A stretch of 64,000 bases of DNA from Verrucomicrobiia bacterium (lineage in GTDB: Bacteria; Verrucomicrobiota; Verrucomicrobiia; Limisphaerales; Fontisphaeraceae), in contig JAOAIT010000061.1 of NCBI GenBank assembly GCA_026414565.1, positions 124,001-188,000 on the forward strand. The letters are read 5' to 3'. The first letter of the stretch is position 1. Every line of letters starts with the position of its first letter. The position numbers and the translations under genes were made by a program. Shown here piece after piece: positions 1 to 64,000 of the stretch. The notes beneath the pieces were generated by a model. It worked only from the letters and a program-made list of their open reading frames with translations. It was not told where the DNA came from and did not search any database.

Positions 1-2591
1 TTGTCGGTGAGGGTGTACTCGATTTTCACCAGCTCGCGCAGCGGCACCAGCGGCGGGGGGGCGTCGCCCGCGGGTTCGGGCAGGGCGTTGGCATCACCTG
101 AGCGGACGCGCAGGGCCAGCAGCTCCTCGGGCATGGTGCGGAAGTGGCGCGGGATTTCGAGGACCAGGGGCACATCCTCCTTTTCGCGGGGCAGGTGCAC
201 CAGGTCCACCGGCAGGCCGCTGACGGCGATGCGCAACGTCTGGGAGATGGTTTCGGCGCTGACGCCGTGGAGGGCGGCTTTTTCCTTGTCGATGATAAAG
301 CGGGCCTTGGGTTGATCGGCCTCAATGTACCAGTCCACGTCCACCACGCCGGGGGTGTTTTGAAAGACTTTTTTCACCTCCTCGGCCAGGGCGAGGCGGG
401 CTTCTTCGGAGGGCCCGTAGATTTCGGCGACGAGGGTTTGGAGGACGGGCGGGCCGGGGGGGACTTCGGTGACGGCCACGCGGGCGCCGTAGCGGCGGGC
501 GATTTCGGTGACGCGCGGGCGCACGCGTTTGGCGATGTCATGGCTTTGGGCCTTGCGCTGGTGTTTGTTGACCAGGTTGACCTGGATGTCCGCCACGTGG
601 GCGCCGCGCCGGTTGAAATAATGCCGGACCAGGCCGTTGAAATTAAAGGGGGCGGCGATGCCGACATAGACCTGGTAATCGGTGACCTCGGGCTCGGTGC
701 GGACGGCGGCGGCGATTTCGCGGGCGGCTTGGGCGGTGACCTCCAGGGCGCTGCCCTCGGGCATGTTGAGGACGATCTGGAATTCGCTTTTATTGTCAAA
801 GGGGAGCATTTTGACCTTGACCCAGCCCATGCCCACGGTGGCCATTGCCGCCAGGAGCAGGACGACAATACCCGCCAGGAAGGCCCAGCGCCAGGTTACG
901 TGGGCGATCAAGGGGCCCATCATCCGGCGGTATAACCGCGTGAAGAAATCCTCCTCGTGCTCGAAATGGGAGTGGGAGGCGGGGCCGCCACTGCCGGCCG
1001 GGGCGCCGGCGGCCGGCATGGCGTGTTTTTTGAGCAGGCGGACAGCGGCCCACGGGGTGACGATGAAGGCAATGGCCAGGGAGAAGAACATGGCGGCGCT
1101 GGCCCCGATGGGGATCGGCCGCATGTACGGCCCCATCAGGCCGCCGACAAAGGCCATGGGCAGCACGGCAAAGATGACGGCAAAGGTGGCGAGGATGGTG
1201 GGGTTGCCCACTTCGCCAACCGCCTCGACGGCCACGGTGAAGAGCGGTCGGCCGCGGTTGTGGGGCAGGTGATAGTGGCGGACGATGTTTTCCACCACCA
1301 CAATGGCGTCATCCACCAGGATGCCGATGGAGAAGATCAGGGCGAAGAGGGTGATGCGGTTGAGCGTGAAGCCGTAGAGGTAAAAGACCAGCAGGGTGAG
1401 GGCCAGAGTGCTGGGAATGGCCAGGGCCACGATGCCGGACTCGCGCCAGCCGAGCACCAGAAGGATGAGCAGGGAGACACTGACCACGGCAATGGCCATG
1501 TGGAAGAGCAGCTCGTTGGATTTTTCGGCGGCGGTTTCGCCATAGTGGCGGGTGATGCTGACGGTGACATCGGCGGGCAGCACGGTGCCCTTCAGGGTGT
1601 CCACTTTGCGCAGGACTTCCCGGGCCACGTCAATGGCGTTGGCGCCGGGGCGTTTGGCCACCGTCAACGTGACGGCGGGCTCCTCGTTGCCCAGCACTCC
1701 CTGGGCGGCGCCGCGGCCAAAGAAGACGTACTGGGAAGGCTCCTCCGGGCCGTCCAGGATTTGGGCCACCTCCCGCAGATAGACGGGGCGGCCGTGAAAC
1801 ACGCCCACCACGATCTGGCCCACCTCCTCGGCGCTGGTGAGGAAGCCGCCGGTTTCGATGGCGATTTCGCGGTTGTCGCTGGTCAGGCCGCCCGCGGCGT
1901 ACTGGCGGTTGGCCTGTTGGAGCATGGGGATGAGGCCGGCGGGGCTGAGATTGCGCGAGGCCAGCTTGACGGGGTCGAGCTGGACGCGCACCTGGCGGCG
2001 GGCGCCGCCGATGAGCATGGTTTCGGCCACCAGCGGCACCTGCTTGACGGCATCGTCCACCTGGGCGGCCAGGCGGCGGAGGGTGAGGTGATCATGATGG
2101 GGGCTGTGGAGCGTGAGGGCCAGGATGGGGACATCGTCAATGCTTTTGGGTTTGATGAGGGGATGGGAGACGCCGTGGGGGATGCGGTCAAAGTTTTGCT
2201 GCAACTTCTGGTTCAGCTTGACCAGGCTGTCTTCGATGTCTTCGCCCACCTTGAAGCGGACGATGACCAGGCTCTCGCCGGGGCGGGAGATGGAGTAGAT
2301 GTATTCCACGCCGGTGATTTCCCAGAGGAGCTTTTCCATGGGGCGGGTGACGCGCTCCTCCAGCTCCTTGGCGCTGGAGCCGGGCATGGAGACCAGCACG
2401 TCCACCATGGGCACCTTGATTTGCGGCTCCTCCTCGCGCGGCAGCTTGAGCACGGCGCCCACGCCCAGCAGGATGGAAGTGAGGATGATGAGCGGGGTGA
2501 GCTTGGAATCAATAAACGCCCGGGCAATGGTGCCCGCCACGCCGAGGTGGGCGGGGGGTTCGATGCCGGAGTTGGGGTTGGGTGAGGCCAT
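1..2591 (-). CDS. RND efflux permease (AcrB/HAE-like), 3' end outside window
   Basis: Inner-membrane proton-driven efflux pump subunit. The reading frame is open from an ATG at 2591 to the window edge (about 863 codons), so the C-terminal part is missing only because the window ends. An N-terminal TM segment follows a short cytoplasmic tail. TM4 carries the motif [13 protein letters not shown] with the paired aspartates at about residues 427-428. In the RND family these belong to the proton relay and favour an organic-compound (HAE-type) pump over the metal CzcA type. The next gene upstream, 42 nt away, encodes the periplasmic adaptor, so the two form one operon. No outer-membrane channel gene is visible here. 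The substrate cannot be told from sequence. Confidence 0.93.
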
Positions 2592-2633
2592 GGCTCAACA
2601 AGTTTGCAAATGTGGGAGTTGGGGGCGGCGCGG

Positions 2634-3653
2634 CTAGCGCACGGTCAGCGGTTGCCCGTCCACCAGTTGCAGCGCGCCCTCCACCACCACCAGTTCATTG
2701 GTGCGGACGCCGGATACCAGCTCCACTTCGCCGTCCAGGCGCTTGCCGGTTTTGACCAGGCGGAGCTGGGCCTTGCCGTCTGCGGCCACGAAGACCATTT
2801 CCATCTGGCCGCGCACGAGCAACGCGGAGGCGGGCACGCGCAGGGTGGTGGTCTGTCCCACCGGCACGGCGGCCCGGCCGAATAAACCGGAGCGCAGGCC
2901 CGGCACGGGCGGCAGGTCCAGTTTGACGCGGAAGGTGCGGCTGCCGGGGTCGGCCACGGGGTCCATTTCGCCCACCACCCCTTCAAGGGGGTGGGCGAGG
3001 GTGGAGATGCTGACGCGCAGGCGGTCGCCCAGTTTGACGCGGTCAATGAGGGCCTCGGGGACATCGGCTTCCAGGCGCAGGACGTTGGGGTCTTCCATTT
3101 CCAGCAGCGGGGTGCCGGGGGCGGCCAGGTCGCCGACGTCGGAGAGTTTGCGGGTGATGAGGCCGTTGAAAGGCGCGGTGACCCGGGCGTAACCGAGCTG
3201 GGTTTCAATTTCCTTGACGTTGGCGGCGGCCACCTCCGCCTGCATGATGGCGCGATCCAGTTCGGCCTGGGGGGCCGTGCCGTCGGCGACCAGGCGTTGG
3301 AAGCGCTTGAGGTCCGCCTCGGCCTGCACGCGGACGGCCTGGGCCTGGAGGAGACGGGCCTGGATTTCGCGGGCGTCAATGCGGGCCAGGAGTTGTCCCT
3401 GGGTGACCGTGTGGCCGGGGGCGACGAGCAGCTCTTCCACGCGGCCGGTGATTTTGGGCGAGATGGTGGCGCGGAGTTTGGGACGGACGGTCCCGACGAC
3501 TTCCTCCGTGGCGACGTACACTCGTCCGGCCACCGGCTGCACCTTGACGGTGGCGGCGGGGAGGGTGCCCGGCGGGGGAGGAGGAGGTTGATGGCATCCG
3601 GCCATGACGAGCAGGATCAAGCCTGCGCCCGTGCTGAGCAACAAAGTCCTCAT
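2634..3653 (-). CDS. RND efflux periplasmic adaptor (HlyD/AcrA family lipoprotein)
   Basis: Membrane fusion protein that links the RND pump to an outer-membrane channel. I chose the ATG at 3653 because AGAAGG lies 5 nt upstream on the minus strand and the product then begins with a clean signal peptide (MRTLLLSTGAGLILLVMAGC) whose Cys looks like a lipobox. An ATG at 3674 would only add a few residues. The protein (339 aa) shows the usual order: lipoyl/barrel-sandwich half (TISPKITGRVEELLVAPGHTV), a helical hairpin rich in Ala/Gln around residues 90-150, the second lipoyl half, then beta-barrel and membrane-proximal domains. It is the first gene of the operon with the permease. Confidence 0.93.
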   Translation of the reverse strand: MRTLLLSTGAGLILLVMAGCHQPPPPPPGTLPAATVKVQPVAGRVYVATEEVVGTVRPKLRATISPKITGRVEELLVAPGHTVTQGQLLARIDAREIQARLLQAQAVRVQAEADLKRFQRLVADGTAPQAELDRAIMQAEVAAANVKEIETQLGYARVTAPFNGLITRKLSDVGDLAAPGTPLLEMEDPNVLRLEADVPEALIDRVKLGDRLRVSISTLAHPLEGVVGEMDPVADPGSRTFRVKLDLPPVPGLRSGLFGRAAVPVGQTTTLRVPASALLVRGQMEMVFVAADGKAQLRLVKTGKRLDGEVELVSGVRTNELVVVEGALQLVDGQPLTVR

Positions 3654-3818
3654 AAACCCTTCTAAGAATCCCATAACTGTGGCCTATTGGTCATTGAGTA
3701 GCACCGCGATTAAAACATTTTCTTCCAGCCTTGAAAACACCGATCTCCCGGGCAGCCGCCGCGCCGGGTGGTGCAACGGCCGGGCTCTACGGCGCACGGC
3801 GCCGGCGGGCGGGGCCGG

Positions 3819-3986
3819 CTATTTACGGGCGGACAGGTAGAACACCAGGCCCATGATGGCCCCGTAGATGGCCCCTCGCCACCAGGTGGAGGTCAGGGGG
3901 CAGGCGCCGGAGGTGCACTGGCCAAAGTAGCCCATGGCGGCGCCCAGGCCCGCCCCGATGCCGATGCTCAAGACGGCTTGCAGCAT
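3819..3986 (-). CDS. small membrane protein, DUF6132-like
   Basis: A 55-residue protein with two predicted TM helices separated by a short loop reading GQCTSGACPLTSTWW. The two Cys spaced by four residues and the Trp pair resemble the small DUF6132-type family; this assignment is from memory of the pattern and is moderate. The start at 3986 (MLQAVLSIG) overlaps the end of the DUF2892 gene by 19 nt, and a longer in-frame start at 4037 would add an unlikely hydrophilic tail. It is the last gene of a thioredoxin/DUF2892 operon, which suggests a role in thiol or sulfur handling at the membrane; that is inference. Confidence 0.6.
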   Translation of the reverse strand: MLQAVLSIGIGAGLGAAMGYFGQCTSGACPLTSTWWRGAIYGAIMGLVFYLSARK

Positions 3987-4180
3987 GAGCCACCCTTTCC
4001 AATGCCCAGTTTTTTGAAAATGTTTTCCGCCGGGCAAAAGCCGGTGAAGGCGCTTTGGATGAGGTTTAATCCCACAAATGCCGTCAAGGCATGCCCCCAG
4101 GGCGTGACCCAGTGAGCCAGGGCTGTGCCGATGAGCACCATGGTGCCCGCCAAAATCCGAATGGCATTTTCCGTGGTCAT
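3968..4180 (-). CDS. DUF2892 (YgaP-like) membrane protein
   Basis: A 70-residue protein with two TM helices and the typical DUF2892 ending, 'SAFTGFCPAENIFKKLG'. In other bacteria this domain occurs alone or fused to rhodanese (YgaP) and accompanies thiol/sulfur-transfer proteins. Here the C-terminus carries an extra vicinal cysteine pair (GGSCC). The gene lies 37 nt downstream of the thioredoxin gene and overlaps the following small membrane gene, so the three are likely co-transcribed. Confidence 0.8.
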   Translation of the reverse strand: MTTENAIRILAGTMVLIGTALAHWVTPWGHALTAFVGLNLIQSAFTGFCPAENIFKKLGIGKGGSCCKPS

Positions 4181-4217
4181 AGCTGTCCCTCCGCGTTTGA
4201 TGTGTTCCGCTTCAACG

Positions 4218-4556
4218 TCAGGCCGTCCGCACGGCCGCCGCCTCGCGCAGCCATTGCGCCAGGTATTGGGGCGGCATGAAGCCTTCCACCTGGTCCACCG
4301 GTTTGCCGTCGCGGAAGAGTATCAGGGTGGGCACGCCGGTGATGCGGAAACGGGCGGCGGTCATCGGCGCTTCATCCACGTTGACCTTGGCAAATTGAAT
4401 TTCCCCCCCCATTTGGGCCGCCAACTGCTCGAGCACAGGCGCGAGCATGCGGCAGGGGCCGCACCAGGTGGCGTAGAAGTCCACCAGCACCGGCAGCGTG
4501 GCGGCCTGGAGGGTGCGTTCAAAATTCGTGTCGTTCAATGCCATGATGTTTTTCAT
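4218..4556 (-). CDS. trxA: thioredoxin
   Basis: Cytoplasmic dithiol oxidoreductase of 112 residues, the normal thioredoxin length. The WCGPC active site sits at about residues 31-35, and the conserved cis-proline motif GVPTL and the 'VDVDE'-like segment (KVNVDEAP) are present. There is no signal peptide. A second Met (MALND) five residues in could be the true start. It is the first gene of a thioredoxin / DUF2892 / small Cys membrane protein operon and is divergent from the large hybrid kinase gene. Confidence 0.95.
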   Translation of the reverse strand: MKNIMALNDTNFERTLQAATLPVLVDFYATWCGPCRMLAPVLEQLAAQMGGEIQFAKVNVDEAPMTAARFRITGVPTLILFRDGKPVDQVEGFMPPQYLAQWLREAAAVRTA

Positions 4557-4863
4557 AACCGTGTCTTTTCGTCAGTTCCAAGGTCACAGAGCCGCCAGGC
4601 ATGAAAAAGTTACAAATTCCAACAGCGGGGGGTGCCAGGCGGCGGGGGGTGCGGGGGCGCGAATTTATGCCTTGGGGAAGAATGCCTGCTGGGGCGGAAT
4701 AGGTGGGGCATGAAACAGGGTGGGTGCGTGTAGGAATATACTGACAAAGGGAGGCAGTTTTTCTGACGACAGTTTCGGTGTTTTGCCCATGCAGGAGCGG
4801 TGGTGGTTTGCCGATAGGAGAATGGGACGAGGGTTTTTGACTCGGACGCACACAAAACAAGTC
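4557..4863. other. divergent intergenic region trxA / hybrid kinase
   Basis: About 307 nt between two divergently transcribed genes. It must hold both promoters, but I see no convincing -35/-10 pair. The plus frame is open upstream of the chosen kinase start (from 4720), so part of this stretch could be N-terminal coding sequence if the kinase starts earlier. The encoded extension has no domain character. Confidence 0.4.
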
Positions 4864-8084
<3,221 letters not shown>

Positions 8085-8088
<4 letters not shown>

Positions 8089-9251
8089 AGCGCGTCCTCC
8101 TGGCTGATGACGACGCCCAGCTTGTCTCCCTGTGCCAGCGCAAATTCGAGGCAGACGGATTTGCGGTGGAGGTGCGGACCGAGGCGGGGCGCGCGTTGGA
8201 AGCACTCAAGGTCACTCCCTATGACCTGGTGGTGCTGGAGCTGGCCATGCCGCAGGGGGGCGGACTGACGGTGCTGATTGGACTGCGCACGCAGGGCGCC
8301 CGCAAGGATGCACCCGTCCTGATTTACACCCGGAGCGAAGAAGATTATTTGCGGCAGGCGGCACAGGCGGCGGGGATCAGCCGGATATTATCCAAACATT
8401 CGTGCAGTCCGGCCGAGCTGCTGGCCCAGGCCCGTGAGTTGCTGGGGCTGCCGCCGTCGGCGGAGGGTGCGGCGGCGGGGGGCGAGCGGGGCCGCGAGGA
8501 ATTTGTGCGGCATGCGCGGCTGGCGTTGACGGTGCTGCGCAACCGCCTGCAAACCATCACCCGGCAGGCGGGGGATCCGGGCGTGCTGGCGGCGGAGCTG
8601 GCCGCCGCCACGGAGAGTGCCCATGCCCTGGTGAGCGGGGCGGCGGCGGCGGGCTTTCAAGCGCTGGCGCAGTTGACAGGGCTGTTGGAGGGGCTGCTGC
8701 GGGAGCTGCGGGATGCGCCACGCAAGGTCAATCCGTCCAATCTGCGCTCGCTGGCGGTGGCGCTGGATGTGCTGGGGGGGATGCTCAAGCCGGAGGGGGG
8801 CTGGTGGCTGAACTTCCAGCAGACTCCGCTGGCCTTGATCGTGGATGATGACACCATCAGTCGGCGCACGATGCGGGCGGCGCTGCAGAAGGCGGGCATT
8901 CGTTCCGTATGCATTCCGGATGCGGAGAGTGCGCTGCGCCTGCTGGAGGACAACGAATTTGATTTGATTTTGTCGGATGTGATGATGCCCGGGATGGACG
9001 GTTTTGCGTTTTGCGAGAAACTCCGGCAACTGCCCAAGGGCAAACAGGTGCCGGTGGTGTTCATCACCAGTCTTTCCGGTTTCGAGGCGCGGATGCGGCT
9101 GGCGCTTTCCGGGGGCACAGATTTGGTGGGGAAGCCATTTTCCATGCCGGAGCTGGGGTTGCGCGCCCTGTGCTGCATCGTCAAGGCGCAAACCGCCGCG
9201 CCCGCCGCCAGCCGTCCTGCCGTGGCGCCGCCGGCTCCGGCGCCGGCGTGA
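8085..9251 (+). CDS. double-receiver response regulator with central helical domain
   Basis: A 388-residue cytoplasmic protein with receiver (1-120), a helical middle (about 140-250, Ala/Leu rich, possibly HPt-like but with no clear HxxKG) and a second receiver (about 245-370), then an Ala/Pro tail. The first receiver keeps the acidic DDD near its start, but the phospho-acceptor is Glu (VVLELAMP, E52), and the KP motif is replaced (LSKHS). The second receiver is intact, with DDD, acceptor D298 in LSDVMMPGMDG, and GKPF. There is no DNA-binding domain. The start codon overlaps the stop of the preceding kinase (ATGA), so translation is probably coupled and the kinase is the likely phosphodonor. 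Confidence 0.92.
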
Positions 9252-9287
9252 GCCATCCGGCGGCGGCCGTTTTTTTCTGTGGGGGCC

Positions 9288-10523
9288 TTAACGTCGGCGG
9301 CGGCGGACGGGGCCGAAGAAGTATCCACCGCTGACCCGGGCGCCCCGGACTTTGATGGGGGCGGTGGAGGCGCCGGGTTTTTCCTGCTCGAAGAGGGCGG
9401 TGTATTTGTAATCAAAGCCTTCGAGGCGGACGCGGGGGATTTTCTGGCCGATGAAGCGTTCGATGGCGAGCACGTGGGAGGTGTCCTCCGCCACCATGAG
9501 GGTGAAGGCATCGCCCACCTGCTCGGCGCGGCCGGTGCGGCCGATGCGGTGCACGTAGTCTTCAGGATGCTGGGGCACATCGTAATTGATGACATGGCTG
9601 ACGTTGGCGATGTCCAGCCCCCGGGCGGCGATGTCGGTGGCCACCAGCACTTCGTAGCGGCCGTCACGGAAGCCGCGCAGGGCCTGCTCGCGCTCCATCT
9701 GGGTGCGATTGGAATGGAGGACGGCGACGGCGTGTTGATGGCGTTTGAGGAGCGCGGCGACGTGATCGGCCCGCTCGCGGGTGCGGCAGAAGATGATGAC
9801 CGAATCGTAATTGACCCGCTCCAGCAGGGTTAGCAGGAGGTCCGTTTTTTGATAATCACTGACGGGGTAAATGACATGCTTGACCGTCTCGGCGGGCCGG
9901 CGGCGGACGCCGACTTCGACGGTGACCGGCTGGCGCATGGCCCACTGGATGAGGGTTTCGATTTCGGGCGGGATGGTGGCCGAGAAGAGGGCGGTCTGGC
10001 GTTTGCGGGGACAGCGTTCCACGATGCGGCGGACATCCGGCAGGAAGCCCATGTCCAACATGCGATCGGCTTCATCGAGCACCAGGAACTGCACGCGGTC
10101 CAGGCGGCAGGCGCGCCGTTCCAGGTGGTCCAGCAACCGGCCGGGGGTGGCCACGAGCACATCCACGCCGGTTTTGAGGGCGGCGAGCTGGGCTCCGTAT
10201 CCCACGCCGCCATAGATGACGGCCACGCGCAATTTGGTAAAGCGCGCCAGGTCGCGGAAGGCGGTTTCCACCTGGGCGGCCAGCTCGCGTGTCGGCTCCA
10301 GGATGAGTGCCCGCGGGCCGTCGGCCGGTTCGCCCAGATGGTGGAGGATGGGCAGCGCGAAGGCGGCCGTTTTGCCGGTGCCGGTTTGGGCGCTGCCGAT
10401 GACATCCTTGCCTTCCATGAGGAGGGGGATGGCGCGCAACTGAATAGGGGTGGGATCGGTGTATCCCATCGCCTGTACCCCCTGATACAGCGCAGGAGAT
10501 AAGCCAAACTGCTTGAAGCCCAT
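9288..10523 (-). CDS. DEAD-box RNA helicase (RhlE-like)
   Basis: ATP-dependent RNA helicase of 411 residues. The Q motif (DPTPIQ), Walker A AQTGTGKT, PTRELA, ATPGRLLDHLE, DEAD (VLDEADRMLDMGF), SAT, ATDIAARGLDI and HRIGRTGRAE are all present and in order. The C-terminal extension is short and ends in basic residues (VRRRRR). The compact core resembles RhlE-type helicases. It sits on the opposite strand inside the signalling cluster, convergent with the double-receiver gene and separated from it by 36 nt, so it is not part of the relay operon. Confidence 0.95.
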   Translation of the reverse strand: MGFKQFGLSPALYQGVQAMGYTDPTPIQLRAIPLLMEGKDVIGSAQTGTGKTAAFALPILHHLGEPADGPRALILEPTRELAAQVETAFRDLARFTKLRVAVIYGGVGYGAQLAALKTGVDVLVATPGRLLDHLERRACRLDRVQFLVLDEADRMLDMGFLPDVRRIVERCPRKRQTALFSATIPPEIETLIQWAMRQPVTVEVGVRRRPAETVKHVIYPVSDYQKTDLLLTLLERVNYDSVIIFCRTRERADHVAALLKRHQHAVAVLHSNRTQMEREQALRGFRDGRYEVLVATDIAARGLDIANVSHVINYDVPQHPEDYVHRIGRTGRAEQVGDAFTLMVAEDTSHVLAIERFIGQKIPRVRLEGFDYKYTALFEQEKPGASTAPIKVRGARVSGGYFFGPVRRRRR

Positions 10524-10783
10524 GCGGGAACACTACACTTGAATGGCAGCGGCGCAAAGCGGGAAGTTGAGGGGGCGAGGCCCGGGGGACCAGGGCCGGG
10601 GGGCCACGCCGGCGGGCCACGGAGCTTCCTCCCCCGCCCTCTGGAGTGGCGGCCTTAAAAGAGATTGCGCAGAAGGCTGGTCTTGGCCTAAACTGACGTT
10701 GGTTTCAATTGGTGCGGAAAGGCGCCCGGCATGATGCCCGGACGGAAAGCCGGCCCCGGCCGCGGGTTTTGACAAAAGGCCAG

Positions 10784-13138
10784 ATGAAGATGTTGAAACG
10801 CATTTCTTTCAAGTGGAAGCTCATGCTGGTGATTGTGGCGGCCTGCATGTTTTCCTCGGTGGTTGCCTGCACCGCCATCATCGCGTATGAGATGTTCCGA
10901 TTTCGCCAGACCATTTCCCGACAACTGGAGACGGTGGCGGATTTGGTGACGGCCACCACGCTCAAGGCGGTGGTGCAGGGGGATCGGGAGGAGGTGCGGC
11001 GGCAACTGGCCAAACTGGCCGGCACGCCCAACGTGCTGGCGGCGGGGGTGTATGGCACGAACAATTTGCTTATGGCCCAATACACGCGGGCGGACGTGGA
11101 GGAGGTTCTGCCGGTGCAGCCCAAGAAGTTGCAGCAATTTTTCGAGGGGGATTACCTCATTTTGTTCAAGCCGATTGAAGCCGAGGGCGAGCGGCTGGGC
11201 ATCGTTTATTTGAAGGCGGATTTTGGGGAGAACATCCGGGCGCATTATGAGCAGTACCTGGAGATTGCGCAGGTGGTGCTGCTGGTATCCTTTTTGTGTG
11301 CCGTGTTGTTCTCGTTCGCGTTGCAGCGGGTCATCAGCAAGCCGATCCTGGCGCTGGCGGAGGTGGCCCGCAACGTGGCGCAGCAGCACAATTTCAGTGT
11401 GCGCGTGCCCAAGGAGGCGGAGGATGAGATCGGCTCGCTCATTGATTCGTTCAATGCCATGCTCGAAAACCTGGAGCGGCGCGAGAAGGATTTGCAGGCG
11501 GCCCAGGCCAAATTGCGCGAGGCGAATCTGACGTTGGAGAAGAAGGTGGAGGAGCGCACGGCCGAGCTGGCGCGGGCCACGATGGAGGCGCAGGAGGCGC
11601 GGGAGCAGGCCGAGGTGGCCAACCAGGCCAAGAGCGCGTTTCTGGCCAACATGAGCCACGAGCTGCGAACGCCGCTCAATGCCATCATCGGGTACAGCGA
11701 GATGCTGATCGAGGAGGCGCAGGACCTGGGCGAGGAAACCATGGAGGTGGATCTCAAGAAGATTCATGGGGCGGGCAAGCATCTGCTGGCGCTCATCAAT
11801 GACATTCTGGATCTCTCCAAGATCGAGGCCGGCAAGATGGATTTGTTCCTGGAGACCTTTGACGTGCCGGAGACGATCAAGGAAATCACCTCCACCATCA
11901 CGCCGCTGCTGGAGAAAAACGCCAACAAGCTGGATTTGCGGCTGGGGGAGAACCTGGGCACGATGCATTCGGATCAGACCAAGGTGCGGCAGACGCTGTT
12001 CAACCTGTTGAGCAATGCGTGCAAGTTCACCAAGGAAGGCACCATTACGCTGGAGGTACGGCGGCAGCCGCGCAACGGAGAGGAGGGCTTTTTGTTCCGC
12101 GTGGCCGACACGGGCATCGGGATGACCAAGGAGCAGATGGGCCGGTTGTTTCAGGCGTTCACGCAGGCCGACGCCGGGACGACCAAGAAATACGGCGGGA
12201 CGGGGTTGGGGCTGGCCATAACGCGGCGGTTTTGCGAAATGATGGGGGGCAGCATCGAGGTGACCAGCGAATACGGAAAGGGCAGCACGTTCACGGTGTG
12301 GCTGCCGGCCACGACGGTGAAGAAGGTGGAGGTGGCGCCGGCCAAGGTGGAGAAGCCGGTGGAGCTGCCGCCCAATGCGAGCCGGGTGCTGGTGATTGAC
12401 GATGATCCCATCATCCATGACCTGCTCAAGCGTTACCTGGTGAAGGAAGGCTTTTATGTCACCTGCGCCCTGGGGGGCAAGGAGGGCATGCGGCTGGCCC
12501 GGGAGATCAAGCCGGATGTCATCACGCTGGATGTGATGATGCCGGAGATGGACGGGTGGGCGGTGTTGACGGCCCTGAAGGCGGATCCGCAACTGGCGGA
12601 AATCCCGGTGGTGATGCTGAGCATGGTGGACGACAAGAATCTGGGCTTTACGCTGGGCGCCTCGGAATATCTGACCAAGCCGGTGAGCCGCGAGCGGCTG
12701 GCCAATGTGCTCAAGAAATACCGGCGGGAAAACAAGAGCGGGCAGGTGCTGGTGATTGATGATGACGCGCCGAGCCGTCAGGCCCTGCGCATCATGCTGG
12801 AAAACGAAGGCTGGACGGTGGAGGAGGCCGGCAGCGGGCGGGCGGCGCTGGAGCGGCTGGAGAAAATCACCCCGGCTTTGATTTTGCTGAACCTGCTCCT
12901 GCCTGACATGGAAGGGATGGAGTTTTTGGCGGCGCTGGACAAACAGCCGGCGTGGAGCATGATTCCGGTGGTGGTGATTGCCACGGAAGACATGGGGCCG
13001 GACTATTTCCAGAAACTGGGCCGGCAGGTGGAAGGCGTTCTGCGCAAAGGCAGCTACACCTGCGAGGAGCTGGTCAGCCGGCTGCGGGTGCTCACCCAGC
13101 ACCAAGCCGAGGAAGAATCGGCAAAACTGTCGGGGTAG
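10784..13138 (+). CDS. hybrid sensor histidine kinase with two C-terminal receivers
   Basis: Membrane kinase of 784 residues. I chose the ATG at 10784 because AAAGG lies just upstream and the product then starts with a basic tail and TM1. Order: TM1, extracytoplasmic sensor (about 40-150), TM2, HAMP (ending in [13 protein letters not shown]), coiled coil, HisKA (SHELRTP, H292), HATPase ([21 protein letters not shown]), receiver 1 (acceptor D583 in [15 protein letters not shown]) and receiver 2. In receiver 2 the acceptor position is Asn ([13 protein letters not shown]703) and the KP is lost, so it cannot be phosphorylated in the usual way. The next gene is a lone receiver starting 21 nt downstream, its probable partner. 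Confidence 0.95.
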
Positions 13139-13159
13139 GGTATATTAAAGGCATGGCTT

Positions 13160-13534
13160 ATGGCGAAAATACTGTTGGTCGAGGATAACGAGATGAATCG
13201 CGACATGCTGTCGCGGCGGCTGGCGCGCAAGGGCTATGAGGTGATCATCGCCGTGGATGGCAATGAGGGCGTGGCCAAGGCGCAGACCGAGGCGCCGGAT
13301 TTGATCCTTATGGACATGAGCCTGCCGGTGCTGGACGGGTGGGAGGCCACCAAGATTTTGAAGACCTTTCCGGCGACGCAAACCATTCCAGTCATTGCGC
13401 TGACGGCGCATGCCATGGCGGGCGATCGCGAGAAGGCCCTGCAGGCCGGGTGCGATGATTACGACACCAAGCCGATCGAGCTGCCGCGGTTGCTGGAGAA
13501 AATTGAAAAACTGCTGCCCAAAAAGTCGTCGTGA
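13160..13534 (+). CDS. single-domain response regulator (DivK/CheY-like)
   Basis: A 124-residue stand-alone receiver. The acidic pair is in LLVEDNEMNRD, the acceptor is D52 in ILMDMSLPVLDGWEA, the Thr/Ala switch is in ALTAHAM, and the Lys is in YDTKPIE. There is no output domain, so it acts as a phosphotransfer shuttle or protein-interaction switch. The stop codon overlaps the GTG start of the next gene, indicating translational coupling. The N-terminal motif DNEMNRDML is repeated nearly exactly in the receiver of that next protein, so the two receivers are close paralogues. Confidence 0.95.
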   Translation: MAKILLVEDNEMNRDMLSRRLARKGYEVIIAVDGNEGVAKAQTEAPDLILMDMSLPVLDGWEATKILKTFPATQTIPVIALTAHAMAGDREKALQAGCDDYDTKPIELPRLLEKIEKLLPKKSS

Positions 13535-15207
13535 GCGATTCCCTGCCGACCCCTCCCGCCGGGTCTGAGCCTTCAGACCCCACCCCGCCCGAGCAGGGCG
13601 GAGGGCAGCCCGCGCCCACGCCCCCGGAGGGCGAGGAGGCCGAGCTGCTGTCCAACCTGCGGCACAGCCTGCGGACGCCGTTGAATCAGATCATCGGCTA
13701 CTGCGAGCTGATGCTGGAGGAGCTGGAGAACTATGACGACCCGGAGCTGCTGGCCGATCTGCGCAAAATCCACACCGCCGGCGGCCAGTTGCTGTCCCTG
13801 ATCAACGAGGCGCTGGCGCCGTGGCGGCTGGAGTCGGACATTATTGATCTGGATTATGTGCGCATGGAAATGCGCACGCCGCTGAATCTGATCATTGGCT
13901 ACAGCGAGCTGTGCCAGGAGCTGGCCGAGGAAAACCGCCTGGAGCGGGTGCTGGCGGATTTGCAGAAGGTGACCGGCGCCGCCAAAAACCTGCTGGCGCT
14001 GCTGGACAGTGTGTCGTTCCCCTCGCAATTGGACGCCCGCAAAATTCGCGGCCAGGCGGCCACCACGGTCCCGTTGTTGCGCGCGCCGTCCACCCAGGCC
14101 GAGGCGGCGGCGCTGCGCCGCGGCACCATATTGATTGTGGACGACAACGAGATGAACCGGGACATGCTCTGCCGGCGGCTGGAGCGGCAGGGGCACACGG
14201 TCATGGAGGCGGAGAACGGCCTGCAGGCGCTGCAACTGCTGCGGCAGCGCAAGTTTGATTTGATTCTGCTGGATGTGGTGATGCCGGAGCTGGGGGGGCT
14301 GGAAACGCTGCAGCAGATCATCGCCGATCCGGCCCTGCGGCACATCCCGGTCATCATGCTCAGCGCGCTGGATGAGATGGAAAATGTCATCCGCTGCGTG
14401 GAAATCGGGGCGGATGATTACGTGACCAAGCCCTTCAATCCGGTGTTGCTCAATGCCCGCATTGCGGCGTCGCTGGAAAAGAAGCGGCTGCGGGATCAGG
14501 AGCGCAACTACTTTGAGTTGATCGAGACCGAGCGCCAGAAGGCCGAGACGCTGTTGCGCAACATTTTGCCGGAATCCATCGCCCAGCGGCTCAAGCAGGG
14601 GGAAAGCTCGATTGCGGATCAGTATCCGGCCACCACGGTGCTGGTGGCGGATGTGGTGGGCTTTAGCGTGGCCTCCACGCAGTTGACGCCGGCGGAAACG
14701 GTGGAGCTGCTGAATGACATCGTGTCCCAGTTTGACTGGCTGGCGGAGCTGCACGGGCTGGAGAAGATCAAGACCATCGTGGACAAATACCTGGCCGTGG
14801 CGGGGGCGCCCGTGGCTCAGATTAATCATGCGACGGCCGCCGCGGACATGGCCCTGGAAATGCAGAAGGTCATCAAACGCATTGCCTCGCTCAGCCGCAT
14901 GGATTTCTCGCTGCGGATTGGCATCTGCTCCGGGCCGCTGATTGGCGGGGTCATTGGGCGGCGCAAGTTTATTTATGACATCTGGGGGGACACGGTGCGC
15001 ATTGCCTCGGCGCTGGAGTCGCAATGTCCGCCGGGGCAGATTCGTGTGGCGGAGGCGGCGGCCGATTTGCTCAAGGAGAAATATCAACTGACGCCGGCCG
15101 AGCCGGTGAGCATCAAGCGCTGCGGCGACATCAAGACTTTTTACCTGCAGGGCCGGCTGAGCGGGCGGGTCGTGGGCGCGGCGCCGCGGCCTGGCGGAGG
15201 GGGGTAA
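13531..15207 (+). CDS. DHp-DHp-receiver-nucleotide cyclase fusion, degenerate catalytic residues
   Basis: A 558-residue cytoplasmic protein from a GTG that overlaps the preceding stop. Order: Pro-rich tail, a first HisKA/DHp-like module (HSLRTPLNQIIGY, H45), a second DHp-like module lacking the His (MEMRTPLNLIIGY, Met at 112), receiver (acceptor D248, TKPF), a short coil, and a class III cyclase homology domain (about 365-530). There is no ATPase domain. In the cyclase, both metal Asp (D374, D418), the base-contact Lys K414 and the Asp in YDIWGD (D483) are kept. The Asn and Arg normally found in TVNxAxR are replaced (TVRIASA, R490 and A494). Catalysis is therefore doubtful. The protein may be a phospho-switched scaffold or a weak cyclase. 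Confidence 0.9.
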   Translation: MSDSLPTPPAGSEPSDPTPPEQGGGQPAPTPPEGEEAELLSNLRHSLRTPLNQIIGYCELMLEELENYDDPELLADLRKIHTAGGQLLSLINEALAPWRLESDIIDLDYVRMEMRTPLNLIIGYSELCQELAEENRLERVLADLQKVTGAAKNLLALLDSVSFPSQLDARKIRGQAATTVPLLRAPSTQAEAAALRRGTILIVDDNEMNRDMLCRRLERQGHTVMEAENGLQALQLLRQRKFDLILLDVVMPELGGLETLQQIIADPALRHIPVIMLSALDEMENVIRCVEIGADDYVTKPFNPVLLNARIAASLEKKRLRDQERNYFELIETERQKAETLLRNILPESIAQRLKQGESSIADQYPATTVLVADVVGFSVASTQLTPAETVELLNDIVSQFDWLAELHGLEKIKTIVDKYLAVAGAPVAQINHATAAADMALEMQKVIKRIASLSRMDFSLRIGICSGPLIGGVIGRRKFIYDIWGDTVRIASALESQCPPGQIRVAEAAADLLKEKYQLTPAEPVSIKRCGDIKTFYLQGRLSGRVVGAAPRPGGGG

Positions 15208-15225
15208 GGCGGTTGTTATTGGGTT

Positions 15226-15858
15226 ATGTTTACCGGGATTGTCGAAGGCACGGGGGTCATTCAACGCATCCACCACGGGGCGCGGGCCATCCGGCTGGTC
15301 ATTCGCGCCGGCCGCCTGGGCACGGGGGTCCGTGTGGGCGACAGTGTGGCCGTGAATGGCTGCTGTCTGACGGTGGTTAAAGCTGGCGGCCGGGGCGCCG
15401 GGCGCCTGCTGGAATTTGATTTGCTGCAGGAAACCTGGCAGCGGACCAGTTTTTCCACGGCGGCCCGGGGCATGTTGGTGAATTTGGAGCGGTCGCTGCT
15501 GGCCAACGGGCGGTTGGGGGGGCATTTTGTGACGGGGCACATTGACGGCGTGGGGACGATCATCCGGTGGGAGCGCGCGGGGCAGGATCACGTGCTGGAC
15601 ATCCAGGCGCCGCCCGAGGTGCAGCGCTACATTGTCTTCAAAGGCAGCGTGGCCGTGGACGGCATCAGCCTGACAGTGGCCGGCGTCAATCCGGATGGCT
15701 TCCGCATCTGGATCATTCCGCACACCTTTGAGGTGACCGCGTTGCGTGAGCGCAAGGTGGGGGATCGGGTGAATTTGGAGGCGGATTTGCTGGGCAAATA
15801 TATTGAACAACTGCTGCAGGCGCGTGGTTTGTTGGAGGGGCCGAAGCAGGCCTCGTAA
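15226..15858 (+). CDS. ribE: riboflavin synthase alpha chain
   Basis: Converts two 6,7-dimethyl-8-ribityllumazine molecules to riboflavin. The 210 residues hold the two homologous lumazine-binding halves. The first begins MFTGIVEGTG and has VNGCCLTV; the second begins at the GGHFVTGHIDG segment and has VAVDGISLTV. The length is normal. It starts 18 nt after the cyclase-fusion gene on the same strand, so it may be co-transcribed with the signalling genes although functionally unrelated. No FMN riboswitch is visible in the short gap. Confidence 0.95.
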   Translation: MFTGIVEGTGVIQRIHHGARAIRLVIRAGRLGTGVRVGDSVAVNGCCLTVVKAGGRGAGRLLEFDLLQETWQRTSFSTAARGMLVNLERSLLANGRLGGHFVTGHIDGVGTIIRWERAGQDHVLDIQAPPEVQRYIVFKGSVAVDGISLTVAGVNPDGFRIWIIPHTFEVTALRERKVGDRVNLEADLLGKYIEQLLQARGLLEGPKQAS

Positions 15859-15911
15859 TCACCGCCCACGCAGTTGGAATCTGCGCAGCGTGCCTGGCGC
15901 GTCTCAGGCGT

Positions 15912-17039
15912 TCAACCGCCCGCCGCCCGCTCGCCCCACTTTAACACCCAATTCACCAGCTCCGGCCCGGCAAAAATCCAGAGGGTGGCCGCCAGGGCGA
16001 TATAGGGGCCATAGGGGATCCAGCGGGACCATTCCAGTCGGCGCAGCGCGATGAGGGTAATTCCCGCCAGGGCGCCCAGGATGGAGCTGGCCAGCAGCGT
16101 GAACACCACCCCCTGCCAGCCAATGAACGCCCCAATGGCCCCCATGAAAAACACGTCGCCCAGGCCCATGGCCTCCTGCGGAATGATGATTTTGTCGGTC
16201 ACCACCTCCAGATGGGTGACCGGGCCGGGATCGAGCACTTCCTCGCCAATTTCGAGGCGATCCTTGTAGAGGCGCACCCGCACATTTTCAAACACCCGCT
16301 CGCCCAAAACCGCTTTTTTGGCGTGGGCCTCGATGTAATCGGAGTCCCGGTACAGCATCTCGCCATAGGGGATTTCCTCTTCGGGCAGCTTGAGTGATTC
16401 CTCGCCAAAAAGGAGGGTGGTGTCGGGCGGGAGGTTAAATTTTTTGCGCCCAAACAGCAGCTTGCCCCCGCGCAGGATGCCATAAACCAGGCCGCAGCCC
16501 ACCGCCAGGCCGAGGAGGGAGGCCAGCAAGGCTTCGGCGGCGGATTCCCTGCCGTGGAGGGCGGGCGCCAGCGGGGAAAGCAACACTCCCGCCACCATGC
16601 CGCCGAAGGTGATGCTTTCCGGGATGATGAAATGCTCGAAGTCAATGAAGGTGGCGGCGATCATGCCGGCCAGCATCAGACACAGGATGAGGGCCACGCC
16701 GGGATGCTCCGGGCCCTGCCGCCACCAGGCCAGCAGAAACAGCACGCCGGTGAGCAGTTCCACCAGAAAATAGCGGGGCGAGATGGGCGCCCGGCAGTTG
16801 GCGCAACGGCCCCGCAGCCAGAGCCATGTCACCAGCGGGATGTTCAAGTACCACGGGATGGCGTACTGGCACTGGGGACAGTGCGACGGGGGGGAAACAA
16901 TGCTCTGGCCCCGGGGCACGCGGTGGATGATGACGTTGAGGAAACTGCCCACGGCCGTGCCGAAAACAAAAAAGGCGCACGACCAAAAATGAAAGGGCAC
17001 CTGCGCCCAGATTTCGGGGTCAAACGTGGCCATAGACAT
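15912..17039 (-). CDS. pilD: prepilin peptidase (A24) with long insertion
   Basis: Membrane aspartyl protease that cleaves and N-methylates type IV pilin or type II secretion pseudopilin leaders. The N-terminal methyltransferase-type domain has the zinc site (HCPQC ... RCANC). The catalytic aspartates are in FIDFEHFIIPE and GLGDVFFMG. At 375 residues it is longer than the usual 250-290 because an insert of roughly 110 residues, mostly hydrophilic (YRDSDYIEAHAKKAVLGERV), separates the two catalytic motifs. The gene overlaps the 3' end of aroE by 20 nt, so the pair is one operon. No pilin genes are in the window. Confidence 0.92.
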   Translation of the reverse strand: MSMATFDPEIWAQVPFHFWSCAFFVFGTAVGSFLNVIIHRVPRGQSIVSPPSHCPQCQYAIPWYLNIPLVTWLWLRGRCANCRAPISPRYFLVELLTGVLFLLAWWRQGPEHPGVALILCLMLAGMIAATFIDFEHFIIPESITFGGMVAGVLLSPLAPALHGRESAAEALLASLLGLAVGCGLVYGILRGGKLLFGRKKFNLPPDTTLLFGEESLKLPEEEIPYGEMLYRDSDYIEAHAKKAVLGERVFENVRVRLYKDRLEIGEEVLDPGPVTHLEVVTDKIIIPQEAMGLGDVFFMGAIGAFIGWQGVVFTLLASSILGALAGITLIALRRLEWSRWIPYGPYIALAATLWIFAGPELVNWVLKWGERAAGG

Positions 17040-17946
17040 GCTCCCGCAACGCCCGGCGCATCACCTCGACGGGCGCGGGGCGTCCACTCCAGATTTCCAG
17101 CGCCTTGACCCCTTGATGCAGCAGCATGCTCAGGCCGTTGGCGGTGCGGCACCCAGCCGCGCGGGCCGCCTGCAGAAGGGCCGTCTCGGCCGGCCGATAA
17201 ATCATGTCATACACCAGCCGGGCGCGGGCGAGGGGGAATTGGGCTGTGTCCAGGGGCAGGGGATCGGCGGCGCGCAGCCCGAGGGAGGTGGCGTTGAGCA
17301 CCAAATCCACCGGCTCCGTCGGATAACCCACGTGCACCCGCAGGCGGGCATGGGTGCCGGCCAGGCGTTGCGCCACCTCTTCGGCTTTCTGGCGTGTGCG
17401 GTTGACCAGATACAGCGTGGCCACGCCGGCATCGGCCAGTTTCAACGCCGCGACCTGGCCGGCGCCGCCGGCGCCGAGCAGCAGGACGCTGGCGCCGCCG
17501 GGGGTGAAGTCGAGATCTTCGCGCAGGGCCTGCACGATGGCCTCGGCATCGGTGTTGAAACCTTGGGCGCGGATTTCGCCGGGCGCTTCTTCCTCAAATT
17601 CGCCCAGAGGCCGCCACTCGCCGGCGGCGTTTTGCGCCTCGAAGCGGATGGTGTTGACCGCGCCATAGTGGCGGGCCGAGGCATCCAGGGCGTCCACCAT
17701 TTGGCAGGCCAGCAGTTTGTGCGGCACGGTGAGATTGAGGCCGATAAACTGCATGCGCCGCGCGCCGGCGATGACTTCGGATAGATGCTCCGGCCGCACG
17801 GCAAAGGCCAGGTAGCGCCAGTTCAATCCCAGCGCCGTCAGGCCGGCGTTTTGGAAGGCCGGTGAGGCGCTGTGGCGCACCGGCCAGCCAAGCACGGCGC
17901 AATAACGGGTGCTGGCGTTGATGGGCGATGCCAGGGGTTCGGACAC
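17020..17946 (-). CDS. aroE: shikimate dehydrogenase
   Basis: NADPH-dependent reduction of 3-dehydroshikimate. The 308 residues contain the substrate motif (GWPVRHSASP), the catalytic Lys in LNLTVPHK, the paired Asp in GFNTDAEA, the nucleotide loop GAGGAGQ and the basic NADP clamp NRTRQK. The C-terminal signature GLSMLLHQG is also present. It is slightly longer than E. coli AroE because of an insert between the VNT motif and the GFNTD motif (about residues 105-127). It overlaps pilD. Two other shikimate-pathway genes (DAHP synthase, aroQ) are elsewhere in this window, not linked. Confidence 0.95.
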   Translation of the reverse strand: MSEPLASPINASTRYCAVLGWPVRHSASPAFQNAGLTALGLNWRYLAFAVRPEHLSEVIAGARRMQFIGLNLTVPHKLLACQMVDALDASARHYGAVNTIRFEAQNAAGEWRPLGEFEEEAPGEIRAQGFNTDAEAIVQALREDLDFTPGGASVLLLGAGGAGQVAALKLADAGVATLYLVNRTRQKAEEVAQRLAGTHARLRVHVGYPTEPVDLVLNATSLGLRAADPLPLDTAQFPLARARLVYDMIYRPAETALLQAARAAGCRTANGLSMLLHQGVKALEIWSGRPAPVEVMRRALREHVYGHV

Positions 17947-18067
17947 GCGCTTGGTTATAGTCGTCTGAGGGGTACGGAAGCAAGCCTGGAAGCACGTGGC
18001 AGGGCGTTGGGAAACGAGGAGCGTGGGGAGGCCCTGCCCCGGCCAGGCACCGGCAGAGGGGAAGTGC

Positions 18068-18859
18068 TTAGTCCAGCTTCCGGATGCGGATATTTTTCAA
18101 GGCGCCAGTGGTGGACCAGGCGGCGAAGCCGAAGGGGCGGGACTCCTCGATTTCGCCTGGCCGGACGTCAATCTTTTTTCCCTTGGTGTTCACATTGACC
18201 ACTTTTTTGTTGTCCACCCAGGCCTCGATTTTGTCAGGCGTCACCCGCACGCGGAAGCGGTACCAGCGGCCATTCTCAAAGGCGATGAACTGGGTGGTTT
18301 CGTTTTCGGAGGCGTCCATGTTGTCAATGCTCGAGATGCCCACCACCCCGCCGCCCCAGCCGCCGGTGATCAAGGTGCAATGGCTTTCGCCCACTGGAAA
18401 AGTGAGGCTGGCAAAGAAGTCGCTGCCGGCCACGCGGCAGCCTTCCCAGGTGACCTCGTAATTCATGCGGGGGATGGGGTTGGTGTAATTCACTCCGGTC
18501 ATGATGCCTTCATGGAGGATGATTTTTCCGTCTTTAACCTCCACCTCGCCGTGGCCGGCGAAGGGGGTGATTTTCCACCCCTTGAGGCTTTGTCCGTCGA
18601 AAATCAATTCGCCTTCCTCCACCTCCTCCTCCGCGGGGGCTGGAGCATTGGTGGCGGGGGCGGCAGAGGCCGGCGCCGGTGACGTGGTGCTGAGGGCGGC
18701 CTGGGTTTTGGCGGCCTGGCAGGGACAGGTGGCAGGGCGGCTGCTTTTGCAGCCGGTCATCAGGGTGAGCAGGGCCAGAGTGCCGAGCAGCGCAAAAAGC
18801 ATCAGGCAGGGCGGCCTCGTCCCCCGCATAACCCCGTGGTAAGGTGCAATGTGTTTCAT
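18068..18859 (-). CDS. DUF1080-family lipoprotein (3-keto-disaccharide hydrolase-like)
   Basis: A 263-residue exported lipoprotein. After a hydrophobic signal the sequence LTLMTGCKSS provides a lipobox Cys, followed by a Pro/Ala-rich linker. A beta-sandwich domain of the DUF1080/laminin-G-like type follows, starting LIFDGQSLKGWKI and containing PRMNYEVTWEG and the ending ALKNIRIRKLD. This domain is strongly expanded in Verrucomicrobiota and Planctomycetota and some members hydrolyse 3-keto-glycosides; that function is not shown here. ATG at 18832 is an alternative start. The gene is divergent from the membrane protein at 18988. Confidence 0.88.
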   Translation of the reverse strand: MKHIAPYHGVMRGTRPPCLMLFALLGTLALLTLMTGCKSSRPATCPCQAAKTQAALSTTSPAPASAAPATNAPAPAEEEVEEGELIFDGQSLKGWKITPFAGHGEVEVKDGKIILHEGIMTGVNYTNPIPRMNYEVTWEGCRVAGSDFFASLTFPVGESHCTLITGGWGGGVVGISSIDNMDASENETTQFIAFENGRWYRFRVRVTPDKIEAWVDNKKVVNVNTKGKKIDVRPGEIEESRPFGFAAWSTTGALKNIRIRKLD

Positions 18860-18987
18860 GGCGCCCAGCATAACCTGTCCCGGGCGCTTTACCAAGTCCA
18901 AAGACCCGCCGGAAGCCCGGGCCGCAGCGGGGCGGGCCGGTAATTTTGCGTGACTTGCGGGGAGGGGCACATTAAACACGAAGGCGC

Positions 18988-19536
18988 ATGTTGACGGTGA
19001 AGCTATCCACCCTCGCGATTTTGTTGGGACTGGCGGTGCTGGCCCCCAACCTTTACGGTTTTTTTCAACCGGCGCGATTTGCGGCCGTGGCGCGGCAGTT
19101 TCCGCGGCACTGGCTGACGGGGGTGGTGTTGATGCTGCTGAGCACGGCCTGGTTTATTTATTATGTGCGCTGGGAGGAGGTGGCCGATTTTGAGCCATTA
19201 AAGCCTTATCTCTATGCGCTGTTTGTGGCGGTGGGGATTGGCTCCTGTCTGTTTGTGCGGGACTTTCTGGCGGTGCGCGGCGCGGCGGTGTTCATGCTGC
19301 TGCTGGCCAAGTTGATGGTGGATACGGCGCGCTGGGCGGAAAGCAACTGGCGGCTGGTCATTGTGGGGTGGGCGTATGGGCTGGTGATTGCGGGCATCTG
19401 GCTCACCGTCTCACCGTGGCGCTTGCGCGACTGGCTCCACTGGGCCACCGCCACCGAACAGCGGGTGCGCGTCGGCAGCGCCGTGCGGGCGGCGTTTGGC
19501 CTGCTGGTGCTGCTGCTTGGTGTGTTAGTGTTCTAA
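18988..19536 (+). CDS. integral membrane protein of unknown function
   Basis: A 182-residue hydrophobic protein with about five or six predicted TM helices (for example LSTLAILLGLAVLAPNLYG, WLTGVVLMLLSTAWFIYYV, YLYALFVAVGIGSCLFVRD, and a last helix at the C-terminus). I do not recognise a named family. It precedes the GT9 glycosyltransferase by only 9 nt, so the two are almost certainly co-transcribed and may act together at the envelope. Confidence 0.8.
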   Translation: MLTVKLSTLAILLGLAVLAPNLYGFFQPARFAAVARQFPRHWLTGVVLMLLSTAWFIYYVRWEEVADFEPLKPYLYALFVAVGIGSCLFVRDFLAVRGAAVFMLLLAKLMVDTARWAESNWRLVIVGWAYGLVIAGIWLTVSPWRLRDWLHWATATEQRVRVGSAVRAAFGLLVLLLGVLVF

Positions 19537-19545
19537 GTTGAATTC

Positions 19546-20475
19546 ATGCAGCGCAAAATCCTGGTCATCCGCGGCGGCGCCATTGGGGATTTCATTCTGA
19601 CCCTGCCGGTGCTGGCGGCCTTGCGCGCCCGTTTTCCGCAACCGCCGCTGGAGGTGCTGGGCTACCCGCACATTGCCAGCCTGGCCCAATGGGGGGGGCT
19701 GGCCGATGCGGTGCGGCCGATTGAAAGCCGGGCCATGGCCGGTTTTTTTGTGCGCGGGGGGCGGTTGCAACTGGAGTTGTGCGAGTATTTTGCCTCGTGC
19801 AGCCTGATTGTCTCCTACCTTTACGATCCGGATGGGATTTTTCAGGACAACGTGCAGAGCTGCACCAGCGCGCAGTTTATTGCGGGGCCGCATCGGCCCA
19901 ACGAAACGGCGGGCATACATGCCACGGAGGTCTTTCTCAAGCCTTTGGAGGCGCTGGACATCATCGGGGCGGATGGTGTGCCGCGGTTGGGGCAGGCCGG
20001 TCCGGGCGCTCTGGCGCCCGGTGCGGAAGGATGCCTGCGCGTGGCGTTGCATCCCGGCAGCGGCAGCGAGCGAAAGAACTGGCCGGCGCGGCACTGGCAA
20101 ACGCTGGTGCAACAACTGCTCAGCCAGACGCCATGGCATCTCACGCTGGTGGGGGGTGAGGCCGAGGGTGACCGGCTGGATCAACTGGGGGCCGTGGCGG
20201 CGGGGGAGCGGTTGACGTTGCTGCGCAACCGGCCCTTGACGGAAGTCGCCGAGCATCTGCGCGGCTGCCGGTTGTTTGTGGGGCATGATTCGGGCATCAC
20301 CCATTTGGCGGCGGCCTTGGGCGTGCCCTCGCTGGTGTTGTGGGGGCCGAGTGTGGAGGCCGTGTGGCGTCCCCGGGGCAGCCATGTGCATTTGGTGCGC
20401 CATCCACAGGGACTGCCCGCTTTGCCACCTAATACGGTCTGGGAAGCCGTGCGAAGGATGCTGGCGGCGGCTTAG
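19546..20475 (+). CDS. glycosyltransferase family 9 (heptosyltransferase-like)
   Basis: A 309-residue cytoplasmic or peripheral glycosyltransferase of the ADP-heptose:LPS heptosyltransferase superfamily. The N-terminus KILVIRGGAIGDFILTLPVL is the classic GT9 start. The nucleotide-sugar side carries LHPGSGSERKNWP and the motif GHDSGITHLAAALGVPSLVLWGPS. Its natural sugar donor is not deducible. It is co-transcribed with the upstream membrane protein. Confidence 0.92.
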   Translation: MQRKILVIRGGAIGDFILTLPVLAALRARFPQPPLEVLGYPHIASLAQWGGLADAVRPIESRAMAGFFVRGGRLQLELCEYFASCSLIVSYLYDPDGIFQDNVQSCTSAQFIAGPHRPNETAGIHATEVFLKPLEALDIIGADGVPRLGQAGPGALAPGAEGCLRVALHPGSGSERKNWPARHWQTLVQQLLSQTPWHLTLVGGEAEGDRLDQLGAVAAGERLTLLRNRPLTEVAEHLRGCRLFVGHDSGITHLAAALGVPSLVLWGPSVEAVWRPRGSHVHLVRHPQGLPALPPNTVWEAVRRMLAAA

Positions 20476-20521
20476 CGGGCGGGGTTATCCCACCCGTGGC
20501 CAGACGGGCCGCCAAGGGTGG

Positions 20522-21490
20522 TCATTTCAAGGGATGGGCGGGGACGCCTTCGAAGGTGATTTTGACGGGTTTGATGAAGCCCTGGTCGTCAAATTCCATG
20601 CGGTCAATGCAGGTGACGCGATGGTTGCCATCTTTTTCGCCCAGGGGGCGGCGGTGATAGACGATGTACCAGGTGTCTTCATAGGGGATTTTGAGGACGG
20701 AATGATGGCCGGCGCCGGTGGCCACGGCGGGGTCTTGTTGGAGGATTTTACCGATGCGCTGGAAGGGGCCCAGGGGGGAGTTGGCGATGGCATAGGCCAC
20801 GGAGTAGTTGGGGCCGGTCCAGCCGCCTTCGCTCCACATGAAATAGTAGCGGCCATTGCGGATGAACATGAAGGGGCCTTCCACGTAGCCTTGGGGGGTG
20901 ATTTCCTTGAATACCGTGCCGTCCGGGAACGGGTCGAAGCCGGTGAAGTCGGGCTTGAGGCGGGCGATGTTGCAATGCCGCCAGCCGCCATAGATGAGGT
21001 AGTACTGGTTGTCGCGGTCCTTGAACACAAACTGGTCAATGGGCTGGGCGCCGTTGTGGAATTTGTCAATCAGCGGTTTGCCCAGGTAGTCCTTGAAGGG
21101 GCCGGAGGGCTTGTCAGCGACGGCCACGCCGATGCCGCCGGGTTGGCGGTCATTCTGAATGTCATTGGCGCCGAAAAAGAAGAAGTAACGGCCGTCTTTT
21201 TCGATGACCGAGGGGGCCCACATGGCGCGGCGGGCCCATTGGATTTCGTTGGTGGTGAGGATGCGGCTGTGCTTGGTCCAGTGGACCAGGTCGGGGGAGC
21301 TGAAGGCGTCAAAAAAGGTTTGTTGATCATACGGGGCAGAGTAGGTGGGGTAAATCCAGTACTCCTTGCCGAAAACGGCCACCTCGGGGTCGGCGTACCA
21401 ACCGGGGAAGACGGGATTGCCGGCGTGGCAGTGCAGGGAAACGGCCAGGAGGAGGCCGGACCAGGCGAGGCGAAGGCGTCGTGTCATCAT
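20522..21490 (-). CDS. secreted glycoside hydrolase family 43-like protein
   Basis: A 322-residue protein with a signal peptide (MTRRLRLAWSGLLLAVSLHCHA) and a five-bladed propeller sequence typical of GH43. The catalytic set is visible: general base in GWYADPEVAV, the pKa-modulating Asp in PIDQFVFKD and the general acid in GYVEGPFMF. GH43 members act on arabinose- or xylose-containing polysaccharides, but specificity is not readable here. The stop faces the GT9 gene 46 nt away (convergent). Confidence 0.9.
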   Translation of the reverse strand: MMTRRLRLAWSGLLLAVSLHCHAGNPVFPGWYADPEVAVFGKEYWIYPTYSAPYDQQTFFDAFSSPDLVHWTKHSRILTTNEIQWARRAMWAPSVIEKDGRYFFFFGANDIQNDRQPGGIGVAVADKPSGPFKDYLGKPLIDKFHNGAQPIDQFVFKDRDNQYYLIYGGWRHCNIARLKPDFTGFDPFPDGTVFKEITPQGYVEGPFMFIRNGRYYFMWSEGGWTGPNYSVAYAIANSPLGPFQRIGKILQQDPAVATGAGHHSVLKIPYEDTWYIVYHRRPLGEKDGNHRVTCIDRMEFDDQGFIKPVKITFEGVPAHPLK

Positions 21491-21624
21491 GCGACGAGTG
21501 TAACGGGAGAGCGGCGGTTGGCCAAGGGGGAAGCGGCAGGGGGCGTGCCCCGAAGAAAAAGCAAACCGCAGGATTTTTTAATTGCCCGGGCAAGGCACGG
21601 ACACCGCCGGGTGGGGGCCGGGCC

Positions 21625-24198
21625 TCAAGCCGGGTCACGCTGGGGATTGATCACCACTACCACCATGCGCTCGGGGGTCAGATATTTCTGGGCGGCGGTG
21701 CGGACATCCTCGAGGGTGACCGCCTGGATGCGGGCGTCTTCCTGTTCAAAGTAATGGCAGCCCAGGCCGTAGAGTTCATCCAGGGCGGTGACCATGGCCT
21801 GGTGCCCCAGGTCCTGGCGGGCAATTTTGCGCTGGCCCAGGAGTTTGGCTTTGGCGCGTTGCAGCTCGTCCGCGGCCAGGCCTTCGCGGCGAAGGAGGGT
21901 GGCTTCGGCAAGCATTTCCGCCTCGCACAGGGCGGCCTGGGAAGGCTCGGTGCCGGCATAGAAGGCAAAGAAGCCCGGCGTGAGGCCCAGGAAATTCTGG
22001 GCGCCGACATAGTAGGCCAGGCCAAGCTGGTCGCGGATGCGCATGAACAGCCGGCTGCCGAGGTCGCTGCAGGCTTCCTGCAACAAATCGAGGGCGTAAC
22101 GGTCCGAGTCAAAGAGGGTGGCGCCCGGGAAGCCCACGATGACGAGGGCTTGTTTTTTCTCGAGCGTCTCTGACTGGCGCACCACCCCGGTGAGGGGGGG
22201 CGGGAGGGGCGGTTCGGGCAGTTCGAGCCGGCCCTGCCAGCGGCCGAGGTGTTTTTCGACGGCTTTGAGGGCGGTGCCGGTGTGCACGTCGCCAAAGATG
22301 GCCAGCACGCAGTTGGCGGGGACCACCAACTGGCGGTGCATGCGCTGCAGGTCCGGCGCGCCAATTTGTTTGACGGAGGCGGACTCGCCAAGCGCGTCCA
22401 GGCCGTAGCCGGCGGGGCCAAACATGACGCGGCGCATGAGGCGGGCGGCGTAAGGGAGAATTTGATCGCGCTGGTGTTCGAGGGTGGCCAGTTGCACCTC
22501 GCGTTCGCGTTCGAGGGCCTCCGCCGGGAAGGTGGGATGCAGGAGCGCGTCGGACAGCAAATCGAGGCCCCGGGCGAAATCGCCGTGGAGGACCTCGACA
22601 TTGATGCCAAAGGACTGATTGCCGCCGTAAGTGTCCATGCTGCCGCCGAGGGATTCAATTTCGCGGGCGAGTCGCTCGGCGGTGCGTTTGCGGGTGCCCT
22701 TGAGCAGCAGGCGCGACAGGAGCATGGTGAGGCCGCTGTTGGCCAGGTTTTCGGCCAGCACGCCGCCGCGCAGGACGGTGCGAAACTCGACAAAGGGGAG
22801 GCGGTGGTCCTCTTTGATGAGGACGCGCAGGCCGTTGGGCAGGGTGAATTTTTCGATGGCCGAGCTGCGGGGCGGCGTGATGCGGGCCGCCGCCAGGTGA
22901 TTGGGGCGGGCGGGCGTCAGGACAAAGCAGGTGCGGTTGGCCTCGGTCAGGTAGTGGCGGGCGACTCTTTGCAAATCGGCAGCGGTGGTTTTTTTCACTG
23001 CCTCGAGGTAGCGGGTGGAGAAGTCCAGATCGCCCGCAGCGAGCCAACTGGCGCCCAGGTCCTGGGCCTGGCCGGCCATGGTTTTGCGCGTGGCCAGGGT
23101 GGCGGCGGTGAATTGTTTGATGGCTTTTTGCAGCTCGGTCGCCTTGACCGGCTGGGATTTGAGGCGCTCGATTTCCGCGAGCATGGCGGCGCGGGCGGGT
23201 TCGAGTTTGTCGGGATCCATCACGGCGCTCATGCCGAAGAGGCCGGGGTTGCCGGGGCTGTAGGTCCAAGCCTCGATGGTATTGACCAGCCCGAGGCGCT
23301 CGCGGACGGTTTGATACAGGCGCGAGCTGCGGCCGCTGCCGAGGATGGTGGCCAGCACGTCCAGGGCGGGGACATCGGGATGCCGCAGGTCGGGGATGTG
23401 CCAGCTAAAATGCACATGGGCCAGGGCAATGGGAGCCTCTTCGATGACTTCGCGTGGGGCCAGTTGGCGGGGTTCCTCGGGCAAGACCATGGGGGGCAGA
23501 GGCCGGGCCTTGGCGGCGGCGAAGTTGTCCCGGATGCGCTGCTCGACAGCGGCGGCGTCCACATCGCCCACGACGACGAAGAAGAGGTTGTTGGGGGCGT
23601 ATTTTTCGCGGTAATAAGCCAGGATGTCCTCGCGTTTCAACTCATTGAAAATATCGGGGTAGCCGATGACGGTGAAGCGATAGGGGCTGCGGGTGTAGGC
23701 GGTTTCGAAGAGGCGGCGGGCGGAGCGCTGGGCGGGGTCGTCGTGGGTCATGTCCATTTCGCGGCGGATGACCTCCATTTCCCGGGCCAGCTCCTCCTCG
23801 GGGAGGGCCGCGTTTTGCATGATGTCGCAGAGGATGTCCAGGGCCACCGGGACGCCGGAGTTGGGGACATCAATATAATAGACGGTGCGGTCAAAACTGG
23901 TGTAGGCGTTGATGTAGCCGCCGGCGCTCTGGACTTCGCGGTCAATTTGATGGCCGGGGCGGTTGGTGGTGCCTTTGAAGAGCATGTGCTCGAGCACATG
24001 CGACAGGCCGGCGCCGAGCCAGGGGCCCTCGTGAATGCTGCCGGCCTTGCACCAGGCCTGCACGGAGGCCACCGGCGCGCTGTGGTCCTCGCGGATGATG
24101 AGTTGCAGGCCGTTGTCCAGGGAAACAACCCGCGTGGGCGGCACAGTGGCGGGGGGCTGGCGGCGGGCGCCAACCGGTTTGTGAGCCGCAGACTGCAT
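21625..24198 (-). CDS. M16-family zinc protease, two fused halves
   Basis: An 857-residue protein holding two complete M16 repeats. The N-terminal half has the inverted zinc motif HVLEH followed by MLFKGT, with the distal Glu region EMEVIRREMDM, so it is the active half. The C-terminal half lines up with the same fold (RLLLKGTRKRTAERL) but has no HxxEH. Families usually encode these halves as one long protein or a heterodimer. There is no clear signal peptide, which suggests a cytoplasmic location or non-classical export. Its start codon overlaps the stop of the Minf_1886-like gene by one base, indicating coupling. Confidence 0.93.
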   Translation of the reverse strand: MQSAAHKPVGARRQPPATVPPTRVVSLDNGLQLIIREDHSAPVASVQAWCKAGSIHEGPWLGAGLSHVLEHMLFKGTTNRPGHQIDREVQSAGGYINAYTSFDRTVYYIDVPNSGVPVALDILCDIMQNAALPEEELAREMEVIRREMDMTHDDPAQRSARRLFETAYTRSPYRFTVIGYPDIFNELKREDILAYYREKYAPNNLFFVVVGDVDAAAVEQRIRDNFAAAKARPLPPMVLPEEPRQLAPREVIEEAPIALAHVHFSWHIPDLRHPDVPALDVLATILGSGRSSRLYQTVRERLGLVNTIEAWTYSPGNPGLFGMSAVMDPDKLEPARAAMLAEIERLKSQPVKATELQKAIKQFTAATLATRKTMAGQAQDLGASWLAAGDLDFSTRYLEAVKKTTAADLQRVARHYLTEANRTCFVLTPARPNHLAAARITPPRSSAIEKFTLPNGLRVLIKEDHRLPFVEFRTVLRGGVLAENLANSGLTMLLSRLLLKGTRKRTAERLAREIESLGGSMDTYGGNQSFGINVEVLHGDFARGLDLLSDALLHPTFPAEALEREREVQLATLEHQRDQILPYAARLMRRVMFGPAGYGLDALGESASVKQIGAPDLQRMHRQLVVPANCVLAIFGDVHTGTALKAVEKHLGRWQGRLELPEPPLPPPLTGVVRQSETLEKKQALVIVGFPGATLFDSDRYALDLLQEACSDLGSRLFMRIRDQLGLAYYVGAQNFLGLTPGFFAFYAGTEPSQAALCEAEMLAEATLLRREGLAADELQRAKAKLLGQRKIARQDLGHQAMVTALDELYGLGCHYFEQEDARIQAVTLEDVRTAAQKYLTPERMVVVVINPQRDPA

Positions 24199-24623
24199 CA
24201 GCCGGCCTTGGGTTCCCGCGGGGGGGAGAGTTTGGAGGAGGGCAGGAATGGCTGGCGGAAGGCGGTGTCAAAATCGTAGCCCCCCTGGAAGTCGGCGCGG
24301 CTGTCCTCCTTGGTTTTGCTCAGCAACCCCTGCTCGACCATGTTGAAGACGATTTCGCCGAAGTCTTCGCAGCGGTGGATGCCCCATTCTTCAAAGACGG
24401 TGATGGCCATGGGGCCGAATTGTTGCAGGGCCAGCTCGCGAATGCCCTCCAGGAGTTGTTGGCCGGTGACATGGCGGGTTTCCGTGCGGGTGCGTCCGCG
24501 GCCCTTGAGCATTTTCTGGGTGTGCTCGAGGGCCTCCCGCACAAAATGATAAGCTTCCCGGTCATAGCGCGGATCGCGCTCCAGGATTTTCTCCAGTTCC
24601 TCGTCAAAATTGACCTTGTGCAT
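24198..24623 (-). CDS. Minf_1886-like conserved protein (Planctomycetes/Verrucomicrobia family)
   Basis: A 141-residue soluble protein without known catalytic motifs. The pattern RDPRYDREAYHFVREALEHTQ followed by HVTGQQLLEGIRELALQQFG and FEEWGIHRCEDFGEIVFNMVE matches my memory of a small family conserved in Verrucomicrobiota and Planctomycetota. The function is unknown. The tight coupling with the M16 protease downstream and the tiny membrane peptide upstream (3 nt gap) indicates one transcript. Confidence 0.85.
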   Translation of the reverse strand: MHKVNFDEELEKILERDPRYDREAYHFVREALEHTQKMLKGRGRTRTETRHVTGQQLLEGIRELALQQFGPMAITVFEEWGIHRCEDFGEIVFNMVEQGLLSKTKEDSRADFQGGYDFDTAFRQPFLPSSKLSPPREPKAG

Positions 24624-24626
24624 AGT

Positions 24627-24764
24627 TCACGGCTGATGGACTACGGGGGGTGGTGGGCTTGGGGAAGCGGCTGAACTGCGGTACCATTTCACTCCCCAGC
24701 CCAACGCCAGCAGCAGTCCCATCACGGCCAGCGTCCTAAGCTGTTCCCGTGTCAAAAAATTCAC
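24627..24764 (-). CDS. tiny single-pass membrane protein
   Basis: A 45-codon frame beginning at GTG 24764 (or the TTG at 24755), preceded by a strong purine-rich site (AAAGGAAG). It encodes a basic N-terminus (FLTREQLR), one TM helix (TLAVMGLLLALGWGVKWY) and a short Pro-rich tail. The stop lies 3 nt before the Minf_1886-like start. The N-terminal helix resembles the start of ComEA-like helix-hairpin-helix proteins of related bacteria, but no HhH domain follows, so it may be a remnant or an independent small protein. Confidence 0.5.
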   Translation of the reverse strand: MNFLTREQLRTLAVMGLLLALGWGVKWYRSSAASPSPPPPVVHQP

Positions 24765-24847
24765 CTTCCTTTCACTGTGCCACAAACCGCCCGTTTTTCA
24801 CGTAAAATTTATTCACAGGGCGGGCGGAGCGGTCAAGGCGGGCGCTC

Positions 24848-26431
24848 TCAGCTCCCTGCCCGGCTTCCTTTTTTCAGGAGCTGGCGGGCCTCGGGATTGC
24901 CCAGGAGCCAGAGCAGCAGGGCGGCGGCCAACAGGGCGGGCGCCCCGGCGCTCAGGCCCACCAGGGCGTGGCTGAACGGCGTTTTGAGGCCGGCGAGGGC
25001 ATGGCTGTGCCACAGCAGCCCGCGCAAGCCGGCGGCTACGCCGCCGGCCACCGCCGCGGCCAGCAGGGCCTGCCCGAGGCCGGCGCCCAAATCCCGCAGC
25101 GGGGCCTGCTGGCCGTGCCGGCGCAGCCACAGCCAGAAGAGCACGGCGAGTTGAATCAGGGCGCCCAGCGAGCCGGCCAGGGCGATGCCCGGGGCGGCCC
25201 AGCCGCGGCTGAGCCAGGCATAGAGGGGAAGGCTGGCCAGCGCAATGGCGGTGCTGGCGAGCATGGGCAGCCAGGTGTTTTGCAGGGCGTAAAAGCAGCG
25301 GGTGACGATCGTCATGGCGGCAAAGGCAAAAGCCCCGGCCAGGTACCATTGCAACACGGGCGCCGTTTGCGCCGCACTCTCTGCGGTGAAGCGGCCGCGC
25401 TGGAAGACCACCGTGATGACTTCAGGGGCGAGGGCCATGAGGACGGCCGAGACTGGCAGCACCAGGAGGAGGAGACGCCGCAACACGCCCAGGGCGATCT
25501 GGTTCATTTCGGCCATTTGTCCGCTGACCGCCAGACGGGTCAGAAAGGGAAAGGAGGCAATGCCGACGGCCTGGCCAAACAGGCCCACCAGCGCCCACAT
25601 GATGCGCAGGGCGTAATTCAGGCTGGCCAGGGCACCCTCGCCGAGGGGGGCGCCGAAAATGCGGAAGGCAATCTCGTTGGAAAATTGCATGCCCAGCCCC
25701 AGGACCAGCGGCAGGCTGAGCCAGACATAGCGCCGCAGGCCGGGGTCGCGGAAATCCACCACCCAGGCCAGGGGGGAACGGAGCCGCCGCAAACCGACGA
25801 GCTGAATCAGGGCATTGCCCGCCAGCGCGCCGGCCAGCACGCCCCAGGCAAAACCTTCGATGCCCAGCCAGCGGCCGAGGCACAGGCCGCCGAGGATGAT
25901 GCCGCCGTTGTAAATCAAGGGGGCCAGGGCAGGCAGGAAAAATTGCTGGTGGGCATACTGCACCGCCATGAAGAGGGCGCCCCAATAAAAGAAGATTTGG
26001 GCCGGCAAAATGATGCGGGTGAGGCGGGTGACGTATTCTGGCGCCGCGCCGCCGATGCGCTCCCCCATGAGGGCAAGGATTTGGGGGGTGAACACCCAGG
26101 TGATGGCCACCAGCAGAGACATCACCAGCGTGCCGGCGCAGAGCAGGTTGTTGAACAGGCGCCAGGCGCCGGGGGTGTCGCCCTGTTGCAGCCTTTCCTG
26201 AAACAGGGGAATGAAAGTGATGGACATGAAGCCGCCGGCCAGCAGGTGATTGAGGAACTCCGGCAGGAGAAAGGCGGCCACGTAGGCGTCCATGGCGGCG
26301 CTGGTGCCGCCCATGCCGGCGAGCACCATTTCGCGGACGATGCCCAGGACGCGGCTGAGCAGCACCGATCCCATCATGATGAGGGAGGCGGCGGAGATCG
26401 AACGCACCATTTGCCCGCGAGACGCTGTCAT
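24848..26431 (-). CDS. murJ: lipid II flippase MurJ (MviN)
   Basis: Polytopic membrane protein of the MOP superfamily that flips lipid II for peptidoglycan synthesis. From the ATG at 26431 it is 527 residues with about 14 TM helices. MurJ hallmarks are visible: SRVLGIVREMVLAGMGGTSAAMDAY near the N-terminus, LLPEFLNHLLAGGFMSITFIPLF, and the central FFYWGALFMAVQYAHQQF. An in-frame ATG at 26482 would add 17 residues without membrane character. It lies upstream of the small membrane peptide/M16 group on the same strand, with an 83-nt gap. Confidence 0.94.
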   Translation of the reverse strand: MTASRGQMVRSISAASLIMMGSVLLSRVLGIVREMVLAGMGGTSAAMDAYVAAFLLPEFLNHLLAGGFMSITFIPLFQERLQQGDTPGAWRLFNNLLCAGTLVMSLLVAITWVFTPQILALMGERIGGAAPEYVTRLTRIILPAQIFFYWGALFMAVQYAHQQFFLPALAPLIYNGGIILGGLCLGRWLGIEGFAWGVLAGALAGNALIQLVGLRRLRSPLAWVVDFRDPGLRRYVWLSLPLVLGLGMQFSNEIAFRIFGAPLGEGALASLNYALRIMWALVGLFGQAVGIASFPFLTRLAVSGQMAEMNQIALGVLRRLLLLVLPVSAVLMALAPEVITVVFQRGRFTAESAAQTAPVLQWYLAGAFAFAAMTIVTRCFYALQNTWLPMLASTAIALASLPLYAWLSRGWAAPGIALAGSLGALIQLAVLFWLWLRRHGQQAPLRDLGAGLGQALLAAAVAGGVAAGLRGLLWHSHALAGLKTPFSHALVGLSAGAPALLAAALLLWLLGNPEARQLLKKGSRAGS

Positions 26432-26598
26432 GGACTCGTCCTCTGCGCGGGCATCATGACAAAAGCCGTTCGGGGAGGCCATACTATTCCATGATCAAAC
26501 CGCCGGCGATGTGGCCTTGGGCGGGCGGGCGGCGGTGGCTTGCGGTTGGCGCGACTCGTGTCATTATTGCTAATGTTTGTTATTAGAAAGCAACGATA

Positions 26599-26877
26599 AT
26601 GCTCAAACGAGGCAAAAGCGGGTTGCGTGGGGCAGGGGTGCTGCTGCTGGCCGGGGCTTTGGCCTGGTGGCTGGCGGCGGGGGCGCATCGGGGCTGGACC
26701 ATGACCAGCGTGCCGACGCGGGTGTTGGACGAGGTGACCGGGATTGAGGCGGTGGTGTATGAGCCGCGGGTGGTGCCGGGGGTGGATGTGGTGGCGGGGG
26801 CGGCGGCTCTGGGCCTGCTCATGATCGGGCTTTCATTTCTGGGACGCGTGTCCCGGGCAACAAATCGAGAAACATGA
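26599..26877 (+). CDS. small two-TM membrane protein upstream of YceI
   Basis: A 92-residue protein with two TM helices (GVLLLAGALAWWLAAGA and GVDVVAGAAALGLLMIGLSFLG) around an extracytoplasmic loop rich in Val/Glu/Tyr (GWTMTSVPTRVLDEVTGIE). I recognise no named family. Its start is 38 nt before the YceI gene end-to-start and both read in the same direction, so they are probably one unit. Confidence 0.65.
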   Translation: MLKRGKSGLRGAGVLLLAGALAWWLAAGAHRGWTMTSVPTRVLDEVTGIEAVVYEPRVVPGVDVVAGAAALGLLMIGLSFLGRVSRATNRET

Positions 26878-26915
26878 AACGAACGCCGGTTGAGGCGTGA
26901 GAAAGGAATAGACGC

Positions 26916-27530
26916 ATGAAAATAGCTGGGATGATCACGATGGGATTGGGGCTGGCGCTGGGCGCGATGGCGGCGCCGCAGACGTTTGATTTTGCAGACC
27001 CCAAGGGCGTGAACAACGTGGTGTTTCATCTGGATGCGCCGCTGGAAGCGATCAATGGCAGCGCCAACGGCATCAGCGGCAAGGTGATCTATGATCCGCA
27101 GAATCCGGCGGCCACCACCGGAGAAATCGTGGTGAGCGCGGCCACGCTGCACGTGCCCAATCCGATGATGAAGGAGCACCTGCACAGCGCGCAGTGGATG
27201 GATGTGGCGAAGCATCCGGAGATTCGTTTCAAGGCGGTAAGCCTGAAGAATGTCAAGGTGTCGGGCGATACCGCCACGGCGGAGGTCACCGGGCAGCTTA
27301 CGATCAAGGGGGTGACGCGGGAGATCACCGTGCCGGTGCGGTTCACGTACCTGAAGGACAAGCTGGGGGCGCGGACGAACAACCGGCAGCAGGGCGATTT
27401 GCTGGTCCTCCGGGCGCAGTTCACCATCAAGCGGTCGGACTTCAACATCAACCCCGCCGCGCCGCAGGACAAGGTGGCGGAGGAGATTGAGCTGACGTTG
27501 AGCATTGCCGGGGCCGCGCCGCGCTCCTGA
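26916..27530 (+). CDS. YceI-family periplasmic protein
   Basis: A 204-residue secreted lipocalin-like protein. A signal peptide (MITMGLGLALGAMA) precedes a beta-barrel with family features: FHLDAPLEAINGSANGISGKVIYDP, the HLHSAQWMDVAKHPEIRFKA segment and the TGQLTIKGVTREITVPV strand pair. YceI proteins bind polyisoprenoid or similar amphiphiles in the periplasm; the ligand here is unknown. A good purine-rich site (AGAAAGGA) lies about 9 nt upstream of the ATG. Confidence 0.93.
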   Translation: MKIAGMITMGLGLALGAMAAPQTFDFADPKGVNNVVFHLDAPLEAINGSANGISGKVIYDPQNPAATTGEIVVSAATLHVPNPMMKEHLHSAQWMDVAKHPEIRFKAVSLKNVKVSGDTATAEVTGQLTIKGVTREITVPVRFTYLKDKLGARTNNRQQGDLLVLRAQFTIKRSDFNINPAAPQDKVAEEIELTLSIAGAAPRS

Positions 27531-27638
27531 GCCGCCGGGCGGGCGATTGCTTGGAGCGCGCCAGCAGGCGCCAGCCGGAGGGGCCGCGGCTGCAGTGGTT
27601 CTTGCTCCGGCGTGGGCTTTGGCTTAGGTTGGGCCGCG

Positions 27639-28754
27639 ATGCGCCTGCTGGACCGGTACTTGCTGCGGGAGTTGTTGGTGCCGCTGGGCTACTGCCTGAG
27701 CGGCTTCCTGATTTTCTGGCTGGCGTTCATCACGTTTTCGGAGATGGACGAATTCCAGCGGCAGGGTTTGAAGGCGGGGGAGATTGCCACATACCTGTTT
27801 CTCACCCTGCCCAAGACGCTGGGCTATGTGGTGCCGCTGGGGCTGCTGCTGGCGATGCTGTACAGCCTGACGCATCACGCGCGGCATCACGAGCTGACGG
27901 CCATGCGTTGCGCGGGGGTGAGTTTGTGGCGGCTCTTGGTGCCCTATCTGGGGGTGGGCGCGGCGTGCGGAATGGGCATGTTCGTGCTCAACGAGGTGCT
28001 CATGCCGCACAGTCTGGACGAGGCGGAGGAGTTGTTGACGCGGCGCCAGCGGCAAAGCGGGGGGGAGGAGGCCTGGCAGCGGCATGTGGTGTTTCTGGAT
28101 TTCACCGGCGGGCATACCAACGTGGTGGGGCCGTTTGATTTTCATCCGGCAACGGGTCAGATGCGCAAGGCGCGGGTGATCTGGCATGCGGCGGATGGCC
28201 GCCGGCTGGAGCTGGCGGCCGAGCGCGGCGTGTACAGCAACGGCCACTGGCATTTTTTCCAGGTGCAGCAGAACGTCTATGCGCCGGGGCAGCCCATTCC
28301 CAGCGAGCGCCATCTGACCAACGCGATGGCGCTGCCGGATTTGACGGCCTCGCCGGCGCGCATCCGCAGCGAGATCAAGGTGAGCAGTCTGAGTGATTTG
28401 CGGGCGGCACGGGGGATGTCGCTTTCGTTGCGGGAGATTTACGATTACCGGCGCTGGCATCCGGAGCGGGGGCGCGATGCGCAACTGGACACCAAATGGC
28501 ATGCGCGGCTGGCGGCGCCGGTGACGTGCCTGGTGGTGGTGTTGATCGCGGTGCCCTTTGCGGCGCGCAGCGGGCGGCGCAATGTTTTTGTGGGGGTGGC
28601 CAGCAGCGTGTTTCTGGCCTTTGCCTATTTCCTGGTGCAGCGGTTTGCGGAGGCGCTGGGGTTGAGCGGACGGCTGGCGCCGTGGCTGGCGGGCTGGCTG
28701 CCCAATTTGTTGTTTGGGCTGGCGGGGGTGTGGCTCACCGCCCGCACGCGGTGA
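27639..28754 (+). CDS. LptF/LptG-family lipopolysaccharide export permease
   Basis: A 371-residue permease of the LPS transport ABC exporter. The N-terminus [19 protein letters not shown] is typical of LptF/LptG, followed by TM helices, a large periplasmic beta-jellyroll (about residues 150-260) and three C-terminal TMs beginning near [24 protein letters not shown]. Only one LptF/G gene is present in the window, so I cannot say whether it is F or G. The start at 27639 avoids an N-terminal extension that has no helix. Confidence 0.9.
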
Positions 28755-28794
28755 GGCGGGCGTTGCGCGTGGCTCAAGTGAGGAGAGACAGTTT

Positions 28795-29247
28795 ATGCGG
28801 GTCGTCATTCAACGGGTTCTGCAGGCCTCGGTGACCATTGCCGGGCAGGTCCGGAGCGCCATTGGCCAGGGGCTGCTGGTGCTGGTGGGCATTGAAGCGG
28901 TGGATCAGGCCGAGGACGTGGAATGGTTGTGCGGCAAGATTGCACGGTTGCGCATTTTCAACGACGAGCAGGGGGTGATGAACCGCTCGGTGCAGGAGGT
29001 GGGCGGGGAGGTGTTGGTGGTGAGCCAGTTCACCCTGCATGCCAGCACCAAAAAAGGCAACCGCCCCAGCTACAGCCGGGCGGCGCGCCCGGAAACCGCC
29101 ATCCCCTTGTACGAGGAATTTGTGGCGCGGTTGGGCGCGGAGCTGGGCAAGCCGGTGGCCACGGGCGAGTTTGGGGCGGATATGAAGGTGGCGCTGGTGA
29201 ATGACGGGCCGGTGACCATTTTGATGGATTCCCGGGCCCGGGAATGA
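28795..29247 (+). CDS. dtd: D-aminoacyl-tRNA deacylase
   Basis: Proofreading enzyme that hydrolyses D-aminoacyl-tRNA. The product is 150 residues from the ATG at 28795, preceded by AGGAGA at good spacing. The family signatures are intact: [15 protein letters not shown] at the N-terminus, the catalytic SQFTLHAST, the cross-subunit [11 protein letters not shown], and [13 protein letters not shown]. It sits directly after the LptF/G gene (40 nt) on the same strand. Confidence 0.96.
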
Positions 29248-29294
29248 AGCAAGGGGCGGGTTGACAAAAGGGCGGGGGGCGATAACGTCGCGGC

Positions 29295-30164
29295 ATGGCA
29301 CGCATGAAAAAAACTCTGGTGAACCGGCGTCATTTTATTGCCACCACTTCAGCCGCGCTGGCCGGCGCCGCGCTGGGGCCGGCCATGCTGCAGGCGGCTG
29401 CGGCGCGGGCCCGGATCAAGGTGGGGGCTTGTGTGGTGAATTTGGAGCAGGCCAAACAGGCCGGGCTGGAGGGCGTGGAGGTGGGCGTGGGCGGGGCGGC
29501 GGAGCGGCTGTCCATTGCCGAGCCGGAGACACGCGCCCGCTACAAGGCGCAGATGCAGGCCACGGGGTTGCCGATCTGTTCGCTGATGATGGGGTTGTTG
29601 AACGAATATCCCCTGGCCAGCGATCCGCGCGGGCCGGCGTGGCTGGAGCAATCCATTGATGCGGCGCAGGAGCTCGGCGCGAAGGTGATTTTGGTGGCGT
29701 TCTTTTTCCGCGGGGATTTGCTGGATGAGCAGGGGCGGCTGAAGGCGAAGGAGATGGACGTGGTGGTGCAGCGGTTGAAGGACGCGGCGCCGCGGGCCAA
29801 AAAGGCCGGGGTGGTGCTGGCCATCGAGACTTATCTGAATGCGCGCGACAACCTGCGGATTTTGGACGCGGTGAATCATGAGGCGGTGCAGATGTATTAT
29901 GATGTCTATAATACCGGCACCACCAAGCAGTATGATTCACCGGCGGAGATCCGGCTGCTGCGGGATCGCATTGCCCAGATTCATTTCAAAAACGGGCCCA
30001 AGTATCTGGAGGACGAGCCGGCCAAGTTCGAGGCCCTGGCGCAGGCGATCCACGATATTGGCTATCGGGGGTGGATTGTGCTGGAGACCTCGGCGCCCTC
30101 CAAGGATCCCGTGGCCGATGCGCGGAAAAATGGGGCGTACGTGCGGCGGTTGTTTGGGGCTTGA
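29295..30164 (+). CDS. Tat-exported sugar phosphate isomerase/epimerase (TIM barrel)
   Basis: A 289-residue xylose-isomerase-like TIM-barrel protein. The N-terminus has a twin-arginine leader (NRRHFIATTSAALAGAALG), so it is probably exported folded. Barrel metal-site segments include AIETYLNARDN, MYYDVYNTGT, IAQIHFKNGP and GWIVLETSAP, in the order expected for this superfamily. Such proteins accompany Gfo/Idh/MocA oxidoreductases in sugar-derivative catabolism in Verrucomicrobiota. The substrate is unknown. The start could be the Met three codons later. Confidence 0.9.
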   Translation: MARMKKTLVNRRHFIATTSAALAGAALGPAMLQAAAARARIKVGACVVNLEQAKQAGLEGVEVGVGGAAERLSIAEPETRARYKAQMQATGLPICSLMMGLLNEYPLASDPRGPAWLEQSIDAAQELGAKVILVAFFFRGDLLDEQGRLKAKEMDVVVQRLKDAAPRAKKAGVVLAIETYLNARDNLRILDAVNHEAVQMYYDVYNTGTTKQYDSPAEIRLLRDRIAQIHFKNGPKYLEDEPAKFEALAQAIHDIGYRGWIVLETSAPSKDPVADARKNGAYVRRLFGA

Positions 30165-30217
30165 AAGAACGGGGCCAAGGCCCAAAGGCCCTGAACGGAA
30201 TGCCACGGCCGCGGCGG

Positions 30218-31105
30218 TCAAGGCGCGGGACGCGGAGCGGCGGGGGGGGCGTTGGTGTTGAGCCGCACGCCGGGCGGGAGATTGGTCAGCAAACCGCCCA
30301 TGCTGGATTGCATCTGCTCGAGGCGCAGCTCGAGGACTTTTAATTTTTCGTTCAGGAGGGTGATCTGGTTTTGCAGGTTTTTCACCTGGTCTTCCTGCCG
30401 CAACTTGAGCAGTTCGGTGATCTCCACCAATTGTTTGAGCTGGGCCAGGGCGGTCTGAATGCGGCCGGCCACGTCGGGGTCAATTTTAAGGAGCGGATCG
30501 TACTTGGAGAGCTCTTTGGTGAGGCGCTTGAGTTGTTCGAGGGTGGTTTGCAGGAGTTTCTGGCGTTCGGCCTCCATTTGTTTTTCGATGTTTTGCAGGC
30601 GGGCGGCGTAGTGCAGGTCCAGCGCCATGATGTTGCTGTGGCCCAAATCATTGAGGGCGCGGGAGAGCTGGCGGGTCAGGTTCACGGCGGCGTTGGTGAT
30701 GGTCACGGCGGTTTCGGTGCGGAGGGCGACGACGGCCTCGCGATCCGCGCCGGCTTGGCTGGCGGCAAGCATGGCCTGATGCTGGGCCAGGCGCGCCTGG
30801 GCGGCGTAGTTGGAGGCGATGATGACCATGTAACGCCCGCTTTGGTCCGTCCATTCCTGGCTGTGTTGGAGGCGGCGTTCGGCGGCCTGCCAGGATTCCA
30901 GAATCAAATAGGTGGCGGTGCCGGTGATGGCGGTGATGAGCACCACGGCCACCAGCAACTGCACCAACTGCGTGCGCCGGGCGCGCTTGAGGCACTGGTG
31001 CACCTCTGCCGCCGTGAGCAGGCGGTCGCCCACCGCCGGGCTGCCGGTTGTCTGGAAGGGATTGGCAGTTTTTTCCGGCCCCGGTTGTTGGTCTGGGGTC
31101 GCCAT
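30218..31105 (-). CDS. single-pass membrane protein with coiled coil
   Basis: A 295-residue protein with a soluble N-terminus (about 45 residues), one TM helix (LLVAVVLITAITGTATYLIL) and a long helical ectodomain. Residues about 165-270 form a likely coiled coil (IEKQMEAERQKLLQTTLEQL, LNEKLKVLELRLEQMQS), and the tail is Pro-rich. I recognise no family. The stop is convergent with the isomerase gene. The chemoreceptor-like helix raises the idea of a partner-binding scaffold, but there is no signalling domain. Confidence 0.82.
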   Translation of the reverse strand: MATPDQQPGPEKTANPFQTTGSPAVGDRLLTAAEVHQCLKRARRTQLVQLLVAVVLITAITGTATYLILESWQAAERRLQHSQEWTDQSGRYMVIIASNYAAQARLAQHQAMLAASQAGADREAVVALRTETAVTITNAAVNLTRQLSRALNDLGHSNIMALDLHYAARLQNIEKQMEAERQKLLQTTLEQLKRLTKELSKYDPLLKIDPDVAGRIQTALAQLKQLVEITELLKLRQEDQVKNLQNQITLLNEKLKVLELRLEQMQSSMGGLLTNLPPGVRLNTNAPPAAPRPAP

Positions 31106-31250
31106 GACAGGGGTTATTTAATACGAGGGCGGCGGAATCACAATGGAAAAAGCCTTGGCGTGGCGGGCGTAAGGCGGTGTGGGCGGCATGTATTTGGCTT
31201 GCGGGAAGGCCGCCAATGGCCTAGTAAACGAAGGTGCCGGCGGTGGGGAT

Positions 31251-31326
31251 GGGCGCTTGGCGCAGCGGTTAGCGCGTCTCGTTTACACCGAGTAGGTCGG
31301 GGGTTCGAATCCCTCAGCGCCCACCA
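31251..31326 (+). tRNA. tRNA-Val (anticodon UAC)
   Basis: Cloverleaf of 76 nt with encoded CCA. The acceptor stem GGGCGCT pairs with AGCGCCC, and discriminator A is followed by CCA. The anticodon stem-loop is CTCG-TTTACAC-CGAG with anticodon TAC. The T arm has GGTTCGAATCC, and the D arm contains AGCGGTTAGCG. The outermost anticodon-stem pair is a T/T mismatch. The gene lies between two minus-strand genes. Confidence 0.95.
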
Positions 31327-31393
31327 AATCACCGCCGCCCGGCCGCCGTCCCGCCGTAACCCCCCGCCGCCTCGGGCGCCCAGTCCTTTCGGA

Positions 31394-32380
31394 CTAGAGG
31401 AAGAGTGCTGCCAGATTGAAGTAAAACAGGAGGGTCATGATGTCGGTCAACGCCAGGGTGAGCGGGCCGGCGGCCACCTTGGGATCCCAGCGCAGTGCAT
31501 GCAACAGGGTGGGAATGCCCAGGCCAATCAAACAGGCCGACATGAGGGAAAGGGTGATGCTGCCGCCGATGACCAGCGCGGCCGGCACGGCCCCGCGCCA
31601 CAGCCAGACAATCAAGGCCACCAGGGCGCCACAGCCCAGCCCCAGAAGCAGGGCGGTGGTCAGCTCGCGGCTCAGGGCGCGGCCAAACCATTGCCAGGTG
31701 GGACGCAGCGCGCGGAAACTCTGAATGGCCAGTGTCATGGATTGAATGCTGACACTTTCGCCCAGTGCCAGCACCAGGGTCAGGAAGAAGGCCAGCAGGA
31801 TGACCCGGTCCAGCGTGGTTTCATAGAGTCCCGAGAGCAGGGCGCAAACCGTGCCGCTGAGGACGGTGGGCATGAGCCAGGGGAAGCGGTAGCGAAAGGC
31901 GCGGAGCGGGGTGGCATCGCGCACCTGGCTGAGGCGGAAGCCCAGCATCTCAAACACGTCTTCGGCCTGCTCGTGCTCGGTGAACTCAAAAATTTCGCCG
32001 GTGAAGAGCTGGACGTCCACCATGCCCACGATGCGGCGTTGCTCGTCCACCACGGGAAAGGCGAGGAATTTGTGCAGGATGAACTGCTCGCAGGCCTCCA
32101 ACACGGTGGCCGTATGCGGGATGACCACCAACTGGCGGATCATGATGTTTTCCAGTTTTTCCTCCAGGGGCGCGGTCAACAAGCGGCGGGTGGGCACCAC
32201 GCCGACGAGGTGATCCTGATCATCCACCACGTAGAAATAGACGATTTTCTCGCCGATGCCCTGCCGGCGGATGGCCTCCAGGGCCTCCTGCACCGTGAAC
32301 CGCACGGCCAACTTGGCGAAGTCCTGGCGGGCGTATTTGAGGATCGGCTCCTGGAAGTGATGCGCGGAATCTGGTTTCAT
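31394..32380 (-). CDS. short MgtE-like divalent cation transporter with CBS domains
   Basis: A 328-residue protein with two CBS domains (about 20-130; for example VYFYVVDDQDHLVGVV and FLAFPVVDEQRRIVGMVDV) followed by a five-TM MgtE channel domain. The last helix has the family signature VAAGPLTLALTDIMTLLFYF, including the pore Asp. Canonical MgtE (about 450 residues) starts with a superhelical N domain that is missing here, so Mg2+ gating must rely on the CBS pair alone. It runs toward the tRNA gene, ending 67 nt from it. Confidence 0.9.
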   Translation of the reverse strand: MKPDSAHHFQEPILKYARQDFAKLAVRFTVQEALEAIRRQGIGEKIVYFYVVDDQDHLVGVVPTRRLLTAPLEEKLENIMIRQLVVIPHTATVLEACEQFILHKFLAFPVVDEQRRIVGMVDVQLFTGEIFEFTEHEQAEDVFEMLGFRLSQVRDATPLRAFRYRFPWLMPTVLSGTVCALLSGLYETTLDRVILLAFFLTLVLALGESVSIQSMTLAIQSFRALRPTWQWFGRALSRELTTALLLGLGCGALVALIVWLWRGAVPAALVIGGSITLSLMSACLIGLGIPTLLHALRWDPKVAAGPLTLALTDIMTLLFYFNLAALFL

Positions 32381-32543
32381 CGCTGCCCCATGCTAGCCCC
32401 TTGCCGGGGGGTTGGCAAATACGCCTACAGGTTGGCGATTGCGCCGCGTCTGCCCGGCACGTGGTCCGTGGCGGGGGCGAGGCCGATAACGCCCCCGGTT
32501 TTCCGGCTTGACGGCAGGGAGATTACTTAATGCAATCAACCGC

Positions 32544-33881
32544 ATGAAGCCCGCAACAATATCCACCACCCGCCGCAAATTTTTGAAGACTTCGTCCACC
32601 CTGGCCGCAGGAGCGGCATTGGCGCATGGCGTCGCCATGCCGGGATATGCCGCGGAAAGCAACACCTTGAAAATAGCGCTGGTGGGGTGCGGCGGCCGAG
32701 GCACGGGGGCGGCGAAAAATGCCCTGTCCACCGCCGGGCCGACACAGCTCTGGGCGGTGGCGGATGTGTTTGAGCAGAAGACCGAGGCATGCGTGCGCAA
32801 TTTGACAGCGCAAGTGGGGGAAAAAGCCAATGTGCCGCCGGATCGGCGGTTTGTGGGCTTCGACGCCTTCAAGCGGGCCATTGATTCGCTGGACAAGGGG
32901 AGCGTGGTGTTGCTGGCCACGGCGCCGGCTTTTCGTCCGCTGCATTTTGAATACGCCATCGAGAAGGGCATGCATGTGTTCATGGAGAAATCCTTTGCGG
33001 TGGACGCCCCCGGCATCCGGCGGGTGCTCAAGACAGGCGAGGTGGCGCGGCAGAAAAATCTGAAGGTGGCGGGCGGCTTGATGAGCCGGCATTATCCGCC
33101 GCTGGAGGAGGCCATCGCACGGATTCATGACGGCGCGATTGGGACGGTGGTGACGTCGTACGCCTATCGCATGCATGGGCCGGTGGGATTGGCGCCGAAA
33201 ACGCCGGGGATGAGCGAGGTGGCGTATCAAATCATGAACTACAGTTGTTTCACCTGGTTGAACGGCAGCTTCATTGTGGACTGGCTGATCCATAACATTG
33301 ATGTCTGCTGCTGGGTTAAAGACGCCTGGCCGGTCTCGGTGCAGGGGATGGGGGGGCGGCAGGTGCGCAAAGAGGCGGACCAGCTTTTTGATCATTACAT
33401 GGCCGAGTACACTTTTGCGGACGGCACGCGCCTGATCGCGCAGGGGCGGCATATCTCCCGGTGTTATGATTTCTTTGGCAACATGATTTACGGCACCACC
33501 GGCTGCGGCATTTTGGGGGAGGGCATTCCCGATCCGCGTTTGTTCAAGGGGCACAAGCCCGCCGGTGAACAGTTGCTGTGGCGGTTTCGTGGGGACAAAG
33601 GGGATCAATACCAGCGCGAGCACGATTTGCTGTTTGAGGCCATTCGCAATGACAAGCCGTACAACGAGACGGAGCGCTGCGCCAAGTCGTGCCTCACGGC
33701 GATCATGGGGCGGATGGCGTGCGAATCGGGGGCGCTCATCACGTGGGACGCGGCCCTCAACTCCAACTTGTCGCTGGCGCCCAATCTGGAGACTTTGACC
33801 ATGGACGGCCCGGCGCCGGTCATGCCGGATGCGCAGGGGCGCTACCCCATCGCCATGCCGGGAGAGACGCAAGTTCTGTAA
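32544..33881 (+). CDS. Tat-exported Gfo/Idh/MocA oxidoreductase
   Basis: A 445-residue NAD(P)-dependent sugar oxidoreductase. The leader TTRRKFLKTSSTLAAGAAL is a twin-arginine signal. The Rossmann loop is ALVGCGGRGTGAAKNAL, and the family Glu-Lys is kept in MEKSFAVDAPG, with the C-terminal alpha/beta domain following. It is 21 nt upstream of a NagB-like gene on the same strand, suggesting a sugar or amino-sugar catabolic pair. The substrate is unknown. The upstream ATG options do not lie in frame with better ribosome sites. Confidence 0.93.
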   Translation: MKPATISTTRRKFLKTSSTLAAGAALAHGVAMPGYAAESNTLKIALVGCGGRGTGAAKNALSTAGPTQLWAVADVFEQKTEACVRNLTAQVGEKANVPPDRRFVGFDAFKRAIDSLDKGSVVLLATAPAFRPLHFEYAIEKGMHVFMEKSFAVDAPGIRRVLKTGEVARQKNLKVAGGLMSRHYPPLEEAIARIHDGAIGTVVTSYAYRMHGPVGLAPKTPGMSEVAYQIMNYSCFTWLNGSFIVDWLIHNIDVCCWVKDAWPVSVQGMGGRQVRKEADQLFDHYMAEYTFADGTRLIAQGRHISRCYDFFGNMIYGTTGCGILGEGIPDPRLFKGHKPAGEQLLWRFRGDKGDQYQREHDLLFEAIRNDKPYNETERCAKSCLTAIMGRMACESGALITWDAALNSNLSLAPNLETLTMDGPAPVMPDAQGRYPIAMPGETQVL

Positions 33882-33902
33882 CCCACCAACCCGCGCCGCA
33901 TC

Positions 33903-34835
33903 ATGCCCCGCCCCTTGAGTGCCATCGCCCCGGACTGGTGGGATTACACCACCCTGCCCAAAGAGTTGATCGAGGAAGTGGCCCGCCTAACCCCGCGGGA
34001 TTTGGAGCGGCTCTCCCGGCCCGGCTTCAAGGTGGTGATGTATGACACGCTGGAGGATTTTTATCTGGCCGAGGCGCTGGAGTACATCCAGGCGTGGCGG
34101 CAGAGCACGGCGGACAATCCGGCGGGGATTTGCGGCCCCATCGGTCCCACCGAGCAGTTGCCGCTGGTGGCGCGGCTGGTGAATGCGCTGGGGCTGGACG
34201 TGCGCGAGGGGCATTTTTGGGGCATGGACGAGTGGTATCTGGACGGCCGGGAAGTGCCGGTCACGCATCCGTTGTCATTTGAGCGCGCGGATCGGGAGCT
34301 GTGTTTCAACCGGATTGACCGCAAGCTGCGGATGCCGGAGGCGCACCTGCATTTCCCCAAGGCGGACACCGCGCCGTACCGCAAGACGTGGGAAAGCGGC
34401 ATCCGCTGCGTGGTGATGCAGGGCGGGCAGGGGGATGTGAAGCACTGGGCCTTCAATGATCCGCCGCAGCGCAAGGGCAAATACAAGGACGCACCGCCTT
34501 CTGCGGCGGAGTATCGCCAACTGGCCACGCGCGTGGTCCAATTACACCCGCTGACCGTGGCGCAAAACGCCCGCACCAGCGGCGGCGGCAACATTGCCCT
34601 GGTGCCCACCATGGCCATCAGCGTGGGGCCGGTGGAGACGTGGAAGGCGGAGAAGGTGAGCATCTGGCAGGCGGGCCGGCACGACAATCCGTTTGGGCAG
34701 CGGCTCACCGCGTACATGATTTCGAAACGCATCGTGGATACCGCCGTGCCGATGTCCCTGCTGGCGGATCATCCCAACGTGCAGTTCAATTATTACCGGG
34801 GCGGCCTGGGCACCTGCGCGGTGGAGATGCACTAG
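33903..34835 (+). CDS. NagB/6-phosphogluconolactonase-like isomerase
   Basis: A 310-residue cytoplasmic protein of the NagB/RpiA superfamily. The central motif [12 protein letters not shown] corresponds to the LDEY region of glucosamine-6-phosphate deaminase. [17 protein letters not shown] aligns with the GxGxDGHIAFN active-site loop but has two extra residues between Asp and Ala (DVKHWAFN instead of DGHIAFN). The length exceeds E. coli NagB (266). The enzyme may therefore act on a different sugar phosphate. It is paired with the upstream oxidoreductase. Confidence 0.85.
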
Positions 34836-34879
34836 GCCTGCCGGCGGGCGGCGGGAGGGAGAAAGCGCTCCCTGCCGCC

Positions 34880-36178
34880 CTACACCTCCAGCAGCAGCCG
34901 GGCCGGGTTTTCGATCAGTTCCTTCACTGTCTTAAGGAAGGTGACGGCCTCGCGGCCATCCACCAGGCGATGATCGTAGGTCAGGGCCACGTACATGATG
35001 GGCCGGATGACGATTTGCCCGGCGACGGCCACGGGACGCTCCTGGATGGCATGCATGCCGAGCACGCCGCTTTGCGGGGGATTGAGCAGCGGAGTGGACA
35101 ACATGGAGCCGTACACGCCGCCGTTGGTGATGGTGAAGGTGCCGCCGGCCAGGTCGTCCGGGCGCAATTTGTTTTCGCGGGCCCGGGCGGCGTAATCGGC
35201 AATGGCGGCCTCAATCTGGGCGAAGCTCATCCGCTCGGCCCGGCGCAGGACGGGGACCACCAGGCCGCGGCCGCCGCCGATGGCAATGCCGATGTCATAG
35301 CGTTTGTGATAGACGATGTCAGTGCCGCGAATTTCCGCGTTGAGGCCCGGCACCTGTTGCAGCGCCGCCACCACTGCCTTCACAAAGAAGGACATGATGC
35401 CCAGCTTGACCTGATGCTTTTGTTGAAAGGCTTCCTGATATTGCTTGCGCAGCGCCTGCACGGCCGACATGTCCACCTCGTTGAAGGTGGTCAGCAGCGC
35501 CGCCGTTTGTTGGGCCTGGACCAGGCGCTCGGCGATTTTGCGCCGCAGCAGGCTCATGGGGACCACTTCCTCCTCCGGCCCGTTGCTGTCCACGGCGGCG
35601 GGCATCGCCACTGGCGGCGGCGCCGCCGGTACGGCAGGCGGGGGCGCAGCGGCAGGAGGGGGAGGCGGAGGCGGGACGGCAGGCAGGGCGCGCTGCACAT
35701 CTTCCTTGAGGATGCGGCCACCGGGACCGGTGCCGGTCACCTTGCTCAAATCCACTCCCTGTTCCGCGGCCAACCTTGCGGCGGCGGGCATGACGACGGG
35801 GGCAGCCGGGGAGGGGGCAGCGGGCGGCGGTGGAGGAGGAGGGGGAGGCGCAACGGGCGCCGGGGGTTTTTCCGCGGCCGCTTTTTTGCGGCCCGCCGCC
35901 TTGATGACCTCCGGGGTGGCATCCGGCAGGGCGGCGGGTTCCAGCAGGCCCAACACCTCGCCCACTTTGACCTTGGCGCCCCGGGGGCAGAGCTGCTTGA
36001 GCAGGCGGCCGTCCTCGGGTGCGGGGACTTCGACGGTGGCCTTGTCGGTTTCCAACACCACCACGGTGGCATCGCGGCGCACTTCGGCGCCTTCGGCCAC
36101 CAGCCACTCGCCCACTTCCACTTCGGAGACGGACTCGCCCACGGAAGGCACCCGCAATTCGATGGTTGGTTTGCTCAT
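34880..36178 (-). CDS. odhB: 2-oxoglutarate dehydrogenase E2 (dihydrolipoyl succinyltransferase)
   Basis: TCA-cycle enzyme subunit of 432 residues. Order: one lipoyl domain with the lipoyl-Lys in ETDKATV (K46), a Pro/Ala linker, the E3-binding domain ([25 protein letters not shown]), a second long Pro/Ala linker, and the catalytic acyltransferase core ending in [15 protein letters not shown] with its His/Asp. The linkers are unusually rich in Pro repeats. It follows the E1 gene with a 19-nt gap, the standard odhAB arrangement. E3 (lpd) is not in the window. Confidence 0.95.
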
Positions 36179-36197
36179 AAAAAAATCCTGCTTCGAT

Positions 36198-39131
36198 TCA
36201 AGCCTGCGGCTGTTTGGTGCCCACGATGGTTTCGGTGCGCGGCCGCACCACCGGCTGCTCGGCGGCGAAGACCTTGGCCAGCAGTTCCTCCTGCTCGATT
36301 TGATGGGCGGAGGCCGAGCCGGTGGCCGGAGAGGCCGAGGCCGGCCGGCAAATGCCGCTGAAGGGCAGGCGATTGAGGAACTGCATGCTGACGGTCACGC
36401 GGAGGTAACGCCATGCCCCCATGTTTTCGGGCTCCTCCTGCACCCAGATGACATTGGTGCCGGGTTTGCAGTCGCCGAGCAGGGCTTCCAGCTCGGTTCG
36501 TGGGAAGGGATAGAGCTGTTCGAGCCGCACGATGGCGACATCCTCGATGCCGAGTTTTTCGCGCCGGGCCTCGAGTTCGTAGTAGAGCTTGCCGGCGCAC
36601 AACAAGACGCGGCTCACGCGGTCCATGGCCGGATGCCGCGGGTCAGGAATGACCCGCTGGAAACGGCCGCCGGCCAGCTCTTCGAGGGAGGAGACAACGC
36701 GCGGATTACGCAACATGCTTTTGGGGGTGAACACCACCAGCGGCTTGCGCCAGCGGCGCAGGGCCTGGCGGCGCAAGAGATGAAACATCTGCGCCGGGGT
36801 GGTGGGGATGGCCACCTGGATGTTGTCATCCGCCGCCAGGGTGAGGAAACGCTCGATGCGCCCGCTGGAGTGCTCCGGCCCCGCGCCTTCAAAGCCGTGC
36901 GGCAGGAGCATCACCAGCCCGCTCAAACGGCGCCACTTGTCCTCGCCGCTGGAGATGAATTGATCAATGATCACCTGCGCCACATTGACGAAGTCCCCGA
37001 ACTGCGCCTCCCACATGATCAACCCTTCGGGGCAGTCGAGGCTGTAGCCATATTCAAAGCCGAGCACGCCGGCTTCGGACAACGGGCTGTTGATGATGTC
37101 CACGGGCGCCTGGTTGCCGGCAAGATGTTGCAGGGGACAATAGGTCCGGCCGTTCTCCACGTCATGCAGGACCGCGTGGCGGTGGCTGAAGGTGCCCCGG
37201 CAGCTATCCTGCCCGCTGAGGCGGATGCGGACGCCGTCCGCCGCCAGACTGGCCAGCGCCAGAGCTTCGCCAGCCGACCAGTCCAGGGGCTGCTCGCCCC
37301 GGGCCATGGCACGGCGGGCCTCCATGAAACGATGGAGCTTGGGATGCAGGTGAAAATCCTCCGGCAGATCGGTGAGCCGCTCCAGCAGGCTGCTCAACTG
37401 CTCTTTGGGCAGCCCCGTTTCGGGCTGGTCATCTGCCGGCTCCGGTCCGCCCAGGTAGCCTTTCCAGCGGCCCATGAGGCTGCTGGGCGGCATGATGCGC
37501 GTGGAGCGGCGGGCTTCGCTCAGTTGCAGCTCGAGGGCTTCGGTGCGTTTTTTCTCGATTTGCTCGGCCAGCTCGCGGGTGACGCCCCCCAGCTCGATCA
37601 ATTTTTCCAGATAGGCGTCGCGGACGCTGGGTTTATTTTCGATCAGCTTGTACATCAGCGGCTGGGTGAAGGAGGGTTCGTCGCCCTCGTTGTGCCCCAG
37701 CCGGCGGTAGCAGTACATGTCAATCACCACGTCCACCTGGAAGGTCTTGCGGAAGTCCATGGCCAGTTGGATGCAGCGGGCCACGGCCTCCGGGTCTTCG
37801 CCGTTGACGTGCATGATGGGTGCCGGGAGCATTTTGGCCACGCTGGTGGTGTACATGGTGGAGCGGCCTTCGGAGGGGGGCGTGGTAAAGCCGATCTGGT
37901 TGTTCAGAATGATGTGAATGGTGCCCCCCACCTGGTAGCCTTTGAGCCGGCTCAAGTTCAGGGTCTCCTGCACAATTCCCTCGCCGATGAAGGCCGCATC
38001 CCCATGGATGAGGAGGGCCATGACCTGTGCGCGCTCATCATCCCGCAGACGGTCCTGCTTGGCCCGGGTGCGGCCGAGGGCCACGGGATTGACGTATTCC
38101 AGGTGGCTGGGGTTGAAACAGAGGGAGAGATGCACATGCTGGCCGGCGGCGGTGCGGTAGTCGCTGCTGTAGCCCATGTGGTATTTGACATCGCCCCCGC
38201 CCATGTACAAATCCGGGTCCTTGTCCTCAAATTCACGGAAGATTTCCTTGGGGCTTTTGCCGATGATGTTGGCCAGCACATTGAGGCGTCCGCGGTGGGC
38301 CATGCCGATGACGATTTCTTTGACGCCCTGCTGGGCGGCGGTGCCGATGGCCAGATCCAGCAGCGGGATGAGGCTCTCGCCGCCTTCCAGCGAGAAGCTT
38401 TTGGCGCCGACGAATTTGCGCCGCACAAACTGCTCGAAGACCACGGCATCGGTGAGGCGGGTGAGGATGCGGCGCTGGATGTGGCGGGGCAGCGGCTCCC
38501 AGTACTGGTCGCCTTCAATGCGCTCCTGGACCCAGTGGCGCATGCGCATATCGTCAATGTGCAGAAATTGGAAGGCGATGGAGCCGCAATAAATCTGGCG
38601 CAGGCGGCTGAGGATCTGGCGCAGGGTCAGGGGCCCCTCGGTGCGCATGGTTTCGCAGTAAAACTGCCGATCCATGTCGTCCTCGGTGAATCCGTAATAC
38701 TGGGGGTCCAGCTCGGGCACATAGCGGGTGGGGGTGCCCAGGGGGTCAATGCGGGCCTGGATGTGTCCCCGGCCACGGTAGGCCCGCACCAGGCGTTCCA
38801 CCCGGTGCTGCATCAGGACCCGGTGCTCCAAATCTTCCCCTTGCAGGCCGGGGGCCCGCGGGGTGGGGGCGGAGGGAGGCGCCGGGGCCGGCCGGTTTTC
38901 CTGCGAGGCGGTCGTGCGCCGGGAGGCAGGCCGGGTTGCCGGGGCCGCCGGGGGCGGGGAGGTCAGGGAGCCGGGGGGAGTGGGCGGGCGGGCGGGCAAA
39001 CCGCCGTCCATCTGTGCAAAGTACTCGCGCCATTCCGGCGGCACACTGGCCGGGTCGCGCAAATAATCGGCGTACATCGCCTCGACAAATTCCAGGTTGG
39101 CGGCCGAGCCTGCCTCATCCATGTTGCTCAT
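36198..39131 (-). CDS. odhA: 2-oxoglutarate dehydrogenase E1
   Basis: Thiamine-diphosphate decarboxylase of 977 residues that feeds the E2 subunit encoded next to it. The N-terminus begins with the E2-binding helix ([20 protein letters not shown]) and a Pro/Ala linker. The TPP site includes [14 protein letters not shown] and [19 protein letters not shown], with the [11 protein letters not shown] segment after it. The length is normal for OdhA/SucA. The ATG at 39131 is the second of two closely spaced starts. Upstream on the minus strand a TATATT hexamer sits at a plausible -10 position, without a clear -35. Confidence 0.95.
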
Positions 39132-39274
39132 AATCAATCGTCAAACCACAATATAGCTCCAGCTTATCACACTTGCACCGTTTGAGAACGGGGCGGAAGC
39201 AAGTATGAGCCAAACTTGGGCAGGAGGATTACTCCGGCTTAACCAGGGCCAGCGAGGCGGCGGCCGGTCGGCGC

Positions 39275-40681
39275 TTACGCCGGATAGGTCCATCCTGGCC
39301 GGTACTCCCGGCGCAACAACTTGTTGGCCTCCGGGTCGCCCACACATTCTTCTTTGGCGCCATCCCAGACGACGCTGCGGCCCAGCTTAAGCGAGAGCAT
39401 TCCCAGCAGGCTCATGTTGGTGGAGCGATGCACCTCCTCGATGTCACTGACGGGCCGCCGGCCGGATTTGATGGCGTCGAGGAAATCCGCCCACAATTCT
39501 TTGATGTTCTGATCGTCCGGTTGGTGCAATTGCGGGGCCTGGCGGACGGGTTCAGCGCGGCTGTCGGCGGGGTAAAAGACCCAGCCGTTTTTCCAGCCCA
39601 TGTGGAAGGTGCCGTTGGTGCCGTAGAAATAACAGCCCACATTTTCGCCTTTTTCAGCATTGTTGCCGGCGAACTGGCGGTGCTCCCAGGTGGCGGTGAA
39701 GTTCTCGAATTCGAAGGTGGCGATTTGATGATCCGGGGCGTCGGTGGTTTGCTCGGTGGGGGTGAGCACGGGGGGGCCTTTGATGGGGCGGCCGCCGGTG
39801 GAATAGACCTTGCGGGGCCACTTTTCGCCCGTCAGCGTGCCCATGATCCAGAGAATCTGATCCATCCAGTGCACGCCCCAGTCGCCGAGGGTGCCGTTGG
39901 CATAATCGAGATAATTGCGGAAGCCGCGCGGATGGATGCCGCCGCTCCAGGGGTTCTTCGGGTCGCCGTTGTAAGGGCGTTTGGGGGCGGGGCCGCACCA
40001 CAAATCCCAGTCCAATTCCGGCGGCGGCTCGACGTTGCGGCGCGGTTTTTCGGGCCCGCCGCCGTAGTGGACGAAGGAGCGGATGAAGCCGATCTTGCCC
40101 ACCTTGCCGGAGAGGATGAATTCGCGGCCCGAGACATTATGGGGCGAGACGCGGCGGTGGGTGCCCACCTGCACGACCTTGCCGGTTTCGCGCGCGGCTT
40201 GGACCATGGCGCGGCCCTCGCGGATGGTATGTCCGATCGGTTTTTCCACGTACACGTGCGCGCCGGCGCGGACGGCGTCAATGGTCATGAGGGGGTGCCA
40301 GTGATCGGGGGTGCCCACGATGACGATCTCGGGTTTGGCGGCAGCCAGCAGCTCGCGGTAATCCTTGAACAATTTGGGCTGCGCGCCGGTGAGCTGCTGG
40401 ACTTTCTGGGCCGCCGGCTCGAGCAGGCGCCGGTCCACATCACACAGGGCCACCACCTCGCACTGGCCGCTGGCCATGGCTTCGCCCAGGATGTTCATGC
40501 CCCACCAGCCGGTGCCCAGCAGGGCGGTGCGATATTTTTTGCCGGCGGGTTCGGCGCCGATGAACGCAGGCGCGCTGGCCAGCCAAAGACCGGCCGCCGC
40601 GGTGGTTTGCAGGAAATGACGACGGGGCACGCAGGGGCCTGCGGCCGCCGTGCCGAGGGGCTTGGGCAGGGCTTGCTTCAT
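39275..40681 (-). CDS. Tat-exported Gfo/Idh/MocA oxidoreductase
   Basis: A 468-residue exported dehydrogenase. The leader carries PRRHFLQTTAAAGLWLASA (twin arginine). The nucleotide loop is ALLGTGWWGMNIL, and the family Glu-Lys-Pro is in YVEKPIGHT. The C-terminal domain includes the NGTLGDWGVHWMDQ segment common in the large verrucomicrobial/planctomycete group of these enzymes. The substrate is unknown. The gene is divergent from apt. Confidence 0.93.
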   Translation of the reverse strand: MKQALPKPLGTAAAGPCVPRRHFLQTTAAAGLWLASAPAFIGAEPAGKKYRTALLGTGWWGMNILGEAMASGQCEVVALCDVDRRLLEPAAQKVQQLTGAQPKLFKDYRELLAAAKPEIVIVGTPDHWHPLMTIDAVRAGAHVYVEKPIGHTIREGRAMVQAARETGKVVQVGTHRRVSPHNVSGREFILSGKVGKIGFIRSFVHYGGGPEKPRRNVEPPPELDWDLWCGPAPKRPYNGDPKNPWSGGIHPRGFRNYLDYANGTLGDWGVHWMDQILWIMGTLTGEKWPRKVYSTGGRPIKGPPVLTPTEQTTDAPDHQIATFEFENFTATWEHRQFAGNNAEKGENVGCYFYGTNGTFHMGWKNGWVFYPADSRAEPVRQAPQLHQPDDQNIKELWADFLDAIKSGRRPVSDIEEVHRSTNMSLLGMLSLKLGRSVVWDGAKEECVGDPEANKLLRREYRPGWTYPA

Positions 40682-40786
40682 GGGTATCAGTTTGCCGCCG
40701 CCAATGGTGGCGTCAAGCCGCTTCCCCGGATGGGCGGCAGAAAAACCTTTGCGAAAAGAGCGCAAGTTGGGCATTTATAGCGCCGT

Positions 40787-41323
40787 ATGAAGCCATCACC
40801 GGTGACTGCGGCGGAGATCAAGGACGCGATCCGCAACATTCCCGATTTTCCCCAGCCGGGCATTCAGTTCAAGGACATCACCCCCGTCCTGGCCAGCCCG
40901 CGCCTGCTGGCGGGGGCGATTGATTTGCTTGTGGGGCACCATCAACCCGGCACCATTGACGCCGTGGTGGGGATTGATGCCCGGGGATTCATTTTTGCCG
41001 CCGCCGCCGCTTTGCGGCTGGGGGCCGGCTTTGTGCCGGTGCGGAAGAAAGGCAAGCTGCCCTACCAGACGCTGGAGCAGAGTTACGCCCTGGAATATGG
41101 CACCAACACCATTGCCATTCATGTGGACGCCGTCAAACCCGGGGCGCGGGTGATTTTGATGGATGACCTGCTGGCCACGGGCGGCACGGCCGCGGCGGCG
41201 GCCGAGCTGCTGCAGAAAATTCAGGCCCAGATCGTGGAAATCACTTTTCTCATCGAGCTTTCTTTCCTGCACGGGCGGCAGCGCCTGAGCCAGTACCCGG
41301 TGCGGTCAGTAGTGGTGTTTTAA
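40787..41323 (+). CDS. apt: adenine phosphoribosyltransferase
   Basis: Purine salvage enzyme of 178 residues (usual length). FPQPGIQFKDITPVL is the family start, GIDARGFIFAAA the flexible loop region, VRKKGKLPY the base site, and VILMDDLLATGGTAAAA the PRPP-binding loop. The start ATG lies close to the divergent oxidoreductase gene. Confidence 0.96.
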   Translation: MKPSPVTAAEIKDAIRNIPDFPQPGIQFKDITPVLASPRLLAGAIDLLVGHHQPGTIDAVVGIDARGFIFAAAAALRLGAGFVPVRKKGKLPYQTLEQSYALEYGTNTIAIHVDAVKPGARVILMDDLLATGGTAAAAAELLQKIQAQIVEITFLIELSFLHGRQRLSQYPVRSVVVF

Positions 41324-41424
41324 GTCCTGTCTTCGAAGCGGCCCGCCGTGCCGGGGGGCGTCCGTTGGGTGGCCAAAACCTGCCATTGCACTTTCCCCGC
41401 CTCATGTCGTATTAGTTAGAGCTT

Positions 41425-42438
41425 ATGTTGATTGTGATGGATCACGCCGCCACGCCGGCGCAGGTGGAGGCGGTCATGGAGCAGGTGCGCGCCTGCGGAT
41501 TTCGGCCGGTGCCGATGCCCGGGGCCGAGCGCACGGCGGTGTGTGTGCTGGGGAATACCGGGCCGGTGAATCCGGCGCCCTTTGAGAACCTGCCGGGGGT
41601 CAAGGAATGCATCCGGGTCACCAAGCCCTACAAACTGGTGAGCCGCGAGACCCAGCCGCAGGATACGGTGTTGACGGTGGCGGGTGTGTCCGTGGGGGGG
41701 CAGGCGCCCCCGGTTCTGATCGCCGGGCCGTGCTCGGTGGAGTCGCGCGACCAGATGTTGCGCACGGTGGAGTATCTGGTGTCGCGCGGGGTGAAATTGA
41801 TTCGCGGCGGGGTGTTCAAGCCGCGGACGTCGCCCTATGCGTTTCAAGGGCTGGGCGAGGAGGGCCTCAAGATCCTGGAGGAAATCAAGCAACAGTTTCC
41901 GGTGGGCGTGGTCACGGAGGCGCTGGATCATGAGAACTTCAACGCCGTCGAGCCGGTGGCGGACATGATCCAGATTGGGGCGCGCAACATGCAGAACTTT
42001 TCCCTGTTGCGCCGGGCGGGGCAGAGCCGCAAACCGATTTTGTTGAAGCGCGGGCTGGCCGCCACGCTGGAGGAGCTGTTGATGGCGGCGGAGTACATTT
42101 TGGCGGGCGGCAACCGGCAGGTGGTGTTGTGCGAGCGGGGGGTGCGCACGTTTGCGGATCACACCCGCAACACGCTGGATTTGAGCGCGGTGGTGGTGGT
42201 CCAGCAGCTCAGCCATCTGCCGGTGCTGGTGGATCCCAGCCACGCTGCGGGCAAATGGCCGTATGTCATTCCGCTGGCGCTGGCGGGTGTGGCGGCGGGG
42301 GCGCACGGGCTGCTGGTGGAGGTGCATCCGGATCCGCCGCGCGCCTTGAGCGACGGCCCGCAATCGCTGACCTTCGAGAAGTTTGCCGAGCTGCAGGAGA
42401 AGGTGCAGCGGCTCACCGCCGCGGGGCTGCGGGGATAA
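41425..42438 (+). CDS. aroF: DAHP synthase, type I-beta
   Basis: First enzyme of the shikimate pathway, 337 residues. An N-terminal ferredoxin-like regulatory domain (about residues 1-70, beginning MLIVMDHAATPAQVEAV) precedes the barrel. The barrel has IAGPCSVES, RGGVFKPRTSPYAFQG, EALDHENF, QIGARNMQNF, LKRGLAATLEE and DPSHAAGKW, matching the Thermotoga/Bacillus-like I-beta class. The N-terminal domain implies allosteric control. It is followed by speA 52 nt downstream. Confidence 0.94.
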   Translation: MLIVMDHAATPAQVEAVMEQVRACGFRPVPMPGAERTAVCVLGNTGPVNPAPFENLPGVKECIRVTKPYKLVSRETQPQDTVLTVAGVSVGGQAPPVLIAGPCSVESRDQMLRTVEYLVSRGVKLIRGGVFKPRTSPYAFQGLGEEGLKILEEIKQQFPVGVVTEALDHENFNAVEPVADMIQIGARNMQNFSLLRRAGQSRKPILLKRGLAATLEELLMAAEYILAGGNRQVVLCERGVRTFADHTRNTLDLSAVVVVQQLSHLPVLVDPSHAAGKWPYVIPLALAGVAAGAHGLLVEVHPDPPRALSDGPQSLTFEKFAELQEKVQRLTAAGLRG

Positions 42439-42490
42439 CACTTGAAATCTGCGGGCGGTGACGTATAGGGATGGTTGGCTGACATCAAAC

Positions 42491-44437
42491 ATGAGTGAGA
42501 ATCACACCGGGCAGGACGGCTGGAGCCTGGAGGAGGCCCGCCAGCTTTTCCACATCCACCGCTGGGGGGCCAATTACTTCGACATCAACGAAGCCGGTCA
42601 TGTGGTGGCCAAGCCGCTGCAGGAGAACGGGGCGGTGGTGGATTTGACGGACATCATCGAGGAGGCCCGCGGGCGGGGTTTGAAATTTCCGCTGCTGGTG
42701 CGTTTCCAGGACATTTTGCGCCATCGGGTGGAGGCGTTGCATGCGGCCTTCCGGGCCTCGATTGCGGAGTACAATTATCAGGGCAAATACCGCGGGGTGT
42801 TTCCGATCAAGGTGAATCAACTGCGGGAGGTGGTGGAGGAAATCCTGGATGCCGGGCGGCCGTATCAGTTTGGGCTGGAGGTGGGCAGCAAGCCGGAGCT
42901 GTTTGCCGGCCTGGCCATTCAAAACCAGCCCGGCTCGCTCATCATCTGCAACGGGTACAAGGACGCCGCGTTCATCCGCATGGCCATGCTGGGGATCAAG
43001 CTGGGCAAGACGGTCATCACCGTGGTGGAGAAGATTGAGGAGCTGCGCCAGATTATTCAGATTTCGCGCCAGTTTGGCGTGGAGCCGATCATCGGCATCC
43101 GCGTGCGGCTGTCCGCCAAGGGGGCGGGCAAGTGGGCGGACAGCGCCGGGGAAAACGCCAAGTTTGGCCTCAGCACCACCGAATTGATGGAGGCGGTGCA
43201 GATGCTCAAGACGGAGCAACTGGCCCATTGCTTCAAGCTCATTCATTTTCACATTGGCTCGCAGGTGCCGGACATTCTCACCGTCAAAAAAGCGGTGCAG
43301 GAGGCCGCCCGTTTTTATGCCAAGCTGCACAAGATGGGCTTTGACATCCAGTACCTGGATGTGGGGGGCGGCCTGGGGGTGGACTATGACGGCAGCCGCT
43401 CGGCGTACGACAGCTCCACCAATTACACGCTGCAGGAGTACACCAATGACGTGGTGTATTACATTGCCGACGTGTGCCACAATGAAGGGGTGCCCCATCC
43501 GGACATCATCAGCGAGAGCGGGCGCGCGCTGGTGGCGCATCACAGCGTGCTGATCATGGAGGTGTTTGGCGCCATCGCCAAGGTGGCCCCGCAGCCGTTG
43601 TTCAAGTTTGGCGATCACGAGCATCCGCTGGTGAATGAGCTGCTGGACATCCGCAAAAACCTGCACAAGCTCAACAAACTGGAGGCTTTCCACGATGCCC
43701 TGGAGCGGAAGGAGGACGCCCACCAGATGTTCATGCTGGGGATGCTCGAGCTGGTGGACAAGGCCAAGATTGAGAGCCTTTTCTGGGAGATTGGCCAGGC
43801 GGTGGTGCAGTGTTACAAGGGGGGCGGGTATGTGCCGGAGGAAATTCGCAAGCTGGAGGACAGCCTGGGGGATCAATACCTTTGCAACTTCTCCGTTTTT
43901 CAGTCATTGCTGGATCATTGGGCCCTGGGGCAGCTTTTCCCCATCATGCCGCTCAGCCGGCTGAATGAGCGCCCGACGCGCGAGGCCACGCTGGTGGACA
44001 TCACCTGCGATTCCGACGGGCAGATCAACAAGTTCATTGATCTGAACGATGTGCGCGACACCCTGCCGCTCCATGCCCTGAACGGCAACGGCAACGGCAC
44101 GCCGGAGCCGTATTATTTGGGCATATTCCTCATGGGGGCCTATCAGGACATCATGGGGGACTTGCACAATCTTTTCGGGCGGGTGAATGAAGTGCATGTC
44201 TTTCTCGATCCCGATGAGCCGGCGGGTTATTATGTGGAGGAAATCATCGAAGGCACCACCATCGCCCAGGCCCTGATGTCCGTGCAGTACGATGAGAATG
44301 AACTGAAGCGGCAGATGAAGGCGCAGATTGATGAAGCCATCCGCTCGGACCGCATGAAACCCTCCGAAGGCATGCGGTTGCTGGATGACTATGAGCGCGG
44401 ACTCAAGGAGTACACCTATCTCTCCTTTCAGCCCTGA
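42491..44437 (+). CDS. speA: biosynthetic arginine decarboxylase
   Basis: PLP-dependent enzyme making agmatine for polyamine synthesis, 648 residues, typical of SpeA. The PLP-Lys lies in YRGVFPIKVNQ, the diamine-binding and phosphate regions include HFHIGSQVPD, YLDVGGGLGVDYDG and SESGRALVAHH, and the catalytic Cys is in VDITCDSDG. The start at 42491 is preferred over an ATG 33 nt upstream because the product then begins directly before the family's conserved region. Confidence 0.95.
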   Translation: MSENHTGQDGWSLEEARQLFHIHRWGANYFDINEAGHVVAKPLQENGAVVDLTDIIEEARGRGLKFPLLVRFQDILRHRVEALHAAFRASIAEYNYQGKYRGVFPIKVNQLREVVEEILDAGRPYQFGLEVGSKPELFAGLAIQNQPGSLIICNGYKDAAFIRMAMLGIKLGKTVITVVEKIEELRQIIQISRQFGVEPIIGIRVRLSAKGAGKWADSAGENAKFGLSTTELMEAVQMLKTEQLAHCFKLIHFHIGSQVPDILTVKKAVQEAARFYAKLHKMGFDIQYLDVGGGLGVDYDGSRSAYDSSTNYTLQEYTNDVVYYIADVCHNEGVPHPDIISESGRALVAHHSVLIMEVFGAIAKVAPQPLFKFGDHEHPLVNELLDIRKNLHKLNKLEAFHDALERKEDAHQMFMLGMLELVDKAKIESLFWEIGQAVVQCYKGGGYVPEEIRKLEDSLGDQYLCNFSVFQSLLDHWALGQLFPIMPLSRLNERPTREATLVDITCDSDGQINKFIDLNDVRDTLPLHALNGNGNGTPEPYYLGIFLMGAYQDIMGDLHNLFGRVNEVHVFLDPDEPAGYYVEEIIEGTTIAQALMSVQYDENELKRQMKAQIDEAIRSDRMKPSEGMRLLDDYERGLKEYTYLSFQP

Positions 44438-44448
44438 TCCGGCAACGC

Positions 44449-45147
44449 ATGGCCTCCCCCCCGCCCACCCCTGAACTGTTGCATGCCTTGGGACGGTTGG
44501 TGCGGGGGTTGACCGCCATTTTCTGGGGGCTGCCCGCCGCCCTGCTGGTGGGGGTGCATACGGGATTGAAGACCCGGCTGGATTTGCGTCTTTTTGACGC
44601 ATTTTTGCCGCCGGCCGCCACCGGGCTGCTGCTTTACGGCGTCTGGATGCTGGCCGCCTTTCATCCGCAGGAGACCATCTGGATGCGGGCCGTGGATCGC
44701 TCCCGGGCTCTGGCCCTGGTCCTGACCGGCTTTTCGCCTTTTCTCTACTGGCACGTGCTGCTGCCGGAGGTGCCGGCCTACTCGGCATGTGTGTGGTTTC
44801 TGGCGGTGTTTGGGGTGTTGTTTCTGTTTCATTTCAACCATCTGCTGCAGCGGCTGGTGGCCATGCTGCCGGCCGAGGCCCTGCGCCAGGAGACGATGAC
44901 CTTCACCCGCCTCAATCAGGTGATCCTGGCCGGCCTGCCCCTGGCGGTGGTGCTGAGCCATGCCCTGCCGCAACTGCTGGCCGGCACGGACTCCGCCGCG
45001 CGGCTGGCGCGGGCGTGGCAGCAATTTGGGCCGGCGCAGGAGTGGCTGTTTTTGTTGTTCACCCTGCTGCCGGTGGCCACCACCATGGCGATGGTGTGGA
45101 AAATCAAGGAGGCGGTTCTGCATAGCCTGTTTTCCGCGCCCCGTTGA
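44449..45147 (+). CDS. polytopic membrane protein, unknown
   Basis: A 232-residue protein starting 11 nt after speA, so probably on the same transcript. It has about six TM helices with Leu-rich segments (WGLPAALLVGVHTG, TGLLLYGVWMLAAF, FLAVFGVLFLFHF, VILAGLPLAVVLSHAL, and a last one before KIKEAVLHSLF). I see no known motif. The tight linkage to the arginine decarboxylase is the only functional hint. Confidence 0.78.
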   Translation: MASPPPTPELLHALGRLVRGLTAIFWGLPAALLVGVHTGLKTRLDLRLFDAFLPPAATGLLLYGVWMLAAFHPQETIWMRAVDRSRALALVLTGFSPFLYWHVLLPEVPAYSACVWFLAVFGVLFLFHFNHLLQRLVAMLPAEALRQETMTFTRLNQVILAGLPLAVVLSHALPQLLAGTDSAARLARAWQQFGPAQEWLFLLFTLLPVATTMAMVWKIKEAVLHSLFSAPR

Positions 45148-45298
45148 AATCCCGGGCAGAGGCGGCGCCAGGGGCCAAGGGCAGGGGCACTTTTTTTCCA
45201 TCCCGGCTTGACCCCCAAGGGGAGATTTGGACAATGCCGGGCATCAGCCCACCGCCGCCTGCGCAAGCCGCAGCGGGTGTGTGGCAGTGAAAGACGTT

Positions 45299-46768
45299 AT
45301 GCACGCGAATACTTCAGCAGACGCGCCCCGCACCGGCGGCACATTTGACGGGGTCACCCGCTATCACTGGCTGCTGGTCATCATTGCCTCCTGCGGCTGG
45401 TTGTTTGATTGCATGGACCAGCGATTGTTCATCCTGGCCCGGCAGCCGGCGCTGACCGAGCTGGCGGCGCACGAGTACACGCAAAAGCGCCATTGCAGCG
45501 CCTGCGGCGTGCCCATCAAGAATCAGGCCAAGACAGACCGTTGCGGCGAGTGCCAGGACAAAGGCCGCACGGCCGCCACGCCTGCGGCGCCTGCGCCGGA
45601 CAAGTTGAAACAGGTCATTGCGCGGGACGCCAAAAATTATGGCGGCTGGGCCACCACGTGCATGATCATTGGGTGGGCCACGGGCGGCATTTTCTTTGGC
45701 ATGATGAGCGACAAATGGGGCCGGGTGAAAACGATGGTGGCCACCCTGCTGGTGTATTCCGGATTCACCGGTTTATCGGGTCTGGCCCAGACGTGGGAGC
45801 AGTTCATGGTCTTCCGCTTTCTGGTGGGCCTGGGCGTGGGCGGCATGTTTGGCGCCGCCACCACGCTGGTGGCGGAGAGTGTGCCCACCAATTTCCGTTC
45901 GGTGGCGCTGGGGTCCTTGCAGGCGTTGTCCGCCACCGGCAACATGACCGGCTCGGGCATCAGCCTGCTCATTCCGCCGGGGGCGGAAAATTTCGTGGGT
46001 CATTATGCGGGCTGGCGGGTGCTGTTTTTTGTGGGCATTCTGCCGGCCCTGCTGGCCATTCCCATGATTTTCATCCTCAAGGAGCCCGAGGCGTGGAAAA
46101 AGGCCAAGGAAGCCGCCCGGCAGGGGCAGAAGGACAAGCAGGTGGGGTCCCCCCTGGAGATGCTCAAACATCCGCGGTGGCGGCGGCACGCGCTCATCGG
46201 GCTGCTGCTGGGGGTTTCGGGCATGATTGGGCTGTGGGGGATCGGCTTTTTCTCGCCGGAATTGATCAGCGAGGCTTTGAAGGGGGATTATCCGGCGCAG
46301 GTGGTGGACCGGGTGCGCGGGCTGGGGACGTTGTTGCAGGATGCCGGCGCCTTTGTGGGGATGATGGTGTTTACGGCGCTGGCCTCGCGCTGGGGACGCA
46401 AGCCGGCGTTTCTGGTCTCCTTCCTGACGTGTTTGGTGGTGGTGGCGTTTGTGTTCAATTTCCTGCGCAAACCCACGGACGCCTACTGGATGCTGCCGCT
46501 GCTGGGGTTTGCCACGTTGTCGGTGTTTGCCGGCTACTCGATTTACTTCCCCGAATTATTTCCCACCCGCCTGCGGGGCACGGGGGTGGGGTTCTGCTAT
46601 AACACGGTGCGCTATCTGGCGGCGCCGGCGCCGGCGTTGTTTGGTTATCTGACCACGTTGATGGATTTCCGGCTGGTGGCCACCCTGATGTGCAGCGTGT
46701 TTCTGATTGGGTTGGTGGCTTTGATCTGGGCGCCGGAAACCAAGGACAAACCCCTGCCGGAGGATTGA
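45299..46768 (+). CDS. MFS transporter with Cys4 insert in first loop
   Basis: A 489-residue major facilitator, sugar/acid-symporter-like, about 12 TM helices. MFS signatures include GMMSDKWGRVK in the loop after TM2 and the repeat in the second half (ASRWGRK). FPELFPTRLRGTGVG is the motif common to metabolite:H+ symporters. Unusually, the loop between TM1 and TM2 carries C66-x2-C69-x12-C82-x2-C85, a zinc-ribbon-like arrangement, predicted to lie on the periplasmic side. A weak promoter-like pair (TTGACC at 45208, GACAAT at 45230, 16-nt spacer) precedes it. The ATG at 45299 is chosen; a GTG 12 nt upstream is possible. Confidence 0.9.
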   Translation: MHANTSADAPRTGGTFDGVTRYHWLLVIIASCGWLFDCMDQRLFILARQPALTELAAHEYTQKRHCSACGVPIKNQAKTDRCGECQDKGRTAATPAAPAPDKLKQVIARDAKNYGGWATTCMIIGWATGGIFFGMMSDKWGRVKTMVATLLVYSGFTGLSGLAQTWEQFMVFRFLVGLGVGGMFGAATTLVAESVPTNFRSVALGSLQALSATGNMTGSGISLLIPPGAENFVGHYAGWRVLFFVGILPALLAIPMIFILKEPEAWKKAKEAARQGQKDKQVGSPLEMLKHPRWRRHALIGLLLGVSGMIGLWGIGFFSPELISEALKGDYPAQVVDRVRGLGTLLQDAGAFVGMMVFTALASRWGRKPAFLVSFLTCLVVVAFVFNFLRKPTDAYWMLPLLGFATLSVFAGYSIYFPELFPTRLRGTGVGFCYNTVRYLAAPAPALFGYLTTLMDFRLVATLMCSVFLIGLVALIWAPETKDKPLPED

Positions 46769-46924
46769 CCCTCCCAAGGCCCGGGATTCCGCCCCATCCT
46801 CCTCAAACGCAGCGCCGTCGGCAGGAGGCCGGATGGCTCCGGCCACGAGGGGAGGGATAAGGCTTGGGCTGGCGACCGGCTGGCGGTTTGACAAACCCGC
46901 ACTGCCCCCTCATCGTTAAGCGCC

Positions 46925-47761
46925 GTGGGCCACGTTCTCCACGCAGACAGTACTTCCTTCTTCCAGCGCCTGGCGCGCTACGCCGGCCTTTACGCGGCCA
47001 TGTGGCGCAATGCGCTCATCCGCGAGATGGGCTTCAAGGTGAATTTCCTGCTGTGGATCGTGGTGGAGCTGCTGTGGTTTGCCCTGCAGATCACCTTTTT
47101 CATGGTGCTTTACACGCACACGGACGCCATCGGCACCTGGACGCGCTGGCAGGTGGTGATGCTGGTGGGGGCCAGTCATTTCATTCAGCAGGTGTTCACG
47201 GCGCTGTTTCTCAACAATTGCGTGCAACTTTCCGAGCATGTCCGCACCGGGCGGCTGGACTTTCTCCTGTTGCTGCCGGTGAACACGCGCTTTGTGGTGT
47301 CGCTGCGGCATGTGGACTGGGGCAGCTACGTCAACGCCGCCACCGCGGTGGTGGTGATGGTTTATGCGGCCCGCCAACTCGGCTTGCGCCCGTCGCCGGC
47401 CGAGCTGGCGGGTTTCGGCGTGCTGTTGGTGGCCGGCATACTGATTCACTACTCCCTGATGTACATGCTGGCGTGCATCAGCTTCTGGACGGTGCGCGCG
47501 CAGGGCATCGTGTGGAGCTACTACAATCTCTTCAACCTGGCGCGGTTTCCGGACGAGGCGTTTCGGGGCCTGTTCAAGGTGGCCTTCACCTATGCGCTGC
47601 CGGTGCTGCTGGTGGTCAATGTGCCGGTGAAATTGTTGGTGGCCAAACTGCGCTCGCCGTGGGAGCTGGTGCTGCTGCTGGGCATGAGTCTGCTGCTGTT
47701 GTGGATTTCCGAGAAGTTCTGGCGGCTGTCCCTGCGGCGTTACACCAGCGCCAGCGCCTGA
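46925..47761 (+). CDS. ABC-2 type permease (orphan)
   Basis: A 278-residue membrane protein with six TM helices, like the ABC-2 (DUF990/PF06182-type) permeases: YAAMWRNALIREMGFKVNFLLW at the front, an ISFWTVRAQGIVW segment in the middle and a VPVKLLV ending region. These permeases normally come as a pair with one ATPase gene. Here neither the ATPase nor a second permease is adjacent. The start used is a GTG at 46925; ATG 47000 is a shorter option. Confidence 0.87.
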   Translation: MGHVLHADSTSFFQRLARYAGLYAAMWRNALIREMGFKVNFLLWIVVELLWFALQITFFMVLYTHTDAIGTWTRWQVVMLVGASHFIQQVFTALFLNNCVQLSEHVRTGRLDFLLLLPVNTRFVVSLRHVDWGSYVNAATAVVVMVYAARQLGLRPSPAELAGFGVLLVAGILIHYSLMYMLACISFWTVRAQGIVWSYYNLFNLARFPDEAFRGLFKVAFTYALPVLLVVNVPVKLLVAKLRSPWELVLLLGMSLLLLWISEKFWRLSLRRYTSASA

Positions 47762-47784
47762 CAGCGCCCCGGCGGCGCCCGGTC

Positions 47785-48567
47785 TTATAACACCAGCTCC
47801 GGTGTGGGCACGTCCTGCGCCGCGGTGGCCAGCCGGATGTGCTGCGCGCCAAGGGCGTCCAGCCGTTGGGCCACGGCCGCATGCGCCAGCTCCGGGCGGT
47901 TGCAATCGCGGCTCAAATGCCCCAGGAAGACGTGTTGCAGGTTTTCGCCCGCCAGCGATTCCACCATGGCGGCCGCGGCCTCGTTGGACAAATGGCCATG
48001 CCGGCTGAGGATGCGTTGTTTGGTGGCCCAGGGGCGTTTGGTGTCCTCCTGCAGCAGCCGCACATCGTGATTGGCCTCCACGAGCAGGACATGGGCCGGG
48101 CGCATCCGCTCCAGGACGAGGCGGGTGACATGCCCCAGGTCGGTGATGACCCCCACGTTGCCGGCGTTGGTGCGCACCAGGAAGCCCACGGGGTCCTGGG
48201 CATCGTGCGGCACGCTGAACGATTCCACCTCCACCTCGCCGACGGAGAAGGCGCTGCCGGTTTCAAACACCCGGCAGGCCAGCCGCAGGCCCAGTTGGGC
48301 TTCGATGGCTTCGCGGGTGAAGCGGTTGCAGTAGATCGGGATGTCATGGCGGGCGGCCAGCACCTTCAATGCCTCGGTGTGGTCGCTGTGTTCATGGGTG
48401 ATGAGAATGCCCGAGAGGGACTCCACCACCCGCCCCAGCGCCGCCAGGCGCAGCCGGATTTGCCGGGCGCTCAGGCCGGCGTCAATCAACAAGCGGGTGT
48501 TGCCGGCCTCAAGATACGCGCAATTGCCGGCTGAGCCGCTGCCCAGAATGGTCCAACGCACCGCCAC
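47785..48567 (-). CDS. MBL-fold metallo-hydrolase (YycJ/WalJ-like)
   Basis: A 260-residue single-domain metallo-beta-lactamase-fold protein. The metal motif is ITHEHSDHTEAL; further ligands lie in VITDLGH, EANHD and HVFLGHLSRDCNRPE. The N-terminal WTILGSGSAGNCAYLE matches the YycJ/WalJ-type exonuclease-like group, which has been linked to DNA repair and cell-wall control. The exact activity is uncertain. It faces the ABC permease (convergent). Confidence 0.9.
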   Translation of the reverse strand: MAVRWTILGSGSAGNCAYLEAGNTRLLIDAGLSARQIRLRLAALGRVVESLSGILITHEHSDHTEALKVLAARHDIPIYCNRFTREAIEAQLGLRLACRVFETGSAFSVGEVEVESFSVPHDAQDPVGFLVRTNAGNVGVITDLGHVTRLVLERMRPAHVLLVEANHDVRLLQEDTKRPWATKQRILSRHGHLSNEAAAAMVESLAGENLQHVFLGHLSRDCNRPELAHAAVAQRLDALGAQHIRLATAAQDVPTPELVL

Positions 48568-48608
48568 GCGCCCACCTTAAAATCCGTCCGTCAAAGCGCA
48601 ATGCTTTT

Positions 48609-49979
48609 TCACGCGGGAGCCTGCCATACCACCTGCCCGCCCACGATCGTAACGACGGCGCGTCCTTTAAGCCGCCAGCCGTGGAAGGGGGTGTTCCGGG
48701 ATTTGCTGGCGGAGTCCTCACGGCGGAAGGTCCACTCACGGGCGGGGTCAATGACCGTCACATCGCCGTCCATGCCCACGGCCAGGCTGCCTTTGGTGGC
48801 CAGGCGCAGCAGGCGCGCGGGATTGACGGTGAATTTGGCCAAGACATCAGCCAGCCCCAGGCGGCCGGCGTGATACAGTTGCATGAGGGAGAGCGGCAGC
48901 TCGGTTTCCAGGCCCGTCACGCCGAAGGGCGCGTAATCGAACTCCACCTCCTTTTCGAAGTCGCAGTGCGGCGCATGATCGCTGCCGATGATCTCCAGCG
49001 TGCCATCTGCCAGTCCATCGAGGATGGCCTCGCGATCCGCCGCGGTGCGGAGCGGGGGATTCATCTTGAAATGGGTGTCGTACCGCGGCCAGGCGGGCAA
49101 TGTGTCGCCCTGCGTGGCGGCCAGGGCGCGGCCATCCTCCGGCCAGAAACTGTCGCTGCCCGCCACGGCGGCATCGGTGAGGGTGAAGTGATGCGGGCAG
49201 GCCTCGCCGGAGATGGGCACGCCGCGGCGGCGCGCCTCGCGGAGGAGGCGGACACTGCCGGCCGAGCTGATGTGCTGGCAATGCACGGTGGCGCCGGTGA
49301 TTTCCGCCATGAGAATGTTGCGTTGCACGATCAATTCCTCGCCGGCGGCCGGCCAGCCGCGCAACCCCAGCACCAGATTCCAGTACCCCTCATGCATCAC
49401 CCCGTCGGTGACGATGGAATAATCCTGGCAATGGTCCAGCACCGGCAGATCAAACATGCGCGCATACTCGAGCGCACGGCGCATGAGCTCGTTGTTTTGC
49501 ACGCAATGACCGTCATCGGTGATGGCCACCACCCCCGCCTGTTTCAAGGAGCCGATGGGGGCCAGCTCCTCTCCGGCAATGTTTTTGGAAATCGCGCCCG
49601 CCACCAGGACATTGACCACGGCGTCGCGCGCCGATTTTTCATGCACCAGCGCCACGGCGCTGGCGTTGTCAATGGCGGGATTGGTGTTGGGCATGCACAC
49701 CACGGTGGTGAAGCCGCCGGCGGCCGCCGCGCGCGTGCCGGTGGCGATGGTTTCCTTGGCTGACTGCCCCGGCTCGCGGAGGTGCACGTGAATGTCAATC
49801 AATCCGGGACTCACCACCAGCCCGTGGATATCCAGCCGGGGCACGGTGGGGGGCGCCGTCACCGAGCCGGGCGCACCCCAGGCCGCCACGCGGCCATCGA
49901 GGATGAGTAAATCTGCAACTTGATCCACCTTTTGCGCGGGGTCCACCAACCGCCCGCCGGTGAGCAGCAACGAATTCAT
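48609..49979 (-). CDS. pyrC: dihydroorotase
   Basis: Pyrimidine-synthesis amidohydrolase of the 450-residue class I type, 456 residues from the ATG at 49979. DIHVHLREPGQ holds the metal His pair, CMPNTNPAIDN the substrate site, HCQDYS and VHCQHIS the further ligands, and GSDHAPH the catalytic Asp. The upstream in-frame extension to 50117 is Arg/Ala-rich and is not part of the enzyme. It is divergent from the beta-CASP gene. Confidence 0.95.
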   Translation of the reverse strand: MNSLLLTGGRLVDPAQKVDQVADLLILDGRVAAWGAPGSVTAPPTVPRLDIHGLVVSPGLIDIHVHLREPGQSAKETIATGTRAAAAGGFTTVVCMPNTNPAIDNASAVALVHEKSARDAVVNVLVAGAISKNIAGEELAPIGSLKQAGVVAITDDGHCVQNNELMRRALEYARMFDLPVLDHCQDYSIVTDGVMHEGYWNLVLGLRGWPAAGEELIVQRNILMAEITGATVHCQHISSAGSVRLLREARRRGVPISGEACPHHFTLTDAAVAGSDSFWPEDGRALAATQGDTLPAWPRYDTHFKMNPPLRTAADREAILDGLADGTLEIIGSDHAPHCDFEKEVEFDYAPFGVTGLETELPLSLMQLYHAGRLGLADVLAKFTVNPARLLRLATKGSLAVGMDGDVTVIDPAREWTFRREDSASKSRNTPFHGWRLKGRAVVTIVGGQVVWQAPA

Positions 49980-50264
49980 GAGACGGCAGGATAACCAAGG
50001 TGAGCGCACCTTAGCAAGTCCACCGTTGCACCGCCGGCGGCCTGCTGCGGCCCCGGTCACGGCGCGGGCCCCTCCGCGGCGGCGTGCCGCCCGCGCCGGG
50101 CGGGAAGCTGGCAGCATGGCGGCCGTGCTTCAACCAAGGTCAGGCGGAGCAGGGAAAACGCTTTGCCAGGGTTTTGGGCCGCGTTCTCCCGGCGCCGGGC
50201 CGGTGGGGCTGAGGCGTTTTTCTTTATCCTTTATTGGGGGCGTCGGCGCAGGCATAGTCGCGCC

Positions 50265-51659
50265 ATGCGCGTCACGTTTTACGGAGCCACCCGCACCACC
50301 ACGGGCTCGTTGTTTTTATTGGAAGTAAATCGCCAGCGTCTGCTGCTGGAATGCGGGCTGTTTCAAGGCCGGCGGGGGGAGACCATGGAACGCAACCGGA
50401 ACTTTCCGTTTGACCCGGCGCAAATTGATGCCGTCATTCTGAGTCACGCGCACATTGATCATTGCGGCAACCTGCCCAACCTGTGCCGGCACGGATTCAC
50501 CGGCAACATCTACTGCACGTTTGCCACGCGCGATCTGGCCAGCGTGATGCTGGAGGACTCGGCGCAGATTCAGAAGGCGGACGCCGAGTTTGTGTCCAAG
50601 AAACGGGCCAAGCAGGGGCTGCCGCCGGTGGAGCCGCTGTACACCGCCACCGAGGCCGAGCTGGCCGTGCGCCAGTTTGTGGCCATCAATTATGACCGTC
50701 CCATGCCGGTGGGGGACGGGGTCGCGCTGACTTTTCGCGATGCCGGCCACATCCTGGGCTCGGCGCAGGTGGTGCTGGACATTCGCGAGAACGGGCGCAA
50801 ATACCGCTACCTTTTCAGCGGGGATGTGGGCCGGGGCAACGATGACATCCTGCGGGATCCGCAGCCGGTGGAGAACGTGGATTACCTGCAGATTGAAGCC
50901 ACGTATGGGGGGCGCGAGCACACGGCCAAACCGCAGTCGCTCGAGCTGCTGGCCACCCTTGTCAGCGAGACGCTGGCCCAGAACGGCAAGGTCATCATTC
51001 CCAGTTTTTCGGTGGGCCGCACCCAGCAGATTGTGTATGAGCTGCATCAGTTCACACTGGCCGGGCGCATCCCCAAAGTGCCCATTTTCGTGGACAGCCC
51101 GTTGAGTGTGAATGCGACTGAAATCTACCGGCTGCATCCCGAATGTTTTAATGATCGCATCTACAAATTCCTGCGCGAGGTGGCCAACCCCTTCGGCATG
51201 GACAACCTGACTTACATCCGCGAGCAGTCGCACTCGATGAAGCTCAATGAGCTGAAGGAGCCGGCCATCATCATCAGCGCCTCCGGCATGGCGGAGGCGG
51301 GGCGCATCCGGCATCATCTCAAGAACCACATTGGCAACCCGGCCAACCTCGTGTTGTTCATCGGTTATTGCGCGGAGCACACGCTGGGCGCGCAAATTCT
51401 GGCGGGGCGTTCGCCGGTGAACATCTTTGGGGAGCCGCACCACGTCCGCGCCAAGGTGGCTTCCATTGACGCCTTCAGCGGCCATGCGGACAAAAATGAA
51501 CTCATGGCCTACGTGCGCCGCCTGGACGGCCACGTCAAAAAAGTGGCGGTTGTGCATGGTGAGGAAAACCAGTGCCTCGCCTTTGCGGAGTCCCTGCGTC
51601 AATGGCGGCCGGACGCGGAGATTCTGGTGCCCCGGCAGGGCGACACGATGGAGGTGTGA
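50265..51659 (+). CDS. beta-CASP metallo-beta-lactamase RNase-like protein
   Basis: A 464-residue protein with the MBL domain split by a beta-CASP insert, the layout of RNA-processing nucleases. Motifs: SHAHIDHCGNLP (metal), SGDVGRG, FSVGRTQQIVYEL, ISASGMAEAGRIRHHLKNHI (beta-CASP region) and DAFSGHADKNEL with the last His/Asp ligands. A KH domain is absent. The ATG at 50265 gives the standard MRVTFYGATRTTTGS start. A 285-nt gap before it must hold the divergent promoters for this gene and pyrC. Confidence 0.93.
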   Translation: MRVTFYGATRTTTGSLFLLEVNRQRLLLECGLFQGRRGETMERNRNFPFDPAQIDAVILSHAHIDHCGNLPNLCRHGFTGNIYCTFATRDLASVMLEDSAQIQKADAEFVSKKRAKQGLPPVEPLYTATEAELAVRQFVAINYDRPMPVGDGVALTFRDAGHILGSAQVVLDIRENGRKYRYLFSGDVGRGNDDILRDPQPVENVDYLQIEATYGGREHTAKPQSLELLATLVSETLAQNGKVIIPSFSVGRTQQIVYELHQFTLAGRIPKVPIFVDSPLSVNATEIYRLHPECFNDRIYKFLREVANPFGMDNLTYIREQSHSMKLNELKEPAIIISASGMAEAGRIRHHLKNHIGNPANLVLFIGYCAEHTLGAQILAGRSPVNIFGEPHHVRAKVASIDAFSGHADKNELMAYVRRLDGHVKKVAVVHGEENQCLAFAESLRQWRPDAEILVPRQGDTMEV

Positions 51660-51721
51660 GCCGCGGTTGGGCGGGCCGGCCAGGGGGGCTGGCCTTTCCC
51701 GCCGCCGGCGAGGCAGATCGT

Positions 51722-52369
51722 TTAACCCCGGCTTTCTTCGGGTTCAGGCTCGGCGGCCGGCTCGGTTTCCTCCTCGGGCTCGCTTTCTTCCGCCGCTTCT
51801 TTCTCCCGGGCCGCCTCGGCGGCCGCGCTGAATTTCATCACGGCGGAGAACAAGCCGGTGAACAAGCCCGTGCTGGCGAGGGTGTTGAGGAAAAAGCTCC
51901 AGGTAGGCGGATAACCGGGGACGCCCGTGGTAAGACTTTGCAGCCAGCCGGCCAGGGTTTTCACGTAGGCCGGGTTGAGCAGCCAGGAGAGGGTGTTGGT
52001 GAGGAAGTAAAAGACAATCGCGCCCAGGAGCCCGCCGCCCAGGAGTCCCAGGAAGGAGGCGCGGTGGCTGATTTTGCGGCCCAGGGCGATGACCAGCAGG
52101 TACACGGCATAGTTGCCGGCCATGAAGGCCAGGGTGCCGGGGCTTAACAGAGCGACGCCATACACAAACCGGTTGAGCAACACATCCGTCACCAGCAGCG
52201 TGAGCAGCGGCAGCCCCCAGCCCAGGCGGCCGGGAAAAAAGGCGCCCGCGCAAAACGCCAGAGCGATCATGGCACTGAAATTGGGCGGCATCAGCTCCGG
52301 CGTGCGCGTCACCGCGGCGGCCACCATCAGCAACAGCATGGGCAGCCAGTAGGTGCGACGTTCCTGCAC
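51722..52369 (-). CDS. DUF6580-like membrane protein
   Basis: About 215 residues from a GTG at 52369, with six TM helices and an acidic, Glu/Pro-rich tail. The ordering (RTPELMPPNFSAMIALAFCAGAFFPG, then LLVTDVLLN, YLLVIALGRKIS, LLGAIVFYFLTNTLSWL) resembles the DUF6580 group of unknown function. A shorter start at ATG 52342 is possible; a long upstream extension is compositionally unlike a protein. It ends 62 nt from the beta-CASP gene on the other strand. Confidence 0.8.
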   Translation of the reverse strand: MQERRTYWLPMLLLMVAAAVTRTPELMPPNFSAMIALAFCAGAFFPGRLGWGLPLLTLLVTDVLLNRFVYGVALLSPGTLAFMAGNYAVYLLVIALGRKISHRASFLGLLGGGLLGAIVFYFLTNTLSWLLNPAYVKTLAGWLQSLTTGVPGYPPTWSFFLNTLASTGLFTGLFSAVMKFSAAAEAAREKEAAEESEPEEETEPAAEPEPEESRG

Positions 52370-52443
52370 GCGGTGGATAATACGCCAATGCCGCCGCCTG
52401 ACAAGGGGGGATTGGGCGGCGTCGCCGGCCGGGTGGGCCTGGT

Positions 52444-53292
52444 TCAACCCCCGGAGCCCGGGTGCCGCCGGTGCACGGCGGTGGGGCGGGCCACATGGAA
52501 GGTCACCCGCCGCTCCGGGGATTGCCGGGTGTAAATGGCGTAGGTGCACGGCGGCACGAAATAATGCCCGGCCCATAGCCGCCGCCAGCGGTGATGCAGG
52601 ATGATCAGGGGCCGCAACCAGCGCGCCCACGCCGGGGCGCTGGCCTGCAACAAGGCCCGCTCGCGCCGGGCGTTGGGTTTGAGATTCATGTTCTCGCCCG
52701 TGTCCGTGAAGGCGGTGGTGACCAGCGGCAGACAGTCAAAGCGCACGCCAGCATCAATCAGACGGAGCACCCATTCGGCGTCCCCCAAATCCCGGTAGGC
52801 GGGATTGAAATACAGGCCGCGCTCCAGCAGGCGCCGCCGGAAAAAGGTGGCGCACGTCAGCAGGGAGAGGTTGCCGGAAACCCACGTGTGCGCCCGGCGG
52901 GGGGTCAGCGCCTGCCGGTGACAGAGGTATTCGCCCTGCGGGTTGACAATGATGGCATCGGCCAGCAGGACATCGGTTTGCGGATGGCGGTCGAAGTAAT
53001 CGGTCACTGCGGCCAGCGCGCCGGGCAGGTATTGTTCGTCGCAGTTCAGGTAGGCCAGGTATTCGCCGCGGGCGCGGCGCAGACCTCGGTTGATGGCGTC
53101 ATACATGCCCTGGTCTTTTTCCACGAAGGCCTGGACGCGGGAATCCTGGAGGAGCCAGTCGAGGGTGCCATCGTCCGAGCCGGCATCCTGCACCAAATGC
53201 TCATGGGGCACGGTTTGATCCGCCACCGAGGCGATGCAGAGCTTGAGCCAGGCTCCACTGCGAAAGGAAGGTGTGATGATGGAAAAACGCAT
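52444..53292 (-). CDS. glycosyltransferase family 2
   Basis: A 282-residue GT-A transferase. MRFSIITPSFRSGAWLKLC starts the fold, DAGSDDGTLDWL and the KDQGMYDAINRGLRRARGEY segment belong to the nucleotide-sugar domain, and NCDEQYLPGAL contains the DxD-equivalent. It resembles colanic-acid/capsule type GT2 enzymes. The donor is unknown. It follows the secreted-protein gene on the same strand after a 19-nt gap. Confidence 0.92.
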   Translation of the reverse strand: MRFSIITPSFRSGAWLKLCIASVADQTVPHEHLVQDAGSDDGTLDWLLQDSRVQAFVEKDQGMYDAINRGLRRARGEYLAYLNCDEQYLPGALAAVTDYFDRHPQTDVLLADAIIVNPQGEYLCHRQALTPRRAHTWVSGNLSLLTCATFFRRRLLERGLYFNPAYRDLGDAEWVLRLIDAGVRFDCLPLVTTAFTDTGENMNLKPNARRERALLQASAPAWARWLRPLIILHHRWRRLWAGHYFVPPCTYAIYTRQSPERRVTFHVARPTAVHRRHPGSGG

Positions 53293-53311
53293 GACTGCCC
53301 GCGTCCCGGGC

Positions 53312-54358
53312 TTAGCGGGCAATCACCCGATAAAACCGCCGGGGGCTGCCCCGGGTATCCGAGTCACGATGCAAATAAGTGGGCATGGGCCAGTTGATGG
53401 TCATCACGGATGTCCATTGCCGCAAATCGTCGCTCACTTGCAGCTCGTAAGGGTGGTCGGGCTGCAGGCGGATTTCAACCACAAACTGCTCGCCGTCCAT
53501 GCGCGCATCCACCAGTTGGGCCGGGGCCGGCGGGGGGGGCGCCACGGTGCGGAGGGGGAAGCTGGTGGTGCGCATGTGCCCAATCAAGCCGGTGGCGTAT
53601 TCGGTATTGGGGAGGGCCGGTTGAAAGACAATCAAGGTGCCCATGTACGACTCGCCCAACTGCAAGGTGTTGGCGGGGATGACATAGCTGGTGGAATTGC
53701 CGTCGAGGGCGCCCTCGGTGAAGGGGGCGGGGCTGCTGAGCACCGTGCGATTCTGGCGATCTATGATGGTGAAATAGACGACCTTGGGGATCAAGCCGCC
53801 GGCCAGCGAGCTCCAGCGCACGGTGAAGTCCTGGGAGGGCTCGATGGCCTGGGCGTTGGTCAGGTTGAGGATGTTGGGGGTGGGAGGGATGGTGGCGCCG
53901 GCGTAGCTGAGTTGATAACTGCGATAGCCGTCATTGAGGGTCCACATGTTCATGGTGTAGCGGCTGGGGGTGATGATGCTGGAGCTGCTGGGATAGGCGG
54001 CGTCCAGGGCGGCCAGCGTGGGGAACTCCTCGCTGTAGAGCCAGATGGCATCCTGGCCGCCGGCCAGCATGCCGATCAACCCCTGGGTGATGTTGGTGGC
54101 CAGTTGGCGCGTGGCTCCGCTGGGAAGGCGCACGGTGGCGTTGGTCACCACGTTGGGGCCGGTGGCAATGACAAAACTGATGAACTGGAAGGCATTGGTG
54201 CCAATGGGCGCCGGCGCCGCGCTCACGGTCTGGGTGTAAACGCCCGATTTGACCACGCCGTAGTATTGTACATCGGCGGCGGGGGCAAGCATCAGGCTCA
54301 AGCCGAAAAAGGCCGCCATCCACCGCGGATGGCCGGGGCATGGATGGGAGAAACGCAT
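53312..54358 (-). CDS. secreted protein with verrucomicrobial C-terminal tail domain
   Basis: A 348-residue exported protein with a signal peptide (WMAAFFGLSLMLAPAADVQ), beta-rich domains with many Thr/Ser/Asn, and a C-terminal segment (YELQVSDDLRQWTSV ... RRFYRVIAR) that recurs at the ends of secreted proteins in this phylum. No enzymatic motif is seen. It may be a surface or matrix component. The upstream region carries a 13-nt palindrome. Confidence 0.82.
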   Translation of the reverse strand: MRFSHPCPGHPRWMAAFFGLSLMLAPAADVQYYGVVKSGVYTQTVSAAPAPIGTNAFQFISFVIATGPNVVTNATVRLPSGATRQLATNITQGLIGMLAGGQDAIWLYSEEFPTLAALDAAYPSSSSIITPSRYTMNMWTLNDGYRSYQLSYAGATIPPTPNILNLTNAQAIEPSQDFTVRWSSLAGGLIPKVVYFTIIDRQNRTVLSSPAPFTEGALDGNSTSYVIPANTLQLGESYMGTLIVFQPALPNTEYATGLIGHMRTTSFPLRTVAPPPPAPAQLVDARMDGEQFVVEIRLQPDHPYELQVSDDLRQWTSVMTINWPMPTYLHRDSDTRGSPRRFYRVIAR

Positions 54359-54372
54359 ATCGAGTGACTGCT

Positions 54373-54385
54373 ATATTGCCAATAT
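54373..54385. promoter_or_regulatory. 13-nt palindrome upstream of secreted-protein gene
   Basis: ATATTGCCAATAT is a perfect inverted repeat with a one-base centre, located 15-27 nt before the ATG at 54358 on the minus strand. Its place between the expected -10 and the start codon would suit an operator. Nothing else supports it. Confidence 0.3.
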
Positions 54386-54626
54386 CCCAAGGGTTGATTT
54401 CAGGGCTGTTCTGTCAGGGTTAACTTAGCTTATCTCCTTCTTCTTGGCCAGAAGGGAATGGCCGGAGAGCAGGCGAGCGGGAGCGGCCGGGTATTCGCGC
54501 GCCGCCGGGGCACTCGAAGATGACCGGCTGCCCCTTGGCGTGCCATCACGAAAGGGCGCGGGCAGGCGCCCCGGCCGTGGATTCACGCGAGGCGGGTTGG
54601 AGGGGAGACAGGCGCGGCCCCGGGGT

Positions 54627-56330
54627 TTACGGGCGGGCGGTGGCCTCCAGGAGATAGACCCGCCGCTGCACCACAAAATTTTTGAGGCTCAGGTTGCCGC
54701 CGGGCGGCCCGCGGAATCCCGGCGGGCCAAAGCCGCCAGCCAGAGGGGGCGGTGCTGCCGAGGTGTCACCTTCCATCTCATAAGCCAGGGAACGCTCGAA
54801 AGCCTGGTAGGACTCCAGTTTGTGCGTGTCGGCTTTTACGATGGGCGCGATTTTCTTTTGCAGGGCGGTGGCGAGCGGCTCGATTTTCTTCCAATCCAGG
54901 TGTTTCTCCGCGATCTGCCGCACATATTTCAAATAACGTTCGCGGAGGGCGGGGACGGCGAGCAATTTGCTTAACAGCGGCTTGCGGGGATCATCGGCGC
55001 CCGCCAGCGGCTCCAATTCCACACCCCGGGCGGGGTTGCCGCCCCCGCGCAGGCCGCGGCGTCCGCCATCCATCGGGCCGAAGCGCATGGCGGGCTGGAA
55101 CGTTTCGTTGCTGTCATAGGGCAGGACGTGGAAGCGGCCCTTTTCATCCAGATAGAGGTTGTAGTCGCTGGCGCGGGTCCAGTAGCCATCGTTGTTGATG
55201 AACACATTTTCCAGCGCCAGAAACTTCAGCACGCCGTCCACTTCCAGCAGGGGCGCCAGGGCCTTTTCCAGCTCATTGGTGGGGGTTTGATTCAGGACAC
55301 GGCAGAGTCTGATGAGCGCCTCCCAGCTTGCCGGCTCGTCCTTGCTTTTGATTTCATAAATCTTTTTGTACGGCTCGGCCTTGTCGCCGAGGTATTCCAG
55401 GCCCCCGCGGCCCTGGGGGCTGCCGGGCACTTTCCAGCGGGCGCCGTGGGTGGTGCCGAACCATTTTTTGATGAAGTCTTTATTGAACTGCTCCACGTTC
55501 ACGAAAATGCCCCAGCTTTCGCCGTTGATGACCACGTGCACGAGGTTGGCTTCTGGAGCGGGGACGTATTCCCTTGCGGCCTGCAGGTATAAAACCGAGC
55601 GCAGGTAGGAGGGATCATTGTGGGAGTTGAGGAGATTCAGCGTTCGCACCCCCATCAGCCGCTGCTCGTCATGGGCAAAATCCAGGGAAACATTCAGGGA
55701 CCGTTTGTACCCGCGGGGCACGGTGAAATAGGACGAGGCCCCGCGAAAGCGCATCCCCACGTCCCGATATTCCCGGCCGTCCACCACCAGGCGGGCGGGC
55801 ACGTCCACATCCGTATGATAAAAATCTTCCAGTTCCTGCTCCCAGTCCTGGTTTTCAAAATAGAAAAATAGCGTGCGGACGGTTCCCAAGTCGTAGAGTG
55901 GCTTGTCCGGACATTTCGGCACGTCGGCGGGGGAGACAGAGGGGCCAGGCGGGGGCGGGGTGGTATCCACGGCCCGGCGCATGGGGCCTGGCCCCGGCAG
56001 GCGCGGGCCGCGGCCGGCGGCTTTTTCCTGTTGAATGAACTCGCGGGCGGCTTTGCGCTCCGCGGCGTCGAGGCGCTGATCGTTGTTTTTGTCAAACTTG
56101 CTGACCAGGGCGTAACGCTCCTGCACGCCCCCCATGCCATCGGGACCTAAGCCGCCGCCCGGGCCGCCCGGACCCCGATTAAAACCACGGCCGCCCATCG
56201 GTCCTCCACCCGGGCCGAAGGGGGGAAAACCATCAGCAGGCTGGGCCAGCGCATGCCAGAAAAATCCCCCCAGCGCCAGAATCAGCCCCATCATCACCCG
56301 CCAGCCGGGATGTTTATGATTCACATTCAC
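54627..56330 (-). CDS. secreted CotH-kinase family protein with EF-hand
   Basis: A 567-residue protein with a signal peptide, a Gly/Pro-rich linker, one EF-hand-like loop (FDKNNDQRLDAAER, about residues 80-95) and a CotH domain (GMRFRGASSYFTVPRGYKRS, LNLLNSHNDPSYLRSVLY, HVVINGESWGIFVNVEQFNKDF, PYDSNETFQP). CotH homologues are atypical protein kinases of spore coats; in Verrucomicrobiota similar secreted proteins are frequent and uncharacterised. A 268-nt gap without a gene separates its stop from the secreted-protein gene. Confidence 0.92.
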   Translation of the reverse strand: MNVNHKHPGWRVMMGLILALGGFFWHALAQPADGFPPFGPGGGPMGGRGFNRGPGGPGGGLGPDGMGGVQERYALVSKFDKNNDQRLDAAERKAAREFIQQEKAAGRGPRLPGPGPMRRAVDTTPPPPGPSVSPADVPKCPDKPLYDLGTVRTLFFYFENQDWEQELEDFYHTDVDVPARLVVDGREYRDVGMRFRGASSYFTVPRGYKRSLNVSLDFAHDEQRLMGVRTLNLLNSHNDPSYLRSVLYLQAAREYVPAPEANLVHVVINGESWGIFVNVEQFNKDFIKKWFGTTHGARWKVPGSPQGRGGLEYLGDKAEPYKKIYEIKSKDEPASWEALIRLCRVLNQTPTNELEKALAPLLEVDGVLKFLALENVFINNDGYWTRASDYNLYLDEKGRFHVLPYDSNETFQPAMRFGPMDGGRRGLRGGGNPARGVELEPLAGADDPRKPLLSKLLAVPALRERYLKYVRQIAEKHLDWKKIEPLATALQKKIAPIVKADTHKLESYQAFERSLAYEMEGDTSAAPPPLAGGFGPPGFRGPPGGNLSLKNFVVQRRVYLLEATARP

Positions 56331-56555
56331 AGTTCATCAGACTTGAAAATGTGGGCGGCGGTTACACGTGGCATTCAAAGGGGCTTCCCCCCGATGGGGC
56401 AGGGTGAAGGCAGCAGACCGTCAAGGTGGGCGGCTGACGCCTTTGGCGTGTGGCGTGACGGGGTGGAGCGGATGCCGGATTGGGGGGTGCGCTTCTCCCT
56501 CCAGCCTGCCGATAATCTCATTGATTTTTGGCGGCTGCAGCCTAGCATAGGATAC

Positions 56556-57440
56556 ATGGAAGCATGGCTGGAAACTGCGGCGGGCGACCGCATTCCTGTG
56601 CAGGGACCACTCTCCATCGGGCGCGCCTCGCAAAACGCCCTTTCCCTGCCGGGAGACCCGCGGGTAAGCCGGCGCCATGCCCTCATCCATCCGCAGGGGG
56701 CGGGGGAATTTTGGATCGTGGATTTGGGGAGCTCCAACGGGGTTTTCATCAACGGCCGGCGGCTGCGGCAGCCGGTGCAACTGCACGATCACGACAAAAT
56801 CGAAATTGGCTCCACCACCTTCACCTTCCTGCAATCCGAAGCGCCCCTGTTTCCGGGCGACAGTCCGGCACCCCGCACCACCAATTATGTGACCCTCAAG
56901 GACATCAAAACCGAGGAGTTGTGGCTGCTGGTGGCGGACATCGTGGGCTTTACCCCGCTGAGCCAAAGCGTGCCGGGCGACGAGCTGGCCAGACTGGTGG
57001 GGCGGTGGATATGCGCCTGCAAAGAGGCCATTGAGCAGCAGGATGGGGTGATCAACAAATACCTGGGCGATGGTTTTCTGGCTTACTGGCCGCAGGCCGG
57101 GGTGCCGCCGGAAAAAGTGCGGCAAACATTGGAAACCCTGCGCGCGCTCCAACAGCAGACCCGCGAATTTTCCTTCCGGGTCGTCATTCACCGGGGCCGG
57201 ATCACGGTGGACAATGCCGTGTCCCTGGGCGAAAACAGTCTCATCGGCCCCGATGTGAACTATGTTTTCCGCATGGAGAAAGTGGCCAGTCAGCTCAAAG
57301 AACTGTGCCTTTTGAGCGCCCCGGCCGCCGCCTTGCTTTACCCGGCCGCCGAATGCCGCAGTGTGGGGCGGCATCCCCTGCATGGTTTTGAGGGAGACTT
57401 TGAATTTTTTGCGCCCCCCGGCCCGCCGCCCCCGGCTTGA
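56556..57440 (+). CDS. FHA-domain nucleotide cyclase
   Basis: A 294-residue cytoplasmic protein. The N-terminal FHA domain keeps its phosphothreonine-binding residues (SIGRAS, R23; SRRH 38-41; SSNG, N61). The C-terminal class III cyclase domain keeps both metal Asp (D128 in VADIVGFT and D172 in YLGDGF), the base-contact Lys (K168) and the transition-state Asn/Arg pair (N235, R239). It should be catalytically competent, unlike the cyclase fused to a receiver at 13531-15207. I place the start at 56556; there is no strong ribosome site. Whether the product is cAMP or cGMP is not known. Confidence 0.88.
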   Translation: MEAWLETAAGDRIPVQGPLSIGRASQNALSLPGDPRVSRRHALIHPQGAGEFWIVDLGSSNGVFINGRRLRQPVQLHDHDKIEIGSTTFTFLQSEAPLFPGDSPAPRTTNYVTLKDIKTEELWLLVADIVGFTPLSQSVPGDELARLVGRWICACKEAIEQQDGVINKYLGDGFLAYWPQAGVPPEKVRQTLETLRALQQQTREFSFRVVIHRGRITVDNAVSLGENSLIGPDVNYVFRMEKVASQLKELCLLSAPAAALLYPAAECRSVGRHPLHGFEGDFEFFAPPGPPPPA

Positions 57441-57489
57441 CGCGTCCGGCGCGTTGCCGGAAATTGCCCTGAGTGACGGGGTAGAGTAT

Positions 57490-57735
57490 ATGCCACTGTA
57501 TGAATACGAGCTTTGTGAGGGCGACTGCCAGATTTGCGGCGGCCGCTTCACTTTGCGCCGTTCGGCCAGCGCGCCGCCGGTAACGCATTGTCCCCTCTGC
57601 CGCAAACCGGTGCGCAAGGTGCTGAGCCAGTTCAGCACGCCGCACAAGCTCAAGCCGTTGTCCATCAGCGACGCCAAAAAGGCTGGTTTCACCGTGTACA
57701 AGCGACTGGGGAAGGGCGAGTACGAGCGGCAGTGA
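57490..57735 (+). CDS. FmdB-family zinc ribbon protein
   Basis: An 81-residue protein beginning MPLYEYELCEGDCQICGG, the classic FmdB start. CQIC and CPLC (CHCPLC region) provide the Cys4 zinc ribbon. The Lys-rich C-terminal part is typical. These proteins are putative regulators of unknown role. It is 49 nt after the FHA-cyclase stop. Confidence 0.88.
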   Translation: MPLYEYELCEGDCQICGGRFTLRRSASAPPVTHCPLCRKPVRKVLSQFSTPHKLKPLSISDAKKAGFTVYKRLGKGEYERQ

Positions 57736-57901
57736 ACCTCGGAGGGCCGCTGCGGACGCCGGCGGGGTGGTGGTGCGTCCCTGCTCGAGCCGGGCCGCGC
57801 GGCTGCCGCCGGGGGGGAGGCAGGCAAGCCCCAAGGCGGCGAAAATAATCCGGCTTCAAGGCTTGACAAATGCGGTGAAAACCAAAAACTCCCCTGCCAT
57901 T

Positions 57902-58228
57902 ATGTCAACGTTTCCGATTCAGTTTGTCGGCGTGACCGCGGTGGCCAAAGCCAACATTTACTTTGATGGCAAGGTGGTCAGCCACACGTTGATTTTTCCG
58001 GATGGCACCCGCAAGACGCTGGGGTTGATTTACCCCGGCAAATACCGTTTTAACACCGAAGCGCCGGAGCGCATGGAGATTGTGGCCGGCCAATGCACCG
58101 TGCAGGTCAATGGTCAACCCGCCCAGACGTTCACGGGGGGCACCAATTTCCACGTGCCGGCAAAGTCCAGCTTTGAGATTGAGGTGAAGGACGGCATTTG
58201 CGAGTACGTCTGCACCTATCTGCAATAG
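57902..58228 (+). CDS. ppnP: pyrimidine/purine nucleoside phosphorylase PpnP
   Basis: A cupin-fold nucleoside phosphorylase (former DUF1255), 108 residues. Family markers: ANIYFDGKVVSHTLIFPDGTRKTLGLIYPG, the beta-strand pair RMEIVAGQCTVQVNGQ and the ending FHVPAKSSFEIEV. TTGACA occurs at 57863 upstream with no clear -10. Confidence 0.93.
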   Translation: MSTFPIQFVGVTAVAKANIYFDGKVVSHTLIFPDGTRKTLGLIYPGKYRFNTEAPERMEIVAGQCTVQVNGQPAQTFTGGTNFHVPAKSSFEIEVKDGICEYVCTYLQ

Positions 58229-58408
58229 CCTTGCCTGCCGTCCCATGCTTCCGCCGGTGTCCTAGCGGGCCGGGTTAGGGGCGGCTTTTCCTTCCTAATA
58301 TAATATCCTCCAAGCGCCGGCCAGGGTCATGGGGGAGTCCGCCGCTGGTTTGGGCGCACGATTATCCGATGGACAAGGCACGGGCCTTGGCTTAGCCTGC
58401 TGGGAGCC

Positions 58409-58846
58409 ATGAAACTGCTTGTCCTGAATGGGCCCAATTTGAATCTGCTGGGCACTCGTGAACCGGGGATTTATGGCAGCCAAACTTTGGCGGACGTCGA
58501 GCGCATGGTACGCGAGGCTGCCGGCCGGCATGGGGCGGAGGTGGATTTTAGGCAATCCAACCATGAGGGGGAGCTGGTCACCTGGATTCAGGAGGCGCGG
58601 GGGGAGTTCGACGTGATCCTCTTGAACGCCGGGGCCTATACCCATACCAGCGTGGCCCTGCGGGACGCCATTGTGGCCGCCGGAGTGCCCACCATCGAAG
58701 TGCATCTGTCAAACATTCACGCCCGGGAAGAATTCCGGCATCGCTCCCTAATTGCCCCGGTTTGTTTGGGGCAGATTAGCGGTTTTGGGGCCAATTCGTA
58801 TGTTTTGGCTGTGGAAGCTGCCGTTAAGGTTAAAGTAAAGCCATGA
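58409..58846 (+). CDS. aroQ: type II 3-dehydroquinate dehydratase
   Basis: Shikimate-pathway dehydratase of 145 residues. [19 protein letters not shown] holds the active-site region with the flexible-loop Arg and catalytic Tyr; [31 protein letters not shown] and [15 protein letters not shown] contain the catalytic His and substrate residues. A TATAAT hexamer lies at 58299 about 110 nt upstream, without a good -35. It precedes the accB leader. Confidence 0.95.
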
Positions 58847-58964
58847 AAATGCCGGTCATTTTGACCTGATTTTTGGCTTAAAAAAGGGGGTTTTTCATCA
58901 AAAAACCGGGTTACGAGGCAAAAAAGAGCTAATTTTTACCATTTTTAGCCTGTTGTTTTGCCTC

Positions 58965-58992
58965 TTGACGCAGAATTAGTTTCTGGCATAAT
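58965..58992 (+). promoter_or_regulatory. candidate sigma70-type promoter for accB-accC
   Basis: TTGACG at 58965-58970 and CATAAT at 58987-58992 with a 16-nt spacer. The region between 58847 and 58965 is AT-rich, unlike the surroundings, and carries no gene. Transcription would start near 59000, leaving a leader of about 120 nt before accB. Confidence 0.55.
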
Positions 58993-59020
58993 CCCCCCCC
59001 GATTTGTGACATTGGCTAGA

Positions 59021-59052
59021 GCAGTTCCGAAAGTTGCGGAAACTGCTTTTTT
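59021..59052 (+). terminator. terminator-like hairpin in accB leader
   Basis: GCAGTTCCG at 59021-59029 pairs with CGGAAACTGC at 59037-59046 (9 bp, one bulged A, 7-nt loop), followed by six T (59047-59052). It lies between the candidate promoter and the accB start, so it could attenuate the operon. Alternatively it could terminate transcription from aroQ. Confidence 0.55.
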
Positions 59053-59105
59053 AGCAAATGAATCAGCATTTTTACAGGCTGCGGATTTGGCTGAGCAACC
59101 CCTGC

Positions 59106-59114
59106 AAAAGGAGG
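59106..59114 (+). promoter_or_regulatory. strong ribosome binding site deciding accB start
   Basis: AAAAGGAGG, a near-perfect anti-SD match, with 5 nt to a GTG at 59120. This fixes the start of accB and rules out the open reading frame extension upstream, which would overlap the promoter. Confidence 0.85.
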
Positions 59115-59119
59115 TTCCT

Positions 59120-59599
59120 GTGGACTTAAAAGACATCAAGGCCATCATAGACCTGATGAAAAAGAACTCGATTAGCGAGTTCGAGTTGGAAAAAGGGCAG
59201 GAGTTCAAAATCCGGCTCAAACGCGCCGCGGGCGGGGCTGCCGGCTCCGGCGCAGAGGAGGGGGGTATTCCGGCCTATGTGCCCGTGGTGGCCAGCCAGG
59301 CCCCTGCGGCGGTTGGTGCGGTGGCTCCCGCCCCGAGCGCGCCGGTACCCGCGGTCAACGAGGTGGAGATTAAGTCCCCGATGATTGGCACCTTCTATCG
59401 CGCCCCGTCGCCTGAGTCGGCTGCCTATGTGGAAGTGGGCACGGAGGTCAATCCCGACACCGTGGTTTGCATCATCGAACCCACCCCCCGCACCAACGAG
59501 ATTAAGGCCGAGATGCGTGGGGTTATCACCGCCGTGTTGGTGGACAATGCCAAGCCGGTGGAGTTTGGCCAGCCGCTGTTCAAGGTTCGCCCCTTGTAA
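59120..59599 (+). CDS. accB: acetyl-CoA carboxylase BCCP-like protein lacking biotinyl Lys
   Basis: A 159-residue protein in the accB position. The N-terminus (DLKDIKAIIDLMKKNSISEF) is typical, then an Ala/Pro linker, then the biotinyl domain starting KSPMIGTFYRAPSP with the thumb region and ending PVEFGQPLFKV. The hairpin tip that normally reads E-A-M-K-M reads E-P-T-P-R (residues 120-124), so no Lys is present at the biotin site (Pro at 123). The neighbouring E127 and IKAE are kept. Either another AccB supplies the biotin and this one is regulatory, or the reading is wrong. It is followed by accC 59 nt later. Confidence 0.9.
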   Translation: MDLKDIKAIIDLMKKNSISEFELEKGQEFKIRLKRAAGGAAGSGAEEGGIPAYVPVVASQAPAAVGAVAPAPSAPVPAVNEVEIKSPMIGTFYRAPSPESAAYVEVGTEVNPDTVVCIIEPTPRTNEIKAEMRGVITAVLVDNAKPVEFGQPLFKVRPL

Positions 59600-59618
59600 G
59601 CGAGGTTTGATGATTTGC

Positions 59619-59641
59619 AAGTTGTTATCCCGCAACAACTT
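59619..59641 (+). promoter_or_regulatory. hairpin between accB and accC
   Basis: AAGTTGTT at 59619-59626 pairs perfectly with AACAACTT at 59634-59641 across a 7-nt loop. No U-tract follows, so it is not a typical terminator. It may set the accB:accC ratio through mRNA stability or processing. Confidence 0.4.
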
Positions 59642-59658
59642 ACACACCATACCCCTGC

Positions 59659-61035
59659 ATGTTTGAGAAAATCCTCATCGCCAACCGCGGAGAAATTGCT
59701 GTACGCATCATCCGGGCCTGCCGCGAGCTGAACATCAAAACGGTGGCTGTGTTTTCGCAAGCCGATGCCAACAGCATCCACGTGCAACTGGCGGATGAGG
59801 CCATCTGCATTGGCAAGGGGCCGGCCTCAGAAAGCTACCTGCGGATTGAGCGGCTGATTTCGGCCGCGGAAATTGCCGATGTGGATGCCATCCACCCGGG
59901 GTATGGGTTTTTGTCGGAGAACGCCCATTTTGCGGATGTTTGCGAGAGCTGCAACATCCGGTTTATCGGGCCCAATCCCCGGGCTTTGGAGGCGCTGAAG
60001 GACAAGGCCACCAGCCGGGTGCTGGCCAAAAAGGCGGGGGTGCCGGTGCCGCCCGGGTCGGAAGGGCTGGTGGAGACCGAGCAGGAAGCCATTCAGGTGG
60101 CGCAGAAGATCGGCTATCCGGTGTTGATCAAGGCCATTGCCGGTGGCGGCGGGCGCGGCATGCGCCTGGTGCACAACGACATGAGCCTGATCAAAGGCTT
60201 CCACACCGCCCGTACGGAGGCCGAGAAGGCCTTTGGCAATTCGGGGGTGTATATCGAGAAATTCATTGAGAATCCCCGGCACATTGAATTTCAAATCCTG
60301 GGCGATAACCGCGGCAACATCATCCATCTGGGCGAGCGCGATTGCTCCATCCAGCGCCGCAACCAGAAAATCATTGAGGAAACCCCCTCCCCCTTCATCG
60401 AGCACAAGCACAAGGACTTGCGGAAGAAGATGGGCAAGGCCGCCATCAAGATTGCCGAGGCCGCGCACTATACCAACGCCGGCACGGTGGAATTTGTGGT
60501 GGATGACGCCGGCAACTTCTACTTCCTCGAGATGAACAAGCGGATTCAGGTGGAGCATCCCATCACCGAGGAGGTCACGGGCGTGGATTTGGTGAAACAG
60601 CAGATATTGCTGGCCATGGGTGAGCCATTGAAGCTTTCGGATGTGACCTTCAAAGGTCATGCCATTGAGTGCCGGATCAATGCGGAGGATCCCTTTGATG
60701 ATTTCCGGCCCAGCCCGGGACGGATTGAAATGTACTATCCGCCGGGGGGGCGGGGGGTGCGGCTGGACAGCCACGTATATGCGGGCTACACCATACCGCC
60801 CTATTACGATTCGATGATCGGCAAGCTCATCACCTACGGCAAGGACCGCCGGGAGGCGCTGGATCGCATGAGCCGGGCGTTGGGCGAATACATGATTACC
60901 GGCATCAAGACGACGATTCCTTTCGAGCAGGCCATTTTGCAGGACCCCAATTTCCGGCGGGGGGTGTACACCACCGCCTTTGTGGAACAGCTCCTGGGCA
61001 GTGCGCGGCGGGAGTTGTACGAGGAGAAATCCTGA
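59659..61035 (+). CDS. accC: acetyl-CoA carboxylase biotin carboxylase subunit
   Basis: ATP-grasp biotin carboxylase of 458 residues, full length. [20 protein letters not shown] begins the protein; [11 protein letters not shown] is the glycine-rich ATP loop; [25 protein letters not shown] and SMIGKLI are present. Two positions differ from E. coli AccC: RRNQK instead of RRHQK, and MNKR instead of MNTR. Other key residues (EMN, R, QVEH) are kept, so activity is likely. It is the second gene of accB-accC. Confidence 0.96.
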
Positions 61036-61065
61036 GCCGGGTACGGGGCCGTTTTTTCACGCCTT

Positions 61066-61731
61066 GTGAAGCCGCTTGCCGAGTGCCGGTTGTACGGGTT
61101 TGTGGACACCGCCTACCTGCGGGGACGCAAGCCCGCCGAGGTGGCCCGGGAATTGTGTCAGGGGGGGTGCGACATCCTCCAGCTTCGGGCCAAGGATTGT
61201 CCGCCGGAGGTGATCCGGCGGATGGCGGTGGAAGTCCTGCCGGTTACCCGGGATTACGGGGTGCCGCTGGTCATCAATGATCACCCGCAAATCGCCCTGG
61301 AGGTGGGCGCGGAGTTCTGCCATCTGGGACAGGAGGATTTTTTTGAGGCGGGCCATCAGCAGGTGGCCGAGCTGGTGCCGGCGGGCGCATCCCTTCAGAT
61401 CGGCCTTAGCACCCACGCCCCCGAGCAGGCCCGCCGGGCGCTGGCCGCCGGACCGGCTTATATAGCGATTGGGCCGGTTTTTGCCACCGGCACCAAACCC
61501 ACCGCCAAACCGGTGACGCTGGAATATGTCCGCTGGGCGGCGGCCCATGTGCCGATTCCTTGGTTTGCCATCGGGGGCATCACCCTGGAGAATGTGGCGG
61601 CCGTGATGGCCGCGGGTGCCCGGAGGATTTGCGTGGTTTCGGCCATCTTGAATGCGCCCGACGTGGCCGCCGCCTGCCGGGCTTTTCGTCGTGCCCTGGA
61701 CTTTGGCTCAGGTGCTGCCGGTCAGGCGTAA
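61066..61731 (+). CDS. thiE: thiamine-phosphate synthase
   Basis: TIM-barrel enzyme joining the pyrimidine and thiazole moieties, 221 residues from a GTG at 61066. LQLRAKD, VINDHPQIA and IAIGPVFATGTKP (phosphate loop) and AIGGITLEN are the family motifs. It starts 30 nt after accC on the same strand. Its last 24 nt overlap the convergent DUF2752 gene. Confidence 0.94.
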   Translation: MKPLAECRLYGFVDTAYLRGRKPAEVARELCQGGCDILQLRAKDCPPEVIRRMAVEVLPVTRDYGVPLVINDHPQIALEVGAEFCHLGQEDFFEAGHQQVAELVPAGASLQIGLSTHAPEQARRALAAGPAYIAIGPVFATGTKPTAKPVTLEYVRWAAAHVPIPWFAIGGITLENVAAVMAAGARRICVVSAILNAPDVAAACRAFRRALDFGSGAAGQA

Positions 61732-62190
61732 GAACCAGGGCAGGTTGCGCCAGACCATGTAGAAGAGCAGCACGGCCAGCAGCGCCCAGAGCGTCCAAGG
61801 CCGCCGGAAGGGGGTGGGCCAGTCGCGTCCGAAGGCCGCCCGCATGAATTCCCGCAGCACGACGTACGCCAGCAGGGGGGAGAGCACCACCAGCAGGGGG
61901 TTGAGCCGCCAGGCGGCGGCCAGGTCCCCATGCAGCAACGCATGGCCGGCCCGCAACCCGCCACAACCCGGGCATTGGAGGCCGGTGGTTTGGTAGAGGA
62001 AACATTTGGGGTAGAGGCGGCTTCCTTCCGGATTTACAAAATACAACACTGCCAGCCCGCCCACGGCGAGGAGGAGGGCCAGAGCCGCGGCCCAACGGGC
62101 CGGTTTTCGTGCCGGGAGCGGTTCAGCGGGCGCTGGCTGTGCGGTTTCCGGCGGGGGCGTCAGCAGCGGGGGCGGCTCAACGGACGACAT
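61708..62190 (-). CDS. DUF2752 membrane protein
   Basis: A 160-residue protein with a Pro-rich cytoplasmic tail and three or four TM helices. The signature TTGLQCPGCGGLRAGHALLHGDL defines the DUF2752 family; its CPxCGG motif suggests a thiol or metal role, but the function is unknown. The start overlaps the GYF-DUF4190 gene by 14 nt, so the two are co-transcribed. Confidence 0.9.
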   Translation of the reverse strand: MSSVEPPPLLTPPPETAQPAPAEPLPARKPARWAAALALLLAVGGLAVLYFVNPEGSRLYPKCFLYQTTGLQCPGCGGLRAGHALLHGDLAAAWRLNPLLVVLSPLLAYVVLREFMRAAFGRDWPTPFRRPWTLWALLAVLLFYMVWRNLPWFLRLTGST

Positions 62191-62644
62191 GGATCAAGGC
62201 ATTGGAGAGGGCGGCCACGAGGGTGGCCACCACGGACTCAACCAAACTTAAAATCCCCAGGATCAGCCCCACCACCGCCAGCGTCTGGCTGTGGGTATCC
62301 CGCTCGCGGCTGGCCTGAGCCAGGCCCAAGGTGGAGAAAAGGATGGCCAGAAGGTTGACGGGGCAGGCGCAACAACAGAGGCAGGAGCCCAAGAGCGAGA
62401 GCAGGCCGAAGACAAAGCCCCACAGGGCCATGGGGTTGGAGGTGGGGGGATGGCTGACGGCCCCAAGCGCCGCGGGGGGTGGAGGGGTCAATTCGGGGAA
62501 GGTATGCAGGGGACGCCAGGTGGGCTCCGCTTCGCTTCGGACCAAGGACTGGACATGCAGCCGTCCCTGGGCCAGCCATTGGCGGACCTCCTGCACGCTG
62601 GCCGGGCCGTATTCCCGGCCGTCGCCGCCGATTACCCTATACAT
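62177..62644 (-). CDS. GYF domain / DUF4190 membrane protein
   Basis: A 155-residue protein. The N-terminal GYF_2 domain (MYRVIGGDGREYGPASVQEVRQWLAQGRL, about residues 1-50) is a proline-ligand binder; the C-terminal part is two TM helices of the DUF4190 type, interrupted by a Cys cluster (CLCCCACP). It is upstream of the DUF2752 gene and is paralogous with the protein at 62820-63440. Confidence 0.88.
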   Translation of the reverse strand: MYRVIGGDGREYGPASVQEVRQWLAQGRLHVQSLVRSEAEPTWRPLHTFPELTPPPPAALGAVSHPPTSNPMALWGFVFGLLSLLGSCLCCCACPVNLLAILFSTLGLAQASRERDTHSQTLAVVGLILGILSLVESVVATLVAALSNALIHVVR

Positions 62645-62819
62645 GGCCTTGCGGTATCAGTTTAACGGCCGGGGGTGATTCTGGTTGCGGCGGGGCAAAA
62701 GGATCATGAATGCGCGCCCGGATTCCCATGCTGCATCCATCGGGGGCGTGGCGGCCCGCCTTTGGCTGGGGGGTCTTTGCCGGGAATGATTCATGGGGCC
62801 GGGGTGATGCCATGCCGGT

Positions 62820-63440
62820 TTATTTTTGAAAGGCGCTTTTGATCTCCGGCTTCATGAGGATCGTCAGACCCCAGATGCCAATGGGCAGGCCGATCAGACA
62901 GCAGCAACTGTTGCAGCAGGGGATCATGTTAAGAATCAACATGGCCATGGCGAAGCTGTAACTCCGCAGCTTGCGCATCTGCATTCCGGCCACGATGGTG
63001 GCGATGCCTAGGAATATGCCAATGATGGCGGAAATAATCCCCACCGTGCCGGACATAAGCTGAATAAACTTATCCATGTTGGGATCGCCGGTGGATTGGG
63101 TCATGGGCGTGGAGAGGCCCAGCAGGTTGCTGACCATGCCAAAGAGATTCCCGACGATGATCAAGGCCCCCAAAACCATCAAGCCCACGGCCGGCCCGGC
63201 CACCATTTCGGCGGGGTTGATTGCCGGAGCCGGGGCCAGCGGCGCCGCCACGCCGGGGACGGCAACTTCCTGCAATACCTGGGCAAACTCAGGGAAATCA
63301 CGCAGCGGTTTCCAATCCGTCATGCCCGGTCCTTGCGCCAGGGTGTCGCCGTTGGCGCGGCGCTCGCGAATCCATCCCTGCAACTCCAAGAGGCTGGCCG
63401 GCCCGTAGGTGTTGCCGTCGGCTCCGATGATTTTGTACAT
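62820..63440 (-). CDS. GYF domain membrane protein
   Basis: A 206-residue protein with a GYF_2 domain (MYKIIGADGNTYGPASLLELQGWI), an Ala/Pro linker and three or four TM helices. A Cys-rich turn (IPCCNSCCCLIGLPIG) lies near the end, as in the paralogue at 62177. The 175-nt gap to that paralogue holds no recognisable gene. Such proteins are common in Verrucomicrobiota and have unknown functions. Confidence 0.87.
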   Translation of the reverse strand: MYKIIGADGNTYGPASLLELQGWIRERRANGDTLAQGPGMTDWKPLRDFPEFAQVLQEVAVPGVAAPLAPAPAINPAEMVAGPAVGLMVLGALIIVGNLFGMVSNLLGLSTPMTQSTGDPNMDKFIQLMSGTVGIISAIIGIFLGIATIVAGMQMRKLRSYSFAMAMLILNMIPCCNSCCCLIGLPIGIWGLTILMKPEIKSAFQK

Positions 63441-63542
63441 AAACGATGGCGGATGTTATGAGGTTGCTAATGCCCTTACGCGAACCACAGTAAACCGCCC
63501 GGCTGGCGTTGGCAACCCGCAATTCCTCCGGAGAAGCAGACA

Positions 63543-63566
63543 GGGGCCGGATTTTATTCCGGCCCC
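63543..63566 (-). terminator. GC-rich hairpin, possible terminator of the last gene
   Basis: GGGGCCGG (63543-63550) and CCGGCCCC (63559-63566) form a perfect 8-bp stem with an 8-nt AT-rich loop. It lies about 94 nt downstream of the stop of the minus-strand gene at 63660. No T-tract follows, so it is a weak candidate. Confidence 0.3.
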
Positions 63567-63659
63567 GCTGCCGGGGATGGAATGGTGTCAACCCTGCCGC
63601 CCCTGTCCTGCCCAGGCCGCGGTGCAGCCGGCTGGAGTGTGGGGGGGCAACCGCCGCGC

Positions 63660-64000
63660 TCAGGCGACGGTGGGGACGATGTAGGGTGCGCGGTAGTTGC
63701 GGGTGAGCATCTGGTTGGCGGCCTGGTTGCCCAGGAAGGTCTCGCTGCGCGGGTCCATGCGGAGCGGCACGCCCAGCGTCAACAAGTCCTTGGTGATGTC
63801 CACGTTATTGGCCGCCAGATGGGCCGCCATGCGGTCAAAGGCTTCCTGGAATCCTTTGTCCGCCTTGATGGCCTCACGGATTTCGTCCGGGTTTTTCTTT
63901 ACGCCCAGGCGATAGGAGATGTTGCCGGTATGGCAGAGCGCGCTGGAGAGATGTCCTTCGAGGATGTCGGCGTTCAGGTCCTCGTATTTGCGGCTGCGGA
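63660..64000 (-). CDS. Gfo/Idh/MocA oxidoreductase, C-terminal part only
   Basis: The stop (TGA, complement at 63660-63662) ends a frame open to the window edge; the N-terminus lies beyond it. The visible residues include NADILEGHLSSALCHTGNIS and MDPRSETFLGNQAANQML, typical C-terminal sequence of this family in Verrucomicrobiota. The NAD domain and any Tat leader are outside the window. Confidence 0.85.
   Translation of the reverse strand, partial: RSRKYEDLNADILEGHLSSALCHTGNISYRLGVKKNPDEIREAIKADKGFQEAFDRMAAHLAANNVDITKDLLTLGVPLRMDPRSETFLGNQAANQMLTRNYRAPYIVPTVA

Follow-up and report, generated by a model that had tools for sequence, protein, structure and literature searches.

A verrucomicrobial MFS transporter with an apparently genus-restricted four-cysteine insert, a putative zinc knuckle, in its first periplasmic loop

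The closest known structural relatives of the transporter described here are the SLC22 carriers (OCT1, OCT3, OAT1, and URAT1) and SV2A and SV2B. The report on OCT1 describes three disulfides that stabilize the extracellular domain located between TM1 and TM2, and it considers a role of this domain in extracellular gating unlikely (PMC10567722). The nearest named groups are the aromatic acid:H+ symporters (TIGR00895) and the sialate:H+ symporters (TIGR00891). The carrier studied here is encoded in a stretch of 64,000 nucleotides from a Verrucomicrobiia genome (the window) and contains four cysteines in an enlarged TM1-TM2 loop. The features of the gene are given below.

45299..46768, + strand: MFS transporter gene, 489 amino acids (Pfam MFS_1 and Sugar_tr; AlphaFold2)
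45359..45484, + strand: helix of residues 21-62, TM1 with an extension to the knuckle edge, family motif around W34 and D37 (AlphaFold2)
45458..45628, + strand: residues 54-110, enlarged TM1-TM2 loop region (W34-to-C121 span)
45494..45553, + strand: Cys4 knuckle C66-x2-C69-x12-C82-x2-C85 (sequence; kept in the orthologue; both structure models)
45563..45598, + strand: residues 89-100, Ala/Pro-rich insert tail (species comparison; pLDDT of residues 91-100)
45596..45718, + strand: helix of residues 100-140, TM2 extended on its periplasmic side and leading into motif A (GMMSDKWGR) (AlphaFold2)

Residues were numbered from the ATG at 45299. The frame is open from a TTG at 45227 through the stop at 46768. 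Both species of the genus have an in-frame TTG at an equivalent position, so that translation may begin at TTG 45227 instead of the ATG. Most searches were conducted with 45302-46768, that is, with an N-terminus one residue short.

The assignment to the MFS, already proposed in a sequence-only reading of this DNA, was borne out by the profile match (MFS_1, PF07690, E 3e-39, 135.3 bits, cut-off 33.4; Sugar_tr, E 8.1e-33), the predicted 12-TM fold, and motif A after TM2. The top NCBIfam model was TIGR00895 (E 1.2e-47), whose curated cut-off of 418.55 lies far above the score obtained (162.7 bits); the same holds for TIGR00891 (E 1.1e-31, 110.3 bits, cut-off 552.9). Both models match the core of the protein, starting only downstream of the insert. 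Because the nearest named groups score so far under their cut-offs, the substrate is not given by them. Judged from these scores, the protein belongs to a family related to but separate from TIGR00895 and TIGR00891, and H+ symport is suggested by distant relatives only. The relatives found here stem mostly from Verrucomicrobiota, Planctomycetota, and Acidobacteriota records. In a fold search with the whole model, SV2A (E 1.6e-14) and OCT3 (E 2.9e-13) were the nearest solved structures; by sequence, SV2B (E 1.8e-7), GlcP (E 3.6e-7), and OCT1 (E 3.1e-6) were among the nearest.

The TM1-TM2 loop is enlarged by about 46 residues. The span from W34 to C121 comprises 88 residues in the window protein versus 38-47 residues in 57 of the 66 rows of an alignment, which is a non-redundant choice of relatives from a one-genome-per-species collection together with order-wide loci. 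W34 and D37 are invariant in this alignment, as are the motif A residues G134, D138, G141, and R142. Motif A of MFS proteins faces the cytoplasm. Since motif A follows TM2, the TM1-TM2 loop and its cysteines should be periplasmic, in agreement with the placement in the first periplasmic loop made earlier. The span exceeds 50 residues in nine of the 66 rows, including the genus pair, which indicates that this site tolerates insertions; the other seven long loops are without the Cys4 motif. In the pseudo-symmetry of the MFS fold, TM1-TM2 corresponds to TM7-TM8. In the 47 proteins, among them the query, with both anchors recognized (34 of 81 rows without an anchor were dropped), the TM7-TM8 stretch is 137-152 residues long in 10 versus 23-33 residues in the other 37. 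The long stretch was found in L050, L051, L053-L056, L059, L060, L063, and L064, and a similar one was seen by eye in L091 (G002). Long versions of both corresponding periplasmic loops thus seem to occur in this family.

Nucleotides 45494-45553 encode CSACGVPIKNQAKTDRCGEC with C66, C69, C82, and C85. Re-reading of bases and frame showed that the motif had been located correctly at the outset. The frame is also intact in the orthologue of a second genome of the genus (L086, a single contig of 4.7 Mb), and an assembly error is therefore an unlikely source of the motif. The pattern C..C.{8,18}C..C occurred in 3 of 200,000 57-mers drawn at random from the composition of the remaining protein and in 209 of 200,000 shuffles of the insert itself. 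In the six frames of the window, the loose pattern matched five times, within four open stretches of at least 80 codons, the MFS gene included; of the three other stretches, at least two look by eye like spurious frames. The pattern alone is therefore weak, and it is the orthologue that lends it credibility. The spurious-looking frames of this G+C-rich genome carry the pattern at 45056-45130 and 20387-20461 of the window, which cautions against reliance on CxxC pairs by themselves. A second Cys4 motif, CQICGGRFTLRRSASAPPVTHCPLC, was found at 57526-57600 in the open stretch 57316-57735. The small protein with this motif may start with MPLYEYELCEGDCQIC and is reminiscent of FmdB-type zinc-ribbon proteins.

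Among the 66 aligned proteins, the four cysteines are present in two, the window protein and that of the sister species, and gapped in 64. The sister protein is 90% identical and keeps all four; in the other genus of the family, the gene copy is without the insert. None of the best 80 of 92 confirmed relatives in the one-genome-per-species collection contains the Cys4 motif. The loop of L042, a gene with a broken frame on a metagenome-assembled contig, was read in its own frame and is of ordinary length without Cys4. In a whole-protein search, 280 of 293 genomes of the order gave some MFS match at E ≤ 0.001. A DNA pattern for FDCMDQ followed by two CxxC pairs matched two genomes in a set of 320 from the order and, among 288 genomes drawn across the phylum, in the window's own genome only, the sister species lying outside this draw; as the pattern requires an exact FDCMDQ, carriers with an altered motif would escape it. 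In a plasmid collection, relatives were present in 240 records; none of them reached 60% identity, and they added nothing. In the genomes searched, the insert is thus restricted to one genus. The initial view that a cysteine knuckle at this loop is uncommon is supported, and the motif is not a family trait; conservation in homologues extends to the close sister protein and stops short of the other 64 rows and the family's other genus.

In a tree calculated with the loop cut out, the genus pair was supported with 100/99 and L001, which has a shorter insert without the cysteines, joined the pair with 100/99, values from a bootstrap that is not fully settled. The copy from the family's other genus was placed elsewhere, in an unresolved fork, and vertical descent need not account for the whole history of the MFS gene. 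For the insert, a single gain within the genus, perhaps in a loop that was already longer, is the simplest account. Searching the genomes G000, G001, and G002 for a donor of the knuckle with the 44-residue insert as query gave eight places at E ≤ 10. The best candidate beyond the insert itself and its orthologue (E 0.28) lies in a frame with a stop and was discarded.

The two species differ by a dS of about 0.7. dN/dS was 0.064 outside residues 54-110, 0.29 within them, and 0.42 across residues 62-90. The reading frame of the insert is thus under constraint. In the knuckle (residues 62-90), 11 of 29 codons differ nonsynonymously, and all four cysteines and their spacing are kept; the chance probability of this is p = 0.13, so that the constraint on the cysteines seen in two species is only suggestive. 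In the insert tail (residues 89-100), the species differ in length by three residues, and no indel was found inside the knuckle. These data bear on the view that the loop is a neutral or nearly neutral lineage-specific extension, in which the Cys4 pattern is present without a folded site or function. Such an extension would fit the occurrence in one genus as far as searched, the high dN/dS of the knuckle compared with the rest of the protein, the p-value for the cysteines, and the loose patterns in spurious-looking frames. However, cysteines and spacing have been retained at this dS, the knuckle is free of indels while the tail has one, and the random expectation for the pattern is low. A neutral extension is hence regarded as unlikely.

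The full protein was modeled with AlphaFold2 from the 66-row alignment (mean pLDDT 92.0, pTM 0.89). The knuckle was predicted with bridge residues 65 and 72 and a helix at 83-88; the block-mean pLDDT values across residues 61-90 (77, 72, and 83) are below those of the core, and block 91-100 reached 61. The isolated 71-residue insert, predicted from two rows, gave a poor model (pLDDT 63) with the same local layout. The models contain no metal. With the isolated insert model, Foldseek returned 17 matches at E ≤ 10, none of them at E ≤ 0.001 (best E 2.2). Several ribosomal and RING-protein chains are among these insignificant neighbors; ribosomal and RING proteins often contain Cys-bound zinc. 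By VIA-align, one of 19 chains reached Z ≥ 2 (a 30S ribosomal chain; Z 2.2, rmsd 2.8, 41 residues). A phmmer search of the PDB with the insert alone gave a single match at E ≤ 10 (eL37, E 5.5). The ribosomal protein uS14 has a zinc motif, and a likeness of the insert to it was dropped because the genome's own uS14 is without the four cysteines. The structure predictions thus returned the knuckle-plus-helix layout twice and no significant fold match.

Two CxxC pairs at zinc-ribbon spacing are found in both insert-bearing proteins (2/2). In Pfam searches, for which the window insert was submitted as three overlapping queries, it matched DZR with E 0.0042 (17.6 bits, cut-off 27.3) and DZR_2 with 15.7 bits (cut-off 27); the sister insert matched DZR_2 with E 0.003 (17.8 bits, cut-off 27) and DZR with 17.1 bits (cut-off 27.3). 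Of ten shuffles with the cysteines fixed, three matched DZR_2 (best E 0.0074) and three had no match at E ≤ 1. The best shuffle reached E 0.0039 with a cytochrome family, so that one in ten surpassed the window insert; the value of the sister insert was better than that of all ten. Membership in the Pfam zinc-ribbon families DZR, DZR_2, and Zn_ribbon_3 was rejected, as all matches are under the cut-offs and not clearly better than the shuffles. The term "zinc ribbon" is therefore applied here for the cysteine spacing and the predicted shape and does not denote family membership.

We propose that a conventional 12-helix MFS carrier of an uncharacterized family gained an extra segment in the ancestor of the genus, inserted at the insertion-tolerant periplasmic TM1-TM2 loop. 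The segment would fold into a single Cys4 knuckle with a CxxC turn followed by a second CxxC that opens a short helix. The knuckle would most likely hold one structural Zn2+ and cap, from the periplasmic side, the hairpin formed by the lengthened TM1 and TM2 helices. We estimate the probability of this reading at roughly 0.47. For zinc speak the 'CxxCG' spacing, the turn-bridge-helix layout in the full-length and isolated-insert models, the retention of the four cysteines and their spacing amid the changes in the knuckle, the weak ribosomal and RING-protein neighbors, the insertion tolerance of the site, and the lack of a DsbA family match in the three genomes searched. Against it speak the metal-free models, the poor quality of the isolated one, the insignificance of all fold matches of the insert, Pfam values not clearly better than those of shuffles, the chance probability of the cysteine retention (p = 0.13), and the possibility that the thiols are oxidized, given their periplasmic position and the presence of a VKOR protein. 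The role of such a site would be structural or stabilizing rather than catalytic or sensory.

Oxidized thiols are the core of the main alternative, in which the four cysteines form two periplasmic disulfides, made by the VKOR/thioredoxin-like protein, that brace the loop without any metal. The genes concerned are as follows.

L140:517-1965 (G000:C53): VKOR-domain protein, window genome
L139 (G001): VKOR-domain protein, sister genome

Both genomes of the genus encode a VKOR (2/2), and no match was obtained in the one genome of the family's other genus (0/1); three genomes from a single family underlie this correlation. The protein of the window genome has a C-terminal thioredoxin-like stretch (Pfam matches under cut-off) with a TCHHCH motif that includes CHHC. 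No DsbA family match was found in the three genomes searched, two of the genus and one of the other genus (3/3). Periplasmic thiol oxidation in the genus is likely, and because VKOR is present in both carriers, a disulfide-bonded knuckle seriously rivals zinc. The structural neighbors of the whole model, SV2 and SLC22 carriers, point the same way, and the TM1-TM2 extracellular domain of OCT1 is disulfide-braced, but its bonds are described as long-range and not of the CxxC type (PMC10567722). Moreover, both cysteine pairs of the insert are tight CxxC pairs in a knuckle-and-helix layout in the models, and phmmer with the insert alone retrieved no SLC22 chain. Disulfides are considered possible, with about one chance in three. 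Of the original suggestion of a metal-binding or redox knuckle, zinc thus stands as plausible; significant family or fold matches are lacking and disulfides compete with it.

The sequence-only reading had also suggested that the insert may gate transport or sense metal, with Zn2+ binding or CxxC oxidation at the periplasmic mouth altering transport. The insert adjoins the periplasmic end of TM1/TM2 and contains CxxC pairs; other support is absent. The gene neighborhood offers nothing that ties the MFS gene to metal handling. Downstream lies an ABC-2 family membrane protein (PF06182), and upstream a 232-residue ORF without Pfam match, preceded by an arginine-decarboxylase-like ORF (by eye). In the sister genome, an ORF of equal length and closely similar sequence follows downstream, and the upstream neighbor is a different one, a DEAD-box-like helicase ORF (both by eye). 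No metal-handling gene was recognized among the neighbors, the insert was not found outside the genus, and it evolves faster than the remaining protein. Among the papers found on MFS proteins with zinc ribbons or with periplasmic or extracellular zinc, none appeared to describe such control of a bacterial MFS carrier. The gating proposal is hence unsupported, and a newly gained zinc or redox cap that senses periplasmic metal or the oxidation state there and thereby gates the uptake of a substrate is very improbable.

The Cys4 insert is a genuine but minor elaboration of a known transporter fold, specific to one lineage as far as searched. Its importance is modest and its functional role putative. 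It exemplifies the gain of a small Cys4 module by a transporter at a site that tolerates insertions, and the Cys4-free relatives provide natural controls. With single zinc ribbons and Cys4 knuckles, the insert shares the two CxxC pairs and the ribbon-like spacing; in contrast to the zinc ribbons of DZR, DZR_2, and Zn_ribbon_3, it sits in an extracytoplasmic loop. If zinc is bound, this would be an unusual extracytoplasmic Cys4 site. If the cysteines form disulfides, the insert would parallel, in a bacterium, the cysteine-braced domain between TM1 and TM2 of the SLC22 carriers. The OCT1 domain likewise contains cysteines and lies between TM1 and TM2, with long-range disulfides (PMC10567722), whereas the window insert is a compact C-x2-C-x12-C-x2-C motif, seen in a single bacterial genus, whose sequence gave no match to that domain.
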